From: Acidobacteriota bacterium
GTDB taxonomy: Bacteria; Acidobacteriota; Blastocatellia; Pyrinomonadales; Pyrinomonadaceae
DNA length: 64,000 nt
Assembly: GCA_019239425.1 (NCBI GenBank)
Contig: JAFAZX010000015.1
Span: forward strand, 1-64,000
Direction of reading: 5' to 3'
The notes beneath the pieces are model-generated. The model saw only the letters and a program-made list of their open reading frames with translations. It made no database searches and was not told where the DNA came from. Shown in pieces: positions 1-64,000 of this stretch (position 1 is the stretch's first letter; each line of letters opens with the position of its first letter). The position numbers and the translations under genes were made by a program.

Positions 1-258
1 GTTCGACCCCGGGTTGGGGTTGCCGCCGATGGCGCGGAAGCCGTTGGCGGTCGTCCCCTGGAAGGTCGAGTTGCTGTAGGTCAGCCCGCCCGAGGTGGCC
101 GTCGCGCCGGGGGCGCAGGCCGCCCCGAAGCAGCCGTTGGTAAAGCCCGCAATGAACACCTCGTCGGCGCGCGCCTGCTGCCCGGCGAGGGCGATAAAGG
201 CGAGGGCGACGAGGCTGAGTGCGAACGGTTTAACCATCGCGAGAGTTCGGTTAATCAT
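1..258 (-). CDS. secreted protein, partial (C-terminus off window); N-terminus MINRTLAMVKPFALSLVALAFIALAGQQARADEVFIAG; probable PEP-CTERM-type cargo by context
   Basis: Read by hand on the minus strand: ATG at 258, open to base 1, signal peptide; next to two PEP-CTERM genes. Confidence 0.6.
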   Translation of the reverse strand, partial: MINRTLAMVKPFALSLVALAFIALAGQQARADEVFIAGFTNGCFGAACAPGATATSGGLTYSNSTFQGTTANGFRAIGGNPNPGSN

Positions 259-623
259 TGTTTGGGTTCCTCCGTGTTCCTTACTGAGACCTTTTCGTTT
301 GCACTCCACCTAAACGGGACGGCCAGAAGCGCAGGAGCGGGGCAGCCCCTTAGCTTGAAGGCGAAAGGAAACCGCACTTTCCGACGCCGTTCGCGTAAAA
401 GACCGTGATCCGAGAGCTGAACGAATGTAAGGGCGGCGGGCCGGGGCAAAACGGCCTACAGCCTACGAAACCAAGCCACTTAGAGGCCTTACTTAGCCAG
501 TAAAGACTTAATTCCTCGGCGCTTTCAGAAAAGGTGGAAGGCAATTTACCGGCTTCCGGAAAAAATGTAAAGCTAAATTTTTGAAACGAAAGGGCGAAGT
601 CCGGCTCCGTACGCTAAATTTTA

Positions 624-655
624 AGGCCGTGGACGAACCTTCCGCCCACGGCCTC
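624..655 (-). terminator. hairpin terminator downstream of the first PEP-CTERM gene
   Basis: aggccgtggacg...ccgcccacggcct inverted repeat just after the 695 stop. Confidence 0.6.
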
Positions 656-694
656 ACTTTGATCGATAGGCGCGGCCCCGAGTCGCCGGAGGCT

Positions 695-1393
695 TTAAGC
701 CTTCTTCGTCCGGCGGCGTGCGCGGGCGGCGATGCCGGCGATGCCCGTTCCGAAAAGGATCATGGTCGCCGGCTCAGGGACGGCCGCGGGGGCCGTGGGG
801 CCCTGGCCGAGCTTGAAGTTGGTGAAAGAGCCGGTGTCGTCGCTCGTGCTGGCGAACAGTCCGAGCCGTAGGTTCGGATTCGCAAAGAAGACGGCCTGGA
901 GCCGCGCCGCCTGGATGGCGTCGAGGGCGAAGACGCGGTCGCCGTGCCCTTGCCCGTTCTGCTCGTTGCCGAAGTCGATGGGCGCGGCCAGAGAACCCTG
1001 GAAGAGCACCTGCCCGTTCGAGCCGTAGGCCGTCAGCACGAGGCTGTTCAGGGTCAGGTCGTTGTCCGGGTCTTCCGTGTCCATGAAGATGCGCAGTTGG
1101 CCCGCGTTGGTGATGCCCGCTTGCCCGAAGGTGAGCGTCTTCGTGTGCACGCCGTTCTTGGCGTCGCCCGACCTTACGTCTTTGCTGCCGTTCCAACTCA
1201 CCCCGCCGGCGGCGTTGCTGGTGCTACCCGGCGACTGGATGGAGAGGATGGATTCGGGCTGGTGCCCGACGCCGCCCGAAGGGGCGGTCGCGTTCGGCAG
1301 GTAGATGATGTCGGCGCGCGCCTGAGAGCCGGCTAGGGCGACGAAGAGCACGGCCGCGGTGCTCAAGAGAAGAGTTCTGAGACGGTTAGTCAC
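695..1393 (-). CDS. PEP-CTERM sorting domain protein
   Basis: Signal peptide plus C-terminal VPEPATMILFGTGIAGIAARARRRTKKA. Confidence 0.9.
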   Translation of the reverse strand: MTNRLRTLLLSTAAVLFVALAGSQARADIIYLPNATAPSGGVGHQPESILSIQSPGSTSNAAGGVSWNGSKDVRSGDAKNGVHTKTLTFGQAGITNAGQLRIFMDTEDPDNDLTLNSLVLTAYGSNGQVLFQGSLAAPIDFGNEQNGQGHGDRVFALDAIQAARLQAVFFANPNLRLGLFASTSDDTGSFTNFKLGQGPTAPAAVPEPATMILFGTGIAGIAARARRRTKKA

Positions 1394-1570
1394 GGTTGCG
1401 GACCTCCTTGGAAAACTTCGGGTGAAAAGTGAAACCTGCGTCAGAGACGCTTTGCCAATGGGGAAAAAGAGACTTCCGAGTTTCGCGAGGGGAACGAGCC
1501 ACGTCTGAATCTTTACCTAACATTTGTATAGAAACTGTAAATCGCGACCACCTTCCAGACATAAATATAG

Positions 1571-1603
1571 AGGCCGCGGACGAACGGTTCGTCCGCGGCC
1601 TCG
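1571..1603 (-). terminator. hairpin terminator downstream of the second PEP-CTERM gene
   Basis: gaggccgcggacgaa/ttcgtccgcggcctc, 15-bp perfect arms. Confidence 0.7.
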
Positions 1604-1641
1604 CTTCGCTCAAACTAACGCGGCCCCGAGTCTTGACTGGG

Positions 1642-2283
1642 TTAGGCTTTCTTTGTCCGGCGGCGTGCGCGGGCGGCGATGCCGGCCAGGCCCGTGCCGA
1701 AGAGGATCATCGTCATCGGCTCGGGGACGGCGCTGGGCGCGCCGGGGCGGCCCACGTCGCTGCCCGAGCCGTTGGCGCCGACGCGCTGGAAGCGGACGTA
1801 GATGGAGTTGGCGATCTGCTGCTCCGTCAGGCTGCCGAAATTGCCGTGGCCGACGACGGTAAAGGTCAGACTCTTCCCCGGGTCGAGCGCGCTGTTCGGG
1901 AAGCCGTTGGTAAAGGCGCCGTTGTTCGAGGTCGTGAAGCCGAAGTCGAGCACCGCGCCGTTGAACTGCGGGACGTTGCCGAGGTCGGTGTCCCTGAAAG
2001 TGAAATCGGTGTCAGAGAGGTTGGTCACGCTGCCGGTGAACCCGTTGATGTTACCGGCACCGATGTCGAATCCGACTCCGCTGACTGTCGCGGCGAAGGG
2101 CGACGTGTTCGTGATGGTGAAGGTGAAGGTCTGAGTCGCCGCGTTGTAAGAAGTGTTCACGACGGCCGTCGAGAGGTTGCCGGTGCTGTTGCCGACAATG
2201 TTGATGGTGTCGGCGCGGGCCACCGAACTCAGGGCGAAGATCGCGACGGCAGCTGCGGTCGTGAGCAAAGCTTTTTTAAACAT
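1642..2283 (-). CDS. PEP-CTERM sorting domain protein
   Basis: Signal peptide plus C-terminal VPEPMTMILFGTGLAGIAARARRRTKKA. Confidence 0.9.
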   Translation of the reverse strand: MFKKALLTTAAAVAIFALSSVARADTINIVGNSTGNLSTAVVNTSYNAATQTFTFTITNTSPFAATVSGVGFDIGAGNINGFTGSVTNLSDTDFTFRDTDLGNVPQFNGAVLDFGFTTSNNGAFTNGFPNSALDPGKSLTFTVVGHGNFGSLTEQQIANSIYVRFQRVGANGSGSDVGRPGAPSAVPEPMTMILFGTGLAGIAARARRRTKKA

Positions 2284-2537
2284 CGTTACCTTATCTCCCC
2301 GTAAGAGTGATTGAAGCTGCGGCCCTCTCGCGTGGCGTGAGCGAAGAGGGCTGGAAGAAAAGAGCGGGTTTCAAGTCGCGAGAACTATCGTCTCGTCCCA
2401 TCCTGTCGGGTCTACAACCCTGTCCTGTCAGGTAGAGATGAGCAATAAAAATGTTTTTCCAGGAACGAGGTGGCGTGAGAGTAGACGGAAAATTCTCGCG
2501 CGTCAACTTAATTCTTCGTGACGCGCGGCCGGCGCGT

Positions 2538-4322
2538 CTAACCCAGCCGCCGCCCGAGAATCTTCGTAAAACGCCCGACGACGGCGCGCGATTCGGGCAG
2601 GCCCCAGAGCGAGGTGACGGCGAAGTAGAGCAGCCCGTACGGCGTCAGCACCAGCACCGCGAGGATGATCGGGTGTACGCCGCCGAGCAGAAACTTCAAA
2701 CCCCACGCGACGGCCGCGCTCAGGCCCGCCGACGCCCAGAGCTTCGAGACGTACGAGAGCGGCAGCCCCGTCCGGCCGATGCGCCGGTTGAGTCCGCGCC
2801 TGAGCAGCGCGAACTCGACCCACCCGGCGAGGCCCGCCGAGGCCGTCAGCCCCACCGCGCCCCACTGGCGTGAGACCCCGAGCGCGTCGGGCAGGGGTAT
2901 CGAGAAGAGGTAGCCGAGCGCGGTCGTCAGGAAGACGCGCACGACGGCGAAGCGCAGGGGGCTGCGCGTGTCGTGCAGCGCGTAGAAGGTCGAGGCGTAG
3001 AGCCTTCCCAGCGTCGAGGCTAAGAGTCCCACGGCCGAGCCGGCGAGGATGGCCCAGACGTAGACGCTATCGGCGCGGCCGAACTTACCGTTCTGGTAGA
3101 GCGCCGCGACCATCACGTCGCCGAGCGCGAGGAAGCCCATCGAAGAGGGAACGATGAAGAGCGCGATCTGGCGCAGTCCCGCGTCGAGCCGCGTGCGCAG
3201 CCGTTCGGCGGCCACCTCCGTCTGCTCGCCCGCGACGCTCGAGGACATCTCGGGCAGCTCCGCGGCCGAGACCGAGATGCCGAAGAGGCTGACGGGCAGC
3301 GTGTAGAGGCTCTGCGCGTAGCCGAGCGCGGCGACGGCGCCGTCGCCGAGCCAGCTCGCGAGCCAGGCGTCCACGAACGCGGATATCTGCACGACGCCGC
3401 GGCTGACGAAGACGGGCACGAAGTTCTTCAAGACCGTCCGCACGTGCCGGTTCCCGAGCCCGAGCGCGAGGCGCGCGCGCTTCAGAAGCATCAGCACCGT
3501 CGGCAACTGCACCGCGAACTGGAGCGCGCTCCCGATGACGGAGCCCCAGGCCGCGTAGGCCGCGACGTTGCCCCACAGTCTGAGGTCTGTGAGCGGCACG
3601 CCGCGCGAAGGCCAGCCCGCCCACGCGAGCGCCGCGATGAGCGCGAGGTTCCAGACGATGGGCGCGGTGTAGGAGAGGAAGAAGCGGCGGTGGCTGTTGA
3701 GCACGCCGAGGCACCAGGCCGAAAGCACGAGCAGCCCCGCGCCGGGGAAGAAGATGCGCACGAGCCGCTCGGTGAGGTCGCGCTTCTCGCCCTGGAAGCC
3801 CATCGCGATGGCGTTGATGAGCAGCGGCGTCGATAGCACGCCGACGAGCACGAGCAGAGAGACGACGAGCGCGAGCAGCGTGAAGACGGCCCAGGCGACA
3901 CGGTCTGCCTCCTCCCTGTCCTGCTCCTTGCCCGCGAGCAGGCGCGCGTAGACGGGGATGAAGGAGGCCGAGAGCGCGCCTTCGCCGAAGACGTTCTGGA
4001 GGAAGTTCGGGATGCGGAAGGCCGCGTTGAAGGCGTCCATCGCGGCGGAGGTGCCGAGGAAGTAGCCGAAGATTCTCTGGCGGATGACGCCGACGATGCG
4101 GCTCAGCAGAATCCCGGCGCCGACGAGGAAGGCGCCCTTGCCCGTGCTGAAGGTCTTGCGCTCGCCGCGGGCGCGGACGGCCTCGGCGGGGAACTCGCCG
4201 GTGGCCGCGCCGACCTGCGCCTCCCTCTGCCCCGCGAGCAGGTCGGACTCGCCGTGCTCGGCGTCCAGGGGGCCGCGCACGCGCCCCGCCTTCTCCTCTT
4301 CGCCCTCTGCGTCTCGTCTCAT
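2538..4322 (-). CDS. murJ: lipid II flippase MurJ (MviN family)
   Basis: FRIPNFLQNVFGEGALSASFIPVYARLL, multi-TM; N-terminal extension may reflect an over-long start. Confidence 0.93.
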   Translation of the reverse strand: MRRDAEGEEEKAGRVRGPLDAEHGESDLLAGQREAQVGAATGEFPAEAVRARGERKTFSTGKGAFLVGAGILLSRIVGVIRQRIFGYFLGTSAAMDAFNAAFRIPNFLQNVFGEGALSASFIPVYARLLAGKEQDREEADRVAWAVFTLLALVVSLLVLVGVLSTPLLINAIAMGFQGEKRDLTERLVRIFFPGAGLLVLSAWCLGVLNSHRRFFLSYTAPIVWNLALIAALAWAGWPSRGVPLTDLRLWGNVAAYAAWGSVIGSALQFAVQLPTVLMLLKRARLALGLGNRHVRTVLKNFVPVFVSRGVVQISAFVDAWLASWLGDGAVAALGYAQSLYTLPVSLFGISVSAAELPEMSSSVAGEQTEVAAERLRTRLDAGLRQIALFIVPSSMGFLALGDVMVAALYQNGKFGRADSVYVWAILAGSAVGLLASTLGRLYASTFYALHDTRSPLRFAVVRVFLTTALGYLFSIPLPDALGVSRQWGAVGLTASAGLAGWVEFALLRRGLNRRIGRTGLPLSYVSKLWASAGLSAAVAWGLKFLLGGVHPIILAVLVLTPYGLLYFAVTSLWGLPESRAVVGRFTKILGRRLG

Positions 4323-4352
4323 CCGGCTTCTCGGGTGTACGCCCCGACCTTC

Positions 4353-5729
<1,377 letters not shown>

Positions 5730-5736
5730 AAAAGTT

Positions 5737-5822
5737 AAGTGATAAGTGATTAGTGATAAGTGATAAGAGAAGGCAAGGCCCGCCCTTCCTTCTTATCACT
5801 TATCACTAATCACTTATCACTT
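5737..5822. repeat. heptad inverted repeat, family B copy 1 (AAGTGAT); 31-bp perfect arms
   Basis: aagtgataagtgattagtgataagtgataag paired with its exact reverse complement. Confidence 0.95.
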
Positions 5823-5880
5823 CGTCAGTGGCGGATGGTAGCGACGGGCGCGAAGGGGTGTCAAGGCGGGAAAGGTCGAG

Positions 5881-5916
5881 CGGCGTGCGCGAGGGCTTGA
5901 GTCCTCGCGCACGCCG
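5881..5916 (-). terminator. hairpin downstream of the pilin operon
   Basis: cggcgtgcgcgagg/cctcgcgcacgccg, 14-bp perfect arms. Confidence 0.7.
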
Positions 5917-5944
5917 CCTGAGTGTAGGGGTTGTGCCGGCCGGC

Positions 5945-7216
5945 TTACTTCTCGATGATGCCGACGACGCGGTTGCCGAGCGTATCCATCGCCTTCCTCA
6001 CCCAGTCGGAGTCGTAGCCGACGAGCGAGTTGCCGCCGCCCGCGGTCGTGATGGACGGCGAGCCGAACCCGCCCGCGCCGGTGTAGGAGCCGGTGAGCGA
6101 GTCGTAGTTGTGCTGGAAGTTCGCCAGGACGACGGCGCCGGTCGTGTCGGGGTTGCCGTTGCGGGCGACGACTCCGTCGCCGAGCGCGAGGATAACGCCG
6201 TGGAACTTGGTGCTGCCGCCCTGACTCCAGGTGCCGGTCACGATCATAAGTCCCGCCCCGTCGCCCCCGGCGTCGCCGTCCACGAAGCTGAACTTCGGGC
6301 TTGAGGTCGAGCCGTAGTCGGACGGGTTCAGCCGCCCCGCCGCCGCCGCCTTGGCCCTCATCGCGGTGAGGAAGGCGCGGGCCTGAGTGGCGTTCCCAAG
6401 CCAGCTCTGAAGGGCCGACGGGCTCAGCTTCGCCAGTAGCGTCTGGCCGGAGACGTTCTGGTTATCGTGGTTGATGGCGGCCTCGCCCTTTCCCTGCGCG
6501 TTGCCGGGCGGGGCGCCGAAGCCGTCGCCCGCGTCGTAATCCGCCGTGTTGGTGACGACGAAGGCCGGAAGGGGCGGCGCCAGCCCGGCGAGGTCGTTGC
6601 CTGTCCACTCGTGCGGGTTACTGCTGCCGAGGGTGAACGCGGTCATGCCCGTCGTGTCCGTGTCGTTGCTGCGGATGGCGATGGCCGCGCGCGCCGTGAA
6701 GTCGAACGGGAAGTTGTCCACCATCATCTCCATCACCTTGACGGCACCCCGCGGCCCGCGCCCGACCGACCGAATGAGCAGGTAGCGCGGTGAGTAATTG
6801 GCCGCGATGTTGGCGCCGGCCGTCAGGCTCGGGTCGGTCACCGTCAGCGTGTATGAGAGGTTGGTGCCGAGGGGCCGCGGCATGCTCCCGAGCCACTGCG
6901 AGAGGTCGTTGCCGCTGTTGACGCACACGGCGGCCGTGCCGCAGGCGAAGGTGTGGAAGTCGGACGCCAGCCCGTTCACGGTCGAGGCGCGGTTGTGGCG
7001 GACGACCGACAGCGCGGCCTGGAGTCCGGCGTCGGCGGCGTAGTAGGCCTGCACCTCGGCCGTGGCGTCGGTGGCGTTCGAGACCGTCATGCCGGCGGTC
7101 GCGATGAGCGCGCCGCCCGCGGCGAGCAGCAGCATCGCGATCAGCAGGGACATGACGAGGGCGGCGCCGCGCTCGCCGCGGCGGCCGCGTCCGTGTTCAC
7201 TGGGCTTGCTTCTCAT
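5945..7216 (-). CDS. PilX N-terminal domain-containing pilus assembly protein
   Basis: RGAALVMSLLIAMLLLAAGGALIATAG...YYAADAGLQAAL. Confidence 0.85.
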   Translation of the reverse strand: MRSKPSEHGRGRRGERGAALVMSLLIAMLLLAAGGALIATAGMTVSNATDATAEVQAYYAADAGLQAALSVVRHNRASTVNGLASDFHTFACGTAAVCVNSGNDLSQWLGSMPRPLGTNLSYTLTVTDPSLTAGANIAANYSPRYLLIRSVGRGPRGAVKVMEMMVDNFPFDFTARAAIAIRSNDTDTTGMTAFTLGSSNPHEWTGNDLAGLAPPLPAFVVTNTADYDAGDGFGAPPGNAQGKGEAAINHDNQNVSGQTLLAKLSPSALQSWLGNATQARAFLTAMRAKAAAAGRLNPSDYGSTSSPKFSFVDGDAGGDGAGLMIVTGTWSQGGSTKFHGVILALGDGVVARNGNPDTTGAVVLANFQHNYDSLTGSYTGAGGFGSPSITTAGGGNSLVGYDSDWVRKAMDTLGNRVVGIIEK

Positions 7217-7249
7217 CTCCGGTAGTCTCCCGAGGGCGCGCCGCCCTCG

Positions 7250-7915
7250 TCAGTTGTTGAGCAGGAGGTTGCGCAGCACGACCTCCGAGACCAGCTCCGT
7301 CTGCGAAGGCGGCTGGTAGCCGGGCTGCCCGGACTTGCCGACGGCCCGCAGCGTGACCGTCACGGTGATCTTGACCTTCTGCGCCTGCGAGGCGTTGAGG
7401 GTCGTCGTCCCGTCCGGCTTGACGTACACGAACTGAAGGTTGTCGATGCGGTTGGCGAGCTGCGAGATGGCGTTCCCGCTGTTGATGTCCTGCCGCGTGA
7501 TGAGTCGCTGGACGACGCCGGTGTCGTCCGTGTCGCTGATGATGGCGTAGACGACGTCCTCGCCCGCGTCGGCCGTGTCGGAGTCGCAGGCCAGGTTGGT
7601 GGTGCAGATGGCGTTGAGGTTCGAGCGGATGCGGATCGAGGTGTCGTCCGAGTCGTCTGCCACCAGCCCGTTGTTCGACAGCCCGAGGCCGGCGTTCGAA
7701 ATCTCGCGCGACATGGCCTGGAGCGCGCGCTGCACGTCGGCCACCGCCTCGGCGCGCTGGTTCTCGCGCTGGCGGACGAACATGGACATGGCGAGCAGGC
7801 GGGTGGCGACCACCATGATGACCAGCGTCACGCCGATGGCGACCAGCAGCTCGACGAGCGAGAAGCCGGCCTCGCCCCGGCGCCCCCTGTCCTTCCTGTC
7901 ACTCACTGTTTGCAT
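7250..7915 (-). CDS. PilW family type IV pilus minor pilin
   Basis: Prepilin motif GEAGFSLVELLVAIGVTLVIMVVATRLL; operon position. Confidence 0.82.
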   Translation of the reverse strand: MQTVSDRKDRGRRGEAGFSLVELLVAIGVTLVIMVVATRLLAMSMFVRQRENQRAEAVADVQRALQAMSREISNAGLGLSNNGLVADDSDDTSIRIRSNLNAICTTNLACDSDTADAGEDVVYAIISDTDDTGVVQRLITRQDINSGNAISQLANRIDNLQFVYVKPDGTTTLNASQAQKVKITVTVTLRAVGKSGQPGYQPPSQTELVSEVVLRNLLLNN

Positions 7916-7938
7916 GGCTCTCTTCCTCCCGCGCCGTC

Positions 7939-8430
7939 TCAGTTGTTGCCGACCGCGTCGGAGCTGCGCAGCATCAACAGGGTCACGCCCCCGGGGCTGA
8001 AGCGGCCGCCCACGGCCGCCGGCGTCACGGTTACGGTGATCGTCTTCTGCCGGCCCGTGGGGTTGGTCGTGGTGTCGTTGACGATAGTCGTCGTGACGCT
8101 GAAGGTGCGCTGGTCGGACACGTTCGCCGCGTTGCTGCCGCTCGTGACGGTCGTGGTGGTCGTGCCCGCCGCGAGCGCCGCGTTCGAGTAGCTCATGGAG
8201 CGCAGCTCCTCCATCCTCTCCTGCGCGATGGCGAGGGCGCGGGCGCGGTCGCTCGCCCCGCCGTTGAAGCTGGTCGAGAAGAGGAAGAGGCCGATGGCGC
8301 CGAAGCCGACGACGAGCGCGACGAAGAGCGCGATGACGGTTTCGAGGATGGTGAAGCCGGACTGCTCGCCACTGGCGCTCGCCGACCGGCCCCGGCTTCT
8401 GTTCGCGTTTGGTCTCGACATGGCTCTCAC
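7939..8430 (-). CDS. PilV-like prepilin-type protein
   Basis: GEQSGFTILETVIALFVALVVGFGAIGLFLF; operon position. Confidence 0.8.
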   Translation of the reverse strand: MRAMSRPNANRSRGRSASASGEQSGFTILETVIALFVALVVGFGAIGLFLFSTSFNGGASDRARALAIAQERMEELRSMSYSNAALAAGTTTTTVTSGSNAANVSDQRTFSVTTTIVNDTTTNPTGRQKTITVTVTPAAVGGRFSPGGVTLLMLRSSDAVGNN

Positions 8431-8435
8431 TCCCG

Positions 8436-9557
8436 CTACTGCGCGACGTTGAGGTAGATGGTCTGGGTTGACCCGCAGCCGCTGGGCGTGACGTCCAGGT
8501 TCCAGTTGCCGCGGTTGGTGTTCCCGTTCTGCACCGCGATGTGGATGTTGTTGCCGCTCACGGTGACGGTCAGGTGGTTGCCGTTGCCGGACTCGGAGAC
8601 CGTGAAGGGGAACGAACCCGTGCTGAACGTGACGGTGACGTCCGTGCTGGTCGGGGTGTTGTTGCCCCCGTTACGCAGCCCGATGCGCGACGTCGAACTG
8701 GAAGAGGGCGACAGCGTCATGGTGCACGGCACCGGAGTCGGTGTCGGCGTCGGAGTGGGCGTCGGCGTCGGCGTCGGGGTCGGCGTGGGAGTAGGCGTCG
8801 GCGTCGGGGTCGGGGTGGGCGTCGGTGTCGGCGTCGGTGTCGGCGTCGGAGTCGGCGTCGGCGTCGGCGTCGGGGTGGGCGTCGGCGTCGGCGTCGGAGT
8901 GGGCGTCGGAGTGGGCGTCGGCGTCGGTGTCGGAGTGGGCGTGGGCGCGACGCCGGCGGGGCCGAGCGCGCCCGTGTCGCCGTTGACGGGGTCGTAGTTG
9001 CCGGCGGTCAGCGAGACGGGCCTGCGATCCTGCGAGATTTCGCCCGCGGACGTGATGCCGATGACCGTCTGCTGCCCGCGCGAGTTGGTGAAGGTGATGC
9101 GGTAGGAGTTCGCCGTGCGCCCGTGCCAGTCGAAGGTGATGACGACCGGCGCGCCGGCCGTCGGGGTCGGGGTCGTCGTGCCGGTCGCGTCCGTCACCTC
9201 GATGTTGGTGATGGTCACGCCGTCGGGGAGGTTGAAGACGCGGTTCGTGGGCGTGCCGTCGTAGTTGCCGTCGAAGAAGACCGTGTAGCCGCCGGTCGAG
9301 CTGAAGGTGATCTTCGACTCGCCGCCGCCGAGCGTGCCGTGGCGCCGGATCGAGTCGAGGCGCGCCTTCTCGGTGTAGCCGGCGAACTGCTGCGCCGTGT
9401 TGGTCAGCCGCATGTGGTCGCGCGCGGAGGCGATCTGCATCACGGCGAAGCTCGTCACGATGGCGACGATGACTATCGTCAAGACGATCTGCAACATCGA
9501 GAAGCCGCGCTCGCCGCACCGGCCGCCGTTCGAAACCGCCCTCTTCTCCAAGTCCAT
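8436..9557 (-). CDS. FimT/GspH-family pseudopilin with long Pro-Thr stalk and extra C-terminal beta domain
   Basis: [53 protein letters not shown]; start chosen at [10 protein letters not shown] rather than the ORF-track TTG. Confidence 0.8.
8733..8945. repeat. hexanucleotide tandem repeat (gtcggn/gtgggc) encoding (PT)n
   Basis: About 35 units read directly; period 6 preserves frame. Confidence 0.95.
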
Positions 9558-9628
9558 CTGACGCCTCCTCCGCAATCCTTTCGCCTCGCCGGCCCGACAG
9601 GACGTACGGGGCCGGCGTACATGCCTGG

Positions 9629-9643
9629 GCAAAGTCGGTGCCA
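9629..9643 (-). promoter_or_regulatory. sigma54 (-24/-12) promoter of the minor pilin operon
   Basis: Minus strand TGGCACCGACTTTGC matches TGGCAC-N5-TTGC; about 72 nt upstream of the FimT ATG. Confidence 0.75.
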
Positions 9644-10148
9644 ATGGCTTTCGCGGCGGAAATGGCGCGGTCTGCGGAGAGGGCGTGCGCGCGCGGCGTC
9701 ACCTTCCGTGACAAGTTGAGAAGCCGGCTTCACAGTCGCTGCCTCCCCCGCGCGTTTGTGGAAGGGTGGCGGGGAAGTTCCTGGAAACGTCGGGCGCAAT
9801 TCCGTCGGAGTGTCGAGGACGGAGGCGCGTTACATAGCCTTGTTACCGACCGAAACAGGAGGGCGATTCGCGACCGAGTTGGGCTTCGCACGCGACACGC
9901 GCGTGCGCGCGGCGCAAGTCTCGAAGGACACAAAGGTTTACCGGCGGCGCGGCCCGTCGCGCCGGGCGGCGGCTTGTGAATTGCTCTTCGGCGGGGCGGG
10001 CGCGCCTTACGTGCGCGCCCTTCGCGGCGGCAGTCCGGCAGGTGCGGTGCGGCGCTTTGCATCTCGGGCACCCTCCCGGACGCCAAACACAAACCCGCGA
10101 GAATCGCCGCGGCGCGTGCGGTCCGCACATCGCGCGCGCGGGCGAGGA

Positions 10149-10180
10149 GCGCCCCGGCGGTCGCCGAGCCGCCGGGGCGC
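10149..10180 (-). terminator. GC-rich hairpin downstream of dacB
   Basis: gcgccccggcgg/ccgccggggcgc, 12-bp perfect arms. Confidence 0.6.
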
Positions 10181-10188
10181 GCTAGTTT

Positions 10189-10271
10189 GAAGGATGAAGG
10201 CGGAAGGATGAAGGCGGAAGGGAGGCTTAACTGCCGTCCCTTCATCCTTCATCCTTCCGCCTTCATCCTTT
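10189..10271. repeat. heptad inverted repeat, family C copy 1 (GGATGAA/GGCGGAA)
   Basis: aaggatgaaggcggaaggatgaagg... paired with ...ccttcatccttccgccttcatcctt. Confidence 0.93.
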
Positions 10272-10274
10272 GCT

Positions 10275-19733: not shown

Positions 19734-19843
19734 GCTCAGGAAAGAATTCGCGCGCCGCGTTCGCGTTGACTTTACCCCCCGCGTGGCATAGAAACGCCTT
19801 GTCAAATACCCGCCTTCATCCCACGACAAGAAGGAGCGGCGTG

Positions 19844-21019
19844 ATGAAATTCAAACTCCACACGAACCTCGGCCGCGCACTGGCCGCCTGCCTTCTTGCC
19901 GCGCTCACCGCCTCGGCGCAGGAGCCCGCGGAGAAGTTGTCGCTCCGACTCGTCCTCTACGAAGGCGCGACGCCGCTCTATTACGACGTAGGTGAGAAGG
20001 GCTTTTCGTCAGGCGGGGAAGGGTTGACGAACAGTTTCCGGCGTCTCAAGGCCGCGCCAGCGGCGCAACGCGGCGAACGCCTACGTGGCATGAACCTTAA
20101 CGTGATGAGGCGCGGCAACCGAGTCATCGTTAAGCTGTGGCTCACTCGCGAGATTGACGAGGCTTTGGTACTGACCGAACTCGGGGCGCACGAAGTCGGC
20201 GTGGGCGATGAGTGGCGCGTCGAGGCATTGGAGCAGTATGGCTACGAGCCCGTGAGGCTGGGCCTCGTCCGTCGGGCTCCCATCAAGTTCTCGGCGCCGC
20301 CCGTCGTCAACCTGACGCGCTCAATCACGGTACTGGGCGTCGAGGCGCTGCAGGACGAACCTGAGTTTGAGGTGACGCTCAAGAACACGTCAGACAGGAA
20401 CCTCATGGGCGTCGAACTGCGTCTGACGAAGGACGGGGAGATAAGGGGGGCTCGGCCGGAGTCGAGCTTTGATGGGAAGCCTCTGGCCTTACCCGGAGCG
20501 ATCTGGAAGACGAAGCTCAAGATTGCCGGCACGCCCGACGGGGCGAGCCCCGAAGGGCATCGCTTCGAGGAGCCGGACGAGATTGTCGTCGCCTCGGCTC
20601 TCTTCTCGGGCGGCGGATACGAGGGGGACGTGATGTCTGTGGCGACCGGGGCGGCAGTTAAGCTCGGCCATAAACTACAGGCTGGGCATGCGCTCGCCAT
20701 CGTGCGCGGCTGGAAGGAGCAGGAGGGCGTAAGCCTAACCGACGCAGCGAAGGAATGGCAGCGGCAGGCGAGGGCGCTGCCGCGCGCGGCCGACGACGCG
20801 CTCGTGGACGAGTTCATGGCGAAATTCCCGGAGCTTCCCGCGTTCGAGCGCGAGAGGATGAAGGGGTATATCGAGTCCGGCCTTAAGGCCGTGAGGACTG
20901 AGTTGCTGTCCGGCCTCAAATCCTTCGTCGAGGGCGGCAATGCGCAGTTCGGCCCACCGCAGTTCGCCGGCTGGCTGAGTCAGATGCGCGTAGGCTACGA
21001 ACGCATTCTCGCAAACTGA
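19844..21019 (+). CDS. hypothetical secreted protein
   Basis: Signal peptide MKFKLHTNLGRALAACLLAALTASAQ. Confidence 0.7.
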   Translation: MKFKLHTNLGRALAACLLAALTASAQEPAEKLSLRLVLYEGATPLYYDVGEKGFSSGGEGLTNSFRRLKAAPAAQRGERLRGMNLNVMRRGNRVIVKLWLTREIDEALVLTELGAHEVGVGDEWRVEALEQYGYEPVRLGLVRRAPIKFSAPPVVNLTRSITVLGVEALQDEPEFEVTLKNTSDRNLMGVELRLTKDGEIRGARPESSFDGKPLALPGAIWKTKLKIAGTPDGASPEGHRFEEPDEIVVASALFSGGGYEGDVMSVATGAAVKLGHKLQAGHALAIVRGWKEQEGVSLTDAAKEWQRQARALPRAADDALVDEFMAKFPELPAFERERMKGYIESGLKAVRTELLSGLKSFVEGGNAQFGPPQFAGWLSQMRVGYERILAN

Positions 21020-21034
21020 ACGTGTGGCCCTCCG

Positions 21035-21832
21035 ATGATTCACCTGCGCTCGATGGACATCAGGCCGGCGGCGAGGGAGCTGGAAGGCTTCCCGTTCGCG
21101 CTGCCGGTCGTCCGCAAGTTCAAAGAGTTAAAGTTCCGGAGCGCGGTCACGTTCCTCGTCGGCGAGAACGGGTCGGGGAAGTCCACGGTGCTCGAAGGGC
21201 TGGCGGCGGCGGTCGGCTCGGTCGTCGTGGGCGGCGAGGACGTGCGCGCCGACAAGACTCTGGGCCACGCGCGCGCTCTCGCGGCGCAGTTGAAATTGGT
21301 GTGGACGAAGCGCACGCACCGCGGCTTCTTCCTGCGCGCCGAGGACTTCTTCAACTTCACGCGGCGCGTCAACCAGACGAGCGCGGAGCTGGAAGAGATG
21401 GCCGGCGAGTTCGAGCGCGAGGGGCTGAAAGGCTACGGCCTGCGTCTCGCGCAGGGCGTCGTGCGCGGGCAGCGGCGCGCGCTCGCCAGCCGCTACGGCG
21501 AGGACGCGGACGCGCGCTCGCACGGCGAGAGCTTCCTGCAACTCTTTCAGTCGCGCTTCGTGCCCGGCGGCCTTTACCTTTTAGACGAGCCGGAGGCGCC
21601 GCTCTCGCCGCAGCGCCAGCTCGCGCTGCTCGCGCTGCTCAAAGGGATGGCCGCGCAGGACTCGCAGTTCGTCGTCGCCACGCACTCGCCCATCCTGATG
21701 GCCCTCCCCGGCGCCGACATCCTCAGCTTCGACCGCGCCCCCGTCCGCCGCATCCCTTACGAAGAGGTCGAACACGTCTCCCTCACACGCGACTTCCTCA
21801 ACAACCCCGAAGCCTTCCTCCGCCACCTCTAG
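21035..21832 (+). CDS. AAA/ABC-type ATPase
   Basis: [12 protein letters not shown] Walker [17 protein letters not shown] Walker B; ATHSP. Confidence 0.85.
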
Positions 21833-21833
21833 T

Positions 21834-21909
21834 GGACGGTGAATAGTGAATGGCGAATGGTGAGTTGGCCGGCTTTTACCATTCACCGTTTACGATTTAC
21901 TATTCACCA
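21834..21909. repeat. inverted repeat, family D copy 2
   Basis: ggtgaatagtgaatggcgaatggtgag / ttaccattcaccgtttacgatttactattcacc, imperfect. Confidence 0.85.
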
Positions 21910-21912
21910 ACT

Positions 21913-23160
21913 ATGAACGTACTGGTTCTGAACTGCGGGAGTTCGACGGCGAAGTTTCAGTTGATTGCGACCGATTTGGATCACATCGCGCAGGACGCGG
22001 ACGAGCACCTGGCGGGCGGTGTGATCGAGCGCATCGGGGGCGAGGCCATCATCACCTTTAAAGCGAAAGGTGGAGAGGCGAGGCGCTCGACGGCGCCGGT
22101 GCGCGACGTGCGCGCGGCCGTCGAGACGATCATCCGTTGGGTCACTTCGGCCGACTCGGGGATAGAGGAGGTGAAGAGCGTCGCGGACATACACGCCGTC
22201 GGCCACCGCGTCGTCCACGGCGGCGAGAGGTTCACGCAGTCCGTCCTGATTGACGAGGGCGTCCTGCGCGGCATCGAGGACTGCATCGACCTCGCGCCGC
22301 TGCACAACCCCGGCAACATCCGGGGCATACAGGCCGCGCGCGAGGTCTTCGGGCCGGGGCTGCCGCAGGTCGCGGTCTTCGACACGGCCTTCCACCAGAC
22401 GCTCCCGCCGCACGCGTACCTCTACGCGCTCCCCTACCAGTGGTACAGGCGCTACCGCGTGCGCCGCTACGGCTTCCACGGCACCTCGCACCGCTACGTC
22501 GCGTACCGCTACCGACGCTTGCGCGGGGTCGAGCGCGGTCGGACGAACATCATCACGCTCCACCTCGGCAACGGCTGCTCGGCGGCGGCGATCAAGGGCG
22601 GCGACTCCGTGGACACTTCGATGGGCATGACGCCGCTCGAAGGGTTGGTGATGGGGACGCGCTCGGGCGACATCGACCCGGCCATCATCGACTTCGTCGC
22701 GGCGAAGGAGGGGCTCTCGATGCAGGAGGCCGAGTCGATCCTCAACAAGCAGTCGGGGCTGCTCGGGATTTCGGGTTTGACGAACGACATGCGCGAGCTG
22801 CTCGACGAGGCGCGCGAGTCCGACGACCGGCGCGCGCGCCTCGCCGGCGAAATCTTCTGCTACCGCGTGCGCAAGTACGTGGGCGCGTACCTCGCCGCGA
22901 TGGGCGGCGCGGACGCCTTAGTCTTCACGGGCGGCATCGGCGAGAACTCGGCCGAGGTGCGCGCGCGCGTCTGCGAGGGCCTCGGCTGGATGGGCGTCGA
23001 ACTCGACCCCGCGCTCAACGAGGCGACGACCGCGCGCCGCGAAGGCGCCATCAGCCGCGCCGACTCGCGCCTCGCCGTCTACGTCATCCCCACCGACGAA
23101 GAACTCCTCATCGCCCGCGACACCGTGCGTTTGATTCGGGGCGTGACGCAGAGGTTCTGA
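21913..23160 (+). CDS. ackA: acetate kinase
   Basis: [57 protein letters not shown]. Confidence 0.97.
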
Positions 23161-23262
23161 AGAGATTGAGCCATTGGTTCATCGGGTCATTGATTCATTG
23201 AAATGGCAAGCCATTCTTTCAATGAATCAATGACCCGATGAACCAATGGCTCAATCTCTTCA
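23158..23262. repeat. long perfect inverted repeat, family G; 46-bp arms, 13-nt loop, bounded by the stop codons of convergent genes
   Basis: tgaagagattgagccattggttcatcgggtcattgattcattgaaa / exact reverse complement. Confidence 0.97.
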
Positions 23263-26200
23263 CGGTGCGAAGCGCGTGCGGTATTCGATGGAGTCGAGGA
23301 AGGCTTTGACCATCTCGGCCTCGACGAAGTTGCCGTTGTGCTGGTCGAGCTTGCCGAGCCAGAACCTCCAGCCGGCGAAGTCCGTGTCCGGCGTGTCGTC
23401 GGGGTTCCTTCTGAGGTAGCCGTAGTACTGCATCAGGACGAAGGCGCGGCGGACTTCGTTCTGCTGGAGCGCGTTGTTCTCGGCCACGGCGCGGAGCACC
23501 TGCGCGCGCGTCTTGGCGTTGGTCGAGAGGTCGCTGACGAGCTGGTCGCGTTCTGCTTGCGTGAGCACGCCGCCCGCGTTCTGGTTGAGCTTGTCCACGA
23601 ACTGCGCGGCCGTCAGAGAATCGGGGAAGGCCGACAGGAAGCGCTGGCGCTGGACGAACTCGGCCATGTAAGTCTGCTTGTTCGCTTCGAGCTGCTGCTC
23701 CCAGTTGCCGATGCCGACTCGCACGCCCTGCCCGATCTGCTGCGTGTCGGGCAGGAACTCTTGCAGCCGCACGACCGGCACCGTGCCGTCCACGCCCGGC
23801 GAGGTCGCGTCGCCGTACGCGGCCTTGTAAGTCCGGTAGACGAGGTAGCCGGTCTGCTGGAACTCGATGGAGAGGAAGAACGCGGCCGAGACGTTAATCC
23901 GCTTCACCTCCCGGCAGCCGGCGTCGGCGCCGCACTTCTCGATCTCACCCGTCCAGAAGGCGAGGCCGTCGGCGTCCGGCTCGCGGTTGAGGAAGTCGTG
24001 GTAGTGCTGACGCACGAAGTCCGAAGAGACGTCTATCGGATTGAAGCCGGGCGGCGGGTTGTCGTCGGCCAAGAGGTTGATGGTGGCCGTCGACTGTGTG
24101 CCTAAGGCCGCCCCGCCCGTCGGGTTCGAGAGCGTGAGGTTGATGGTCTCCAGAGGCTCCGTGTATGCGTCCTCGGTCAGAAGCACGTCGAAGCTCTTCG
24201 AGGTCTCGCCCGAGGCGAATTGCAGTCGACCCGAGGCGGCGGTGTAGTCCCGGCGTTCCGTGGCCGTGCCGTCCGAGGTGGCGTAGTTGACCGAGACGGC
24301 CGGGCTCGGGTCGCCCGTGCGCGTGACCGTGACGGTGACGAAGTGCGCGCTCTCGCCCACGGGGTACGCGGCCTGCGAGAAGCGCAGCGCCGGCCCGTCG
24401 TCGTTCGTGATGGTGCCCTGGCCCTGCGCGTCGCTGATGTTGGCGTTAGTCGCGTTCGAGAGGTTGACGAAGAAGGTCTCGTTCGGCTCGTTCGTCACGT
24501 CGCCGTTGACGTTGACCGTGACCGACTTCAAAGTCTCGCCGGGGTTGAAGGTGAGCGTGCCCGATGTCCCTATGTAGTCGGAGCCGGCCGTCGCCGTCCC
24601 GTCGGCCGTCGCGTAGCTGACCGAGACGGCCCTTGCGCTCGGGGCCGAGAGCGCGACGTTGAAGGCCGCGGCCGTCGTCCCCGCATTGCCCTCCGTCACC
24701 GACACGTCGTTGATTGAGAGCGTCGGCGTGTCGTCGTCGTCCGTGATGGTGCCGAGGCCCTGACCGTCGCCGATGGTCGCGTTGGTCGGTGACGAGAGGT
24801 TGAGCGTGAAAGTCTCGTCCGGCTCGTCGAGCGCGTCGCCGATGACGGGGACGTTGACGGTCTGCGAGGTCACGCCGGGGTCGAAGGTGAGCGTCGTGGG
24901 GCCGACGGCCGCGTAGTCGGAGCCGGCGGTCGCCGTCCCGTCGGCGGTGGCGACGATGACCCTCACGATCTGTCCGCTCGCGGCCGAGAGCGTGACGTTG
25001 AAGGCGGCGTTCGTCGTGCCCGCGTTGCCCTCGTTCAAGGTCACGTCGTTGACGGAGATCGTCGGCGCGGCGTCGTCATTCCTGATGGTGCCGACGCCCG
25101 TCCCGTCGCTGACGGTCGCGTTCGAAGGGGCAGAGAGGCTGACGTTGAAGGTCTCGTCCGGTTCGTCGAGCGTGTCGCCCACGACCGCGACGTTGACAGG
25201 CTTCGAGGTCTCGCCAGGGTTGAAGGTGACGGTGCCGCTGGCCGCGGCGTAATCGCCGGGCTGCGCGGCCGTCCCGTCGGCCGTCGCGTAGTTGACGGTC
25301 ACGGTCTTCCCGCTGGCGGCCGAGAGCGTGACGTTGAACGTCGCGTTCGTCGTGCCTGTGTTCCCTTCGTCTACCGTCACGTCGTTGATTGAGACGGTCG
25401 GCGCCGCGTCGTTATCCGTGATGGTGAGCGTGGCGGTGGTCTGCGCGCCGAGCGCCGCGCCGCCGCCGGGGCTGCTCAGAGTGAGATTAACCGTCTCGCT
25501 CGGCTCGTTGAGTGCGTCGTCGTTGACGACGACGTTGAAGCTCTTCTCCGTCTCGTTCGCGGCGAAGGTCAGAGTGCCGGAGGTGGCAAGGTAGTCACCG
25601 CTAGCACCGGCGGTCGCCGTGCCGTTCGAAGTCGCGTAGTTGACAGTGACGCCTGCATTGCTGCCGCCGGTGCGCGTGACGGTGATGGTGGCCGTACCGC
25701 CGCCTTCATTAGCGGTATAAGCGTCGGAACTGAACTGCAAGGTCGGCTGCGTGTCGTTGTCGTTGATGGTGAGCGTGGCCGTGTTCGGCGTGCCGAGCGT
25801 GCCGCCGCTGGGCGAGCTGAGCGCGAGGTTGACGGTCTCGTTGCCTTCGAAGAGCGTGTCGTCGGTGACGTTGACGTTGAACGTCTTGCTCGTCTCGCCC
25901 GAGGCGAAGTTGAGCGTGCCACCCGCGGCCGTGTAGTCGCTGCCGGCCGCGGCCGTGCCGTCCGAGGTCGCGTAACCAACGGAGACGCCGCCCGCCGTGC
26001 TGCCCGTGCGCGTGACGGTGACGGTCGCATTGCCTCCGCCTTCGCCGACCGAGTAGGTCGAAGAGCTGAAGAGGAAGGTGCTGGCCGCCTCGTCGTTCGC
26101 GATGGTGCCCTGGCCCTGCGCGTCGCTGATGGTCGCGTTGGTCGGGGACGAGAGGTTGACGAAGAAGGTCTCGTTCGCTTCGAAGAGGTTGTCGTCGCTC

Positions 26201-28986
26201 ACCTGGACGGTGATCGTGCCGGAGGTGGCGCCGGCGAGGATTTGGAGCGTGCCGCTGGTCGCGGTGTAGTCCGAGCCGGCCGTCGCCGTGCCGTCGGCGG
26301 TCGCGTAGTTGACCGAGATGTTGTTGACGGTCGGCTGCGAGAGGCTGACGGTGAAGGTGAGGCCGCCCGCGGCCGCGACCGCTTCGGTGGCGCTCACGTC
26401 GTTGATGGAGAGGGCCGTGTCGTCGTTGTTAATCGTGCCCTGTCCCTGCCCGTCGGCGATGTCTGCGTTCGTCGCGTTCGAGAGGTTGACGAAGAAGGTC
26501 TCATGCGGCTCCGGCGTGGTGTCGCCGTTGACGTTGACGGTGACGGTCTTCGTCGTCTCGCCAACGGCGAAGTTGAGCGTGCCTGACTTCGAGGCGTAGT
26601 CGTTATTGGCAGTCGTGGCCGTCCCGTCGGCGGTGGCGTAGTTGACCGAGACGGCCTGGCCGCTCGCGGGCAGGAGCGAGACGGTGAAGGTGGCCGTGGT
26701 CGTTCCGGCGTTGCCTTCGGTCACAGTCACGTCGTTGATCGAAAGCGCCGGCTGGCCGTCGTCGTCCCTGATTGTGCCGACGCCCGTGCGCCTGGTGACG
26801 GTCGCGTTCGATTCAGAAGAGAGGCTGACGAGGAAAGTCTCGTTCGGCTCGTCCGTGGTGTCGCCGACTACTGAGACGGTGACGGATTTCGTTCCCGTCT
26901 CGCCGGGGTTGAAAGTGACTGTGCCGTTCGTCGCGGTGTAGTCCGAGCCCGCAGTCGCTGGATTCACGCCGCCCGTATCAGGGGCGGTGGCGTAGTTAAC
27001 GGTGATGGTCTGCGCGCTCGCGCCGGTGAGAGTGACGGTGAAGGTGGCGGGTGTCGCGGGCGAAGTGCCGGTGTTGCCCTCATCAACCATCACGTCGTTG
27101 ATGGCGAGCGTGGGGGTCGCGTCGTCGTCCGTGATGGTGAGCGTGGCGGTGGTCTGCGCGCCGAGCGCCGCGCCGCCGCCGGGGCTGCTCAAAATTAGGT
27201 TAACAGTCTCGTCAGGTTCGTCGAGCGTGTCGTTAGTGATGGAGACGTTGAACGTTTTGCTCATCTCCCCTTCCGCGAAGGTGAGCGCGGTCGGGCTGAT
27301 GGCCGTGTAGTCGGAGCCGGCGGTCGCGGTGCCGCCGGTCGTGGTCGCGTAGTTGACCGAGACGCCGCCGTTGGTGCCGCCGGAGCGCGTCACGGTGATG
27401 GTCGCGTTGGTGCCGCCTTCGCCGACGGCGTAAGTCGCAGAGCTGAACTGCAAGGTCGGCTGCGCGTCGTTGTCGGTGATGGTGAGCGTGGCGGTGCTCT
27501 GCGCGCCGAGCGTGGCGCCGCCCGTTGGGTTCGAGAGCGTGAGGTTGACGGTCTCGTCCGCCTCGTCGAGCGTGTCTTCGTTGACGGTGACGGAGAAGGT
27601 CTTGGTCGTCTCGCCCTGGGCGAAGTTGAGCGTGCCGCTGGCGGCGATGTAGTCGGCGTTGGCGCCGGCGGTCGCGGTGCCGTTCGAGGTCGCGTAGTTG
27701 ACCGAGACGGCGCCGTCGCTGCCGCCCGTGCGGCTGACGGAGATGACGACCGAGCCGGCGTTCTCGCCGGCCGTGTAGGTGGCGGCGCTGAACTCAAGCG
27801 CGCCGGGCACTGGGGTCGGCGTCGGCGTGGGCGTCGGGTCGCAGGGCGAGGGCGCGACGTTGGTCGGCGTGAGCAGGAAGGCGTGCTCCTTGCCGTCGGG
27901 GTTGGTGCCGGTGCCGACGATCTGGCCGCGGTCGTTGATGCCGCGTGCCTCCTCGAACGTCCAGCCGGTGTTGGGCGCGAGGACGTTGAGGTCGTGCAGC
28001 TCGCCCGCGTCCGACAGGTCGTTGTTGTTCGCGTCCTGCCAGAGAAAGGCGCGCGAGACGTTGTGGTCGGGGTCGCCCGTCTCGGAGGCGCCGACGACCT
28101 GCCCCGACTCGTTGATGTCGTACGCGTAGCTGTTGACGTGCGAAGGGCCGAGCAGGCCGAGGTCGATCATCTCGCCCGCGTCCCGCTGCCCGTTGCCGTT
28201 CTTGTCGCGCCAGCGGAAGGCGTGGAACGACTGGAAGATGTTGTTGGAGAAGATGTACGAGTAGCCGACGACCACGCCCGCCTCGTTGACCTCGATGCCG
28301 AAGCTGACGCCGCCGCCGAGCGTGCCAATGTCCACGGGCACGCCGCCGATGGTGACGTAGGCGTGCGCCACGTCCGTCGAGTTGGCGGGCAGGTTGGCGA
28401 TGCCCGTGATCTGGCCCGCGTCGTTGATGCCGAAGGCCCGGATGGGCGTGCCCCACGGCGCCGTCACCGCCTGCATCCCGACGCCCGACTGCCAGACGAA
28501 GGCGCGATCCTGGAGCGCCCCGTTCTCTTCGGAGACGCCGACGACCTGACCCGAGGCGTTCACGTCGTAAGCCGTGGAGGTGGGGCCGCCGAGCGTGCCG
28601 AGGTCTTGCATGGGGCCGCCCGCGGGGCGGGCGAAGGCGTGCGTCGTGCCGCCCGAGTTCTGCGCGCCGCCCGCGACGGTGCCGCCCTGGTTGATGGCCG
28701 TCGCCATCCCCGTGTCGCCGCCGAGCGTGCCGAGGTTTTGCATGACGCCGCCGCTCCAGAGGAAGGGGCGGTTCGAGTTGGCCGAGGCCGTGGCGCGCGA
28801 GCGGCCGACGACGTGGCCGCAGGGGTCTATGCCGAAAGCCTGGCTCGTCTCGCCGCCGAGCGTGCCGAGGTCGGTGACCGTGTAGCCGGGCGCCTGCGCC
28901 GTCCCGCGCGGGGCGGGCGCGAAGGGGAGCAGCCCCAGCGCGAGCAGGCACACGAACGCCAACTGCCATTTCCTGAGGTAACGCAT
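23260..28986 (-). CDS. giant secreted protein: HAF repeats, 11 Calx-beta domains, DUF4214
   Basis: DLGTLGG repeats; repeated SVNYATSDGTATAGSDYTA..ETVNLTLS; VRQHYHDFLNREPDADGLAFWTGEI C-terminus. Confidence 0.9.
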   Translation of the reverse strand: MRYLRKWQLAFVCLLALGLLPFAPAPRGTAQAPGYTVTDLGTLGGETSQAFGIDPCGHVVGRSRATASANSNRPFLWSGGVMQNLGTLGGDTGMATAINQGGTVAGGAQNSGGTTHAFARPAGGPMQDLGTLGGPTSTAYDVNASGQVVGVSEENGALQDRAFVWQSGVGMQAVTAPWGTPIRAFGINDAGQITGIANLPANSTDVAHAYVTIGGVPVDIGTLGGGVSFGIEVNEAGVVVGYSYIFSNNIFQSFHAFRWRDKNGNGQRDAGEMIDLGLLGPSHVNSYAYDINESGQVVGASETGDPDHNVSRAFLWQDANNNDLSDAGELHDLNVLAPNTGWTFEEARGINDRGQIVGTGTNPDGKEHAFLLTPTNVAPSPCDPTPTPTPTPVPGALEFSAATYTAGENAGSVVISVSRTGGSDGAVSVNYATSNGTATAGANADYIAASGTLNFAQGETTKTFSVTVNEDTLDEADETVNLTLSNPTGGATLGAQSTATLTITDNDAQPTLQFSSATYAVGEGGTNATITVTRSGGTNGGVSVNYATTTGGTATAGSDYTAISPTALTFAEGEMSKTFNVSITNDTLDEPDETVNLILSSPGGGAALGAQTTATLTITDDDATPTLAINDVMVDEGNTGTSPATPATFTVTLTGASAQTITVNYATAPDTGGVNPATAGSDYTATNGTVTFNPGETGTKSVTVSVVGDTTDEPNETFLVSLSSESNATVTRRTGVGTIRDDDGQPALSINDVTVTEGNAGTTTATFTVSLLPASGQAVSVNYATADGTATTANNDYASKSGTLNFAVGETTKTVTVNVNGDTTPEPHETFFVNLSNATNADIADGQGQGTINNDDTALSINDVSATEAVAAAGGLTFTVSLSQPTVNNISVNYATADGTATAGSDYTATSGTLQILAGATSGTITVQVSDDNLFEANETFFVNLSSPTNATISDAQGQGTIANDEAASTFLFSSSTYSVGEGGGNATVTVTRTGSTAGGVSVGYATSDGTAAAGSDYTAAGGTLNFASGETSKTFNVNVTDDTLFEGNETVNLALSSPSGGTLGTPNTATLTINDNDTQPTLQFSSDAYTANEGGGTATITVTRTGGSNAGVTVNYATSNGTATAGASGDYLATSGTLTFAANETEKSFNVVVNDDALNEPSETVNLTLSSPGGGAALGAQTTATLTITDNDAAPTVSINDVTVDEGNTGTTNATFNVTLSAASGKTVTVNYATADGTAAQPGDYAAASGTVTFNPGETSKPVNVAVVGDTLDEPDETFNVSLSAPSNATVSDGTGVGTIRNDDAAPTISVNDVTLNEGNAGTTNAAFNVTLSAASGQIVRVIVATADGTATAGSDYAAVGPTTLTFDPGVTSQTVNVPVIGDALDEPDETFTLNLSSPTNATIGDGQGLGTITDDDDTPTLSINDVSVTEGNAGTTAAAFNVALSAPSARAVSVSYATADGTATAGSDYIGTSGTLTFNPGETLKSVTVNVNGDVTNEPNETFFVNLSNATNANISDAQGQGTITNDDGPALRFSQAAYPVGESAHFVTVTVTRTGDPSPAVSVNYATSDGTATERRDYTAASGRLQFASGETSKSFDVLLTEDAYTEPLETINLTLSNPTGGAALGTQSTATINLLADDNPPPGFNPIDVSSDFVRQHYHDFLNREPDADGLAFWTGEIEKCGADAGCREVKRINVSAAFFLSIEFQQTGYLVYRTYKAAYGDATSPGVDGTVPVVRLQEFLPDTQQIGQGVRVGIGNWEQQLEANKQTYMAEFVQRQRFLSAFPDSLTAAQFVDKLNQNAGGVLTQAERDQLVSDLSTNAKTRAQVLRAVAENNALQQNEVRRAFVLMQYYGYLRRNPDDTPDTDFAGWRFWLGKLDQHNGNFVEAEMVKAFLDSIEYRTRFAP

Positions 28987-29139
28987 ATCTAAGATTGCTT
29001 CATTCCGAAGAACAGGGGATTGGGTGCGGGGAGCGGGCCGACGCGCCGCGCTACACTTCAGCCGGGGCCGCGCCGGGAAGGGCGGAAGCCGACGCGCAAC
29101 TTTATAGAGGACGGCGGGTTCAAGTCAAATGCTAAGAAG

Positions 29140-29230
29140 AAAGGGTTCTGGGTTCTGGGTGTTGGGTGCTGGGTGGAACTAAGTTTTTAACCAGCACTCA
29201 GCACCCAGCACCCAGCACCCAGCACCCTTT
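29140..29230. repeat. heptad inverted repeat, family E (GGGTGCT)
   Basis: aaagggttctgggttctgggtgttgggtgctgggtgg / ccagcactcagcacccagcacccagcacccagcacccttt. Confidence 0.95.
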
Positions 29231-29233
29231 CCT

Positions 29234-30589
29234 TCAGCGGCAGGCGGCCGTGATGGCTTCGTCGAATATCTCCAGGGCCACGTCCACGTTCTCGCGTGTG
29301 AGGGTGAGCGGGGGCGACCAGCGGATGGTGTTGTAGCCGCACCCCAGGACGATGAGGCCGCGGTTGAAGCACTCGACCTCGACGCGGTCGCGCAGCTCCG
29401 CCGCCGCCTCGCGCGAGCCGCCCCCGCGCACGAGCTCGCAGCCGACCATCAGCCCTAAGCCCCTCACGTCGCCGATGCAGTCGTGCTTCTGCATGAGGCG
29501 GCGCAGGCCCGCCTGCAGGTATTCGCCGACCGAGGCCGCGTTGGCGACCAGCCCGCCCTCCAGCAGCTCAATCGTCTTGAGCGCCGCGGCGAGGGCGACC
29601 GGGTTGCCGCCGAAGGTCGAGGCGTGCGCGCCCGGCTTCCAGTCCATCAGGTCGCCGCGCGCCACGCACGCGCCCAGCGGCAGGCCCGACGCGATGCCCT
29701 TGGCGAGCGTGATGACGTCGGGCCGCAAATCGTAGTGCTCGCACGCGAACATCCTGCCCGTGCGCCCGAAGCCGGACTGCACCTCGTCGACAATCAGGAG
29801 CATGCCGTGCTCGTCGCAGATGCGGCGCAGGCCGTGGAGGAAAGCCTTCGGCGCGGGGATGTAGCCGCCCTCGCCCTGCACGGCCTCGACGACTATCGCG
29901 GCCACCTCTTCGGGCGGCGTCGTCGTCAGGAAGAGCCGCTTCTCGATCCAGTCGAGGCAGGCGCGGCTCACCGTCTCGGCGTCCGACTGCTCGCCGTTGA
30001 AGGGGTGTCGGAAGGCGTTCGGGTAGGGGACGTGGGTCACGTCGAGCGCCGAGCGCTTGAAGCCGCGGCGCTGCGCGGCCTTCGAGGAGGTGAGCGACAG
30101 GGAGCCGAGCGTGCGGCCGTGGAAGCTGTTGAAGAAGCCGATGAACTTCTCGCGGCCGGTCGCGTGGATGGCGAGCTTAAGCGCGCACTCGACGGCCTCC
30201 GTCCCGCTGTTGGCGAAGTGCGTGCGGGTGGGGCCGGGGACGGGCACGAGCTCTTCGAGCTTGCGGGCGAGGTCGGGCATCTGGCGGTAGTAGTAGTCGG
30301 TGCCGCACATGTGTATGAGGCGCGCGGCCTGCTCCTGAATCGCCTCGACGACCTCGGGGTGGCAGTGGCCGGTGGAGCAGACGGCGACGCCCGCGTTGCA
30401 GTCGAGGAACGTGTTGCCGTCCACGTCCTCGACCCAGACGCCGGACGCTTTTTCGGCGACGAGCTTGTAGGCAGGGCGCGGGTAAGAGGGGTTGACGTAG
30501 CGCGCGTCGGCCTCGACGATCTCCTTGCCGCGCGGGCCGGGCAGGTCGGTCTTGATCTCTGGCCTTCTGACTTCGGTGATGGCGGACAT
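29234..30589 (-). CDS. class III aminotransferase (4-aminobutyrate/acetylornithine type)
   Basis: FVDCNAGV-like FLDCNAGVAVCSTGHCHPEV; LLIVDEVQSGFGRTGRMF; HASTFGGNPVA. Confidence 0.92.
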   Translation of the reverse strand: MSAITEVRRPEIKTDLPGPRGKEIVEADARYVNPSYPRPAYKLVAEKASGVWVEDVDGNTFLDCNAGVAVCSTGHCHPEVVEAIQEQAARLIHMCGTDYYYRQMPDLARKLEELVPVPGPTRTHFANSGTEAVECALKLAIHATGREKFIGFFNSFHGRTLGSLSLTSSKAAQRRGFKRSALDVTHVPYPNAFRHPFNGEQSDAETVSRACLDWIEKRLFLTTTPPEEVAAIVVEAVQGEGGYIPAPKAFLHGLRRICDEHGMLLIVDEVQSGFGRTGRMFACEHYDLRPDVITLAKGIASGLPLGACVARGDLMDWKPGAHASTFGGNPVALAAALKTIELLEGGLVANAASVGEYLQAGLRRLMQKHDCIGDVRGLGLMVGCELVRGGGSREAAAELRDRVEVECFNRGLIVLGCGYNTIRWSPPLTLTRENVDVALEIFDEAITAACR

Positions 30590-30783
30590 GACGAATCTCC
30601 TCCTTTGATTCAAGCAGGGCGGGCACAAACAACGGGCTTGCGAGGCGTAAGGGCGGAAGAGGAGAGCGCGGGGGCTAGTCCGCGAACAGGTTCGCGCGGG
30701 AGTCGAGCGGCCGGAAGTGTGGGGTGACGTACTGTCGCATCGGCGGAAGAATCATACTCAGAACGGGGCGCGGCAGCAATAGG

Positions 30784-30863
30784 TAAGGATGAAGGCGGAA
30801 GGATGAAGGATGAAGGTCAGACCCTCTTCCTTTCATCCTTCCGCCTTCATCCTTCATCCTTTA
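30784..30863. repeat. heptad inverted repeat, family C copy 2
   Basis: taaggatgaaggcggaaggatgaaggatgaagg / cctttcatccttccgccttcatccttcatccttta. Confidence 0.93.
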
Positions 30864-31181
30864 ACCGGCGCGGGTGCCGGTGTACTTGATGGCCGGCGCG
30901 ATGGGGAGGCTGACCTTGATGGTGCCGTTGAGTTCGTCGTTGTTCTCGACCTGGCCTTTGATGGAGGCGTTGTAGGGCTTGCCCTGAAACTCCATCGTGA
31001 CGCGGGCGTCGAAGCCGTCGTGCGTGACGGTCAGAGAGTCGAGCGGCGCGTCGCCGAGCCGCGAGCTGATGTGTGCGGTGAGCGCGCCGCCCGTCCCTTC
31101 GAAGACGAGCGTCGCGGGGTGCGTGCCGAAGGGCGTCGCCACCTGAAGATTCCAAGTCCCAACCAGATTCATAAAAGTCAT
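30861..31181 (-). CDS. hypothetical protein (lipocalin-like small beta protein)
   Basis: MNLVGTWNLQVATPFGTHPATLVFEGTGG; stop adjoins a family C element. Confidence 0.7.
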   Translation of the reverse strand: MTFMNLVGTWNLQVATPFGTHPATLVFEGTGGALTAHISSRLGDAPLDSLTVTHDGFDARVTMEFQGKPYNASIKGQVENNDELNGTIKVSLPIAPAIKYTGTRAG

Positions 31182-31228
31182 CTCCCCCCTGTCGATTTTA
31201 AGTCTGATGAAAGCCCGCGGGTCAAAAC

Positions 31229-32608
31229 TCAGGCGCCGGCCGCGCCGCCGCGCGCGCCCGCGAACTCCTCGACGCGCGTGACGTAAGGCTCGACCTGTGC
31301 GCGCACCTGCGCGCCGTCGCCGACGAGGACGACGGCCGCGCGGTCGGGCGTGATGTTGCGTTGCGCCGCGCGGCGCACGTCCTCCTTCGTCACGCGCTGG
31401 ATGTTCTCGCGGTAGGTCTGGAGGTAGTCGGGCGCGAGGTCGTGCACGCGCAACTGGACGAGCTGGTCGACCAAACCCTCCTGCGTCTCAAGCCGGATGG
31501 GGAAGATGCCCGTCAGGTACGTCTTCGCGTCCGAGAGCTCCTTGTCGGAGACGTCCTCCGCGCGGATGCGGTCGAGCTCGTAGAAGATCTCTTTGAGCGA
31601 AACGCCCGTCACCTCGCCCCGCACCTCGGTCGTCGCGCGGAACGAGCCGGCGAGGCGCCGCGCGTCGAACTGCGTGTAGGCGCCGTAGGTGTAGCCCTTC
31701 TCCTCGCGCAGGTTCATGAAGAGGCGCGCCGAGGCGTTGCCGCCGAGGATGGTGTGCATGACGAGCACGGGGAAGTACTCGGGGTCTGTGCGCCGGATGG
31801 CCGTGTTGGCGACGAGGATGTTCGTCTGCGCGGAGCCGGGGCGGTTGACGAGGTACGCGACGCGCTCCTCGCGCTCGGGCGGGGCGGGGAACTCGGGCGC
31901 GCTGACTTCGCCGCGCGCCCAGCCGCCGAAGAGCTTCTCGGCCTGCGCGACGACGTGCTCGCGGGAGACGTCGCCGACGACCAGGAGCACCGCGTTGTTC
32001 GGCACGAGCAGCCGGCGGTGGTGCTCGACGAGGCGCTCGCGCGAGACGGCTTCGATGGACTCGGGCGTGGCGGCGACGACGGCGTAAGGGTGCTGGCCGA
32101 AGATCACGCGCGCGAGGGCCTCGCTGGCGAGGAAGGAGGGCTGCGCGCGCTGCGCGATCAGGTTCTGCTGCGCGTTGGCCTTGGCGAGCGCCAGCTCGTG
32201 CTCGGGGAAGACGGGCCGGAGCGTCACGTCGGCGAGCAGTTCGAACACCTCGTCCGCATAGGTCGCGAGCGAGGAGGCGGCGACGGTCAGGTAGTCCGAA
32301 GAGGCGCCGGCCGTCAGGGTCGCGCCGTAGCGCGCGACCTCCTCGGCGATCTGGCGCGAGGCGCGCGACTCGGTGCCCTCGACCAGCATGTCGGTCATCA
32401 CGTCCGTCAGGCCGGGCAGGTCGTTCGGGTCGGACGAGTCGCCCGAGCGGAAGGCCAGGCGGAAGCTGACGAGCGGGAGCCTCTGCTGCTCGACGACGAC
32501 GACGCGCAGGCCGTTGGCGAGCTGCACCTCGGCCTGCTCGGGCAGGTTCAGCGGGCGCACCGGCAGCGGCGCGGGCGGTTTGCTACGGAACTCTTCGGTG
32601 TCAGTCAT
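31229..32608 (-). CDS. M16 (insulinase) peptidase homologue lacking HxxEH
   Basis: M16 fold sequence ANGLRVVVVEQQRLPLVSFRLAFRSG; no HxxEH where expected. Confidence 0.88.
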   Translation of the reverse strand: MTDTEEFRSKPPAPLPVRPLNLPEQAEVQLANGLRVVVVEQQRLPLVSFRLAFRSGDSSDPNDLPGLTDVMTDMLVEGTESRASRQIAEEVARYGATLTAGASSDYLTVAASSLATYADEVFELLADVTLRPVFPEHELALAKANAQQNLIAQRAQPSFLASEALARVIFGQHPYAVVAATPESIEAVSRERLVEHHRRLLVPNNAVLLVVGDVSREHVVAQAEKLFGGWARGEVSAPEFPAPPEREERVAYLVNRPGSAQTNILVANTAIRRTDPEYFPVLVMHTILGGNASARLFMNLREEKGYTYGAYTQFDARRLAGSFRATTEVRGEVTGVSLKEIFYELDRIRAEDVSDKELSDAKTYLTGIFPIRLETQEGLVDQLVQLRVHDLAPDYLQTYRENIQRVTKEDVRRAAQRNITPDRAAVVLVGDGAQVRAQVEPYVTRVEEFAGARGGAAGA

Positions 32609-32613
32609 AAGTT

Positions 32614-32688
32614 AAGTGATGAACGATGGATGATGAATGAAAGACGGGCTGCTTCCTATTCATCATTCATCACTCATCGTTCATCATT
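32614..32688. repeat. heptad-like inverted repeat, family F (GATGAAC/GATGAAT)
   Basis: agtgatgaacgatggatgatgaatga / tattcatcattcatcactcatcgttcatcatt, imperfect. Confidence 0.85.
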
Positions 32689-34126
32689 CCGGTTTCGAAA
32701 CCTGCTCCTGTTGCGGCGCGGTTGTGTCGGCCGCCGGCTGCGCGGGGTCGGTCGGGGGAGGTGGCTCCGCGGGCGGGGGCTGGGGAACCTGCGGAGGGGG
32801 CGCGCCGGGCTGTGCGGGCTCGCCCGGCGGCTCGGGCTCGGCCGGCGCGGCCTCGGCGAGGTGCGCGGGGACGACCTCCATCACGGAGTGGTTGTCCGTC
32901 AGCAGGTAGCGTTTGACGGCGTCGCGTATCCTCTCGGGCGTGACGGCGAGGTAGCGCTCCAGCTCCGAGTTAAAGAGGTGCGGGTCGCCGTCGTAGAGCG
33001 TGTACTCGGCGAGGCGCTGCGCGCGGTAGAGCGTGGACTGCCGGCTCCGCACCGAGTCGTTGAGGAGCGTGTTGCGCAGCTTCTCCATCTCCTCGGGGCT
33101 CGGCCCTTCCGTCCCGAGCCTCTCTACCTCCTCCTGGATCGTCGCGCGGATGGTCTCGGTCGTGTGGCCGGGCTTGGGGATGGCGAAGATGTAGAGGGTC
33201 GAAGGCCCGCGCCGCTCGCCGAGGCCGCCCTGGATGCCGACGACCGACTCCTCGTCCTTGACGAGCCTTTGGTAGAGGCGCGAGCTGTCGCCGTCGAGCA
33301 GCAGGTCGCTGCCCAGGTTGAGCGCGTAGAAGTCAGGCGTGCGCCGCGCCGGCACCTTCCAGCCGAGCATGATGGCCGGGAGCTGCGCGAACGGGTCTTT
33401 ATAAAGTTCGGCGCGCGCGGCGACCTCTTCGGGCTCGCTCACGTCCACGGGCGGCGGCGCCGACTGCGAAGGGATGGAGGCGAAGTACCTCTCGACGAGC
33501 GCGCGGGCCTCGGCCGAGTCGAAGTCGCCGACGATGGTGAGCACCGCGTTGTTCGGCGCGTAGTAGACGCGGAAGAACTCCTGCACGTCCTCGACCGTGG
33601 CGGCGTCGAGGTCTTCCATCGAGCCGATGGTCGAGTGCGCGTTGCGCGGGTTCCGGTAGACCAGCTCGTTCAGGCGCAGGAAGGCGTTCGAGTAGGGGCG
33701 GTTGTCGTAGGAGAGCCGCTTCTCCTCCTTGACGGCGTCGCGCTGGTTGTCGAGGTTCTCCTGCGTGACCTTGAGCGAGCGCATGCGGTCACTCTCAAGC
33801 CAGAGCGCTAAGGGTAACTGCGACGACGGCAGCGTCTCGAAGTAGTTGGTGCGCTCCGAGGAGGTCGTGCCGTTCATCGTGCCGCCGTTGTTGAAGATGT
33901 ACTGAAAGTGGCCGGCCTTCGGCACGTTCTCCGAACCCTGGAACATCATGTGCTCGAAGAGGTGCGCGAAGCCGGTGCGCCCCTCGCGCTCGTTGCGCGA
34001 GCCGACGTCGTAGTAGACGGCGACCGAGACGACCGGCACCGAATGGTCTTCGCTCAAGACGACCCGCAGGCCGTTACCCAACGTGTACAGCTCGATGGGA
34101 GCCTGCGGCAGCGTGACAGTGGACAA
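32684..34126 (-). CDS. M16 zinc peptidase, catalytically intact
   Basis: HLFEHMMFQGSENVPK (HxxEH); start uncertain (TTG proposed; ORF-track start lies inside a repeat element). Confidence 0.9.
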   Translation of the reverse strand: MSTVTLPQAPIELYTLGNGLRVVLSEDHSVPVVSVAVYYDVGSRNEREGRTGFAHLFEHMMFQGSENVPKAGHFQYIFNNGGTMNGTTSSERTNYFETLPSSQLPLALWLESDRMRSLKVTQENLDNQRDAVKEEKRLSYDNRPYSNAFLRLNELVYRNPRNAHSTIGSMEDLDAATVEDVQEFFRVYYAPNNAVLTIVGDFDSAEARALVERYFASIPSQSAPPPVDVSEPEEVAARAELYKDPFAQLPAIMLGWKVPARRTPDFYALNLGSDLLLDGDSSRLYQRLVKDEESVVGIQGGLGERRGPSTLYIFAIPKPGHTTETIRATIQEEVERLGTEGPSPEEMEKLRNTLLNDSVRSRQSTLYRAQRLAEYTLYDGDPHLFNSELERYLAVTPERIRDAVKRYLLTDNHSVMEVVPAHLAEAAPAEPEPPGEPAQPGAPPPQVPQPPPAEPPPPTDPAQPAADTTAPQQEQVSKPE

Positions 34127-34138
34127 GTGACCCCCTCG

Positions 34139-34228
34139 GGGAGTGATAAGTGATGGGTGATAAGTGATGAGAGAAGACAAGCGAGCCTTGTTCTGTCTTA
34201 TCACTTATCACTCATCACTTATCACTCC
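34139..34228. repeat. heptad inverted repeat, family B copy 2
   Basis: ggagtgataagtgatgggtgataagtgatgag / cttatcacttatcactcatcacttatcactcc, two mismatches. Confidence 0.94.
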
Positions 34229-34644
34229 GGCTTAGTAATCATCCCGCGCAGCTCGGCGCGGAGGCGCTCGATCTCGGAGAGCTTGGCCGAGACGCGTTCG
34301 AAGAGCGCGGTCTGCGACTTGATGCCCTCGTCGATGAGGAAGGCGGCGGCCTCGGCGCGGCTGCGGAAGACGCCGGCCTGCACGAGCTGCTCCAACCGCT
34401 CCTGCGCGTCGTGCGAGACCTTGACGGCGACGACGTAGTCGTCCTTGGCCGAGAGCGCGCGCTCGACCGTGCGGCTGATGTCGCGGCCGATGGAGGCCAG
34501 AGACTCCGGGATGCGCGAGGCGATGTCGCGCACCGAGGAGGAGACCCGCTCGCCGTGCGGGTGCTCGTCGCCGTGCTCGGGGAGCATCAGGTCGTCGATG
34601 GGGTCGAGGATTTCGGGCTCTCTCGGGTCGTGCGGGCTGCTCAT
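34222..34644 (-). CDS. hypothetical protein
   Basis: MSSPHDPREPEILDPIDD...VKVSHDAQERLEQLVQAGVFRSRAEAAAFLIDEGIKS (RHH-like). Confidence 0.7.
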   Translation of the reverse strand: MSSPHDPREPEILDPIDDLMLPEHGDEHPHGERVSSSVRDIASRIPESLASIGRDISRTVERALSAKDDYVVAVKVSHDAQERLEQLVQAGVFRSRAEAAAFLIDEGIKSQTALFERVSAKLSEIERLRAELRGMITKPE

Positions 34645-34928
34645 AATGCTGCTCCAACCTCCTCTCGCGTGGGGCCGTCGTACGCTCTTTTGCTGTGGGC
34701 GAACTCCTTGCAAGGCATTCTAAGGGGGCGTGTGCGCGGGCGCAAGGCGGCGCGGATTCGGGCCGCAAGCCCCCGCGGGTTGCAACCTTGCCGCCGGTGA
34801 CATCATCAATTACACTACACCGGCCTGCCTTTCGGAACGGGCAGCAGTCACGGCTTGGTTTTACGCGCCGCGCCTACGGCCGCCCGGCGCCCCTTCGAAT
34901 CTTGGGTTTTAACTGAGGGTCTGTCTCC

Positions 34929-36689
34929 GTGAAAAAGAGAATCACCACCGCGCTCGCGACGCTCCTCCTGCTCGCAGTCTCGCTCCCGGCCTTCGTCATC
35001 GCGCAGCAGAGCGGCGCGCAGCCGCCCGCCACGCGCCGCCCGGCCCCCTCGGTCGGCGACGCCCCGGCGGCCTCGCCCGGCGCGCGCACGCGCCGGCCGC
35101 GCCCGACCGACGCCACCGAGTCGCTTGAGCAGGACGTGGCCGAGGCGCTCACCGTCATCCAGGACAACTACGTCGACGGCAACAAGGTGAAGTACGACGA
35201 GGTCTTCAAGTCCTCGATCATCGGCATGCTGCGCACGCTCGACCCGCACTCGAATTTCTACGACGCGAAGGAGTTCGAGGAGCAGCGCGCCGACTGGCGC
35301 TCGGAGTACTACGGCATCGGCGCCACCATCGGCGACCGCAAGCTCGGCGGCAGCACCGACACCTACATCCTCGCCACCTTCGAGGAGACGCCGGCCTACC
35401 GCGCGGGCCTCCGCTTCGGCGACAAGATCACCGAGATCGACGGGAAGGCCGTCAAGGGCAAGGCCTCGGGCGAGGTGCGCGACATGCTCCGCGGGCCGCG
35501 CGGCACGACCGTCCGCGTGACGGTCGAGCGCGCCTCGAACGCGCAGACCGAGACGGTCGAGATCACGCGCGACGCCGTCCCGCAGCCGACCGTGCCCGAC
35601 GCCTACTTCATCAAGCCCGGCGTCGGCTACATCGACATGACGCGCGGCTTCAACTACACGACGGCCGAGGAGTTCGTCTCGGCCCTGAAGTACCTCCGCA
35701 CGCACGGCATGACCGGACTCGTGGTCGACCTGCGCGGCAACGGCGGCGGCATCCTCGACCAGGCGAAGATCGTGGCCGAGCAGTTCCTCGCCAAAGACCA
35801 GGTCATCCTGACGCAGAAGGGGCGCGGCACGCGCGGCATCCAGCGCGAGCTGGTCTCGGACAACCGCCAGCCCGACCCGACGCCGCTCGTCGTCCTCGTC
35901 AACCGCGGCACGGCCTCGGCCTCGGAGATCGTCGCGGGCGCGTGGCAGGATCACGACCGCGCGCTCATCATCGGCGAGACCTCTTTCGGCAAGGGCCTCG
36001 TCCAGTCGATCATGCCGCTCGAGTACGGCACGGCGCTGACCTTGACGACCTCGAAGTACTACACGCCTTCGGGCCGCCTGATCCAGCGCGACTACTCGAA
36101 CCAGAGCTACTACGACTACATCTACGGCCGCGTCAACGGGACGCAGACCGAGGCGGAGGTCGAGAAGCCGAAGGGCACCGAGACGCACACCGACACCGGC
36201 CGCCCGCTCTACGGCGGCGGCGGCATCTCGCCCGACGAAGCCATCAAGGCGCGCACGCTGACGGCGCCGCAGGTGCGGCTCATCGACCCCATCTTCGCCT
36301 TCGCCCGCGAAGCCGTGAACGGCCGCGTCCCCGGCCTGCCGCAGAGCTTCAAGGTCGGCGGCATGCCCGACTTCGAGCAGAACGTCGAGGCCGGCGCCTT
36401 CGAGGTGGACGACAAGGTCTTCAAGGCGTTCAAGGAGTTCGCCGTCCTGCACTACGGCGAGGAACTGAAGCTGACCGACGCGCAGCTCGACAAGGGGCGC
36501 GACTTCATCGCGCGCCAGCTCCGCTACGACCTGACGACGGCCGCCTACGGCTCGGTCAAGGCGACGCAGGTGCTCATGCTCGACGACCCGCAGGTGGCGA
36601 AGGCCATCGAGTCTCTACCGCGCGCGCGCGACCTCGCCGCCACGGCCATGAAAGGCCGCAACCCGCAGACGAAGACTTTCGAGGAGTAA
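34929..36689 (+). CDS. S41 family C-terminal processing peptidase with PDZ
   Basis: PDZ AYRAGLRFGDKITEIDGK; VVDLRGNGGG; RGTASASEIVAGA; GETSFGKGLVQS. Confidence 0.94.
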   Translation: MKKRITTALATLLLLAVSLPAFVIAQQSGAQPPATRRPAPSVGDAPAASPGARTRRPRPTDATESLEQDVAEALTVIQDNYVDGNKVKYDEVFKSSIIGMLRTLDPHSNFYDAKEFEEQRADWRSEYYGIGATIGDRKLGGSTDTYILATFEETPAYRAGLRFGDKITEIDGKAVKGKASGEVRDMLRGPRGTTVRVTVERASNAQTETVEITRDAVPQPTVPDAYFIKPGVGYIDMTRGFNYTTAEEFVSALKYLRTHGMTGLVVDLRGNGGGILDQAKIVAEQFLAKDQVILTQKGRGTRGIQRELVSDNRQPDPTPLVVLVNRGTASASEIVAGAWQDHDRALIIGETSFGKGLVQSIMPLEYGTALTLTTSKYYTPSGRLIQRDYSNQSYYDYIYGRVNGTQTEAEVEKPKGTETHTDTGRPLYGGGGISPDEAIKARTLTAPQVRLIDPIFAFAREAVNGRVPGLPQSFKVGGMPDFEQNVEAGAFEVDDKVFKAFKEFAVLHYGEELKLTDAQLDKGRDFIARQLRYDLTTAAYGSVKATQVLMLDDPQVAKAIESLPRARDLAATAMKGRNPQTKTFEE

Positions 36690-36709
36690 GTTCGGACGGA
36701 GGTCGAACG

Positions 36710-36748
36710 AAAAGGCCCGGCGAGTTTCAAACTCGCCGGGCCTTTTCG
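36710..36748. terminator. bidirectional intrinsic terminator
   Basis: aaaaggcccggcgagttt / aaactcgccgggcctttt. Confidence 0.9.
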
Positions 36749-36769
36749 TCTGCTCCGTCTGCGCGACGC

Positions 36770-37186
36770 CTACCAGCTACAGCCGTAGGCGGCGTACTGC
36801 GTCTTGGCCTGTTCGAGCGCGGTCTTGCAGCCCGTGGCGAGGGCGGCCTTGCCCTGCGGGTTCGCGGCGGCCGTCTTCCAGGCCGTGCGCATCGTGTTCA
36901 TCGAGGACTTGATGGTCGGCTGCGCGGCGGCGGGGGCCTTGGCGAGGCACGCCTCGACCTTGGTGATGTATTCGTCGCACTCGGGGACGCCGATCTTGTC
37001 GCCGGTCGAGGCGGTCGTGTTCGTCGTCGACGTGTTGGCCGCGGGGGTGGCGGCCGCCTTCGTGTTCGAGTTGGCCGCGGAGTTGGTCGTGGCGGTGTTC
37101 GTGTTCTCGGCTGCGCCGCCGCAGGCGAGCATGACCGCGCCCAGCAGGACGCAGAGCGCGAAGAGGGAGATCATTTTGGTGCTCAT
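36770..37186 (-). CDS. putative lipoprotein
   Basis: LFALCVLLGAVMLACGG lipobox; Asn/Thr/Ala-rich linker. Confidence 0.75.
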   Translation of the reverse strand: MSTKMISLFALCVLLGAVMLACGGAAENTNTATTNSAANSNTKAAATPAANTSTTNTTASTGDKIGVPECDEYITKVEACLAKAPAAAQPTIKSSMNTMRTAWKTAAANPQGKAALATGCKTALEQAKTQYAAYGCSW

Positions 37187-37395
37187 CGGTTCGGTTACTC
37201 TCCTTAAAGGGGAAGTCGCGGGCCGAACGGGGCGGCCCGTCGAGAGATAACTGCCGCGAGGTGTCTGAAAGCGTGTTCGCCGGCGGCGGCGCCCCGTGTA
37301 CGGGAGCGCCCCTTGCGCGGACGGCGTGTAAAGCTAATGCCGCACGGCCTCCGGCGTCAAGCGGAAGTGTGTGCGGAACAGGACGGACGTGGCCG

Positions 37396-38055
37396 TCAGC
37401 GGGCGATCTGCTTCGGCTCGGGTTCGGGGTTGGGTTCGCCGCCGCCGCGCGCGGGCGCGCTCTTGAGGGCCTCGAAGTCCACCTCGGCCGAGGGCCGGAT
37501 GTCCGCGTCCATGAGGTCGGCCATTTTGCGCAAGGTGTATTCGTTCTCGCGGGGGTCGCTCGAGGCGACGCAGTCCGCGGGGATGACGAGGTTGAAGTCG
37601 CGCATGTAAGCGTCGTGCGCGGTGAAGAGCACGCAGATGTCGCCGGTGAGTCCGGTGAGGACGAGCGTCTTGGCCTGTAGGTAGTCGAGCAGGATGTCGA
37701 GCGTGGTCGAGAAGAAGCCGGAGTGCTTGGGCTTGAGGACGAAGTAGTCGTCCTCCTCGGGGCGCAGAATCTCGGCGAGGGGCCGGCCGCGCACGTCGTC
37801 CTTGAGGACGTGTTCGAGAATCTTCTTGAAGTCCGACTGCCACTTGCCGAAGTTGTCGTTGACGTAGACGACGGGCACGCCCGCCTCACGCGCGCGCCGC
37901 ATGAGCGACGCCAGGCGCTCGGCCATCGGCAGGGCGTGGCGCAGGAGTTCCTCGCCGCTGTCGAACTCGAGGTCGTTAATCACGTCGATGAGCAGCAGCG
38001 CCACGTTCGACTTGTCCGGCACGAAGCCGTGCAGGTCTTCGTTCTTCGCAGGCAT
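37396..38055 (-). CDS. isochorismatase-family cysteine hydrolase
   Basis: VALLLIDVINDLEF...LVLTGLTGDICVLFTAHDAYMRDF. Confidence 0.88.
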   Translation of the reverse strand: MPAKNEDLHGFVPDKSNVALLLIDVINDLEFDSGEELLRHALPMAERLASLMRRAREAGVPVVYVNDNFGKWQSDFKKILEHVLKDDVRGRPLAEILRPEEDDYFVLKPKHSGFFSTTLDILLDYLQAKTLVLTGLTGDICVLFTAHDAYMRDFNLVIPADCVASSDPRENEYTLRKMADLMDADIRPSAEVDFEALKSAPARGGGEPNPEPEPKQIAR

Positions 38056-38302
38056 GGAACCCCCTTGTTCGCTCACGGTATTGATTCGGGCTGTGAATCG
38101 TCTTCGATTATGCGGCGCGGGACGGGCGTGGGCAAGGCTGCGCGCGGAAGAAAAAAGTGCGGGGCGGACATCCGAAGTTCCCAGCCGTGTCATCACACGG
38201 CGCGTCACGTCCCCCTTATCTCGGCCTCCCTCACCTTGCGTGCGAGAGTCTGACGGCTTTAACAGAGGAACAGGGTTTGAACGCCCTGGGAGGGGGTTGA
38301 AT

Positions 38303-39535
38303 ATGTTGAAAACTCTTTCTCTCTTCCTTTGCCTGTCAGCCTGTGCGGCCAACGCGGCCGCGGCCGACAAGGGTGGCTCCAAGCAGCACAAGCCGGGCCC
38401 CGTCCAACAGGAGTTCGGCAAGGCCGAGCGCGCGGCCGAGCGCCGCGCCAGGGAACAGGCTAAGGAGCAGCGCGAGGAGAGCCGTCGGGCCGAGACCGCC
38501 GCCGCACGACTCCCGCCGCCCACCCCCGCCACGACGACGCCGGCGGACGAGAAGGCCGCCGCCGCGCTTTTCAACCAGACGCTCCTCCCGCCCTTCACCG
38601 AGACGCGGAAGCTGCCCGACAAGTACCAGCGGCACTTCCACGACCCGAATAGGGCCACCGACCCGGCCAAGGTGCAAGACCGCAAGGCTTACTGCCGAGA
38701 GCACAAGTGCGAGCCCAAAAGGGCGCAGGACGGGCGCAAGACCATTCTGCTGAAGGACGACTACACGTTCCCCGTCAGGAGGGGCGCGACCGTCTACGAC
38801 GCGCTCGGGAACAGAATCGGCGGGCTGGCCTCGACCACCCGGATGAAGGTTCAAGGCAGGGTGCGGGATGTGCCACAGCAGATAAGTATTAACAAGAACG
38901 AGGGGCAGATGCTGAAGCTCGGCGGCGGGCATGCGCGGAAGTTCGAGATGGCCCTCGGCGTGAAGTTGACCAACGGGAAGAGCGCTTCGGGGCTGGTGCG
39001 CCGCACGGACATCCTGGCCGGACACCGCCCGAGCCCTTACCGTCCGAAGAGGGCGCCCGCGCCCGGCGGGGCGACCGCGCCGTTCTACATTGAGGGCGGC
39101 GCGTCCGCGCGCGCGTTGGGGCTGGTCGGGAAAGACCCGCGGACGGGGAGGCTCGTCCCGCTCAAGTTCGGCAACGAAGCCAACCGGGGGTACACGAAAG
39201 CGCACCACGACGTGCGCGACTACCTCCCGCGCTCGACCGGGAACGGCGAGGCTTACATCAACCTCCTCGGCAGCAAGCTGCCCGGCGGGGGTGGCGGCGG
39301 CGTGGCGCGCACCGTCGTCAAGGTGAATAGGAACGACCAGACGCCGCCCATCTTCGACGTCCTGGTGGGGCGCGCCGTGAAGACGCGCAAGCTCTACGAG
39401 CCGGGCGGGACTCAGCCCGTCGGCTCGATAGACTTCGTCCCGGGCCGGTTGAGGGGTGCGGGCAGGGACTCGGGGCTGATCTACATTGCCAGGCCGAACC
39501 TCTCGCCGCTCCCGGCGCAGGTTCGGAGGCACTGA
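38303..39535 (+). CDS. hypothetical secreted protein
   Basis: Signal peptide MLKTLSLFLCLSACAANAAAA. Confidence 0.7.
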   Translation: MLKTLSLFLCLSACAANAAAADKGGSKQHKPGPVQQEFGKAERAAERRAREQAKEQREESRRAETAAARLPPPTPATTTPADEKAAAALFNQTLLPPFTETRKLPDKYQRHFHDPNRATDPAKVQDRKAYCREHKCEPKRAQDGRKTILLKDDYTFPVRRGATVYDALGNRIGGLASTTRMKVQGRVRDVPQQISINKNEGQMLKLGGGHARKFEMALGVKLTNGKSASGLVRRTDILAGHRPSPYRPKRAPAPGGATAPFYIEGGASARALGLVGKDPRTGRLVPLKFGNEANRGYTKAHHDVRDYLPRSTGNGEAYINLLGSKLPGGGGGGVARTVVKVNRNDQTPPIFDVLVGRAVKTRKLYEPGGTQPVGSIDFVPGRLRGAGRDSGLIYIARPNLSPLPAQVRRH

Positions 39536-39541
39536 CGGCCG

Positions 39542-39595
39542 AGAGGCCCGCGCCTCCACGACGGGGCGATGCTCGTCGTGGAGGCGCGGGCCTCT
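39542..39595. terminator. hairpin terminator, 22-bp perfect arms
   Basis: agaggcccgcgcctccacgacg / cgtcgtggaggcgcgggcctct then tttg. Confidence 0.88.
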
Positions 39596-39637
39596 TTGTG
39601 TCTCCAGCGCGTGGGCTGCCGCCCCGTTCGAACCGGC

Positions 39638-40081
39638 TCAGCTCTGGTAGGCCGGGACGCGGTGGCGCTCGCGGCGCCAGACGGCGAGCAGGGCGCCCAT
39701 GCCGAGCAGGCCGACGAGGTGGTAGCCGTTGTTGATGAGGTAGAGGCCGAGCGGGCGCTGCTCGAAGATGACGGTCTCGAGGTTCGTCGTCACGACGAAG
39801 CCGAGCCAGAGCCAGAAGCCCGTGAGCGCGCCCGACGCGGCGGTCTCGGCGCCCGTGAACTTGACGAAGTGCGCGAGCACGTAGGCGAGCAGCAGAGACG
39901 TGAGGAGGGCGAGGCCGATCTCGCCCGCGTGGCTCTGCGCCTCAACCGCCGCGAGCTGCTCGGGGCTGTAGCCCTTGAGCGCGACGAAGGGGCGCGCGAA
40001 GAGCAGCGGCGAGTACCAGAGGGCGCCGAGCACCCAGTAGGCGGCGGCCGACGCGGCGACGGCCGTGTAGTTGATTCTCAT
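39638..40081 (-). CDS. DUF1761-like membrane protein
   Basis: AAYWVLGALWYSPLLFARPFV...GFWLWLGFVVTTNLETVIFEQRPLGLYLINNGYHLV. Confidence 0.8.
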   Translation of the reverse strand: MRINYTAVAASAAAYWVLGALWYSPLLFARPFVALKGYSPEQLAAVEAQSHAGEIGLALLTSLLLAYVLAHFVKFTGAETAASGALTGFWLWLGFVVTTNLETVIFEQRPLGLYLINNGYHLVGLLGMGALLAVWRRERHRVPAYQS

Positions 40082-40155
40082 CTGAGACCCTTCTCCTTTC
40101 CTTCAGGGGAAGCAGTGATTCGGGTAAAGGGGGGGCTGGCGACGGCCGCGACTCT

Positions 40156-40578
40156 TCAGGAGTTCGCGCCCTTGAGCGTGATGAGCGAGATGGTCGCGCC
40201 CGTCGGGTCGGTGATGACGCTGAAGCGGCCGGTGTTGGGGATGTCGGTCGGCGGGACGCAGACCTTGCCGCCCAGCTCCGCGACCTGCGCGGCCCTCGCG
40301 TCCACGTCGTCCACGGCGACGTAGGCCATCCAGTGCGAAGGCGTCTGGCCGAACTCCGGCCCCATCTTGAAAATCCCGCCGACGTGGCGGCCGGCCACGA
40401 CGATCTCGTTGTAGACCATCGGCGGCGCCTCCGACCCTTCGCACGCGGCGGCGGCGGCGGACTCCTTGACCTCCCAGCCGAGCAGCTCCGTGTAGAACTT
40501 GATCGCGGCGCCGTCGTCGGTGGTCGAAAGCTCGTTCCAGCAGAAAGAGCCGTTCGCGGGCATCATCTGTTCGGACAT
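40156..40578 (-). CDS. VOC family (glyoxalase-like) protein
   Basis: GSFCWNELSTTDDGAAIKFYTELLGWEV...MAYVAVDDVDARAAQVAELGGKV. Confidence 0.88.
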   Translation of the reverse strand: MSEQMMPANGSFCWNELSTTDDGAAIKFYTELLGWEVKESAAAAACEGSEAPPMVYNEIVVAGRHVGGIFKMGPEFGQTPSHWMAYVAVDDVDARAAQVAELGGKVCVPPTDIPNTGRFSVITDPTGATISLITLKGANS

Positions 40579-40708
40579 ATTCGTCTCCTCTGAAGCTTTG
40601 GTTTGGGTGGAACCTTTTAGGGCGAGGTTGACAAGACGAAAGCAAAAAAAGAAGGTGAGCCCTCAAACACTTGAAAACTCACCAGCCAGAACCCCTTGTT
40701 CGTATCAA

Positions 40709-40804
40709 AGGCGGAAGCCCGACCGTGAGGGAGGGCGTCGGTCTTTAATTAAAGCGCGCCCCGCGTTAGTCGAAGCGCCCTCCCTCACGGTCGGGCTTCC
40801 GCCT
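40709..40804. repeat. inverted repeat, family H copy 1; 29-bp perfect arms
   Basis: aggcggaagcccgaccgtgagggagggcg and its reverse complement; inner ctttaattaaag palindrome. Confidence 0.95.
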
Positions 40805-40888
40805 CAATCAACTATGTTCCTTCTTAAAGCTGCTCGGCCCTTAAAGCGGCGGGCCACTCACTGAAAAGTAGTCGGACTCGAGCCGCCT

Positions 40889-41425
40889 TTAGTGGGCGGC
40901 GAGCCAGTCGCTGAAGACCTGCGACTCCTCGTTCTTGCCCGACCAGCGGGCGCGGTTCTTGCCCGTCAGCGCGAGGATCATCGCCTGGTGCTGGCCGGCG
41001 CGGTCGCCGAGCCGCTCGAAGTAGTTGTAGAGCCGGTCGATGCGCGCGACCGATTCGCGCGCCGCCTCGACGTTGCGGAAGTGGAGCACGTTGCGGAAGT
41101 AGCGCGTGTAGACGTTCTGCTCCCGGCCGGTCGTGGTGTAGAGGTCGAAGTAGCCGTCGAGGTGCCCGGCGTGCTGCAAGACCTGCGCGACGTAGGAGGG
41201 CCTGGCCTTCACACGGCGCACGATCTCCGCGATGTCCTTCGTGCCGGACTCGAAGAGCGAGACGATCTGCTCCTTCTTCGTCCGCTGCTCGGCCGGCTCT
41301 AACTCAAAGGTCTCCGCCTGCGCCGCCTCGACGTGCTCGCGCTCCAGGGCCTCGTCGGCGTAGTCGAGCTCGAGCGTGAGCGGCTTCATCTCCTCAAGAA
41401 TCTCTTCGGTCGTCATCGTTTTCAC
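40889..41425 (-). CDS. hypothetical protein, possible HTH, downstream of Rad52-like gene
   Basis: EQIVSLFESGTKDIAEIVRRVKARPSYVAQVLQHAG. Confidence 0.7.
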   Translation of the reverse strand: MKTMTTEEILEEMKPLTLELDYADEALEREHVEAAQAETFELEPAEQRTKKEQIVSLFESGTKDIAEIVRRVKARPSYVAQVLQHAGHLDGYFDLYTTTGREQNVYTRYFRNVLHFRNVEAARESVARIDRLYNYFERLGDRAGQHQAMILALTGKNRARWSGKNEESQVFSDWLAAH

Positions 41426-41437
41426 CCCTTGCTCACA

Positions 41438-41506
41438 GCGAGCAGTAAGCAGTCGTTTAGATGTTTGAGACGGCGAGCAGTTCGCCCCCGACTGCTTACT
41501 GCTCGC
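41438..41506. repeat. inverted repeat, family I (GAGCAGTAAGCAGT), 18-bp perfect arms
   Basis: gcgagcagtaagcagtcg / cgactgcttactgctcgc. Confidence 0.92.
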
Positions 41507-41524
41507 CGCTCACTGCTTACCGTC

Positions 41525-42829
41525 TTAGCTCGCGCGGCGCACCTCGAAGGTCTGCTGGTTCTGCAAGCCCTTGAGGTGGTCGATGAAGCTCGAAGCGGCG
41601 CGCTTCGAAAGCTCCTCGGTGCGGACGCGCATCACCGACTGGCACTCCTCGTCCATGTCCACGCCGGCCTCGCGGGCCAGCGCCCGGATCATGCCGAGCT
41701 GCTTCGGCGTGACGAGGTCGGCCATCGACTTGGCGAGCGGGTCGCGCGGGAAGTCGCCCGGCTGCGGGCCAGAGCCCTCGCGCTCGATGACCTCCGACTC
41801 GCGCTGGTAGAGCTCGCGCGCGATGCCGAACTTGATGGCCGCGCGCTTCAGTGCGTCGTGCTCGGCCTTCTTGATGCCGGTCTCGTTGTCCGCGTTCCCC
41901 GTGCCGACGCCCTCGCGCGTGACGCCGTCGATGGTGATGGCGCAGGTGACGGCGACCATCTCGCCGATCTGGACGATGCCGCGGACGGCGTGCGACCAGG
42001 TGGGGGCGACGCGGTCGAGGATGTCTGCGACGGTGTGCCACTCGACGTACTCGACCATGTGCTGGTTGCCGTTGCGGTCGCGCCAGCCCTCGCGCGTCTT
42101 GATGAGGCGCGGGTCGACCGGCTGCTTCAAGGTGCCCAAGGTCTTCGCGAAAGAGAGCGGCACCACGGGCGCGCTCGCCTGCTGCTCGTACTCTTCGGCG
42201 GTGATGAAGTCCTGCTCCTCTTCCGCCTTCTGAACGTGTGCGGTTGCTTTCTTCGTCATCTCTAGCTCCTCTGTCTCTTCGTATTCCGCGAGCGAACGCT
42301 GAGGAGTCTTGACGGCGTTGGCGATGAACTCGACCTCCGACGCCTTGACCTCCGGCTGCTCGTTCTGCTCCCGTACGAAGCGCGGCGCTTTGCGCGGGGC
42401 ACGAAGCGTGGCCTCCGCGGCAGCCTCGCCGAGCTTCTCGGATGCGGTCTGTGTCAAAGTGTTGGGCGTCTCCGCCGCAACAACGTTCTCGGGAGTCGCG
42501 CCCTGCGCCTGCGGGGCGGAAACCTGTGTGGCGGCGGCCTGCTGCTTGGCGGCGGCCTCCGTGTTCTTCGCGAGCACCGCGTGCTTGACGGCGAGGATGT
42601 GCTCGCAGCGGTAGCGCGCGTCCTGGGCCGACTGCTCCTCGAACTCAAGGCAGGTGCAGCGCACCCGGCCCGCCTCGTCGCGCCAGACCTCGTAGGAGGC
42701 GCGCCGTCCCCGGAGGGTCGGCGTGGTCACGCGGAAGCGGTCGCCCTCGCGGTTCACCAGACCCATCGCGGCGATCCCTTGAGCGCGCTTGTCGCGCATC
42801 AAAGCTTTCTTGTCGAGTACGGCAGTCAT
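41525..42829 (-). CDS. SWIM zinc-finger plus Rad52-family single-strand annealing protein
   Basis: CTCLEFEEQSAQDARYRCEH (CxCxnCxH); VEYVEWHTVADILDRVAPTWSHAVRG...GVGTGNADNETGIKKAEHDALKRAAIKFGI. Confidence 0.85.
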   Translation of the reverse strand: MTAVLDKKALMRDKRAQGIAAMGLVNREGDRFRVTTPTLRGRRASYEVWRDEAGRVRCTCLEFEEQSAQDARYRCEHILAVKHAVLAKNTEAAAKQQAAATQVSAPQAQGATPENVVAAETPNTLTQTASEKLGEAAAEATLRAPRKAPRFVREQNEQPEVKASEVEFIANAVKTPQRSLAEYEETEELEMTKKATAHVQKAEEEQDFITAEEYEQQASAPVVPLSFAKTLGTLKQPVDPRLIKTREGWRDRNGNQHMVEYVEWHTVADILDRVAPTWSHAVRGIVQIGEMVAVTCAITIDGVTREGVGTGNADNETGIKKAEHDALKRAAIKFGIARELYQRESEVIEREGSGPQPGDFPRDPLAKSMADLVTPKQLGMIRALAREAGVDMDEECQSVMRVRTEELSKRAASSFIDHLKGLQNQQTFEVRRAS

Positions 42830-42861
42830 GGCCTTAATCCTCCGAACCTGTCAGAAACTCT

Positions 42862-43068
42862 TCAGGCGGCCTTCTCGGTCGGCATCTGCTTGACGACGAC
42901 GCGCTCGGCCGCTTCGGGCTGCGGGCCGAACCCGGCGCGCTCCTGCAGGCGACGCTCAAGCTCGACGACACGCGCCTCCAACTCCTCGACGCGGCGGCCC
43001 TGCCGGTGCAGGGTCTTGAACAGCCCGTCGAACGTCTCCCAGATCACGTCGCTCACCTTCTGTTTCAC
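42862..43068 (-). CDS. small coiled-coil protein
   Basis: VEELEARVVELERRLQER; first gene of the Rad52 operon. Confidence 0.65.
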   Translation of the reverse strand: MKQKVSDVIWETFDGLFKTLHRQGRRVEELEARVVELERRLQERAGFGPQPEAAERVVVKQMPTEKAA

Positions 43069-43107
43069 TCCTTGCGTTCAGAGTCGCCGCATGTTTACTG
43101 CAACGCT

Positions 43108-43127
43108 CTGTTTCATACGTGAAACAG
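43108..43127. promoter_or_regulatory. palindromic operator candidate CTGTTTCA-TACG-TGAAACAG
   Basis: 8-bp perfect half-sites between divergent XRE and Rad52 operons; extra TGTTTCA half-site just upstream of the 43068 start. Confidence 0.65.
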
Positions 43128-43265
43128 TGTACCAGCGTTCCCGGTTTGTTGCAAGCATAAAACAAGGTCTTGCGCAGGAAATTTTCTTGTGCTATGTTGG
43201 GGGCTGCAAAGGTGGGCGCCGGAGTCCGTGTAGGGATTCCGGAAGGCCCGCGAAGGAGGCCGAAA

Positions 43266-43694
43266 ATGGCAGAACAGTCGAAAAGTTTAGTGAACACGGT
43301 CGAGCTGGGGCGCGCCATCCGCCGCAAGCGCGAGGAGCTTGGGCTTTCGCTGAGGGACGTGGCGAACGAGACGCGGGTCTCGGCCTCGACGCTCTCGCGC
43401 ATCGAGAACGGCACGGGCAAGCCCGACGCCGACAACATCGCGCGCCTGACGGGCTGGCTCGACATGCCGATGGAGCGCGTGATGGGCGCGCGCAAGACGG
43501 AGGAGGGCACGGACACCTCGGCGGTCGTCTACTTCCCGCACGAGGCGACGCCCGACATCGTCGAGGCGCATCTGCGCGCCGACCGCAACCTCACGCCCGA
43601 GACGGCCAAGGCCCTCTCCGAACTCTTCCGCGTCGCCTACCAACAGTTCTCCGCGCCCGGCACCGACGCCCGCGCCCGCAAGAACCGGAAGTAG
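43266..43694 (+). CDS. XRE-family transcriptional regulator
   Basis: IRRKREELGLSLRDVANETRVSASTLSRIENGTGKPDADNIARLTGWL. Confidence 0.92.
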   Translation: MAEQSKSLVNTVELGRAIRRKREELGLSLRDVANETRVSASTLSRIENGTGKPDADNIARLTGWLDMPMERVMGARKTEEGTDTSAVVYFPHEATPDIVEAHLRADRNLTPETAKALSELFRVAYQQFSAPGTDARARKNRK

Positions 43695-43729
43695 CGACAG
43701 GCAGTTTCAGCACCGAAGTTCTACAAACG

Positions 43730-43762
43730 AGGGCGCTCAACTCAAGGCGGGTTGAGCGCCCT
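43730..43762 (+). terminator. hairpin terminator of XRE gene
   Basis: agggcgctcaac / gttgagcgccct. Confidence 0.8.
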
Positions 43763-43788
43763 TGTCACATCAAGAGGAGACCATAGAA

Positions 43789-44136
43789 ATGGCTAGCATC
43801 CAAATCGTCAAAATTGACGAGGACAAATCTCACTTCTCTGACACCAATCCTTCTTATGTACTTGTTTTGTCAGGCAAGCCTGACCAGAACTGGAAGGGTC
43901 AGCTTGAAGCTGTTTTTACGCAGAGCAAGAACAGCCAAATTCTGAACCTTCACGTTGACGGTAACCGCGGCAATGAACTGGTGCTTGATACCAGAAAAGA
44001 CGTAACCCCTGAGCAAATGTTGGAAACAGTGCAAGGGCTTGTCGCAAAGGTGAATAGTCAGGAGGAAGAGTTTAAGAACAAGCTCAGGGAACTGAATAAG
44101 AAACTAACTGCCTCAGAGGGCGAGACTTCGACTTAA
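43789..44136 (+). CDS. hypothetical protein, compositionally atypical (AT-richer)
   Basis: MASIQIVKIDEDKSHFSDTNPSYVLVLSGKPDQNWKGQLEAVFTQSKNSQ. Confidence 0.75.
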   Translation: MASIQIVKIDEDKSHFSDTNPSYVLVLSGKPDQNWKGQLEAVFTQSKNSQILNLHVDGNRGNELVLDTRKDVTPEQMLETVQGLVAKVNSQEEEFKNKLRELNKKLTASEGETST

Positions 44137-44239
44137 AATTTAGCCTGCCCGTCCGCTAATGTCTGCCGGCGGGCAGAGTGGCGAAAGCAACGTGTAAACC
44201 TCGCAGGGAAATAGCTAGGAGGGGCGAAGGAGAAGAGAA

Positions 44240-44713
44240 ATGTCAGAGAAGGTAAAGCCAATACCGGACGGTTACCACAGCGTGACGCCTTATCTGATTG
44301 TGGACGGGGCGGCGCGGGCGATTGAGTTTTACAGGGAGGCGTTCGGGGCGAGGGAGTTGTTTCGGATGGAGGGGCCGGGCGGGAAGGTCGCGCACGCCGA
44401 GATACAGATTGGGGACTCGCGCGTAATGCTCGGCGACGAGCACCCGCAGGTCGGGGCGCGCGGGCCGCGTTCGTTCGGCGGGTCGCCCGTGGGGCTCACG
44501 CTCTACGTCGAGGACGTGGACGTGACCATGGCGCGGGCCTTGGAGGCCGGGGCGAAGTTGACGAGGCCCGTGGCCGACCAGTTCTACGGCGACCGCACGG
44601 GCGGCTTCGAAGACCCGTTCGGGCATTCGTGGTACGTCGCCACGCACGTCGAGGACGTTAGTCACGAGGAGTTGCAGAAGCGCGCCGCCGCGGCGCACGG
44701 CGGCGGCGAGTAA
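44240..44713 (+). CDS. VOC/PhnB-like glyoxalase protein
   Basis: VTPYLIVDGAARAIEFYREAFGARELFRMEGPGGKVAHAEIQIGDSRVMLGDE. Confidence 0.9.
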   Translation: MSEKVKPIPDGYHSVTPYLIVDGAARAIEFYREAFGARELFRMEGPGGKVAHAEIQIGDSRVMLGDEHPQVGARGPRSFGGSPVGLTLYVEDVDVTMARALEAGAKLTRPVADQFYGDRTGGFEDPFGHSWYVATHVEDVSHEELQKRAAAAHGGGE

Positions 44714-44747
44714 GAGTTAAAGGCAGCGGCGAGCAAGGGGAAGTTGT

Positions 44748-45599
44748 TTGCAGTTCAAGGCGATTTACGGCGTCGATTTCAGCGGCGCGCGTCTGGCGGG
44801 GCGGAACACCTGGGTCGCGCGGATTGAGAAGAAGAAGAGAAGTGAGGGGTGTCAGAGTCCCTGGCGTCTGTCGGAGCTGGCGCGGCTCGAAGATTTGTGC
44901 GGGACAGCCGAAAGGGCCGAGGCCCTGGGCCATCTCGTCGAGTTAATAGGGGAGTCGGAGGGCGCGCTCTGGTCTCTGGACTTCCCGTTCGGGATGCCAG
45001 TGGAGGTTTTGGGAGAGCGTTGGGGAAAGCAGTTTGAGTTCATCGGCGAGTGGGGCGAGGACGGCTACGGGGCCGGGCTGGAATGCGTGCGGCGTTCGAA
45101 GGAGTTGTGCGGGGCCAAGCACATCCGCCGCCTGACCGACATCGAGGAGCGCGCGCCGTTCGACCCGTACCACTACCGCATCATCTACCAGACCTTCCAC
45201 GGCATGCGCGACGTGCTCGCGCCGCTCATGCGCCGACGCCACACGGCCATCCTTCCTTTTCAGTACAAACGTCTGCCGAACGCGCGCCGCGTCCTCGTCG
45301 AAGCCTGCCCGGCCTCGACCTTGAAGCGCATGCGGCTCCCGCACCAGAACTACAAGCAGCCCGAGGGCGGGCCGCTCACGCCGAAGCGCCGCCGCACGCG
45401 CCGCCGTATCCTCGAAGGTCTCGCGCCGCACGTCTGCATCCGCCCCACCGACCGCCTCCGCATCATGCGCAACGGCGGCGGCGACGCCCTCGACGCGGTG
45501 CTCGCGGCCCTCGGCGCCGCACGCTCCTGGCGCGAGACCGACCACGCCTCCGTCGCCAGGCACCGACGCTACCCGCGCGAAGGCAGGCTCTACGTTTGA
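44748..45599 (+). CDS. DUF429-like predicted nuclease
   Basis: YGVDFSGARLAGRNTW...LWSLDFPFGMP...VEACPASTLK...GGGDALDAVLAAL; TTG start. Confidence 0.75.
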   Translation: MQFKAIYGVDFSGARLAGRNTWVARIEKKKRSEGCQSPWRLSELARLEDLCGTAERAEALGHLVELIGESEGALWSLDFPFGMPVEVLGERWGKQFEFIGEWGEDGYGAGLECVRRSKELCGAKHIRRLTDIEERAPFDPYHYRIIYQTFHGMRDVLAPLMRRRHTAILPFQYKRLPNARRVLVEACPASTLKRMRLPHQNYKQPEGGPLTPKRRRTRRRILEGLAPHVCIRPTDRLRIMRNGGGDALDAVLAALGAARSWRETDHASVARHRRYPREGRLYV

Positions 45600-45648
45600 G
45601 TTAGATTCGATAGCGGAAAAGTCACGCGGGGCGGGTATAATTCGGGCC

Positions 45649-46326
45649 GTGGACACGGAGAATCTGCCGCCGACTTTTAAGGGGAGACAGTACGAGGTGC
45701 GCGCCCTGGGGTTGCGCGACTTCGCGGGGCTGCGCCGGGAGGACGAGGCCCTCGACCCGTTCGAGCTGGCCTACTTCGCGAGGTTGATGGTGATCAACTT
45801 CGACGAGATCGCGGGGCTCTCGGAGGAGACGCGGGAGCACCTTCTGGGCGTGGGCGTGAACGACTGGTCGGGCGGGACTTCGTCCAGGGCGCTGCCGAAC
45901 GGCTGGCGGCTCATCATCCTCAACCCGAAGCACGGGAAGTCGCGGAACAACGCGACGCTGATGGAGGAGGTCTGCCACGTCTTCCTCGGGCACAGGGCGA
46001 ACCGGCTCTCGATTGTCGCGCAGAACAAGCAGGGGAAGACCGTCGCGCGCGACTACAACGAGGCGGACGAGGAGGCCGCGTACGCCGTGGGCGCGGCGGC
46101 GCTCGTGCCGTTCGCGGGGCTGCGGAAGCTGCTCAGGCAGAACAAGACTTCCATCGAGATGGCGCGTAACTTCAACGTGAGCAGGGAACTCATCGAGTAC
46201 CGCCTGAAGGTCTGCCGCCTCTGGGCCGAGTACCGCCAGCGCCACCCCGAAGAGGACGCCGCGCGCGAGCAGCGCCGCCGCGCCTTCGCCGCCGCCAACG
46301 CCGAACGCAACGCGGGGGCGGACTAG
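45649..46326 (+). CDS. ImmA/IrrE-like metallo-endopeptidase family protein with variant motif
   Basis: LMEEVCHVFLGHRANRL...NEADEEAAYAVGAAALVPFAGLRKLLRQNKTSIEMARNFNVSRELIEYRLKV; GTG start. Confidence 0.82.
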   Translation: MDTENLPPTFKGRQYEVRALGLRDFAGLRREDEALDPFELAYFARLMVINFDEIAGLSEETREHLLGVGVNDWSGGTSSRALPNGWRLIILNPKHGKSRNNATLMEEVCHVFLGHRANRLSIVAQNKQGKTVARDYNEADEEAAYAVGAAALVPFAGLRKLLRQNKTSIEMARNFNVSRELIEYRLKVCRLWAEYRQRHPEEDAAREQRRRAFAAANAERNAGAD

Positions 46327-46361
46327 GGCAGGTCGTCAAACGTCAGGAGGAGTCACAGCCC

Positions 46362-47120
46362 GTGTGCATGTTCTCCAGGGTCGTCGCGTCCGTCGCCGAC
46401 ACGAGCATCTTCGCCAGAAGCTCCGCCGGCGGGCGGCAGTTCCTCGTCTACAGCATGAAGTACAGCGCCGACTCAGACCTGGCGATGATCCTCCCCCTGC
46501 CGACCCCGCCCTCGCCGCCCGAAGACGCCGTCCGATTCATAGACCTCTCCCTCTACCCGCGGTTCTTCGAAGACATGGCCAAAGGTTTCAACTTCCCCGT
46601 GACGAGGAGTCGGGCCGCGCGGGCCGCGTTAGGAGGCAGACCGACCCTCAAAGTTCACGAGGTCGGCAGCTTTCAGGCGTCGTTTGTGCCGCGCCTGCAA
46701 GACTTCGGGCGGCTGGATAAACGCTTCCGCCTCCCCGAACAGACCTGGGAGCAACTGCCGCAATACAGTGACTACGCTTTCGCAGTTTTCAAATTGCAGG
46801 CCGGGGCCAAAAACGTCCACCCGATGGCGTTCGAGTTTCCGAGAAGTGAGCCGCGGGAACTGTTCTTCCCGACCGTGCACGTCCACGAGGGCGCCGTGTC
46901 GGCCTACGCCGATTTTGACCACTCGCTCTACCTCCAGACGCCGCGGGCGCGGGCCGGAATGTCCGTCTCTACGGCCGACGGCTTTAGCCCGTGGACGGCC
47001 GGTCAGTTCATGGACGTGGGCAGGACGCAGGGCATCGTCGACGCCGAGAGCGTCGTTCAGAAATGGCGACTCAAAGGTCTGAGGGCCAACACGGATATCT
47101 TTGTCGAAGAGAAGATGTGA
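46362..47120 (+). CDS. conserved hypothetical protein
   Basis: MCMFSRVVASVADTSIFARSSAGGRQFLVYSMKYSADSDLAMILPLPTPP. Confidence 0.75.
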   Translation: MCMFSRVVASVADTSIFARSSAGGRQFLVYSMKYSADSDLAMILPLPTPPSPPEDAVRFIDLSLYPRFFEDMAKGFNFPVTRSRAARAALGGRPTLKVHEVGSFQASFVPRLQDFGRLDKRFRLPEQTWEQLPQYSDYAFAVFKLQAGAKNVHPMAFEFPRSEPRELFFPTVHVHEGAVSAYADFDHSLYLQTPRARAGMSVSTADGFSPWTAGQFMDVGRTQGIVDAESVVQKWRLKGLRANTDIFVEEKM

Positions 47121-47178
47121 GCGCCGACGGTAGCAGTTCGCAAACGGGCGTGACCGAAAAGGCGTGCCCGCGGAGACG

Positions 47179-47224
47179 GAAGAGGCTGGGCTCGAAGGGA
47201 TATCCCTTCGAGCCCAGCCTCTTC
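47179..47224. terminator. 46-bp perfect palindrome between convergent genes; bidirectional terminator
   Basis: gaagaggctgggctcgaagggatatcccttcgagcccagcctcttc. Confidence 0.85.
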
Positions 47225-47268
47225 GTCTTAACGGGGACTGACTTCATCCCCACCGATTGAAGTCGGCT

Positions 47269-48240
47269 TTACTGTCCCTGCTGCGGCCTCCCCGACTGGA
47301 TGAGGCGCTGGCGCGCGGTGTTGCCGGGGACGGCGATGTGCGTCGCCGGGTCGTACTCCTTGCCGACGGAGGGGCTGCCCTGCGGCACGTAGATTTCCAC
47401 GCGCGTCGTGCTGTAGCCCGAGGGGATGTAGCGCACGTAGTAGCCGTCCGGGTGCACAGACCAGCGGCCCGAGGGCACCTCCTGGCTGCCCGGCCCGAGC
47501 GGCGCGTTGCCGGAGAGCACCGCGACGCGCTCCATCTCGGCGAAGGTCGCGCCGGGCGTCGTCAGCATCTGGCGGAGCTGTGCCTCGGCCTGCGCGATCT
47601 GCCGGAGCGGCTCGGGCACGCCGCCGAGCGCGTCGGTCAGGGCGTTACCCGAGAGCGCGTCGAGCGCGCTGCGGTTCAGGCCCGCGAGCTGGCGCGGCGT
47701 CAAAAGCCGCGCGGCCGTCGCCTTCAAAGAGGAGTCCAAGTCCTCGAACTTGGCGCGCGCGATGATGGCCCACAGCAGCACCTGTATGTCGTGCTGGTGA
47801 ATCTCCGGGTGGTTGACCGAGTTGCGCACGATGGTCATCACGGCGTCCTCGGCCGGGCCTTTCGGGGGCGCGTAGAGGTAGCCGTCGCCGCCGCCGGGGC
47901 CGTGCGTGCCGGCCTTGAGGCAGTAGCTCTGGTCGACGAACATGTAGTAGCCGGGCTGCAGCACGAAGCCGCCGTTGGGCGTCCGCTGCAAGGTCATCAG
48001 GGAGCGCTCGGGCTCGCGCGGCGTGAAGCCGTCCTTCGAAGAGTCGCCCCACTTGGCGTCGGGCAGGCTGGTCGTAATCGGCTGCTTGTCGCCGAGCAGG
48101 TTCGGCGTCTTCTTCTTCAGCTTGTCGCCGAGGCCGCCCAAGCCCCCGAGCTGCGCCGAGGCGGTGCCGGCGCAGAGGGCGACGAGCAGCGCGGCGCAGA
48201 CGGCCAACAGGCCGGGGCGTCTGAAACTTTGATTGTGCAT
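47269..48240 (-). CDS. hypothetical secreted protein
   Basis: Signal peptide LLAVCAALLVALCAGTASAQ. Confidence 0.75.
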   Translation of the reverse strand: MHNQSFRRPGLLAVCAALLVALCAGTASAQLGGLGGLGDKLKKKTPNLLGDKQPITTSLPDAKWGDSSKDGFTPREPERSLMTLQRTPNGGFVLQPGYYMFVDQSYCLKAGTHGPGGGDGYLYAPPKGPAEDAVMTIVRNSVNHPEIHQHDIQVLLWAIIARAKFEDLDSSLKATAARLLTPRQLAGLNRSALDALSGNALTDALGGVPEPLRQIAQAEAQLRQMLTTPGATFAEMERVAVLSGNAPLGPGSQEVPSGRWSVHPDGYYVRYIPSGYSTTRVEIYVPQGSPSVGKEYDPATHIAVPGNTARQRLIQSGRPQQGQ

Positions 48241-48366
48241 TGAGTCTTACTTCTCCCAGGGGTTTGAAAGATACCGCAGTGCGTAGATGTTAGCTTCGCC
48301 CGAAGGGTTGGGCAAGTCCTAAGTTCGGCCTTCACTTTTCGACCGCCGCCGTTTAATTTCTCAAGC

Positions 48367-49503
48367 ATGAGGACGGACGGCAGTTCGCCCGAGAAGCTCA
48401 GAGAGCTGCGCGACGAGGTCAAGCGCTGCATCGACTACCGCGCCTTCTACCTGCGGTACTGCCCCGAGGCGCGCCAGAGCGGCGCGCGCCTGCAATCGCT
48501 CTGCCCCATCCCCGCGCACGCGCACAGCGGGAAGGGGCACCCCAGCCTCTCCATCGATCTCCAGCAGGGGCTCTTCAACTGCTTCTCGCGCGACGAGGGC
48601 GGCGACGCCATCACCTTCTACGAGCTGATGCACGGCGTCAGCTACGCGCGCGCGGTGAGGGAGCTTGCGCGCGAGCTGGGCCTGGACGGGAGAAAGGGCC
48701 GGCGCCCTTCGCTCGCCTCGGCGTCGGCGCCGGACGCCTCCGAAGCGGAGGGCGAGAGCTTCGAGCCGCTCGACGCGGAGCAGACCGCCGAGGTCTGCAC
48801 GCGCTTCCTTGAGATCTGCCGGGCCGAAAATCAGTTGGAGGGCACGGCCTACCTCGCGCGCCGCGGCATCGACGCCGCGACCGCCCGCCGCGCGGGCGTC
48901 ACGTACTTCCCGCGCCGCGCCTACCGCCGCGTCATGCGCCGTGTGTCGGACAGTTTCCCGGTCGAGACGCTCCGGCGCGCGGGCCTCTTCAACCGCAAAG
49001 AGCACCTGACGTTCTATCATCACCGCCTGCTCTTTCCGTTCTACGTCAACGGCCGGCCCGTCTACTTGCAAGCGCGCACGACCGCGGCCGGCGTCGAGCC
49101 GCGCTGGCACAACATGCGCGGCCACGTCCCCGCGCTCTACAACGCGGACTCCCTGCCCGAACTTCAGAGCGGCGCAATCGTCTACCTCGTCGAAGGCTTC
49201 ACCGACACGCTCACGCTCCTCGCGCACGGCTTCGCGGGGGTCGGACTCGTCGGCGCCGGCGGGCTGAAAGGCGATTGGCTCGCGCCCTTGGGCCGCTTCC
49301 GCGTCGTCGCCGCGCTCGACCCGGACGCCGCCGGGCGCAAGGCCTCCGCACGCTACCGCGAACTCTTCCAGGCGCGCGGCCTGGCGCTGGCGGTCATCGA
49401 ACTCCCCTCCGACATCAACGACCTCTTCCGACACCACCCGGCCGCGGCTTTGGAGTTGGAGCTTTTGACCGAGAAAGCTCTGGAAGAGATCGGCAAAGAC
49501 TGA
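48367..49503 (+). CDS. CHC2/TOPRIM primase-like protein
   Basis: IDYRAFYLRYCPEARQSG..LCPIPAHAHSGKGHPSLSIDLQQGLFNCFSRDEGGDAITF; VEGFTDTLTLLAHG; ALDPDAAGR. Confidence 0.85.
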   Translation: MRTDGSSPEKLRELRDEVKRCIDYRAFYLRYCPEARQSGARLQSLCPIPAHAHSGKGHPSLSIDLQQGLFNCFSRDEGGDAITFYELMHGVSYARAVRELARELGLDGRKGRRPSLASASAPDASEAEGESFEPLDAEQTAEVCTRFLEICRAENQLEGTAYLARRGIDAATARRAGVTYFPRRAYRRVMRRVSDSFPVETLRRAGLFNRKEHLTFYHHRLLFPFYVNGRPVYLQARTTAAGVEPRWHNMRGHVPALYNADSLPELQSGAIVYLVEGFTDTLTLLAHGFAGVGLVGAGGLKGDWLAPLGRFRVVAALDPDAAGRKASARYRELFQARGLALAVIELPSDINDLFRHHPAAALELELLTEKALEEIGKD

Positions 49504-49597
49504 ACCTTCCGAGCCGGCTTCTACGCGTTAGCAGAAGGGCGCCGTGTTGGACGGCCGCTCCCGAGTTCTTCCAAACCACAGTCGCCGGTGGCGTCGA

Positions 49598-50497
49598 ATG
49601 AAAAATCTTAACGGAATGAAAAATCTTAAAGTCCACACGCTCGCCCTCGCCTGCGCGCTCCTGCTGTGCGCGGCGAACCACGCCTCGGCCAGGCCCGCGC
49701 CGCAGCTCTCGGCCGCGCCCGCCTCCTACGCCGGGACTTATCATTACAAGACCTACCGGCCGGGCAAGGAGGGCTACGACAACACGCTCGAAGTCGAGGA
49801 CAGGGGTGGCGGCCGGCTCCACGTCACGCTCTCCGGCAGCTACATCTACAAGGCCAACGGCGAAGAGACGATGCACGAGGGCGGGGGCGAGGGCGACGCG
49901 ACCCTGCGCGGCAACGTCGCCACGGCGAGCGTCAAGCCCGACGGCGGCGACGCGCCCTGCCGCGTCATTATCATCTTCGAGGGCGGCGAGGCGGGCGTGA
50001 AGGCCGACACCTCCTGCGGCTTCAACGTCGAACTCGACGGCACCTACCGGAGCGCGAAGGCGTCCGCCGCGCGCAGGGCCGCCGCCGCCGCGACGGGGCC
50101 GCGCCAGGTCAGGTTCGACCGCCTGCCCGACTTCGTCAACGACCACCAGGCGAACAAGACCGGCTCAAGCTTCGTCATCACGTCGGTGCCCGCCGACAAG
50201 GTCAAGCTAATCAAGCCGGCCGGGCGCAAGGGGATGTTCTACCTGATGCTCGACGAATCGGACGGCGACGCCGCCTCGACTTTTCTCGCCTCGTCCGAGC
50301 TGGTCAAAAACCTGCGCGCCACCGACACGGCGGGGGTCGCCACGCTGCGCGTCACCGCCGTGCTGGTCGAGTTCGTCGGCAGCTTCGACATCTACCGCTC
50401 CTCCTTCGTCACGAAGGTCGAAGGGTACGGCGACGACGGCTCGCTCCTCTGGGTCGTCACGGGCGCCGGGCCGGTCAGGGCGAGTATGCGGCAGTAA
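49598..50497 (+). CDS. hypothetical secreted protein
   Basis: Signal peptide after duplicated MKNLNGMKNLKV start. Confidence 0.7.
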   Translation: MKNLNGMKNLKVHTLALACALLLCAANHASARPAPQLSAAPASYAGTYHYKTYRPGKEGYDNTLEVEDRGGGRLHVTLSGSYIYKANGEETMHEGGGEGDATLRGNVATASVKPDGGDAPCRVIIIFEGGEAGVKADTSCGFNVELDGTYRSAKASAARRAAAAATGPRQVRFDRLPDFVNDHQANKTGSSFVITSVPADKVKLIKPAGRKGMFYLMLDESDGDAASTFLASSELVKNLRATDTAGVATLRVTAVLVEFVGSFDIYRSSFVTKVEGYGDDGSLLWVVTGAGPVRASMRQ

Positions 50498-50539
50498 CTT
50501 CTTTCAGGCTCTCGAAAGCTGGCGTATAATCGCCGACTT

Positions 50540-51835
50540 ATGGCCGATGAGATAGCGAAAGCTGGTGCGGAGACCGAGTGCCTGACCCTGGCGGACAAGC
50601 TGCGCATGCTGCTTGAGATCACCAGGAAGATCAGCCGCTCGCTCGACCTCGAAGAGGTGCTGGCGCAGGTGATGGACACGCTCGACCAGCTCCTCCCTTA
50701 CGACGCCGCCGGCATCTACATCATCCGCCGCGACCCGCACGCCTCGGAGGGCGGCACGGCCTCGCTCGTCTTCCACGCCGAGGCCGTCCGCGGCTACGAC
50801 ATCGAAGAGCTGATGGAACTGCGTCTCAGGCTGGGGCAGGGGCTCATCGGCTGGGTCGCGCAGACGGGCGAATCGGTCGTCGTCCCCGACGTGCGCAAGG
50901 ACGCGCGCTACGTCAACGCGCGCAAGGAGACGCGCTCCGAGGTCGTCGCCCCCATCATCTCGAACGACTCGGTGATCGGCGTCTTCGACCTGGAGTCCGA
51001 CGACCTCAACGCCTACACCGAGGAGGACAAGCAGCTCCTCATGCTGCTCGCCTCGCAGGTCGCCATCATCGTCGAGAAGGCGATGCTCCACGAGCAGCTC
51101 GTCGAGAAGAAGCGGCTGGAGGCGCAGCTCGAAGTCGCCCGGCAGGTGCAGCTCGCGCTCCTGCCCGAGCGCGACCCGGAGGTGGACGGCTTCGACATCT
51201 CCGCCTACAACTTCTCGACCGAGGAGGTCTCGGGCGACTACTACGACTTCGTCAAACCCTACGAAGACCACGTCGGCCTCGTCATCGCCGACGTGTCGGG
51301 GAAGGGCGTGCCGGCGTCGCTGCTGATGGCCTTCCTGCGCGCCAGCCTGCGCGCGGCCATCCACACCGGCTACGCGCCGAACGTCGCGATGGCGAAGGTC
51401 AACTATCTGCTGTGGGAGTCCATCGACCCGCACCAGTTCGTGACCTGTTTCTACGGCATGCTCGACGCGACGAACCGGACGCTGGCCTTCGTCAACGCGG
51501 GCCACAACCCCCTGCTCATCCTCAACCCCGACGGCCCGCGCTTCATCGAGCGCGGCGGCCTCCCGCTGGGGCTGTTCAAGGACACGCGCTACTACGAGTA
51601 CTACCTGCCCATCGACTCCGGCCAGATTCTCGTCCTCTACACCGACGGCGCGACCGAGGCGCAGAGTCCGGAGGGGCAGGAGTACGGCCGCTCGCGCCTC
51701 GTGGACGCCGTCCGCCGCAGCCGCGACCTCAGCGCCCGCAAGATGATCGACTACATCTACAACGACATCTTCGACTGGACGGGCGGCCGCGGCTCCGGCG
51801 ACGACGTGACGTTCGTGGTGATAAAAGCTCTTTGA
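50540..51835 (+). CDS. GAF domain SpoIIE-family protein phosphatase (RsbU-like)
   Basis: GAF AGIYIIRRDPHAS...; VSGDYYDFVKPYEDHVGLVIADVSGKGVPASLLMA; LYTDGATEA. Confidence 0.93.
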   Translation: MADEIAKAGAETECLTLADKLRMLLEITRKISRSLDLEEVLAQVMDTLDQLLPYDAAGIYIIRRDPHASEGGTASLVFHAEAVRGYDIEELMELRLRLGQGLIGWVAQTGESVVVPDVRKDARYVNARKETRSEVVAPIISNDSVIGVFDLESDDLNAYTEEDKQLLMLLASQVAIIVEKAMLHEQLVEKKRLEAQLEVARQVQLALLPERDPEVDGFDISAYNFSTEEVSGDYYDFVKPYEDHVGLVIADVSGKGVPASLLMAFLRASLRAAIHTGYAPNVAMAKVNYLLWESIDPHQFVTCFYGMLDATNRTLAFVNAGHNPLLILNPDGPRFIERGGLPLGLFKDTRYYEYYLPIDSGQILVLYTDGATEAQSPEGQEYGRSRLVDAVRRSRDLSARKMIDYIYNDIFDWTGGRGSGDDVTFVVIKAL

Positions 51836-51986
51836 GTAGGCAGTAGGCAGATGGCAGTAGGCAGTTAAAACAAAAAGACGGGCCGAATGAATCGGGGGAG
51901 GCGAGTTGCGCAACTCGCCTCCCCCGAAATATTTTCGCCAGTTTCTCTACCGGCTAACTGCCTACTGCCATCTGCCTACTGCCTGC
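51834..51986. repeat. heptad inverted repeat, family A copy 4 with nested 34-bp palindrome (51893-51926)
   Basis: gagtaggcagtaggcagatggcagtaggcagtta / taactgcctactgccatctgcctactgcctgctt; inner cgggggaggcgagttgcgcaactcgcctcccccg. Confidence 0.95.
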
Positions 51987-51991
51987 TTTTC

Positions 51992-52249
51992 TCAGTGCGC
52001 TGTCGCCGACTCGTGCGCGTGGTCGCCGCCGGGGGCGACGGGCGCGCGGTAGTTGCCGAAGCGGAACTCGGCCTCGGGCTCGTCGAAGCTGTAGACGTCG
52101 AAGCCGTAGGCGTCGAAGTACGCGACGAGGTCGTCGGACGAGCGCAGGAAGATGACCGGCTCGTAGCCCGCGTCGGCGCGTATCTCAAGGATGCGCTCAA
52201 GTATCTCCAACGGGGCAAAGACTCTCGCGGGGTCTCGGTACGTCGCCAT
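51992..52249 (-). CDS. small hypothetical protein
   Basis: MATYRDPARVFAPLEILERILEIRADAGYEPVIFLRSSDDLVAYFDAYGFDVYSF. Confidence 0.65.
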   Translation of the reverse strand: MATYRDPARVFAPLEILERILEIRADAGYEPVIFLRSSDDLVAYFDAYGFDVYSFDEPEAEFRFGNYRAPVAPGGDHAHESATAH

Positions 52250-52618
52250 ACTCTCACGCCTCCTTTCCGGCCGCGGGCTTCAATTGCTTAACGAACACGA
52301 CCCGCGCCGTCTGGATTGAGATGTACGCCGAAGCGGCCACAGTTGTTTGCAAGACGAGTGACATTTCCGTTACGACTGTTTACGGAAATATGCGGGGCGC
52401 GCCCCCCGTGTACTTCACAGTAGGCCTTCCGATTCCGCAGCGTCCGTCGCGGGCCGGCCCACGATCCGGCCCCGCGAAATTCCTACTTGCCAACCGGCCC
52501 GCCGTTCTGTCATTTTAGATGTGGGGAACAGAACGCGGACTCCGCGCGCCCCTTTACAGCCCACCGCCCTCGTGCCCGAGCACTAGTTTACGCCTACGGC
52601 CCCCGGAGCAGACCTTAG

Positions 52619-53836
52619 ATGAGCACACCCCAAGCGCCTTTTTCCGCGCCGCCACCCCCGGCGGGCGCGCCGCCGCAGTTGAATTTTTTGAACGTCCTCC
52701 AGCGCATGCTGGCCGTCTCGGACAAGGTCAGCGACCTGATCTTCTCGCCGGGGCGCCCGCCGCAGGTCGAGCTGATGGGCGAGCTACAGCCCGTCGAGGT
52801 GCCCGGCCTGGAGAAGATTCTGCCCAACCACACTGCCTCGCTCGCCAAGCTCATCATCGGCAACCACCTGACGGCCGGCGACAACCTGCAGAAGTTCGGC
52901 TCGGCCGACCTCTCCTTCAGCGCGCCCGGCTTCGCGCGCTTCCGCGTCAACATCTTCATGCAGCGCGGCACGCACGCCATCGTCATGCGCGTCATCCCCA
53001 ACCGCCCGCCGCAGTGGAGCGACTACAACCTGCCCGAAGTCTTGAAGGAGATTTGCGGACTCAAGAACGGCATCGTGCTGGTGACGGGGCCGACCGGCTC
53101 CGGCAAGTCCACGACGCTCGCCGCCGTCATCGACCTCATCAACGAGTCGAAGGCGTACCACATCGTCACCATCGAAGACCCGATAGAGTTCCTCCACATG
53201 CACAAGCGCTCGACCATCCACCAGCGCGAGCTGCATTCCGACACGCCCAACTTCGCGCTCGCCCTGCGCGCGGCCCTGCGCCAGGCTCCGAAGGTCATCC
53301 TCGTCGGCGAGATGCGCGACCGCGAGACCATCGAGGTCGCGCTCGAAGCGGCCGAGACGGGCCACCTCGTCCTCTCGACGCTGCACACCATCGACGCCGC
53401 GAAGACCGTCGACCGCATCGTCGGCGTCTTCCCGAAGAACGAGGAGAAGTCGATCCGCACCCGCCTGTCGCAGTCGTTCCGCTTCATCGTCTCGCAGCGC
53501 CTGCTGCCGCGCGCGGATCGGCAGGGGCGTATCGCCGCCATCGAAATCCTGAAGTCCACGGCCCGCACGCGCGAGTACATGGAGTACGGCGAGCGCGAGG
53601 GCAAGTCGCTCGTGGACGCGATGGAACAGGGCGAGCTCGACGGCATGCAGACCTTCGACAGCGTGCTCGAACAATACGTCCGCGGCGGCGTCGTGAAGAA
53701 GGAGGACGCCATGTCCTACGCCAGCAACCCCGGCAACTTCCTCCTCCGCCTCAGCGACATGGGCTCCGGCGGCGGGGTCGGCGCGATGCCCCCGCCGAGC
53801 GGCGGCGGCGGCTCGATGCTCGACATGCTCGAATAG
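52619..53836 (+). CDS. pilT: type IV pilus twitching motility ATPase PilT
   Basis: VTGPTGSGKSTTLAAVID; SFRFIVSQRLLPRADRQGRIAAIEILKSTARTREY. Confidence 0.93.
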   Translation: MSTPQAPFSAPPPPAGAPPQLNFLNVLQRMLAVSDKVSDLIFSPGRPPQVELMGELQPVEVPGLEKILPNHTASLAKLIIGNHLTAGDNLQKFGSADLSFSAPGFARFRVNIFMQRGTHAIVMRVIPNRPPQWSDYNLPEVLKEICGLKNGIVLVTGPTGSGKSTTLAAVIDLINESKAYHIVTIEDPIEFLHMHKRSTIHQRELHSDTPNFALALRAALRQAPKVILVGEMRDRETIEVALEAAETGHLVLSTLHTIDAAKTVDRIVGVFPKNEEKSIRTRLSQSFRFIVSQRLLPRADRQGRIAAIEILKSTARTREYMEYGEREGKSLVDAMEQGELDGMQTFDSVLEQYVRGGVVKKEDAMSYASNPGNFLLRLSDMGSGGGVGAMPPPSGGGGSMLDMLE

Positions 53837-53841
53837 ACGAT

Positions 53842-53966
53842 GGGCAGAAGCCCGACCGTGAGGGAGGGCGTAGGTCTTACCATAAAGGAGGATGAGAGGC
53901 AGCGTGCTTCTCATCCTCCTTTTTATTGTTGCTTCGACGCCCTCCCTCACGGTCGGGCTTCTGCCC
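53842..53966. repeat. inverted repeat, family H copy 2; 30-bp perfect arms with nested 14-bp hairpin (53884-53922)
   Basis: gggcagaagcccgaccgtgagggagggcgt and reverse complement; inner aaaggaggatgaga/tctcatcctccttt. Confidence 0.96.
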
Positions 53967-53985
53967 CGGGCGTAATAGGTGCAAA

Positions 53986-55740
53986 ATGGCGGCAACCATG
54001 TGGGCGTGGGTCAGACATCAAACCGGCGTGGCTCTGTCTGAGTTTAGATTCCGGGCTTTGTGGTCGGCGCTGGTGTTGGCGGCGCTGGTCGGCGTGTGTG
54101 CGGCTGTGCCGTCGTCGGCGCAAGGGGACGGCGAGGGCTTCGTCAACCTCGCGCTGCCGGCGGGCGGCGAGGTCTTGGTCGAGAACAGGCGCGGCGACCT
54201 GCGCGTCGAGGTCTGGGAGGGCGAGCAAGTCGGTGTGGCGGCGACGGTCGCGCCAGTCGCGCAGACGCCGAAGGCCGCGAAGCCCGCGGCCCGGCGCGCG
54301 GGGCGCAGCAAGAAGGCGGCGCCGAGTTCAAGACTCCCTATCAACGTCGAGACCGTGGGCGGCGCGCTGAAGATAACGGTCGAGCGTGCGGTCTCGGCCG
54401 CCGCGCCGCGCGTGGACTTGAGGTTGCGCGTGCCCGCGTCGGCGCGGCTGAAGGTCTACACCTCGGACGGCGAGTTGGAGGTGTCGGGGCTGCCGGCCTC
54501 GCTCGTCGCGCAGACGCTCTCGGGCGAGCTGCGCGTGGCGCTGCCGAGGGCTTCGGGGGCGAGCGTCACCGCGCAGTCGCTCAACGGCACGGTCAGCGTC
54601 GCACGCGGCTTCGAGTCCGAGGGCGCGGCGGCGCGCGACCTGCGCGGGAAATTCCAGACGGGCGGCGCCGGCCCCTCCGTCAACCTCTTCTCGGGGCGCG
54701 GCCGCATCAGCCTCGAAACGCTCACGCCCGGCGCGCGCAGTTCCGAGTCGGCGCGCACGGCGACGCCGCAGCGTGTGAAGGAGGCGCAGGACGAGGGTTC
54801 GTTCAAGCCCGCGCGGCAGCCGCCGCAGCCCGTCGAGACGCCGCAGGAGGTCGACGAGGACGAGGTCGTGCGCGTCGAGTCCGACCTCGTCACGCTCAAC
54901 GTCTCGGTCGTCGAGCGCGCGAGCGGGCGCGGGCTGCAGGGGCTTGCGGCCGAAGACTTCCGCGTCTACGAAGACCGCGTCGAGCAGAAGGTCGAACACT
55001 TCGAGGCGTCCGAGGCGCCCTTCGACCTGCTGCTCCTGCTCGACCTTTCGGGTTCGACCGCGCGCGTGACCGACACCATCCGCGCCGCCGCGCGCCGCTT
55101 CGTCGCCGTCACGCGCCCGCAGGATCGGGTCGGCGTCATCGCCTTCTCCGGCACGGCCGCGGTCGTCTCGCCCCTGACGAGCGACCGCGCGCGCCTGAAC
55201 GCCGCGCTCGAACGGATGGCGCCGCCGGGCGGCGACACGCGGCTGCACGACTCCCTGGCCTACGCGCTCGACTTCCTCGAACGCTCGGCCGAGCCCTCGC
55301 GCCGCCGCGCGCTCATCGTGATGAGCGACGGGCTCGACTCGACGCTGCCGAACGTGACGGGCGTCGGCTCTCGAATTTCTTATCAAGAGATACGCGACCG
55401 CGTGCAGGAGTTCGACGGCGTGGTCTACTCGGTCTGGACGAACACGGAGTTCTACGAGGCGTTCAGCCCCGAGGACATACAGCCGGAGACCTACGACCTC
55501 GCGCACGACCGGATGAAGGAACTGGCCGAGGCCGGCGGCGGACTCTTCTACGAGGTCGAGAAGCTCGAAGACCTGGCCGGCGCCTACGAGCGCGTCGTCG
55601 CAGACCTCGGCACCGTCTACAGCCTCTCCTACCGCCCCACCAACAAGCGCCGCGACGGCGCCTGGCGCGCCATCCACATACGCCTCCCGCGCCGCCCCGA
55701 CGCCGTCGCACGCGGCCGCCGCGGCTACTCCGCTAAATGA
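53986..55740 (+). CDS. VWFA-related (Acidobacterial type) secreted protein with N-terminal DUF4097-like beta region
   Basis: VTLNVSVVERASGRGLQGLAAEDFRVYEDRVEQKVEHFE; LLLLDLSGSTARV MIDAS. Confidence 0.88.
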   Translation: MAATMWAWVRHQTGVALSEFRFRALWSALVLAALVGVCAAVPSSAQGDGEGFVNLALPAGGEVLVENRRGDLRVEVWEGEQVGVAATVAPVAQTPKAAKPAARRAGRSKKAAPSSRLPINVETVGGALKITVERAVSAAAPRVDLRLRVPASARLKVYTSDGELEVSGLPASLVAQTLSGELRVALPRASGASVTAQSLNGTVSVARGFESEGAAARDLRGKFQTGGAGPSVNLFSGRGRISLETLTPGARSSESARTATPQRVKEAQDEGSFKPARQPPQPVETPQEVDEDEVVRVESDLVTLNVSVVERASGRGLQGLAAEDFRVYEDRVEQKVEHFEASEAPFDLLLLLDLSGSTARVTDTIRAAARRFVAVTRPQDRVGVIAFSGTAAVVSPLTSDRARLNAALERMAPPGGDTRLHDSLAYALDFLERSAEPSRRRALIVMSDGLDSTLPNVTGVGSRISYQEIRDRVQEFDGVVYSVWTNTEFYEAFSPEDIQPETYDLAHDRMKELAEAGGGLFYEVEKLEDLAGAYERVVADLGTVYSLSYRPTNKRRDGAWRAIHIRLPRRPDAVARGRRGYSAK

Positions 55741-55811
55741 GTGATGAGTGATGAGTGATAAGAAAGAGCCGCAGCCTTTTCTTATCACTTATCACTCATC
55801 ACTTATCACTT
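55738..55811. repeat. heptad inverted repeat, family B copy 3
   Basis: tgagtgatgagtgatgagtgataagaaa / tttcttatcacttatcactcatcacttatca; contains both convergent stop codons. Confidence 0.94.
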
Positions 55812-56921
55812 CTCCTCCGGCTCTTCGTACGCGCCGTAGGAGAGGAGGAGGGCGGCGGCTTCGTCGGACTCGGCCTCGCGTGCGTGCCAGAGGGCCGTGT
55901 GCCCTTCGTTGTCGCGGTATGAAAAATCTGCGCCGGCCTGTATGAGCAGGCGGACGGCGTCGGCCGAGCCCGCGTCGGCCGCGTTCATCAGCGCCGTCCG
56001 GCCCTCCTTGTTTCGCGCGTTCACCTTCGCGCCCGCCCGCAACAAGAGTTCGACCACGTCCGCGCGGCCCTGCTCGGCGGCGGCTAGAAGCGCCGTGTCT
56101 CCGTTCTCGTCCCGCAGGTTGACCTTCGCCCCCGCGTCGAGCAGGTCGCGCACGGCCTCGACCGGAGTCCCTTCGCGCAGGCGCATCAGCGCCGTCTGCC
56201 CGTACGAGAGCCGCGCGTTGACGCGCGCGCCGCGCCAGAGCAGCTCGCGCATCATCTCGCGGTTGCCGTTCATGTAGGCGTGCGCGAGCGCCGTCGTGCC
56301 GTAGTGTTTGTCGAGGACGTTCACGTCCGCCTCCTCGAAGAGCAGGAGACGCTTGACGGCTTCGAGGTCGTTATCCATCGCCGCCCTGATGAGCGGCTCG
56401 CTCGGCGGAAGGGCGACGAGCCCCGCCGTCATGGTAATCAGCTCTCTCCCTTCAATGGGCAGGTTTTGGATGGACACGTTTTGAACCTGTGTGTCCTGCA
56501 CGGGCGCGGACTCCTGCTTGATTTCCGCGGGCACGTTGCTCGTGTTGACGATCTGCTGTGCGGGCTCTTGTATCACCTCCTGCGCGCGCGCGGCGGCGGC
56601 CGAGCAGAGCGTGAGCGCCGCGCCGAAAGCGCCCGCGACGAGGCGCGAGGCGCGGCGGCCGAGCTGGTAGAGCGGCTCGGCGAGCGAGCGCGTGCGCGGC
56701 ACGCCCCGCGAGTCGTGCTCGATGCGCATGCAGAGCTGCCCGCCCGAGCGCAGGACGAGGTCGAGCGCCTCACGCGGCGTGACCTCGGACATGTTGTGTA
56801 CGTGCTTCCGGCAGCGCGCGCAGAAACGCGAGCGCGCGTCGCCGGACATGGAGCCCCAGTCGGCCTCGCAGGGCTCGGAGACTCGCAGGAGTTCGTGCGG
56901 CTTCGGAAGGTGTCGCGGCAT
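55806..56921 (-). CDS. ankyrin repeat protein with N-terminal Cys/His motif and TM segment
   Basis: CEADWGSMSGDARSRFCARCRKHVHNMSEVTPREALDLVLRSGGQLCMRI; repeated GDTALLAAAEQGRADVVELLLRAGAKVN. Confidence 0.88.
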   Translation of the reverse strand: MPRHLPKPHELLRVSEPCEADWGSMSGDARSRFCARCRKHVHNMSEVTPREALDLVLRSGGQLCMRIEHDSRGVPRTRSLAEPLYQLGRRASRLVAGAFGAALTLCSAAAARAQEVIQEPAQQIVNTSNVPAEIKQESAPVQDTQVQNVSIQNLPIEGRELITMTAGLVALPPSEPLIRAAMDNDLEAVKRLLLFEEADVNVLDKHYGTTALAHAYMNGNREMMRELLWRGARVNARLSYGQTALMRLREGTPVEAVRDLLDAGAKVNLRDENGDTALLAAAEQGRADVVELLLRAGAKVNARNKEGRTALMNAADAGSADAVRLLIQAGADFSYRDNEGHTALWHAREAESDEAAALLLSYGAYEEPEEK

Positions 56922-57104
56922 GTGTGGACTCCTCTCCTCGAACGGTTCGCCGAAAACGTCTGTGGTCGGAGAGCCTGGGGAGTCGCTCCGCATGGGGACT
57001 GCCTTGATTTTGACCCTCAGATGCGAACTCTCCCGCCGAGGGTTGTTGGGGGCTTCGGACTGTGTACGAAAAAATGGGAGGCGGGAGGGACGGCCGTGGC
57101 GCGT

Positions 57105-57683
57105 TCAGTCTGTGAAGAGACGTTCGACCTGGAGGCGGAGGCCGGGAAAGACTGCCGACTCGACGGACTCTCCACGGCCGAACGTTCGGCCTTCATCGAA
57201 GGTGCCGGCGCCCGTCTGCCTTCGCACCTCGACCGTCCGCTCGGTCTCATCTATCAGCCACAATTCGCCGACGCCGAGCGCGGCGTAAGTCTCGGCCTTC
57301 CTGTTCCGGTCGTAGACGGCCGACCCCGGCGAGATGACCTCGACGACGAGGTCGGCCGAGTCTCGGTGATTCGGTGTGAAGCCTGTCGAACGTTCGTCTG
57401 AGACGTAAAACAGGTCGGGTTCAAGGTAAGTCCGCCCGCTCGTCCAGATGGCCGCCCGAGGGAAATAGATTTTTCCACGGTAGCGTCTGGCTCGACGGTG
57501 TGCACCTAAGATGTCGGCGAGGCGCGCCACGACATCATCGTGTGTTTCTTCGGGAGGAGGGGTCACGTAGAGAACTCCGTCGATGAGTTCAAGCTTCGAC
57601 CTGTCTGGCGGGTCAGGCAGTTGCCAAAACTCTTCAAGCGTGTAGGTCTTGACCGGCGGGGAAGTGTTTACGCTGGTACTCAT
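57105..57683 (-). CDS. Uma2 family (DUF820) endonuclease-like
   Basis: YTLEEFWQLPDPPDRSKLELIDGVLYVTPPP...LEPDLFYVS..ADLVVEVISPGSAVYDRNRKAETYAALGVGELWLID. Confidence 0.92.
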   Translation of the reverse strand: MSTSVNTSPPVKTYTLEEFWQLPDPPDRSKLELIDGVLYVTPPPEETHDDVVARLADILGAHRRARRYRGKIYFPRAAIWTSGRTYLEPDLFYVSDERSTGFTPNHRDSADLVVEVISPGSAVYDRNRKAETYAALGVGELWLIDETERTVEVRRQTGAGTFDEGRTFGRGESVESAVFPGLRLQVERLFTD

Positions 57684-57852
57684 CGCAAGCCTCTAATCGC
57701 GGAGTATAGCACCGCGTCAAATCGAAGAAAGTTTGAAAGTACTCGCCACGCTAGGTCGCGACTGAGCTTCTGTTAGACTTAGGTTCCGCTGCAACGTCTG
57801 AGGCTTTTTTGGGCGGCAGCGCGGGGGGCGGTTCCGGCGTCTAAGTCTTGGT

Positions 57853-59205
57853 ATGCGTACAAGGGGAAGCAATCTTTTAATCTTCGTCGTGGTGCTGGCC
57901 GTCGCGGCCGCGGGGCTGACGTTCTTTCTGGCGAAGCGTTCGCGCCCGCGCGTGGTGTCGCCCGTGGCGGCGGCCACGCCCGACGCGCCGCCCGCGCGTA
58001 GAACCCTGCCGCCGCTCCCACAGCGCCCGCTCTCGCCGCGCCTGAAGTCTCTGCGCGACCGCGCGGCGGAGACGGCCTCGCGCGTGCGCGGACTCGAATG
58101 GCGCGGCGAGGTCGGGATGACGGAGCTTTCGGGCTGGGAGTACGGCACGCGCACGAAGGAGATCGCGGACGTGCTCGGCACCGACGACCTGAAGGGCCTG
58201 AGCCGCCTGGCGGTCGCGGGCGGGATGCTGCCCGAGGGCACAGACCTCGCCTCGCTCGCCGTCAGCTTTACGGCGGCCACCGCGGGCGCGACCTACTCGC
58301 CGCTCGACAAGCAGGTGCTCCTCGTCACGGAGCGCGGCGGCGTGCGCGACTCCGGCCTGCTCACGCACGAGTTCGTACACGCCCTGCAGGATCAGCACTT
58401 CGACCTGCTCAAGATGGTGCTCGCCCGCCCGTTCAGCTTCGACAGCGAGGAGGCCGCCTTCGCGCTCGTCGAGGGCGACGCCGTCAGCGTCGAGCGACGC
58501 GCGACGCAGGGCGACGCCTGGGCGCGCAAGACGGTCGAAGACCTGACGCGCGAAGAGGACGAGCGCTACGCGCCTTACCGAAAAGGCATCGGCGCCTTCT
58601 TCCCGCCGCTGCTCACGGAGACCTTCATCTTCCGCTACCGCGACGGCCTGCACTTCGTCGAGACGCTCAGGCGCGCGCGCCCGGCCGTCAGCACCGACGA
58701 AGTCTTCCGCCGCCCGCCGCAGTCCTCCGAGCAGGTCTTACACCCGGAGAAGTATCTCTCGGGCGAGCCGCCGCGCGAGGTCGAACTCGACTTGGAGGCC
58801 TTCGCGGACGAGGGCTGGCGCCCCGTGGCGACGACGCCGCTCGGCGAGGTAGGCGTGCGCGGGCTTCTGCTGGCCGGCGTCCCGGCGGAAGAGGCCAAGC
58901 GCGCCGCCGCGGGCTGGGGCGGCGACCGCTCGTTTGTTTTTGAAAGGGAAGGGCGCGGGCCGCTCTTCGTCTGGCGGACGCTCTGGGACACGCCGCGCGA
59001 CGCGCAGGAGTTCTTCCGCGCCTACAACCAGATGCTGCAGCAGCGCGCCGCGCCCGGCGCCAACACGCAGGGCGAGTCCGAGCGCGATTGGCGCGAGGGG
59101 GAATCGCTCACGCGCGTGCGGCTCGAAGGCGAGGCGGTGGTCGTCGTGCGCGGGGCGGAGGATGACGTGGCCGGGGCTTTGAAGTTGGCCGTACGTGGTC
59201 GTTAA
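57853..59205 (+). CDS. putative secreted zinc metallopeptidase-like protein
   Basis: LTHEFVHALQDQHFDL (HExxH-type); N-terminal TM segment. Confidence 0.7.
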   Translation: MRTRGSNLLIFVVVLAVAAAGLTFFLAKRSRPRVVSPVAAATPDAPPARRTLPPLPQRPLSPRLKSLRDRAAETASRVRGLEWRGEVGMTELSGWEYGTRTKEIADVLGTDDLKGLSRLAVAGGMLPEGTDLASLAVSFTAATAGATYSPLDKQVLLVTERGGVRDSGLLTHEFVHALQDQHFDLLKMVLARPFSFDSEEAAFALVEGDAVSVERRATQGDAWARKTVEDLTREEDERYAPYRKGIGAFFPPLLTETFIFRYRDGLHFVETLRRARPAVSTDEVFRRPPQSSEQVLHPEKYLSGEPPREVELDLEAFADEGWRPVATTPLGEVGVRGLLLAGVPAEEAKRAAAGWGGDRSFVFEREGRGPLFVWRTLWDTPRDAQEFFRAYNQMLQQRAAPGANTQGESERDWREGESLTRVRLEGEAVVVVRGAEDDVAGALKLAVRGR

Positions 59206-59310
59206 GAACGCGCGGAAAATCCCTTGTCATGTGGCGCGCGCGGGAGTATTCTTGCGGCGGAAAACACAGCTCTCCCTTGTCGTCCCAAGAGTTTCCAAGG
59301 TGGTGCCCAC

Positions 59311-60417
59311 ATGAGACAGTTCAAGAAAACTTCACTGCTGAGCCTTTTGGCGCTGGCCTTCGTCTGCACCTGCGGCTTGAGCCTGGCGCGCGCGGACGCG
59401 GGCGATCTGCGCGTCATCTCGGCGCGGGCCGGCGGCGTCAACCTCGTCGCGGGCGACGTGCGTGTGCGGCGCGCGGCGTCGGCCGACTGGGCCACCCTCT
59501 CGACCGCAGACGAGTTGAAGAGCGGCGACACCGTCCGCACGGGTTCCGCCGGGCGGGTGGAGATTCTGCTCAACCCCGGCTCCTACTTCCGCGCGGGCGT
59601 AAACACCGAGTTCACGCTCGCCAGCGCCGACCTCAACGACCTGCGCGTGGAGATCGCGCGCGGCAGCGCCGTCGTCGAGGCGATGGGTTACGGCGACGGC
59701 GGCACGAGCGTCTTGATCGACGTAGCCATGCCCGACGCGCTCGTCAAGATCGTACGCAGCGGCGTCTACCGCTTCAACGCGCAGTCGGGCGCCCCGGCCG
59801 AGGTGTCCGTGGCGAAGGGGCGCGCGCTCGTCGGCAGCATGGTCATTAAGGGCGGCAAACTCGCGCGCGTGTCGGGCGACACCGCCGAGGTGGTCAAGCT
59901 CGACAAGAAGTGGCGCGACGACCTCGACCAGTGGAGCCGCGACCGCGGCAAGGAGTTGGCGAAGGCCAACGAGCGGGTCAACCGCCGCGCCCTGCGCGAC
60001 GCCCTCAGCGCGGGCAGCTTCAACAACATCTTCGGCCGGCGCAACGACCCGTTCGGCCTCTGGTACTACAGCGCCGCCACGAACTGCTACACCTTCCTGC
60101 CCTTCGGCTGGGGCTGGCGCTCGCCCTACGGCTACGGCTACGGCCTCGGGCTGTGGCGGCCGTACCCCGACCCGAGCGCGGGCTGGATTCCGGCGTACGT
60201 CCCGCCCGCCAGCGGCGGCAGCACGGCCTACAACCCGGGTGGCGGCAGTACGGGTGGCGGCAACACGGGCGGCGGCGGTTATAACCCCGGCGGCGGCGGG
60301 CGCGACTACACGCCCATGACGCCCACGCCCGTCACCTCGCCCTCGAGCGTCTCGCCGATGGAGCGGCCGACGCGCGAGCGCAGCATCGAACCCGGCTCGC
60401 GCCCGAACCAGAATTAA
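59311..60417 (+). CDS. FecR domain-containing secreted protein
   Basis: VNLVAGDVRVRRAASADWATLSTADELKSGDTVRTGSAGRVEILLNPGSYFRAG. Confidence 0.85.
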   Translation: MRQFKKTSLLSLLALAFVCTCGLSLARADAGDLRVISARAGGVNLVAGDVRVRRAASADWATLSTADELKSGDTVRTGSAGRVEILLNPGSYFRAGVNTEFTLASADLNDLRVEIARGSAVVEAMGYGDGGTSVLIDVAMPDALVKIVRSGVYRFNAQSGAPAEVSVAKGRALVGSMVIKGGKLARVSGDTAEVVKLDKKWRDDLDQWSRDRGKELAKANERVNRRALRDALSAGSFNNIFGRRNDPFGLWYYSAATNCYTFLPFGWGWRSPYGYGYGLGLWRPYPDPSAGWIPAYVPPASGGSTAYNPGGGSTGGGNTGGGGYNPGGGGRDYTPMTPTPVTSPSSVSPMERPTRERSIEPGSRPNQN

Positions 60418-60454
60418 GTAGATTCTCTCGCAGACGCGAACCGCGCTGCCGAGA

Positions 60455-60531
60455 GTTAACCACAGAGACACAGAGGCACAGCTTGGAGTGAATCACTCAA
60501 CAAGCTGTGCCTCTGTGTCTCTGTGGTTAAC
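60455..60531. repeat. long inverted repeat, family J (ACCACAGAGACACAGAGGCACAG), 31-bp perfect arms
   Basis: gttaaccacagagacacagaggcacagcttg / caagctgtgcctctgtgtctctgtggttaac. Confidence 0.96.
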
Positions 60532-61440
60532 TTATTGTCCGGGGCGGCCGAGGACTTTGAGAAGGCGGTCGGGGTAGTCGGTCATGATGCCGTCCACGCC
60601 CATCTCTAAGAGGCGGCGCATGTCGCCCTCGCCGTTGATTGTCCAGGCGTGGACGCGTAGGCCGCGGCCGTGCGCGGCCCTGACGAAGTCCTGTGTCAGG
60701 ACGTGTACCCCGCCCGCGCGCTCCGGCACCTGTAGCGCCTGCATCGGCGGGCTGTAGGAAGCGGCCAGCCCCGCGCTTTCGAGCGTGAGGAAACTCGCGA
60801 CCTCGCCCGTCGCGGCCGAGGTCGCGACCTCCGGACACTCGCGCCGGAACTCGGCCAGGATGCTCCCGCTGAAGGACGCGACCAGAACCCTCTCCGCCAT
60901 GCCGCGCTCGCGAATCATCCGGCAGAGCGGCGCGACAATCGAGGGCGCCCCCTGCTTCGGCTCGATGTTGAAGCGCATGCGCGGCAGAGCCTCGAAGACC
61001 TCGCGCAAGGTGGGCACGGTGACGCCCTGGCCTCTCAGAGGGAACGTACGCCCGCCGTCGGTCGAGAAGCGGTAGGCTGCGTCCAGCCTCTTCAACTCGG
61101 CGAGCGTCAGAGAGCCGACGCGGCCCGCGCCGTCCGTCGTGCGCTCGACGCCCTCGTCGTGAAAGATGACCAGTTCGCCGTCGGCCGTCGCGTGCACGTC
61201 CGTCTCGATCACGTCGACGCCCGCCGCCGCCGCGCGCTCGAAGGCGTAGAGCGTGTTCTCGGGCCAGAGTCCCGCGCCGCCGCGGTGCGCGATGGCGAGC
61301 GCGCGGCCCGCGTCCCCCTTGAAGTATTGATGCTCAGGCACGACCGAACCCTTCGTTCGCCACAGCACCGCGTAGACCGCGCAGCCCGCCAGCAGGACTG
61401 CGAGCAACGGGGCCGCCAGCCATTTCCAACGCCTTCTCAT
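60532..61440 (-). CDS. glycerophosphodiester phosphodiesterase
   Basis: AIAHRGGAGLWPENTLYAFERAAAAGVDVIETDVHATADGELVIFHDEGVERTTDG. Confidence 0.93.
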   Translation of the reverse strand: MRRRWKWLAAPLLAVLLAGCAVYAVLWRTKGSVVPEHQYFKGDAGRALAIAHRGGAGLWPENTLYAFERAAAAGVDVIETDVHATADGELVIFHDEGVERTTDGAGRVGSLTLAELKRLDAAYRFSTDGGRTFPLRGQGVTVPTLREVFEALPRMRFNIEPKQGAPSIVAPLCRMIRERGMAERVLVASFSGSILAEFRRECPEVATSAATGEVASFLTLESAGLAASYSPPMQALQVPERAGGVHVLTQDFVRAAHGRGLRVHAWTINGEGDMRRLLEMGVDGIMTDYPDRLLKVLGRPGQ

Positions 61441-62915
61441 GCTCGAACAGTCCGCGGCGCGAGCTCGCCCGCGACGATAAGGGCCGAGTGCGTGACGGCC
61501 GCGAGGCCGGCGCCGGGGAAGACCGTGTCGCCGACCATGAGGAGGTTGGGCACGCTCGTCCTGTGCGTGAGCGCGCCCGCGCCTCCCGTGAGTTCGGGCG
61601 TGCGCGGCAGGCCGCAGACCATGCCGAAGCGTCGCCGCGTGCGCTCGTAGAAGGTGCGCGGCGTGGCCGTCTCGAAGACCTCCGCGCCGGAGCCAAGCTC
61701 GGGCAGTGCGGCGTGCAGGCGCGACCAGAGTGCTTCGAGCGAGCGCGCGTCCTGCCCCTCGTGCCCCGCCTCGTCCGCGTGGAACGTGAACCACTGCTCC
61801 GCGTCGGTGAAGGCCGTGACGGTCGCGGCGCGCTTGCCCTCAGGAGCGCGCGCGTCCCAGGCGGGCGCCGCGCCGAGCATGAAGGCCGAGTCGTCCTGGC
61901 TCGCGAGAACTCTGTCCGAGGGAAGGCGGCGCGCGGCCTCTTCGTCGAGGCTCATGAAAATCTGGTAGACGCCCTGACCGCGCAGATTTTTGAGTCGAGC
62001 GCGGACGTGCGCGGGCGTGCGCTCGGCGCCGACGAGCTTGCCGAAGGTGTCCCAGGCGGTGAGGTTGCTGACGACGGCGCGCGTGGCGCCGACGGTCTCG
62101 CCCGTGAGCAGCGTGACGCCGTTCGCGCGGCCCTGCGCGTCGAAGCTGAGCCTGAGCGCGGTCGTGTCGAGACGGACAGTCCCGCCGCTCTTCGTGACCG
62201 CTTCGACGAGCGCGTCGGCGAACGCCTGTGCCCCGCCGCGCAGTTCGTGCGCGGCGCGCAGAGGCTCGGCGAGCGCGACCGCGGCGTAGAGGTAAGAGCA
62301 CGTGTCGGAGGGGCAGAGCGCGAACGTCTGTAGCTGCGCGTCGACGAAGCGTCGGAAGCGCGCGGAGGTGCCTTTGAGGTGTCGGGCCGCGGTGTCGCCG
62401 CGCGCCTTGAGGATGCGCGGGGCGAGGCGCGGCTCGGAGGCCGCGAGCCGCATGAGTTGTAGCTTCGAGGCGCAGGCCAGCGCGGGCGTCTGTCGCGCGG
62501 CGCGCCGGAGCGCGTCGGCGATTTGTGACGCGTCGCGGTAGAAGTTGACGGCCGCCCCTGCGCATTCGGGAAAGGCCGCGCCGAGCGTCTCGCAGAACTC
62601 CTCCAACCCGACGCCGACGCGCACGTCCTCGCCGCCGGGCAGGCGCACGGTGTATGCGGGCGAGACCTCGCGCGCCTCGGGCTTGGCGACGGGCAGCTCC
62701 GCGAAGACGCGCTCGTGCAGGCCCGAAGGCTCCCAGCCGGCGTAGAGTCCCGCGCCGGTCTCGAACTCGTGGCCGAGGTGTTCGAAGCTCGCGGCGCAGC
62801 CGCCCGCGCGCGAAGCCCTCTCAAGCAGACAGACGCGCGCGCCGCGCGCCGCGAGCAGCGCCGCGCAGGTCAGCCCGCCGATGCCGCCGCCGACGACTAC
62901 GACCTCGAAGCTCAT
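61437..62915 (-). CDS. FAD-dependent oxidoreductase, phytoene desaturase/isomerase-like
   Basis: VVVGGGIGGLTCAALLAARGARVCLLERASRAGGCAASFEHLGHEF; LLMVGDTVFPGAGLAAVTHSA. Confidence 0.9.
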   Translation of the reverse strand: MSFEVVVVGGGIGGLTCAALLAARGARVCLLERASRAGGCAASFEHLGHEFETGAGLYAGWEPSGLHERVFAELPVAKPEAREVSPAYTVRLPGGEDVRVGVGLEEFCETLGAAFPECAGAAVNFYRDASQIADALRRAARQTPALACASKLQLMRLAASEPRLAPRILKARGDTAARHLKGTSARFRRFVDAQLQTFALCPSDTCSYLYAAVALAEPLRAAHELRGGAQAFADALVEAVTKSGGTVRLDTTALRLSFDAQGRANGVTLLTGETVGATRAVVSNLTAWDTFGKLVGAERTPAHVRARLKNLRGQGVYQIFMSLDEEAARRLPSDRVLASQDDSAFMLGAAPAWDARAPEGKRAATVTAFTDAEQWFTFHADEAGHEGQDARSLEALWSRLHAALPELGSGAEVFETATPRTFYERTRRRFGMVCGLPRTPELTGGAGALTHRTSVPNLLMVGDTVFPGAGLAAVTHSALIVAGELAPRTVRA

Positions 62916-62916
62916 C

Positions 62917-63792
62917 TCACCACGCGCTGTGGAAGAGCTTTATGATCAGCTCGACGAGAAGCCCCGGGTCGGGCGCGGGCGGCGCCTGCTCGGGGAAGAG
63001 CTTCTCCAGGTAGGGGGCGAAGACGATGCCGAGCGACTGGATGCCGTTGAAGACCGTGTGGATGGCGACGCAGGGCAGAAGTCTCCCCGTGCGCGCGCGC
63101 ACCAGCGTGAGGACGAAGCTGAGCAGGAGGATGGTGGCGATGACGCCGTAGCTCGGGAGGTACTGCGGGACGTGTATCAGCGCGAAGAGGAGGAAGACGA
63201 CGGTGACCGCCCCGACCGCCCCGAGCAGCCGCTGCAGGGCCGAGTAGAGCATGCCGCGGAAGACGATCTCTTCGACGATGGGCGCGGTGAAGGTCGCGGC
63301 GAAGGCCGTGATGAGCGCGGCCGTGCGCGAGCTGCGCAGGATGCGCTCCAGCTCGTTCTCGGGGCTGCCCGTGGCCCAGATGATCAGAACCCCGCAGCCG
63401 TAGAGCAGCAGCGCCAGGCCGACGCTACGCCAGAAGGTGAGGCCCGCGCCCCAGTCCCAACCGAGCGTCCGCAGGAAGGGGAACTTGCCGACCCTCGTCA
63501 CGAGCACCCACGCCAGCGCGAGCGTCAAAGCGTGCGCGACGACGAGCGCGACGAGGGCCATGGCGATGGCGCCGGCGTCCTTGATGGCGAACTGGGCCAC
63601 GGCCTGTGTCGCGAGCGGGACGTGGTGATAGACGGCGTAGGCGACGACGAACACCCCCTGAAGGACGCCCATCAGCGCGAAGCTCATCAACAGCAGCCCG
63701 AGCGCGCTCCAGATGCCGTAAGGCGGGTTGTCGGGGTCGGGGTGTTCGGGCGACGGCAGCCCCTCGCGCGGCAGCTCCTCCGGCCTGCCCAT
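62917..63792 (-). CDS. CPBP family intramembrane glutamic endopeptidase
   Basis: APIVEEIVFRGMLYSALQRLLG...LLPCVAIHTVFNGIQS. Confidence 0.9.
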   Translation of the reverse strand: MGRPEELPREGLPSPEHPDPDNPPYGIWSALGLLLMSFALMGVLQGVFVVAYAVYHHVPLATQAVAQFAIKDAGAIAMALVALVVAHALTLALAWVLVTRVGKFPFLRTLGWDWGAGLTFWRSVGLALLLYGCGVLIIWATGSPENELERILRSSRTAALITAFAATFTAPIVEEIVFRGMLYSALQRLLGAVGAVTVVFLLFALIHVPQYLPSYGVIATILLLSFVLTLVRARTGRLLPCVAIHTVFNGIQSLGIVFAPYLEKLFPEQAPPAPDPGLLVELIIKLFHSAW

Positions 63793-63838
63793 CGGGATTT
63801 GAATCGGCGGATTGTCCACACACCCGAGTGTAGCAGAA

Positions 63839-63927
<89 letters not shown>

Positions 63928-63949
<22 letters not shown>

Positions 63950-64000
63950 ACGAGGTGGCTCTCCAACGCCTCGCTCACCTGCCGCATGAGGGCGGGGAGG
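63928..64000 (-). CDS. partial CDS (C-terminus), ends ...LPALMRQVSEALESHLVTVGGRQ*; stop codon lies in a family A element
   Basis: Open minus-strand frame from window edge to TAG at 63928-63930. Confidence 0.5.

Follow-up and report, generated by a model that had tools for sequence, protein, structure and literature searches.

A probable IrrE/DdrO-like switch for a LexA-independent DNA-damage regulon in Pyrinomonadaceae

To our knowledge, an XRE switch with an IrrE-like partner is known as a host DNA-damage response only from the Deinococcus lineage. There, IrrE (PprI)/DdrO coexists with LexA (PMC8072749), as does the XRE system described here. In the Rir/Crh pair of Streptococcus thermophilus a COG2856 protein relieves an XRE repressor, reportedly without cleavage (PMC7907104), and the CapH/CapP pair of CBASS operons, an HTH repressor with a peptidase, is DNA-damage responsive (PMC13373217). 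The XRE protein DdiA of Myxococcus xanthus is reported to belong to a LexA-independent damage response (PMC12288472). No paper on DNA-repair regulation in Acidobacteriota was found within the literature library searched. Acidobacteriota belong to the most common bacteria of soil; the Pyrinomonadaceae are one of their families, with mostly uncultured members. Comparative sequence evidence indicates that a Pyrinomonadaceae locus probably encodes the master switch for an SOS-like regulon that responds to DNA damage independently of LexA, in this family and some other Blastocatellia; its design is IrrE/DdrO-like, with a diverged antirepressor. Through its XRE regulator and IrrE-like partner, the locus appears to govern recA and other DNA-repair genes, replacing classical LexA or acting alongside it. 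What is read directly from genomes is the order of the genes, where the operators lie and how well they are conserved, the regulon, gene co-occurrence and an EExxH motif.

Architecture of the xre–rad52–immA locus

Within the window (the whole stretch of 64,000 nucleotides analysed), a gene for an XRE-family regulator (43266–43694, + strand, 142 aa; Pfam HTH_3, 1.3e-14) is divergent from an operon encoding a small coiled-coil protein (42862–43056, − strand, 64 aa; first gene), a SWIM and Rad52-family annealase (41525–42829, − strand, 434 aa) and a protein designated orfA (40889–41416, − strand, 175 aa; last gene). An ImmA/IrrE-like gene of the M78 family lies at 45649–46326 (+ strand, 225 aa). 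The initial annotation had described this arrangement, including a palindrome between the divergent genes, and every element that it named was present in the window at or close to the position given. The possible HTH protein of that annotation, orfA, had no match to Pfam, PHROG or NCBIfam models and is therefore not established as such. Orthologs of orfA occur immediately 3′ of rad52 in Pyrinomonas (68 % identity), in genome G009 (62 %) and at about 15 named loci. The coiled-coil protein also has a Pyrinomonas ortholog (79 % identity over 38 aa), and comparison with Pyrinomonas gave 43056 and 41416 as the likelier starts of the coiled-coil gene and orfA.

The annealase matched PF04098 across residues 233–346 (6e-10; 39.7 bits against a curated cut-off of 20.3) and carries a CxC...CxH SWIM signature at residues 54–85, with a SWIM profile score of 18.8 bits that falls slightly below the cut-off of 19.6. 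Its best profile matches were generic Rad52 and phage Erf-like annealases (PHROG Erf-like annealase, 2.9e-8), and its orthologs in genus g3 lack the SWIM part. Further along the + strand are a DnaG-like primase (48367–49503, 378 aa; TIGR01391, 1.7e-29, below its cut-off), which adjoins immA in Pyrinomonas and in most loci of the window's subgroup, and a GAF and SpoIIE phosphatase (50540–51835; SpoIIE 1.4e-47, GAF 6.2e-20). The latter gene is a neighbour of immA here and in other genera, including 3′ of immA in genus g3, and its product is possibly an accessory of the system. An Rfam search of the window returned no matches.

Orthologs of the XRE protein, the proposed master repressor of the regulon, were present in 23 of 297 Acidobacteriota genomes. 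Its structural model places helices at residues 95–105 and 111–129 after the HTH, giving the N-terminal HTH and short C-terminal domain of DdrO-type regulators, and DdrO (6jq1) was its best PDB fold match, albeit a weak one (1.8e-3). Several features count against the proposed switch: the model is of moderate quality (pLDDT 70.6), residues 13–74 alone align with DdrO whilst the C-terminal domain has no sequence similarity, and the TM-scores of fold matches for both the XRE and the ImmA-like models were all low. PADLOC assigned the XRE protein a generic HTH and a weak capH match (2.4e-7), its sole assignments at the locus, with no capH/CapP-type profile match for the M78 protein.

Operators and the predicted regulon

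Two palindromes lie between xre and the rad52 operon. O1 (CTGTTTCATACGTGAAACAG, 43108–43127) is a perfect 20-bp palindrome that spans the point at which the rad52 operon is predicted to start, whilst O2 (TTGTTGCAAGCATAAAACAA, 43146–43165), missed in the initial annotation, starts exactly 38 bp after O1. The predicted −10 box of the rad52 operon (TACACT, 43126–43131, − strand) is retained in relatives and separated by a 17-bp spacer from a −35 box (TTGCAA, 43149–43154, − strand) that falls within O2. Promoter prediction for xre gave a −35 box TTGCGC (43170–43175, + strand) and a −10 box TATGTT (43193–43198, + strand), the latter at a position overlapped in genus g3 by a third operator, O3. The 38-bp spacing was identical in every XRE/Rad52 promoter with both sites, although the sequence between them varies, and the sites conform to a consensus of TGTTKCA-N4-TGMAACA.

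Genome scans showed that the operator is not limited to this locus, an outcome that the initial annotation had listed as refuting its idea: related sites precede other repair genes, both here and in relatives. O1 itself had no other perfect match in the genome. Allowing up to three mismatches yielded 14 sites against 3 for a control pattern; 7 of these 14 scored at least 15, and six of the seven precede the rad52 operon, recA, ruvB and genes for a Sak4-like ATPase, a WGR protein and a SWIM-like protein. With a matrix built solely from xre|rad52 promoters, leaving out the tested genome each time, recA was preceded by a site scoring at least 13 in 13 of 15 genomes (14 of 15 with the window's own), against 7 of 1067 other genes. 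The recA site is usually about 95–100 bp 5′ of the start codon; that of the window genome scored 23.2 and lies about 107 bp before recA. Targets in relatives comprised ruvA, imuA, umuDC, rmuC, recQ and genes for a PcrA-like helicase and a DinB-family protein. Three genomes outside the matrix set also carried operators at such genes: G251 at recA and at imuA-like, DinB-family and PA0069-type radical SAM genes; G243 at ruvA, recA, a PcrA-like helicase gene and a DinB-family gene; and G283 before ruvA, recA and umuD-umuC. Over 19 genomes the operator totalled 102 sites, compared to 24 for the control pattern. A looser scan with two mismatches gave counts barely above control in several genomes, and only results with at most one mismatch or from the matrix were therefore used.

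A palindromic operator is thus common to recA, other repair genes and the regulator itself, as in IrrE/DdrO, and the proposal of an analogous damage-response switch outside Deinococcus is strongly supported. Against this, regulon members other than recA vary by genome, ruvB had an operator in just 1 of 15 genomes, some sites precede genes without an obvious repair role, one of the seven high-scoring sites in the window's genome could be assigned no target, and recA of G009 has only a weak site (11.3). The uvrB operator is also a weaker case, with a weak site 300 bp upstream.

The ImmA/IrrE-like partner and competing explanations

The M78 protein matched PF06114 well above the curated cut-off (3.3e-12; 46.7 bits against 22), and its AF2 model (pLDDT 90.6) had IrrE (3dte) as best PDB match (1.6e-4). 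Peptidase_M78 was the only domain above cut-off in its 225 aa, with no GAF-like C-terminal domain. In place of the HExxH motif of M78 peptidases it carries EExxH (EEVCH), as do 13 of 13 orthologs from profile searches. Residues E106, E107, H110 and E142 were likewise invariant across 63 aligned sequences, part of which had been retrieved with a pattern that included EExxH. The first zinc-binding His of the catalytic set is thus replaced by Glu, whilst the second Glu, second His and downstream Glu are retained, and the His-Glu-x-x-His plus downstream Glu arrangement of active metallopeptidases is absent. Because this substitution is found in every ortholog, cleavage of the XRE protein by its ImmA-like neighbour, as originally put forward, is not supported and cannot be assumed; the missing ligand also weighs against our main explanation. 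We propose that the M78 protein is the inactivator of XRE.

If it is not, XRE could run the repair regulon with damage sensed through another partner or ligand, for example the nearby GAF-SpoIIE protein, whilst the role of the ImmA-like protein would lie elsewhere. The EExxH motif, which makes peptidase activity doubtful, and the situation in genus g3, where immA lies apart from xre beside nuoI-like and GAF-SpoIIE genes, lend this reading some weight. We consider it unlikely, however, as XRE and ImmA-like orthologs co-occurred in 23 of 23 cases among the 297 Acidobacteriota genomes (a count not independent of phylogeny), including genomes in which the genes are unlinked, such as those of genus g3, and xre and immA are direct neighbours in several genera and families. 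Moreover, known COG2856 proteins act on paired XRE repressors, and Rir/Crh is reported to do so without cleavage (PMC7907104).

Other explanations concern the nature of the locus and its operator. Phages and conjugative elements commonly carry XRE/COG2856 pairs and Erf/Rad52 annealases (PMC8072749), and the annealase matches PHROG Erf-like families; a decayed prophage or mobile-element module of repressor, ImmA, annealase and primase had been raised as an alternative in the initial annotation. We rejected this as scarcely credible: M16 peptidase and glyoxalase-like neighbours recur family-wide, these syntenic chromosomal flanks and the O1/O2 spacing are conserved across many genomes, the regulon consists of chromosomal housekeeping repair genes, and searches of 50,697 phage records, 72,556 plasmids and the scanned viral contigs turned up nothing related to the Rad52 protein. 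Within Pyrinomonadaceae it is a chromosomal locus that has been passed on by vertical inheritance. The palindrome might instead be a LexA box, with xre and rad52 as mere LexA targets and classical SOS doing the work, given that the targets resemble an SOS regulon and that canonical LexA is encoded in the window's own genome (a point against the main explanation), Pyrinomonas and genera g2, g4 and g6. LexA usually autoregulates, yet no operator-like site was found at the canonical lexA promoters examined, whereas xre|rad52 promoters have them. Genomes G189, G149 and G009, with no LexA match, keep the xre operator (G189 and G149 also that at recA), and lexA beside imuA in genera g2, g4 and g6 has no operator there, whilst imuA-like genes of genus g3 do. 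LexA was rejected as the operator binder on the grounds of the lexA promoters and LexA-lacking genomes, and we regard this reading as very improbable. An activating or mixed role for XRE is consistent with the usual distance of the recA site from the start codon and with DdiA, an XRE protein that is reported to raise dnaE2 expression (PMC12288472), but is equally hard to credit: in the rad52 promoter O1 sits on the predicted start and O2 on the −35 box, O3 of genus g3 overlaps the xre −10 box, which is the usual repressor placement, and DdrO/RDRM sites are also found at or near transcription starts (PMC8072749).

For a repressive XRE with an ImmA-like inactivator, we infer the following course of DNA binding, repression, ImmA-like function and damage induction. 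In the unstressed cell XRE, presumably as a dimer, would occupy the TGTTKCA-N4-TGMAACA palindromes. With O1 over the start and −10 edge of the rad52 operon, and O2 over its −35 box and immediately 5′ of that of xre, it would therefore repress both the annealase operon and itself. Other predicted targets are recA and, depending on the genome, ruvA/ruvB, imuA/umuDC, uvrB, a PcrA-like helicase gene, rmuC, recQ, a DinB-family gene and others. No operator precedes the ImmA-like gene in the window, and the product of this gene is therefore probably constitutive. Upon damage, this protein may remove XRE by binding (antirepression) or by cleavage, the latter through an unusual Glu-Glu-His-Glu metal site; the trigger, by analogy with PprI, might be single-stranded DNA or zinc. 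Once damage is over, autoregulated XRE would close the regulon again. A further-reaching version is more tentative: that XRE governs a complete SOS-equivalent regulon of recombination, translesion synthesis and excision repair, that its M78 partner without a canonical protease motif is a non-proteolytic, damage-sensing antirepressor, and that the imuA mutagenesis gene has been taken over too in genus g3, which mostly lacks LexA. If the main explanation is true, regulation of the host's response to damage in the manner of IrrE/DdrO extends beyond the Deinococcus lineage, can accompany LexA or substitute for it, and can involve an M78 partner that has evolved without the textbook active site. 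The named operator and a cultured organism, Pyrinomonas methylaliphatogenes K22, make the system testable.

Comparison with known systems

The Pyrinomonadaceae locus shares with IrrE/DdrO an XRE regulator and COG2856/M78 protein, a palindromic operator that recurs at recA, at other repair genes and at the promoter of the regulator, and a protease-like gene that lacks the operator. It differs in phylum, in an operator that we take to be distinct from the RDRM, and in having EExxH rather than HExxH. The M78 protein here also lacks the C-terminal GAF-like domain, with a separate GAF-SpoIIE gene nearby, and the targets are broader and SOS-like, including ruvA/ruvB, imuA and umuDC. ImmR/ImmA of ICEBs1 and similar phage or element pairs likewise combine an XRE regulator with a small M78 protein without a GAF domain, yet govern mobile-element excision, in contrast to a chromosomal locus with host repair targets. 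Rir retains a predicted HEXXH motif and regulates a prophage, whilst CapH/CapP controls an adjacent immune operon, and the XRE protein here is only a weak capH match. The function of the target set resembles that of the LexA/RecA SOS response, but the regulator is an XRE protein rather than an S24 LexA, and the lexA promoters examined do not carry its operator. For DdiA, no peptidase partner is reported in the text consulted (PMC12288472), in contrast to the M78 partner present here.

Conserved gene order and chromosomal flanks

The window comprises the leading 64 kb of a 112-kb contig in a genome of 7.45 Mb. Gene calls and profile searches bore out the genes named in the initial annotation (XRE, coiled-coil, Rad52, orfA, M78 protein and primase). 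A minus-strand operon (40889-43056) encodes a 64-aa coiled-coil protein, a SWIM-Rad52 protein and orfA, with the XRE regulator (43266-43694, plus strand) transcribed divergently. The M78 (ImmA-like) gene (45649-46326, plus strand) lies 2 kb beyond XRE, followed by a DnaG-like primase (48367-49503) and a GAF-SpoIIE phosphatase (50540-51835). The suggested synteny comparison showed that the order orfA-rad52-cc / xre - immA - primase recurs in Pyrinomonas and at roughly 15 named loci, the family's named loci being labelled Pyrinomonadaceae/Acidobacteriota. In several of these, xre and immA are adjacent or nearly so, and the AT-rich ORF, the glyoxalase and the DUF429 gene that separate them in the window are therefore probably later insertions; the AT-rich ORF has a GC content of 0.45 versus 0.66-0.69 for the rest. 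The primase adjoins immA in most loci of the window's subgroup and matches the PADLOC model RTasDnaG-like (DRT; 7.9e-53), and the phosphatase neighbours immA even where immA has left xre.

A decayed prophage module had initially been offered as an alternative, and other COG2856/XRE pairs are often found on mobile elements (PMC8072749). We rejected this reading because no relative of the Rad52 protein was found in the phage records, plasmid records or viral contigs scanned, the XRE/Rad52 pair has recurring chromosomal flanks in relatives (e.g. M16 peptidases and glyoxalase-like genes), and gene order is kept among them.

Elsewhere in the window, a large inverted repeat with CCCGACCGTGAGGGAGGGCG arms occurs in two copies (40718-40795 and 53851-53957) and is probably a repeat element or terminator. 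The ARAGORN tRNA-Ser (cga) at 35519-35592 (minus strand) is probably false, as it lies inside an S41 peptidase gene and has no Rfam tRNA match. At 15868-16285, a small DUF7387 protein, HicB-like by position, is paired with a HicA toxin (HicA 5.4e-18).

Operators and the candidate regulon

Two palindromes of the form TGTTKCA-N4-TGMAACA, O1 (43108-43127) and O2 (43146-43165), occupy the XRE/Rad52 promoter region. Their distance is exactly 38 bp in XRE/Rad52 promoters, and the intervening bases drift. The window's predicted rad52 promoter (TTGCAA-17-TACACT) has its -35 within O2 and its -10 touching O1, the predicted xre promoter (TTGCGC-17-TATGTT) lies just past O2, and genus g3 has an additional copy (O3), 48 bp further on, that covers the xre -10 box. 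Read from the sequence, the arrangement is that of a repressor controlling both promoters. We infer that the binder is XRE rather than LexA, because the operator is present at XRE promoters and at none of the canonical lexA promoters examined. It is also retained at xre in three genomes without a LexA match (G189, G149 and G009), and at recA too in the first two; likewise, it is present at imuA-like genes of genus g3 and was not seen in genera g2, g4 and g6, where lexA adjoins imuA.

A matrix built from XRE/Rad52 promoters only, leaving out the tested genome each time, placed a site scoring at least 13 in recA upstream regions of 13 of 15 genomes, in addition to recA of the window's own genome (23.2). 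Among 1067 other genes examined in related loci, seven had a site at or above this threshold, and some of these seven seem to be true members. Scanning the genome for the operator at other repair genes, as the initial annotation had proposed, yielded sites before recA, ruvB and others, here and in relatives. Seven of 14 near matches in the window's genome score at least 15, the remainder 10.8 or less; six of these seven precede the rad52 operon, recA, ruvB, a Sak4-like ATPase (PHROG 3.4e-5), a WGR protein and a small SWIM-like protein, gene targets being assigned for these six only, and the seventh is on contig C40. Targets in relatives include imuA-like genes, ruvA, rmuC, a RecQ-family helicase, a PA0069-type radical SAM protein, AAA/RecA-like ATPases and DinB-family genes. 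Three genomes not used in building the matrix gave recA, imuA-like, DinB-family and radical SAM targets (G251), ruvA, recA, a UvrD/PcrA-like helicase and DinB-family (G243), and ruvA, recA and umuD-umuC (G283). Weak sites in G251 lie 300 bp upstream of uvrB and near an SRAP gene, which are possible members only. With at most one mismatch, 19 genomes held 102 operator sites versus 24 control sites, and the window's genome six versus one; several sites precede genes without a clear repair role, in keeping with a background that makes up roughly a quarter of the sites.

In at least five genomes (five loci), the operator coincides with the start of the PA0069/Rv2578c-type radical SAM gene or lies only a few bases from it. 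The window's genome carries two RuvB paralogs, 73% identical, on contigs C14 and C6 (L066 and L081), with the operator only at the C14 copy.

The proposed ImmA-like partner and a probable mechanism

Among 297 genomes searched, XRE and ImmA-like orthologs occur together in 23 of 23, a figure inflated by shared ancestry; retention after separation is informative, both being present though unlinked in genus g3. An unbiased profile search placed EE[VI][CS]H at the M78 HExxH position in all 13 orthologs and the window's protein, whereas the remaining M78 proteins of these genomes keep HExxH. Across 63 sequences, the second Glu, the His and a downstream Glu never vary. A few more distant pairs, in which an XRE-like gene is adjacent, share EExxH, which makes it an old variant and not a sign of decay. 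The ImmA-like structure model (pLDDT 90.6) has IrrE 3dte as top PDB match (1.6e-4), and the moderate XRE model (pLDDT 70.6) has DdrO as first match (1.8e-3); TM-scores are low, so these fold matches are support, not proof.

Genus g3 has a second M78 protein (eight loci) of ~150 aa with canonical HE[FL]AH, its gene adjoining a different XRE-like gene in several cases ('...ARR[IL].VPHAT[IV]RNY..GR.PAP..LI'); an operator-like site lies near it in G251 and G189.

XRE probably represses the regulon, and the ImmA-like protein, whose gene has no operator within the window, would probably remove it upon damage. It might cleave XRE through a Glu-Glu-His-Glu metal site; non-proteolytic antirepression of the kind reported for Rir/Crh (PMC7907104) would fit the EExxH motif at least as well. 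By analogy with PprI (PMC10904395) and CapP (PMC13373217), single-stranded DNA may trigger the switch; free zinc is the other candidate (PMC7907104). No account of this system turned up in the open-access literature searched for DdrO/IrrE in Acidobacteria and for recA and LexA in Blastocatellia, and close IrrE and DdrO homologs have been placed in the Deinococcus/Thermus phylum only (PMC8072749). In IrrE, a GAF-like domain lies within the same protein, whereas here a separate GAF-SpoIIE gene stands beside immA.
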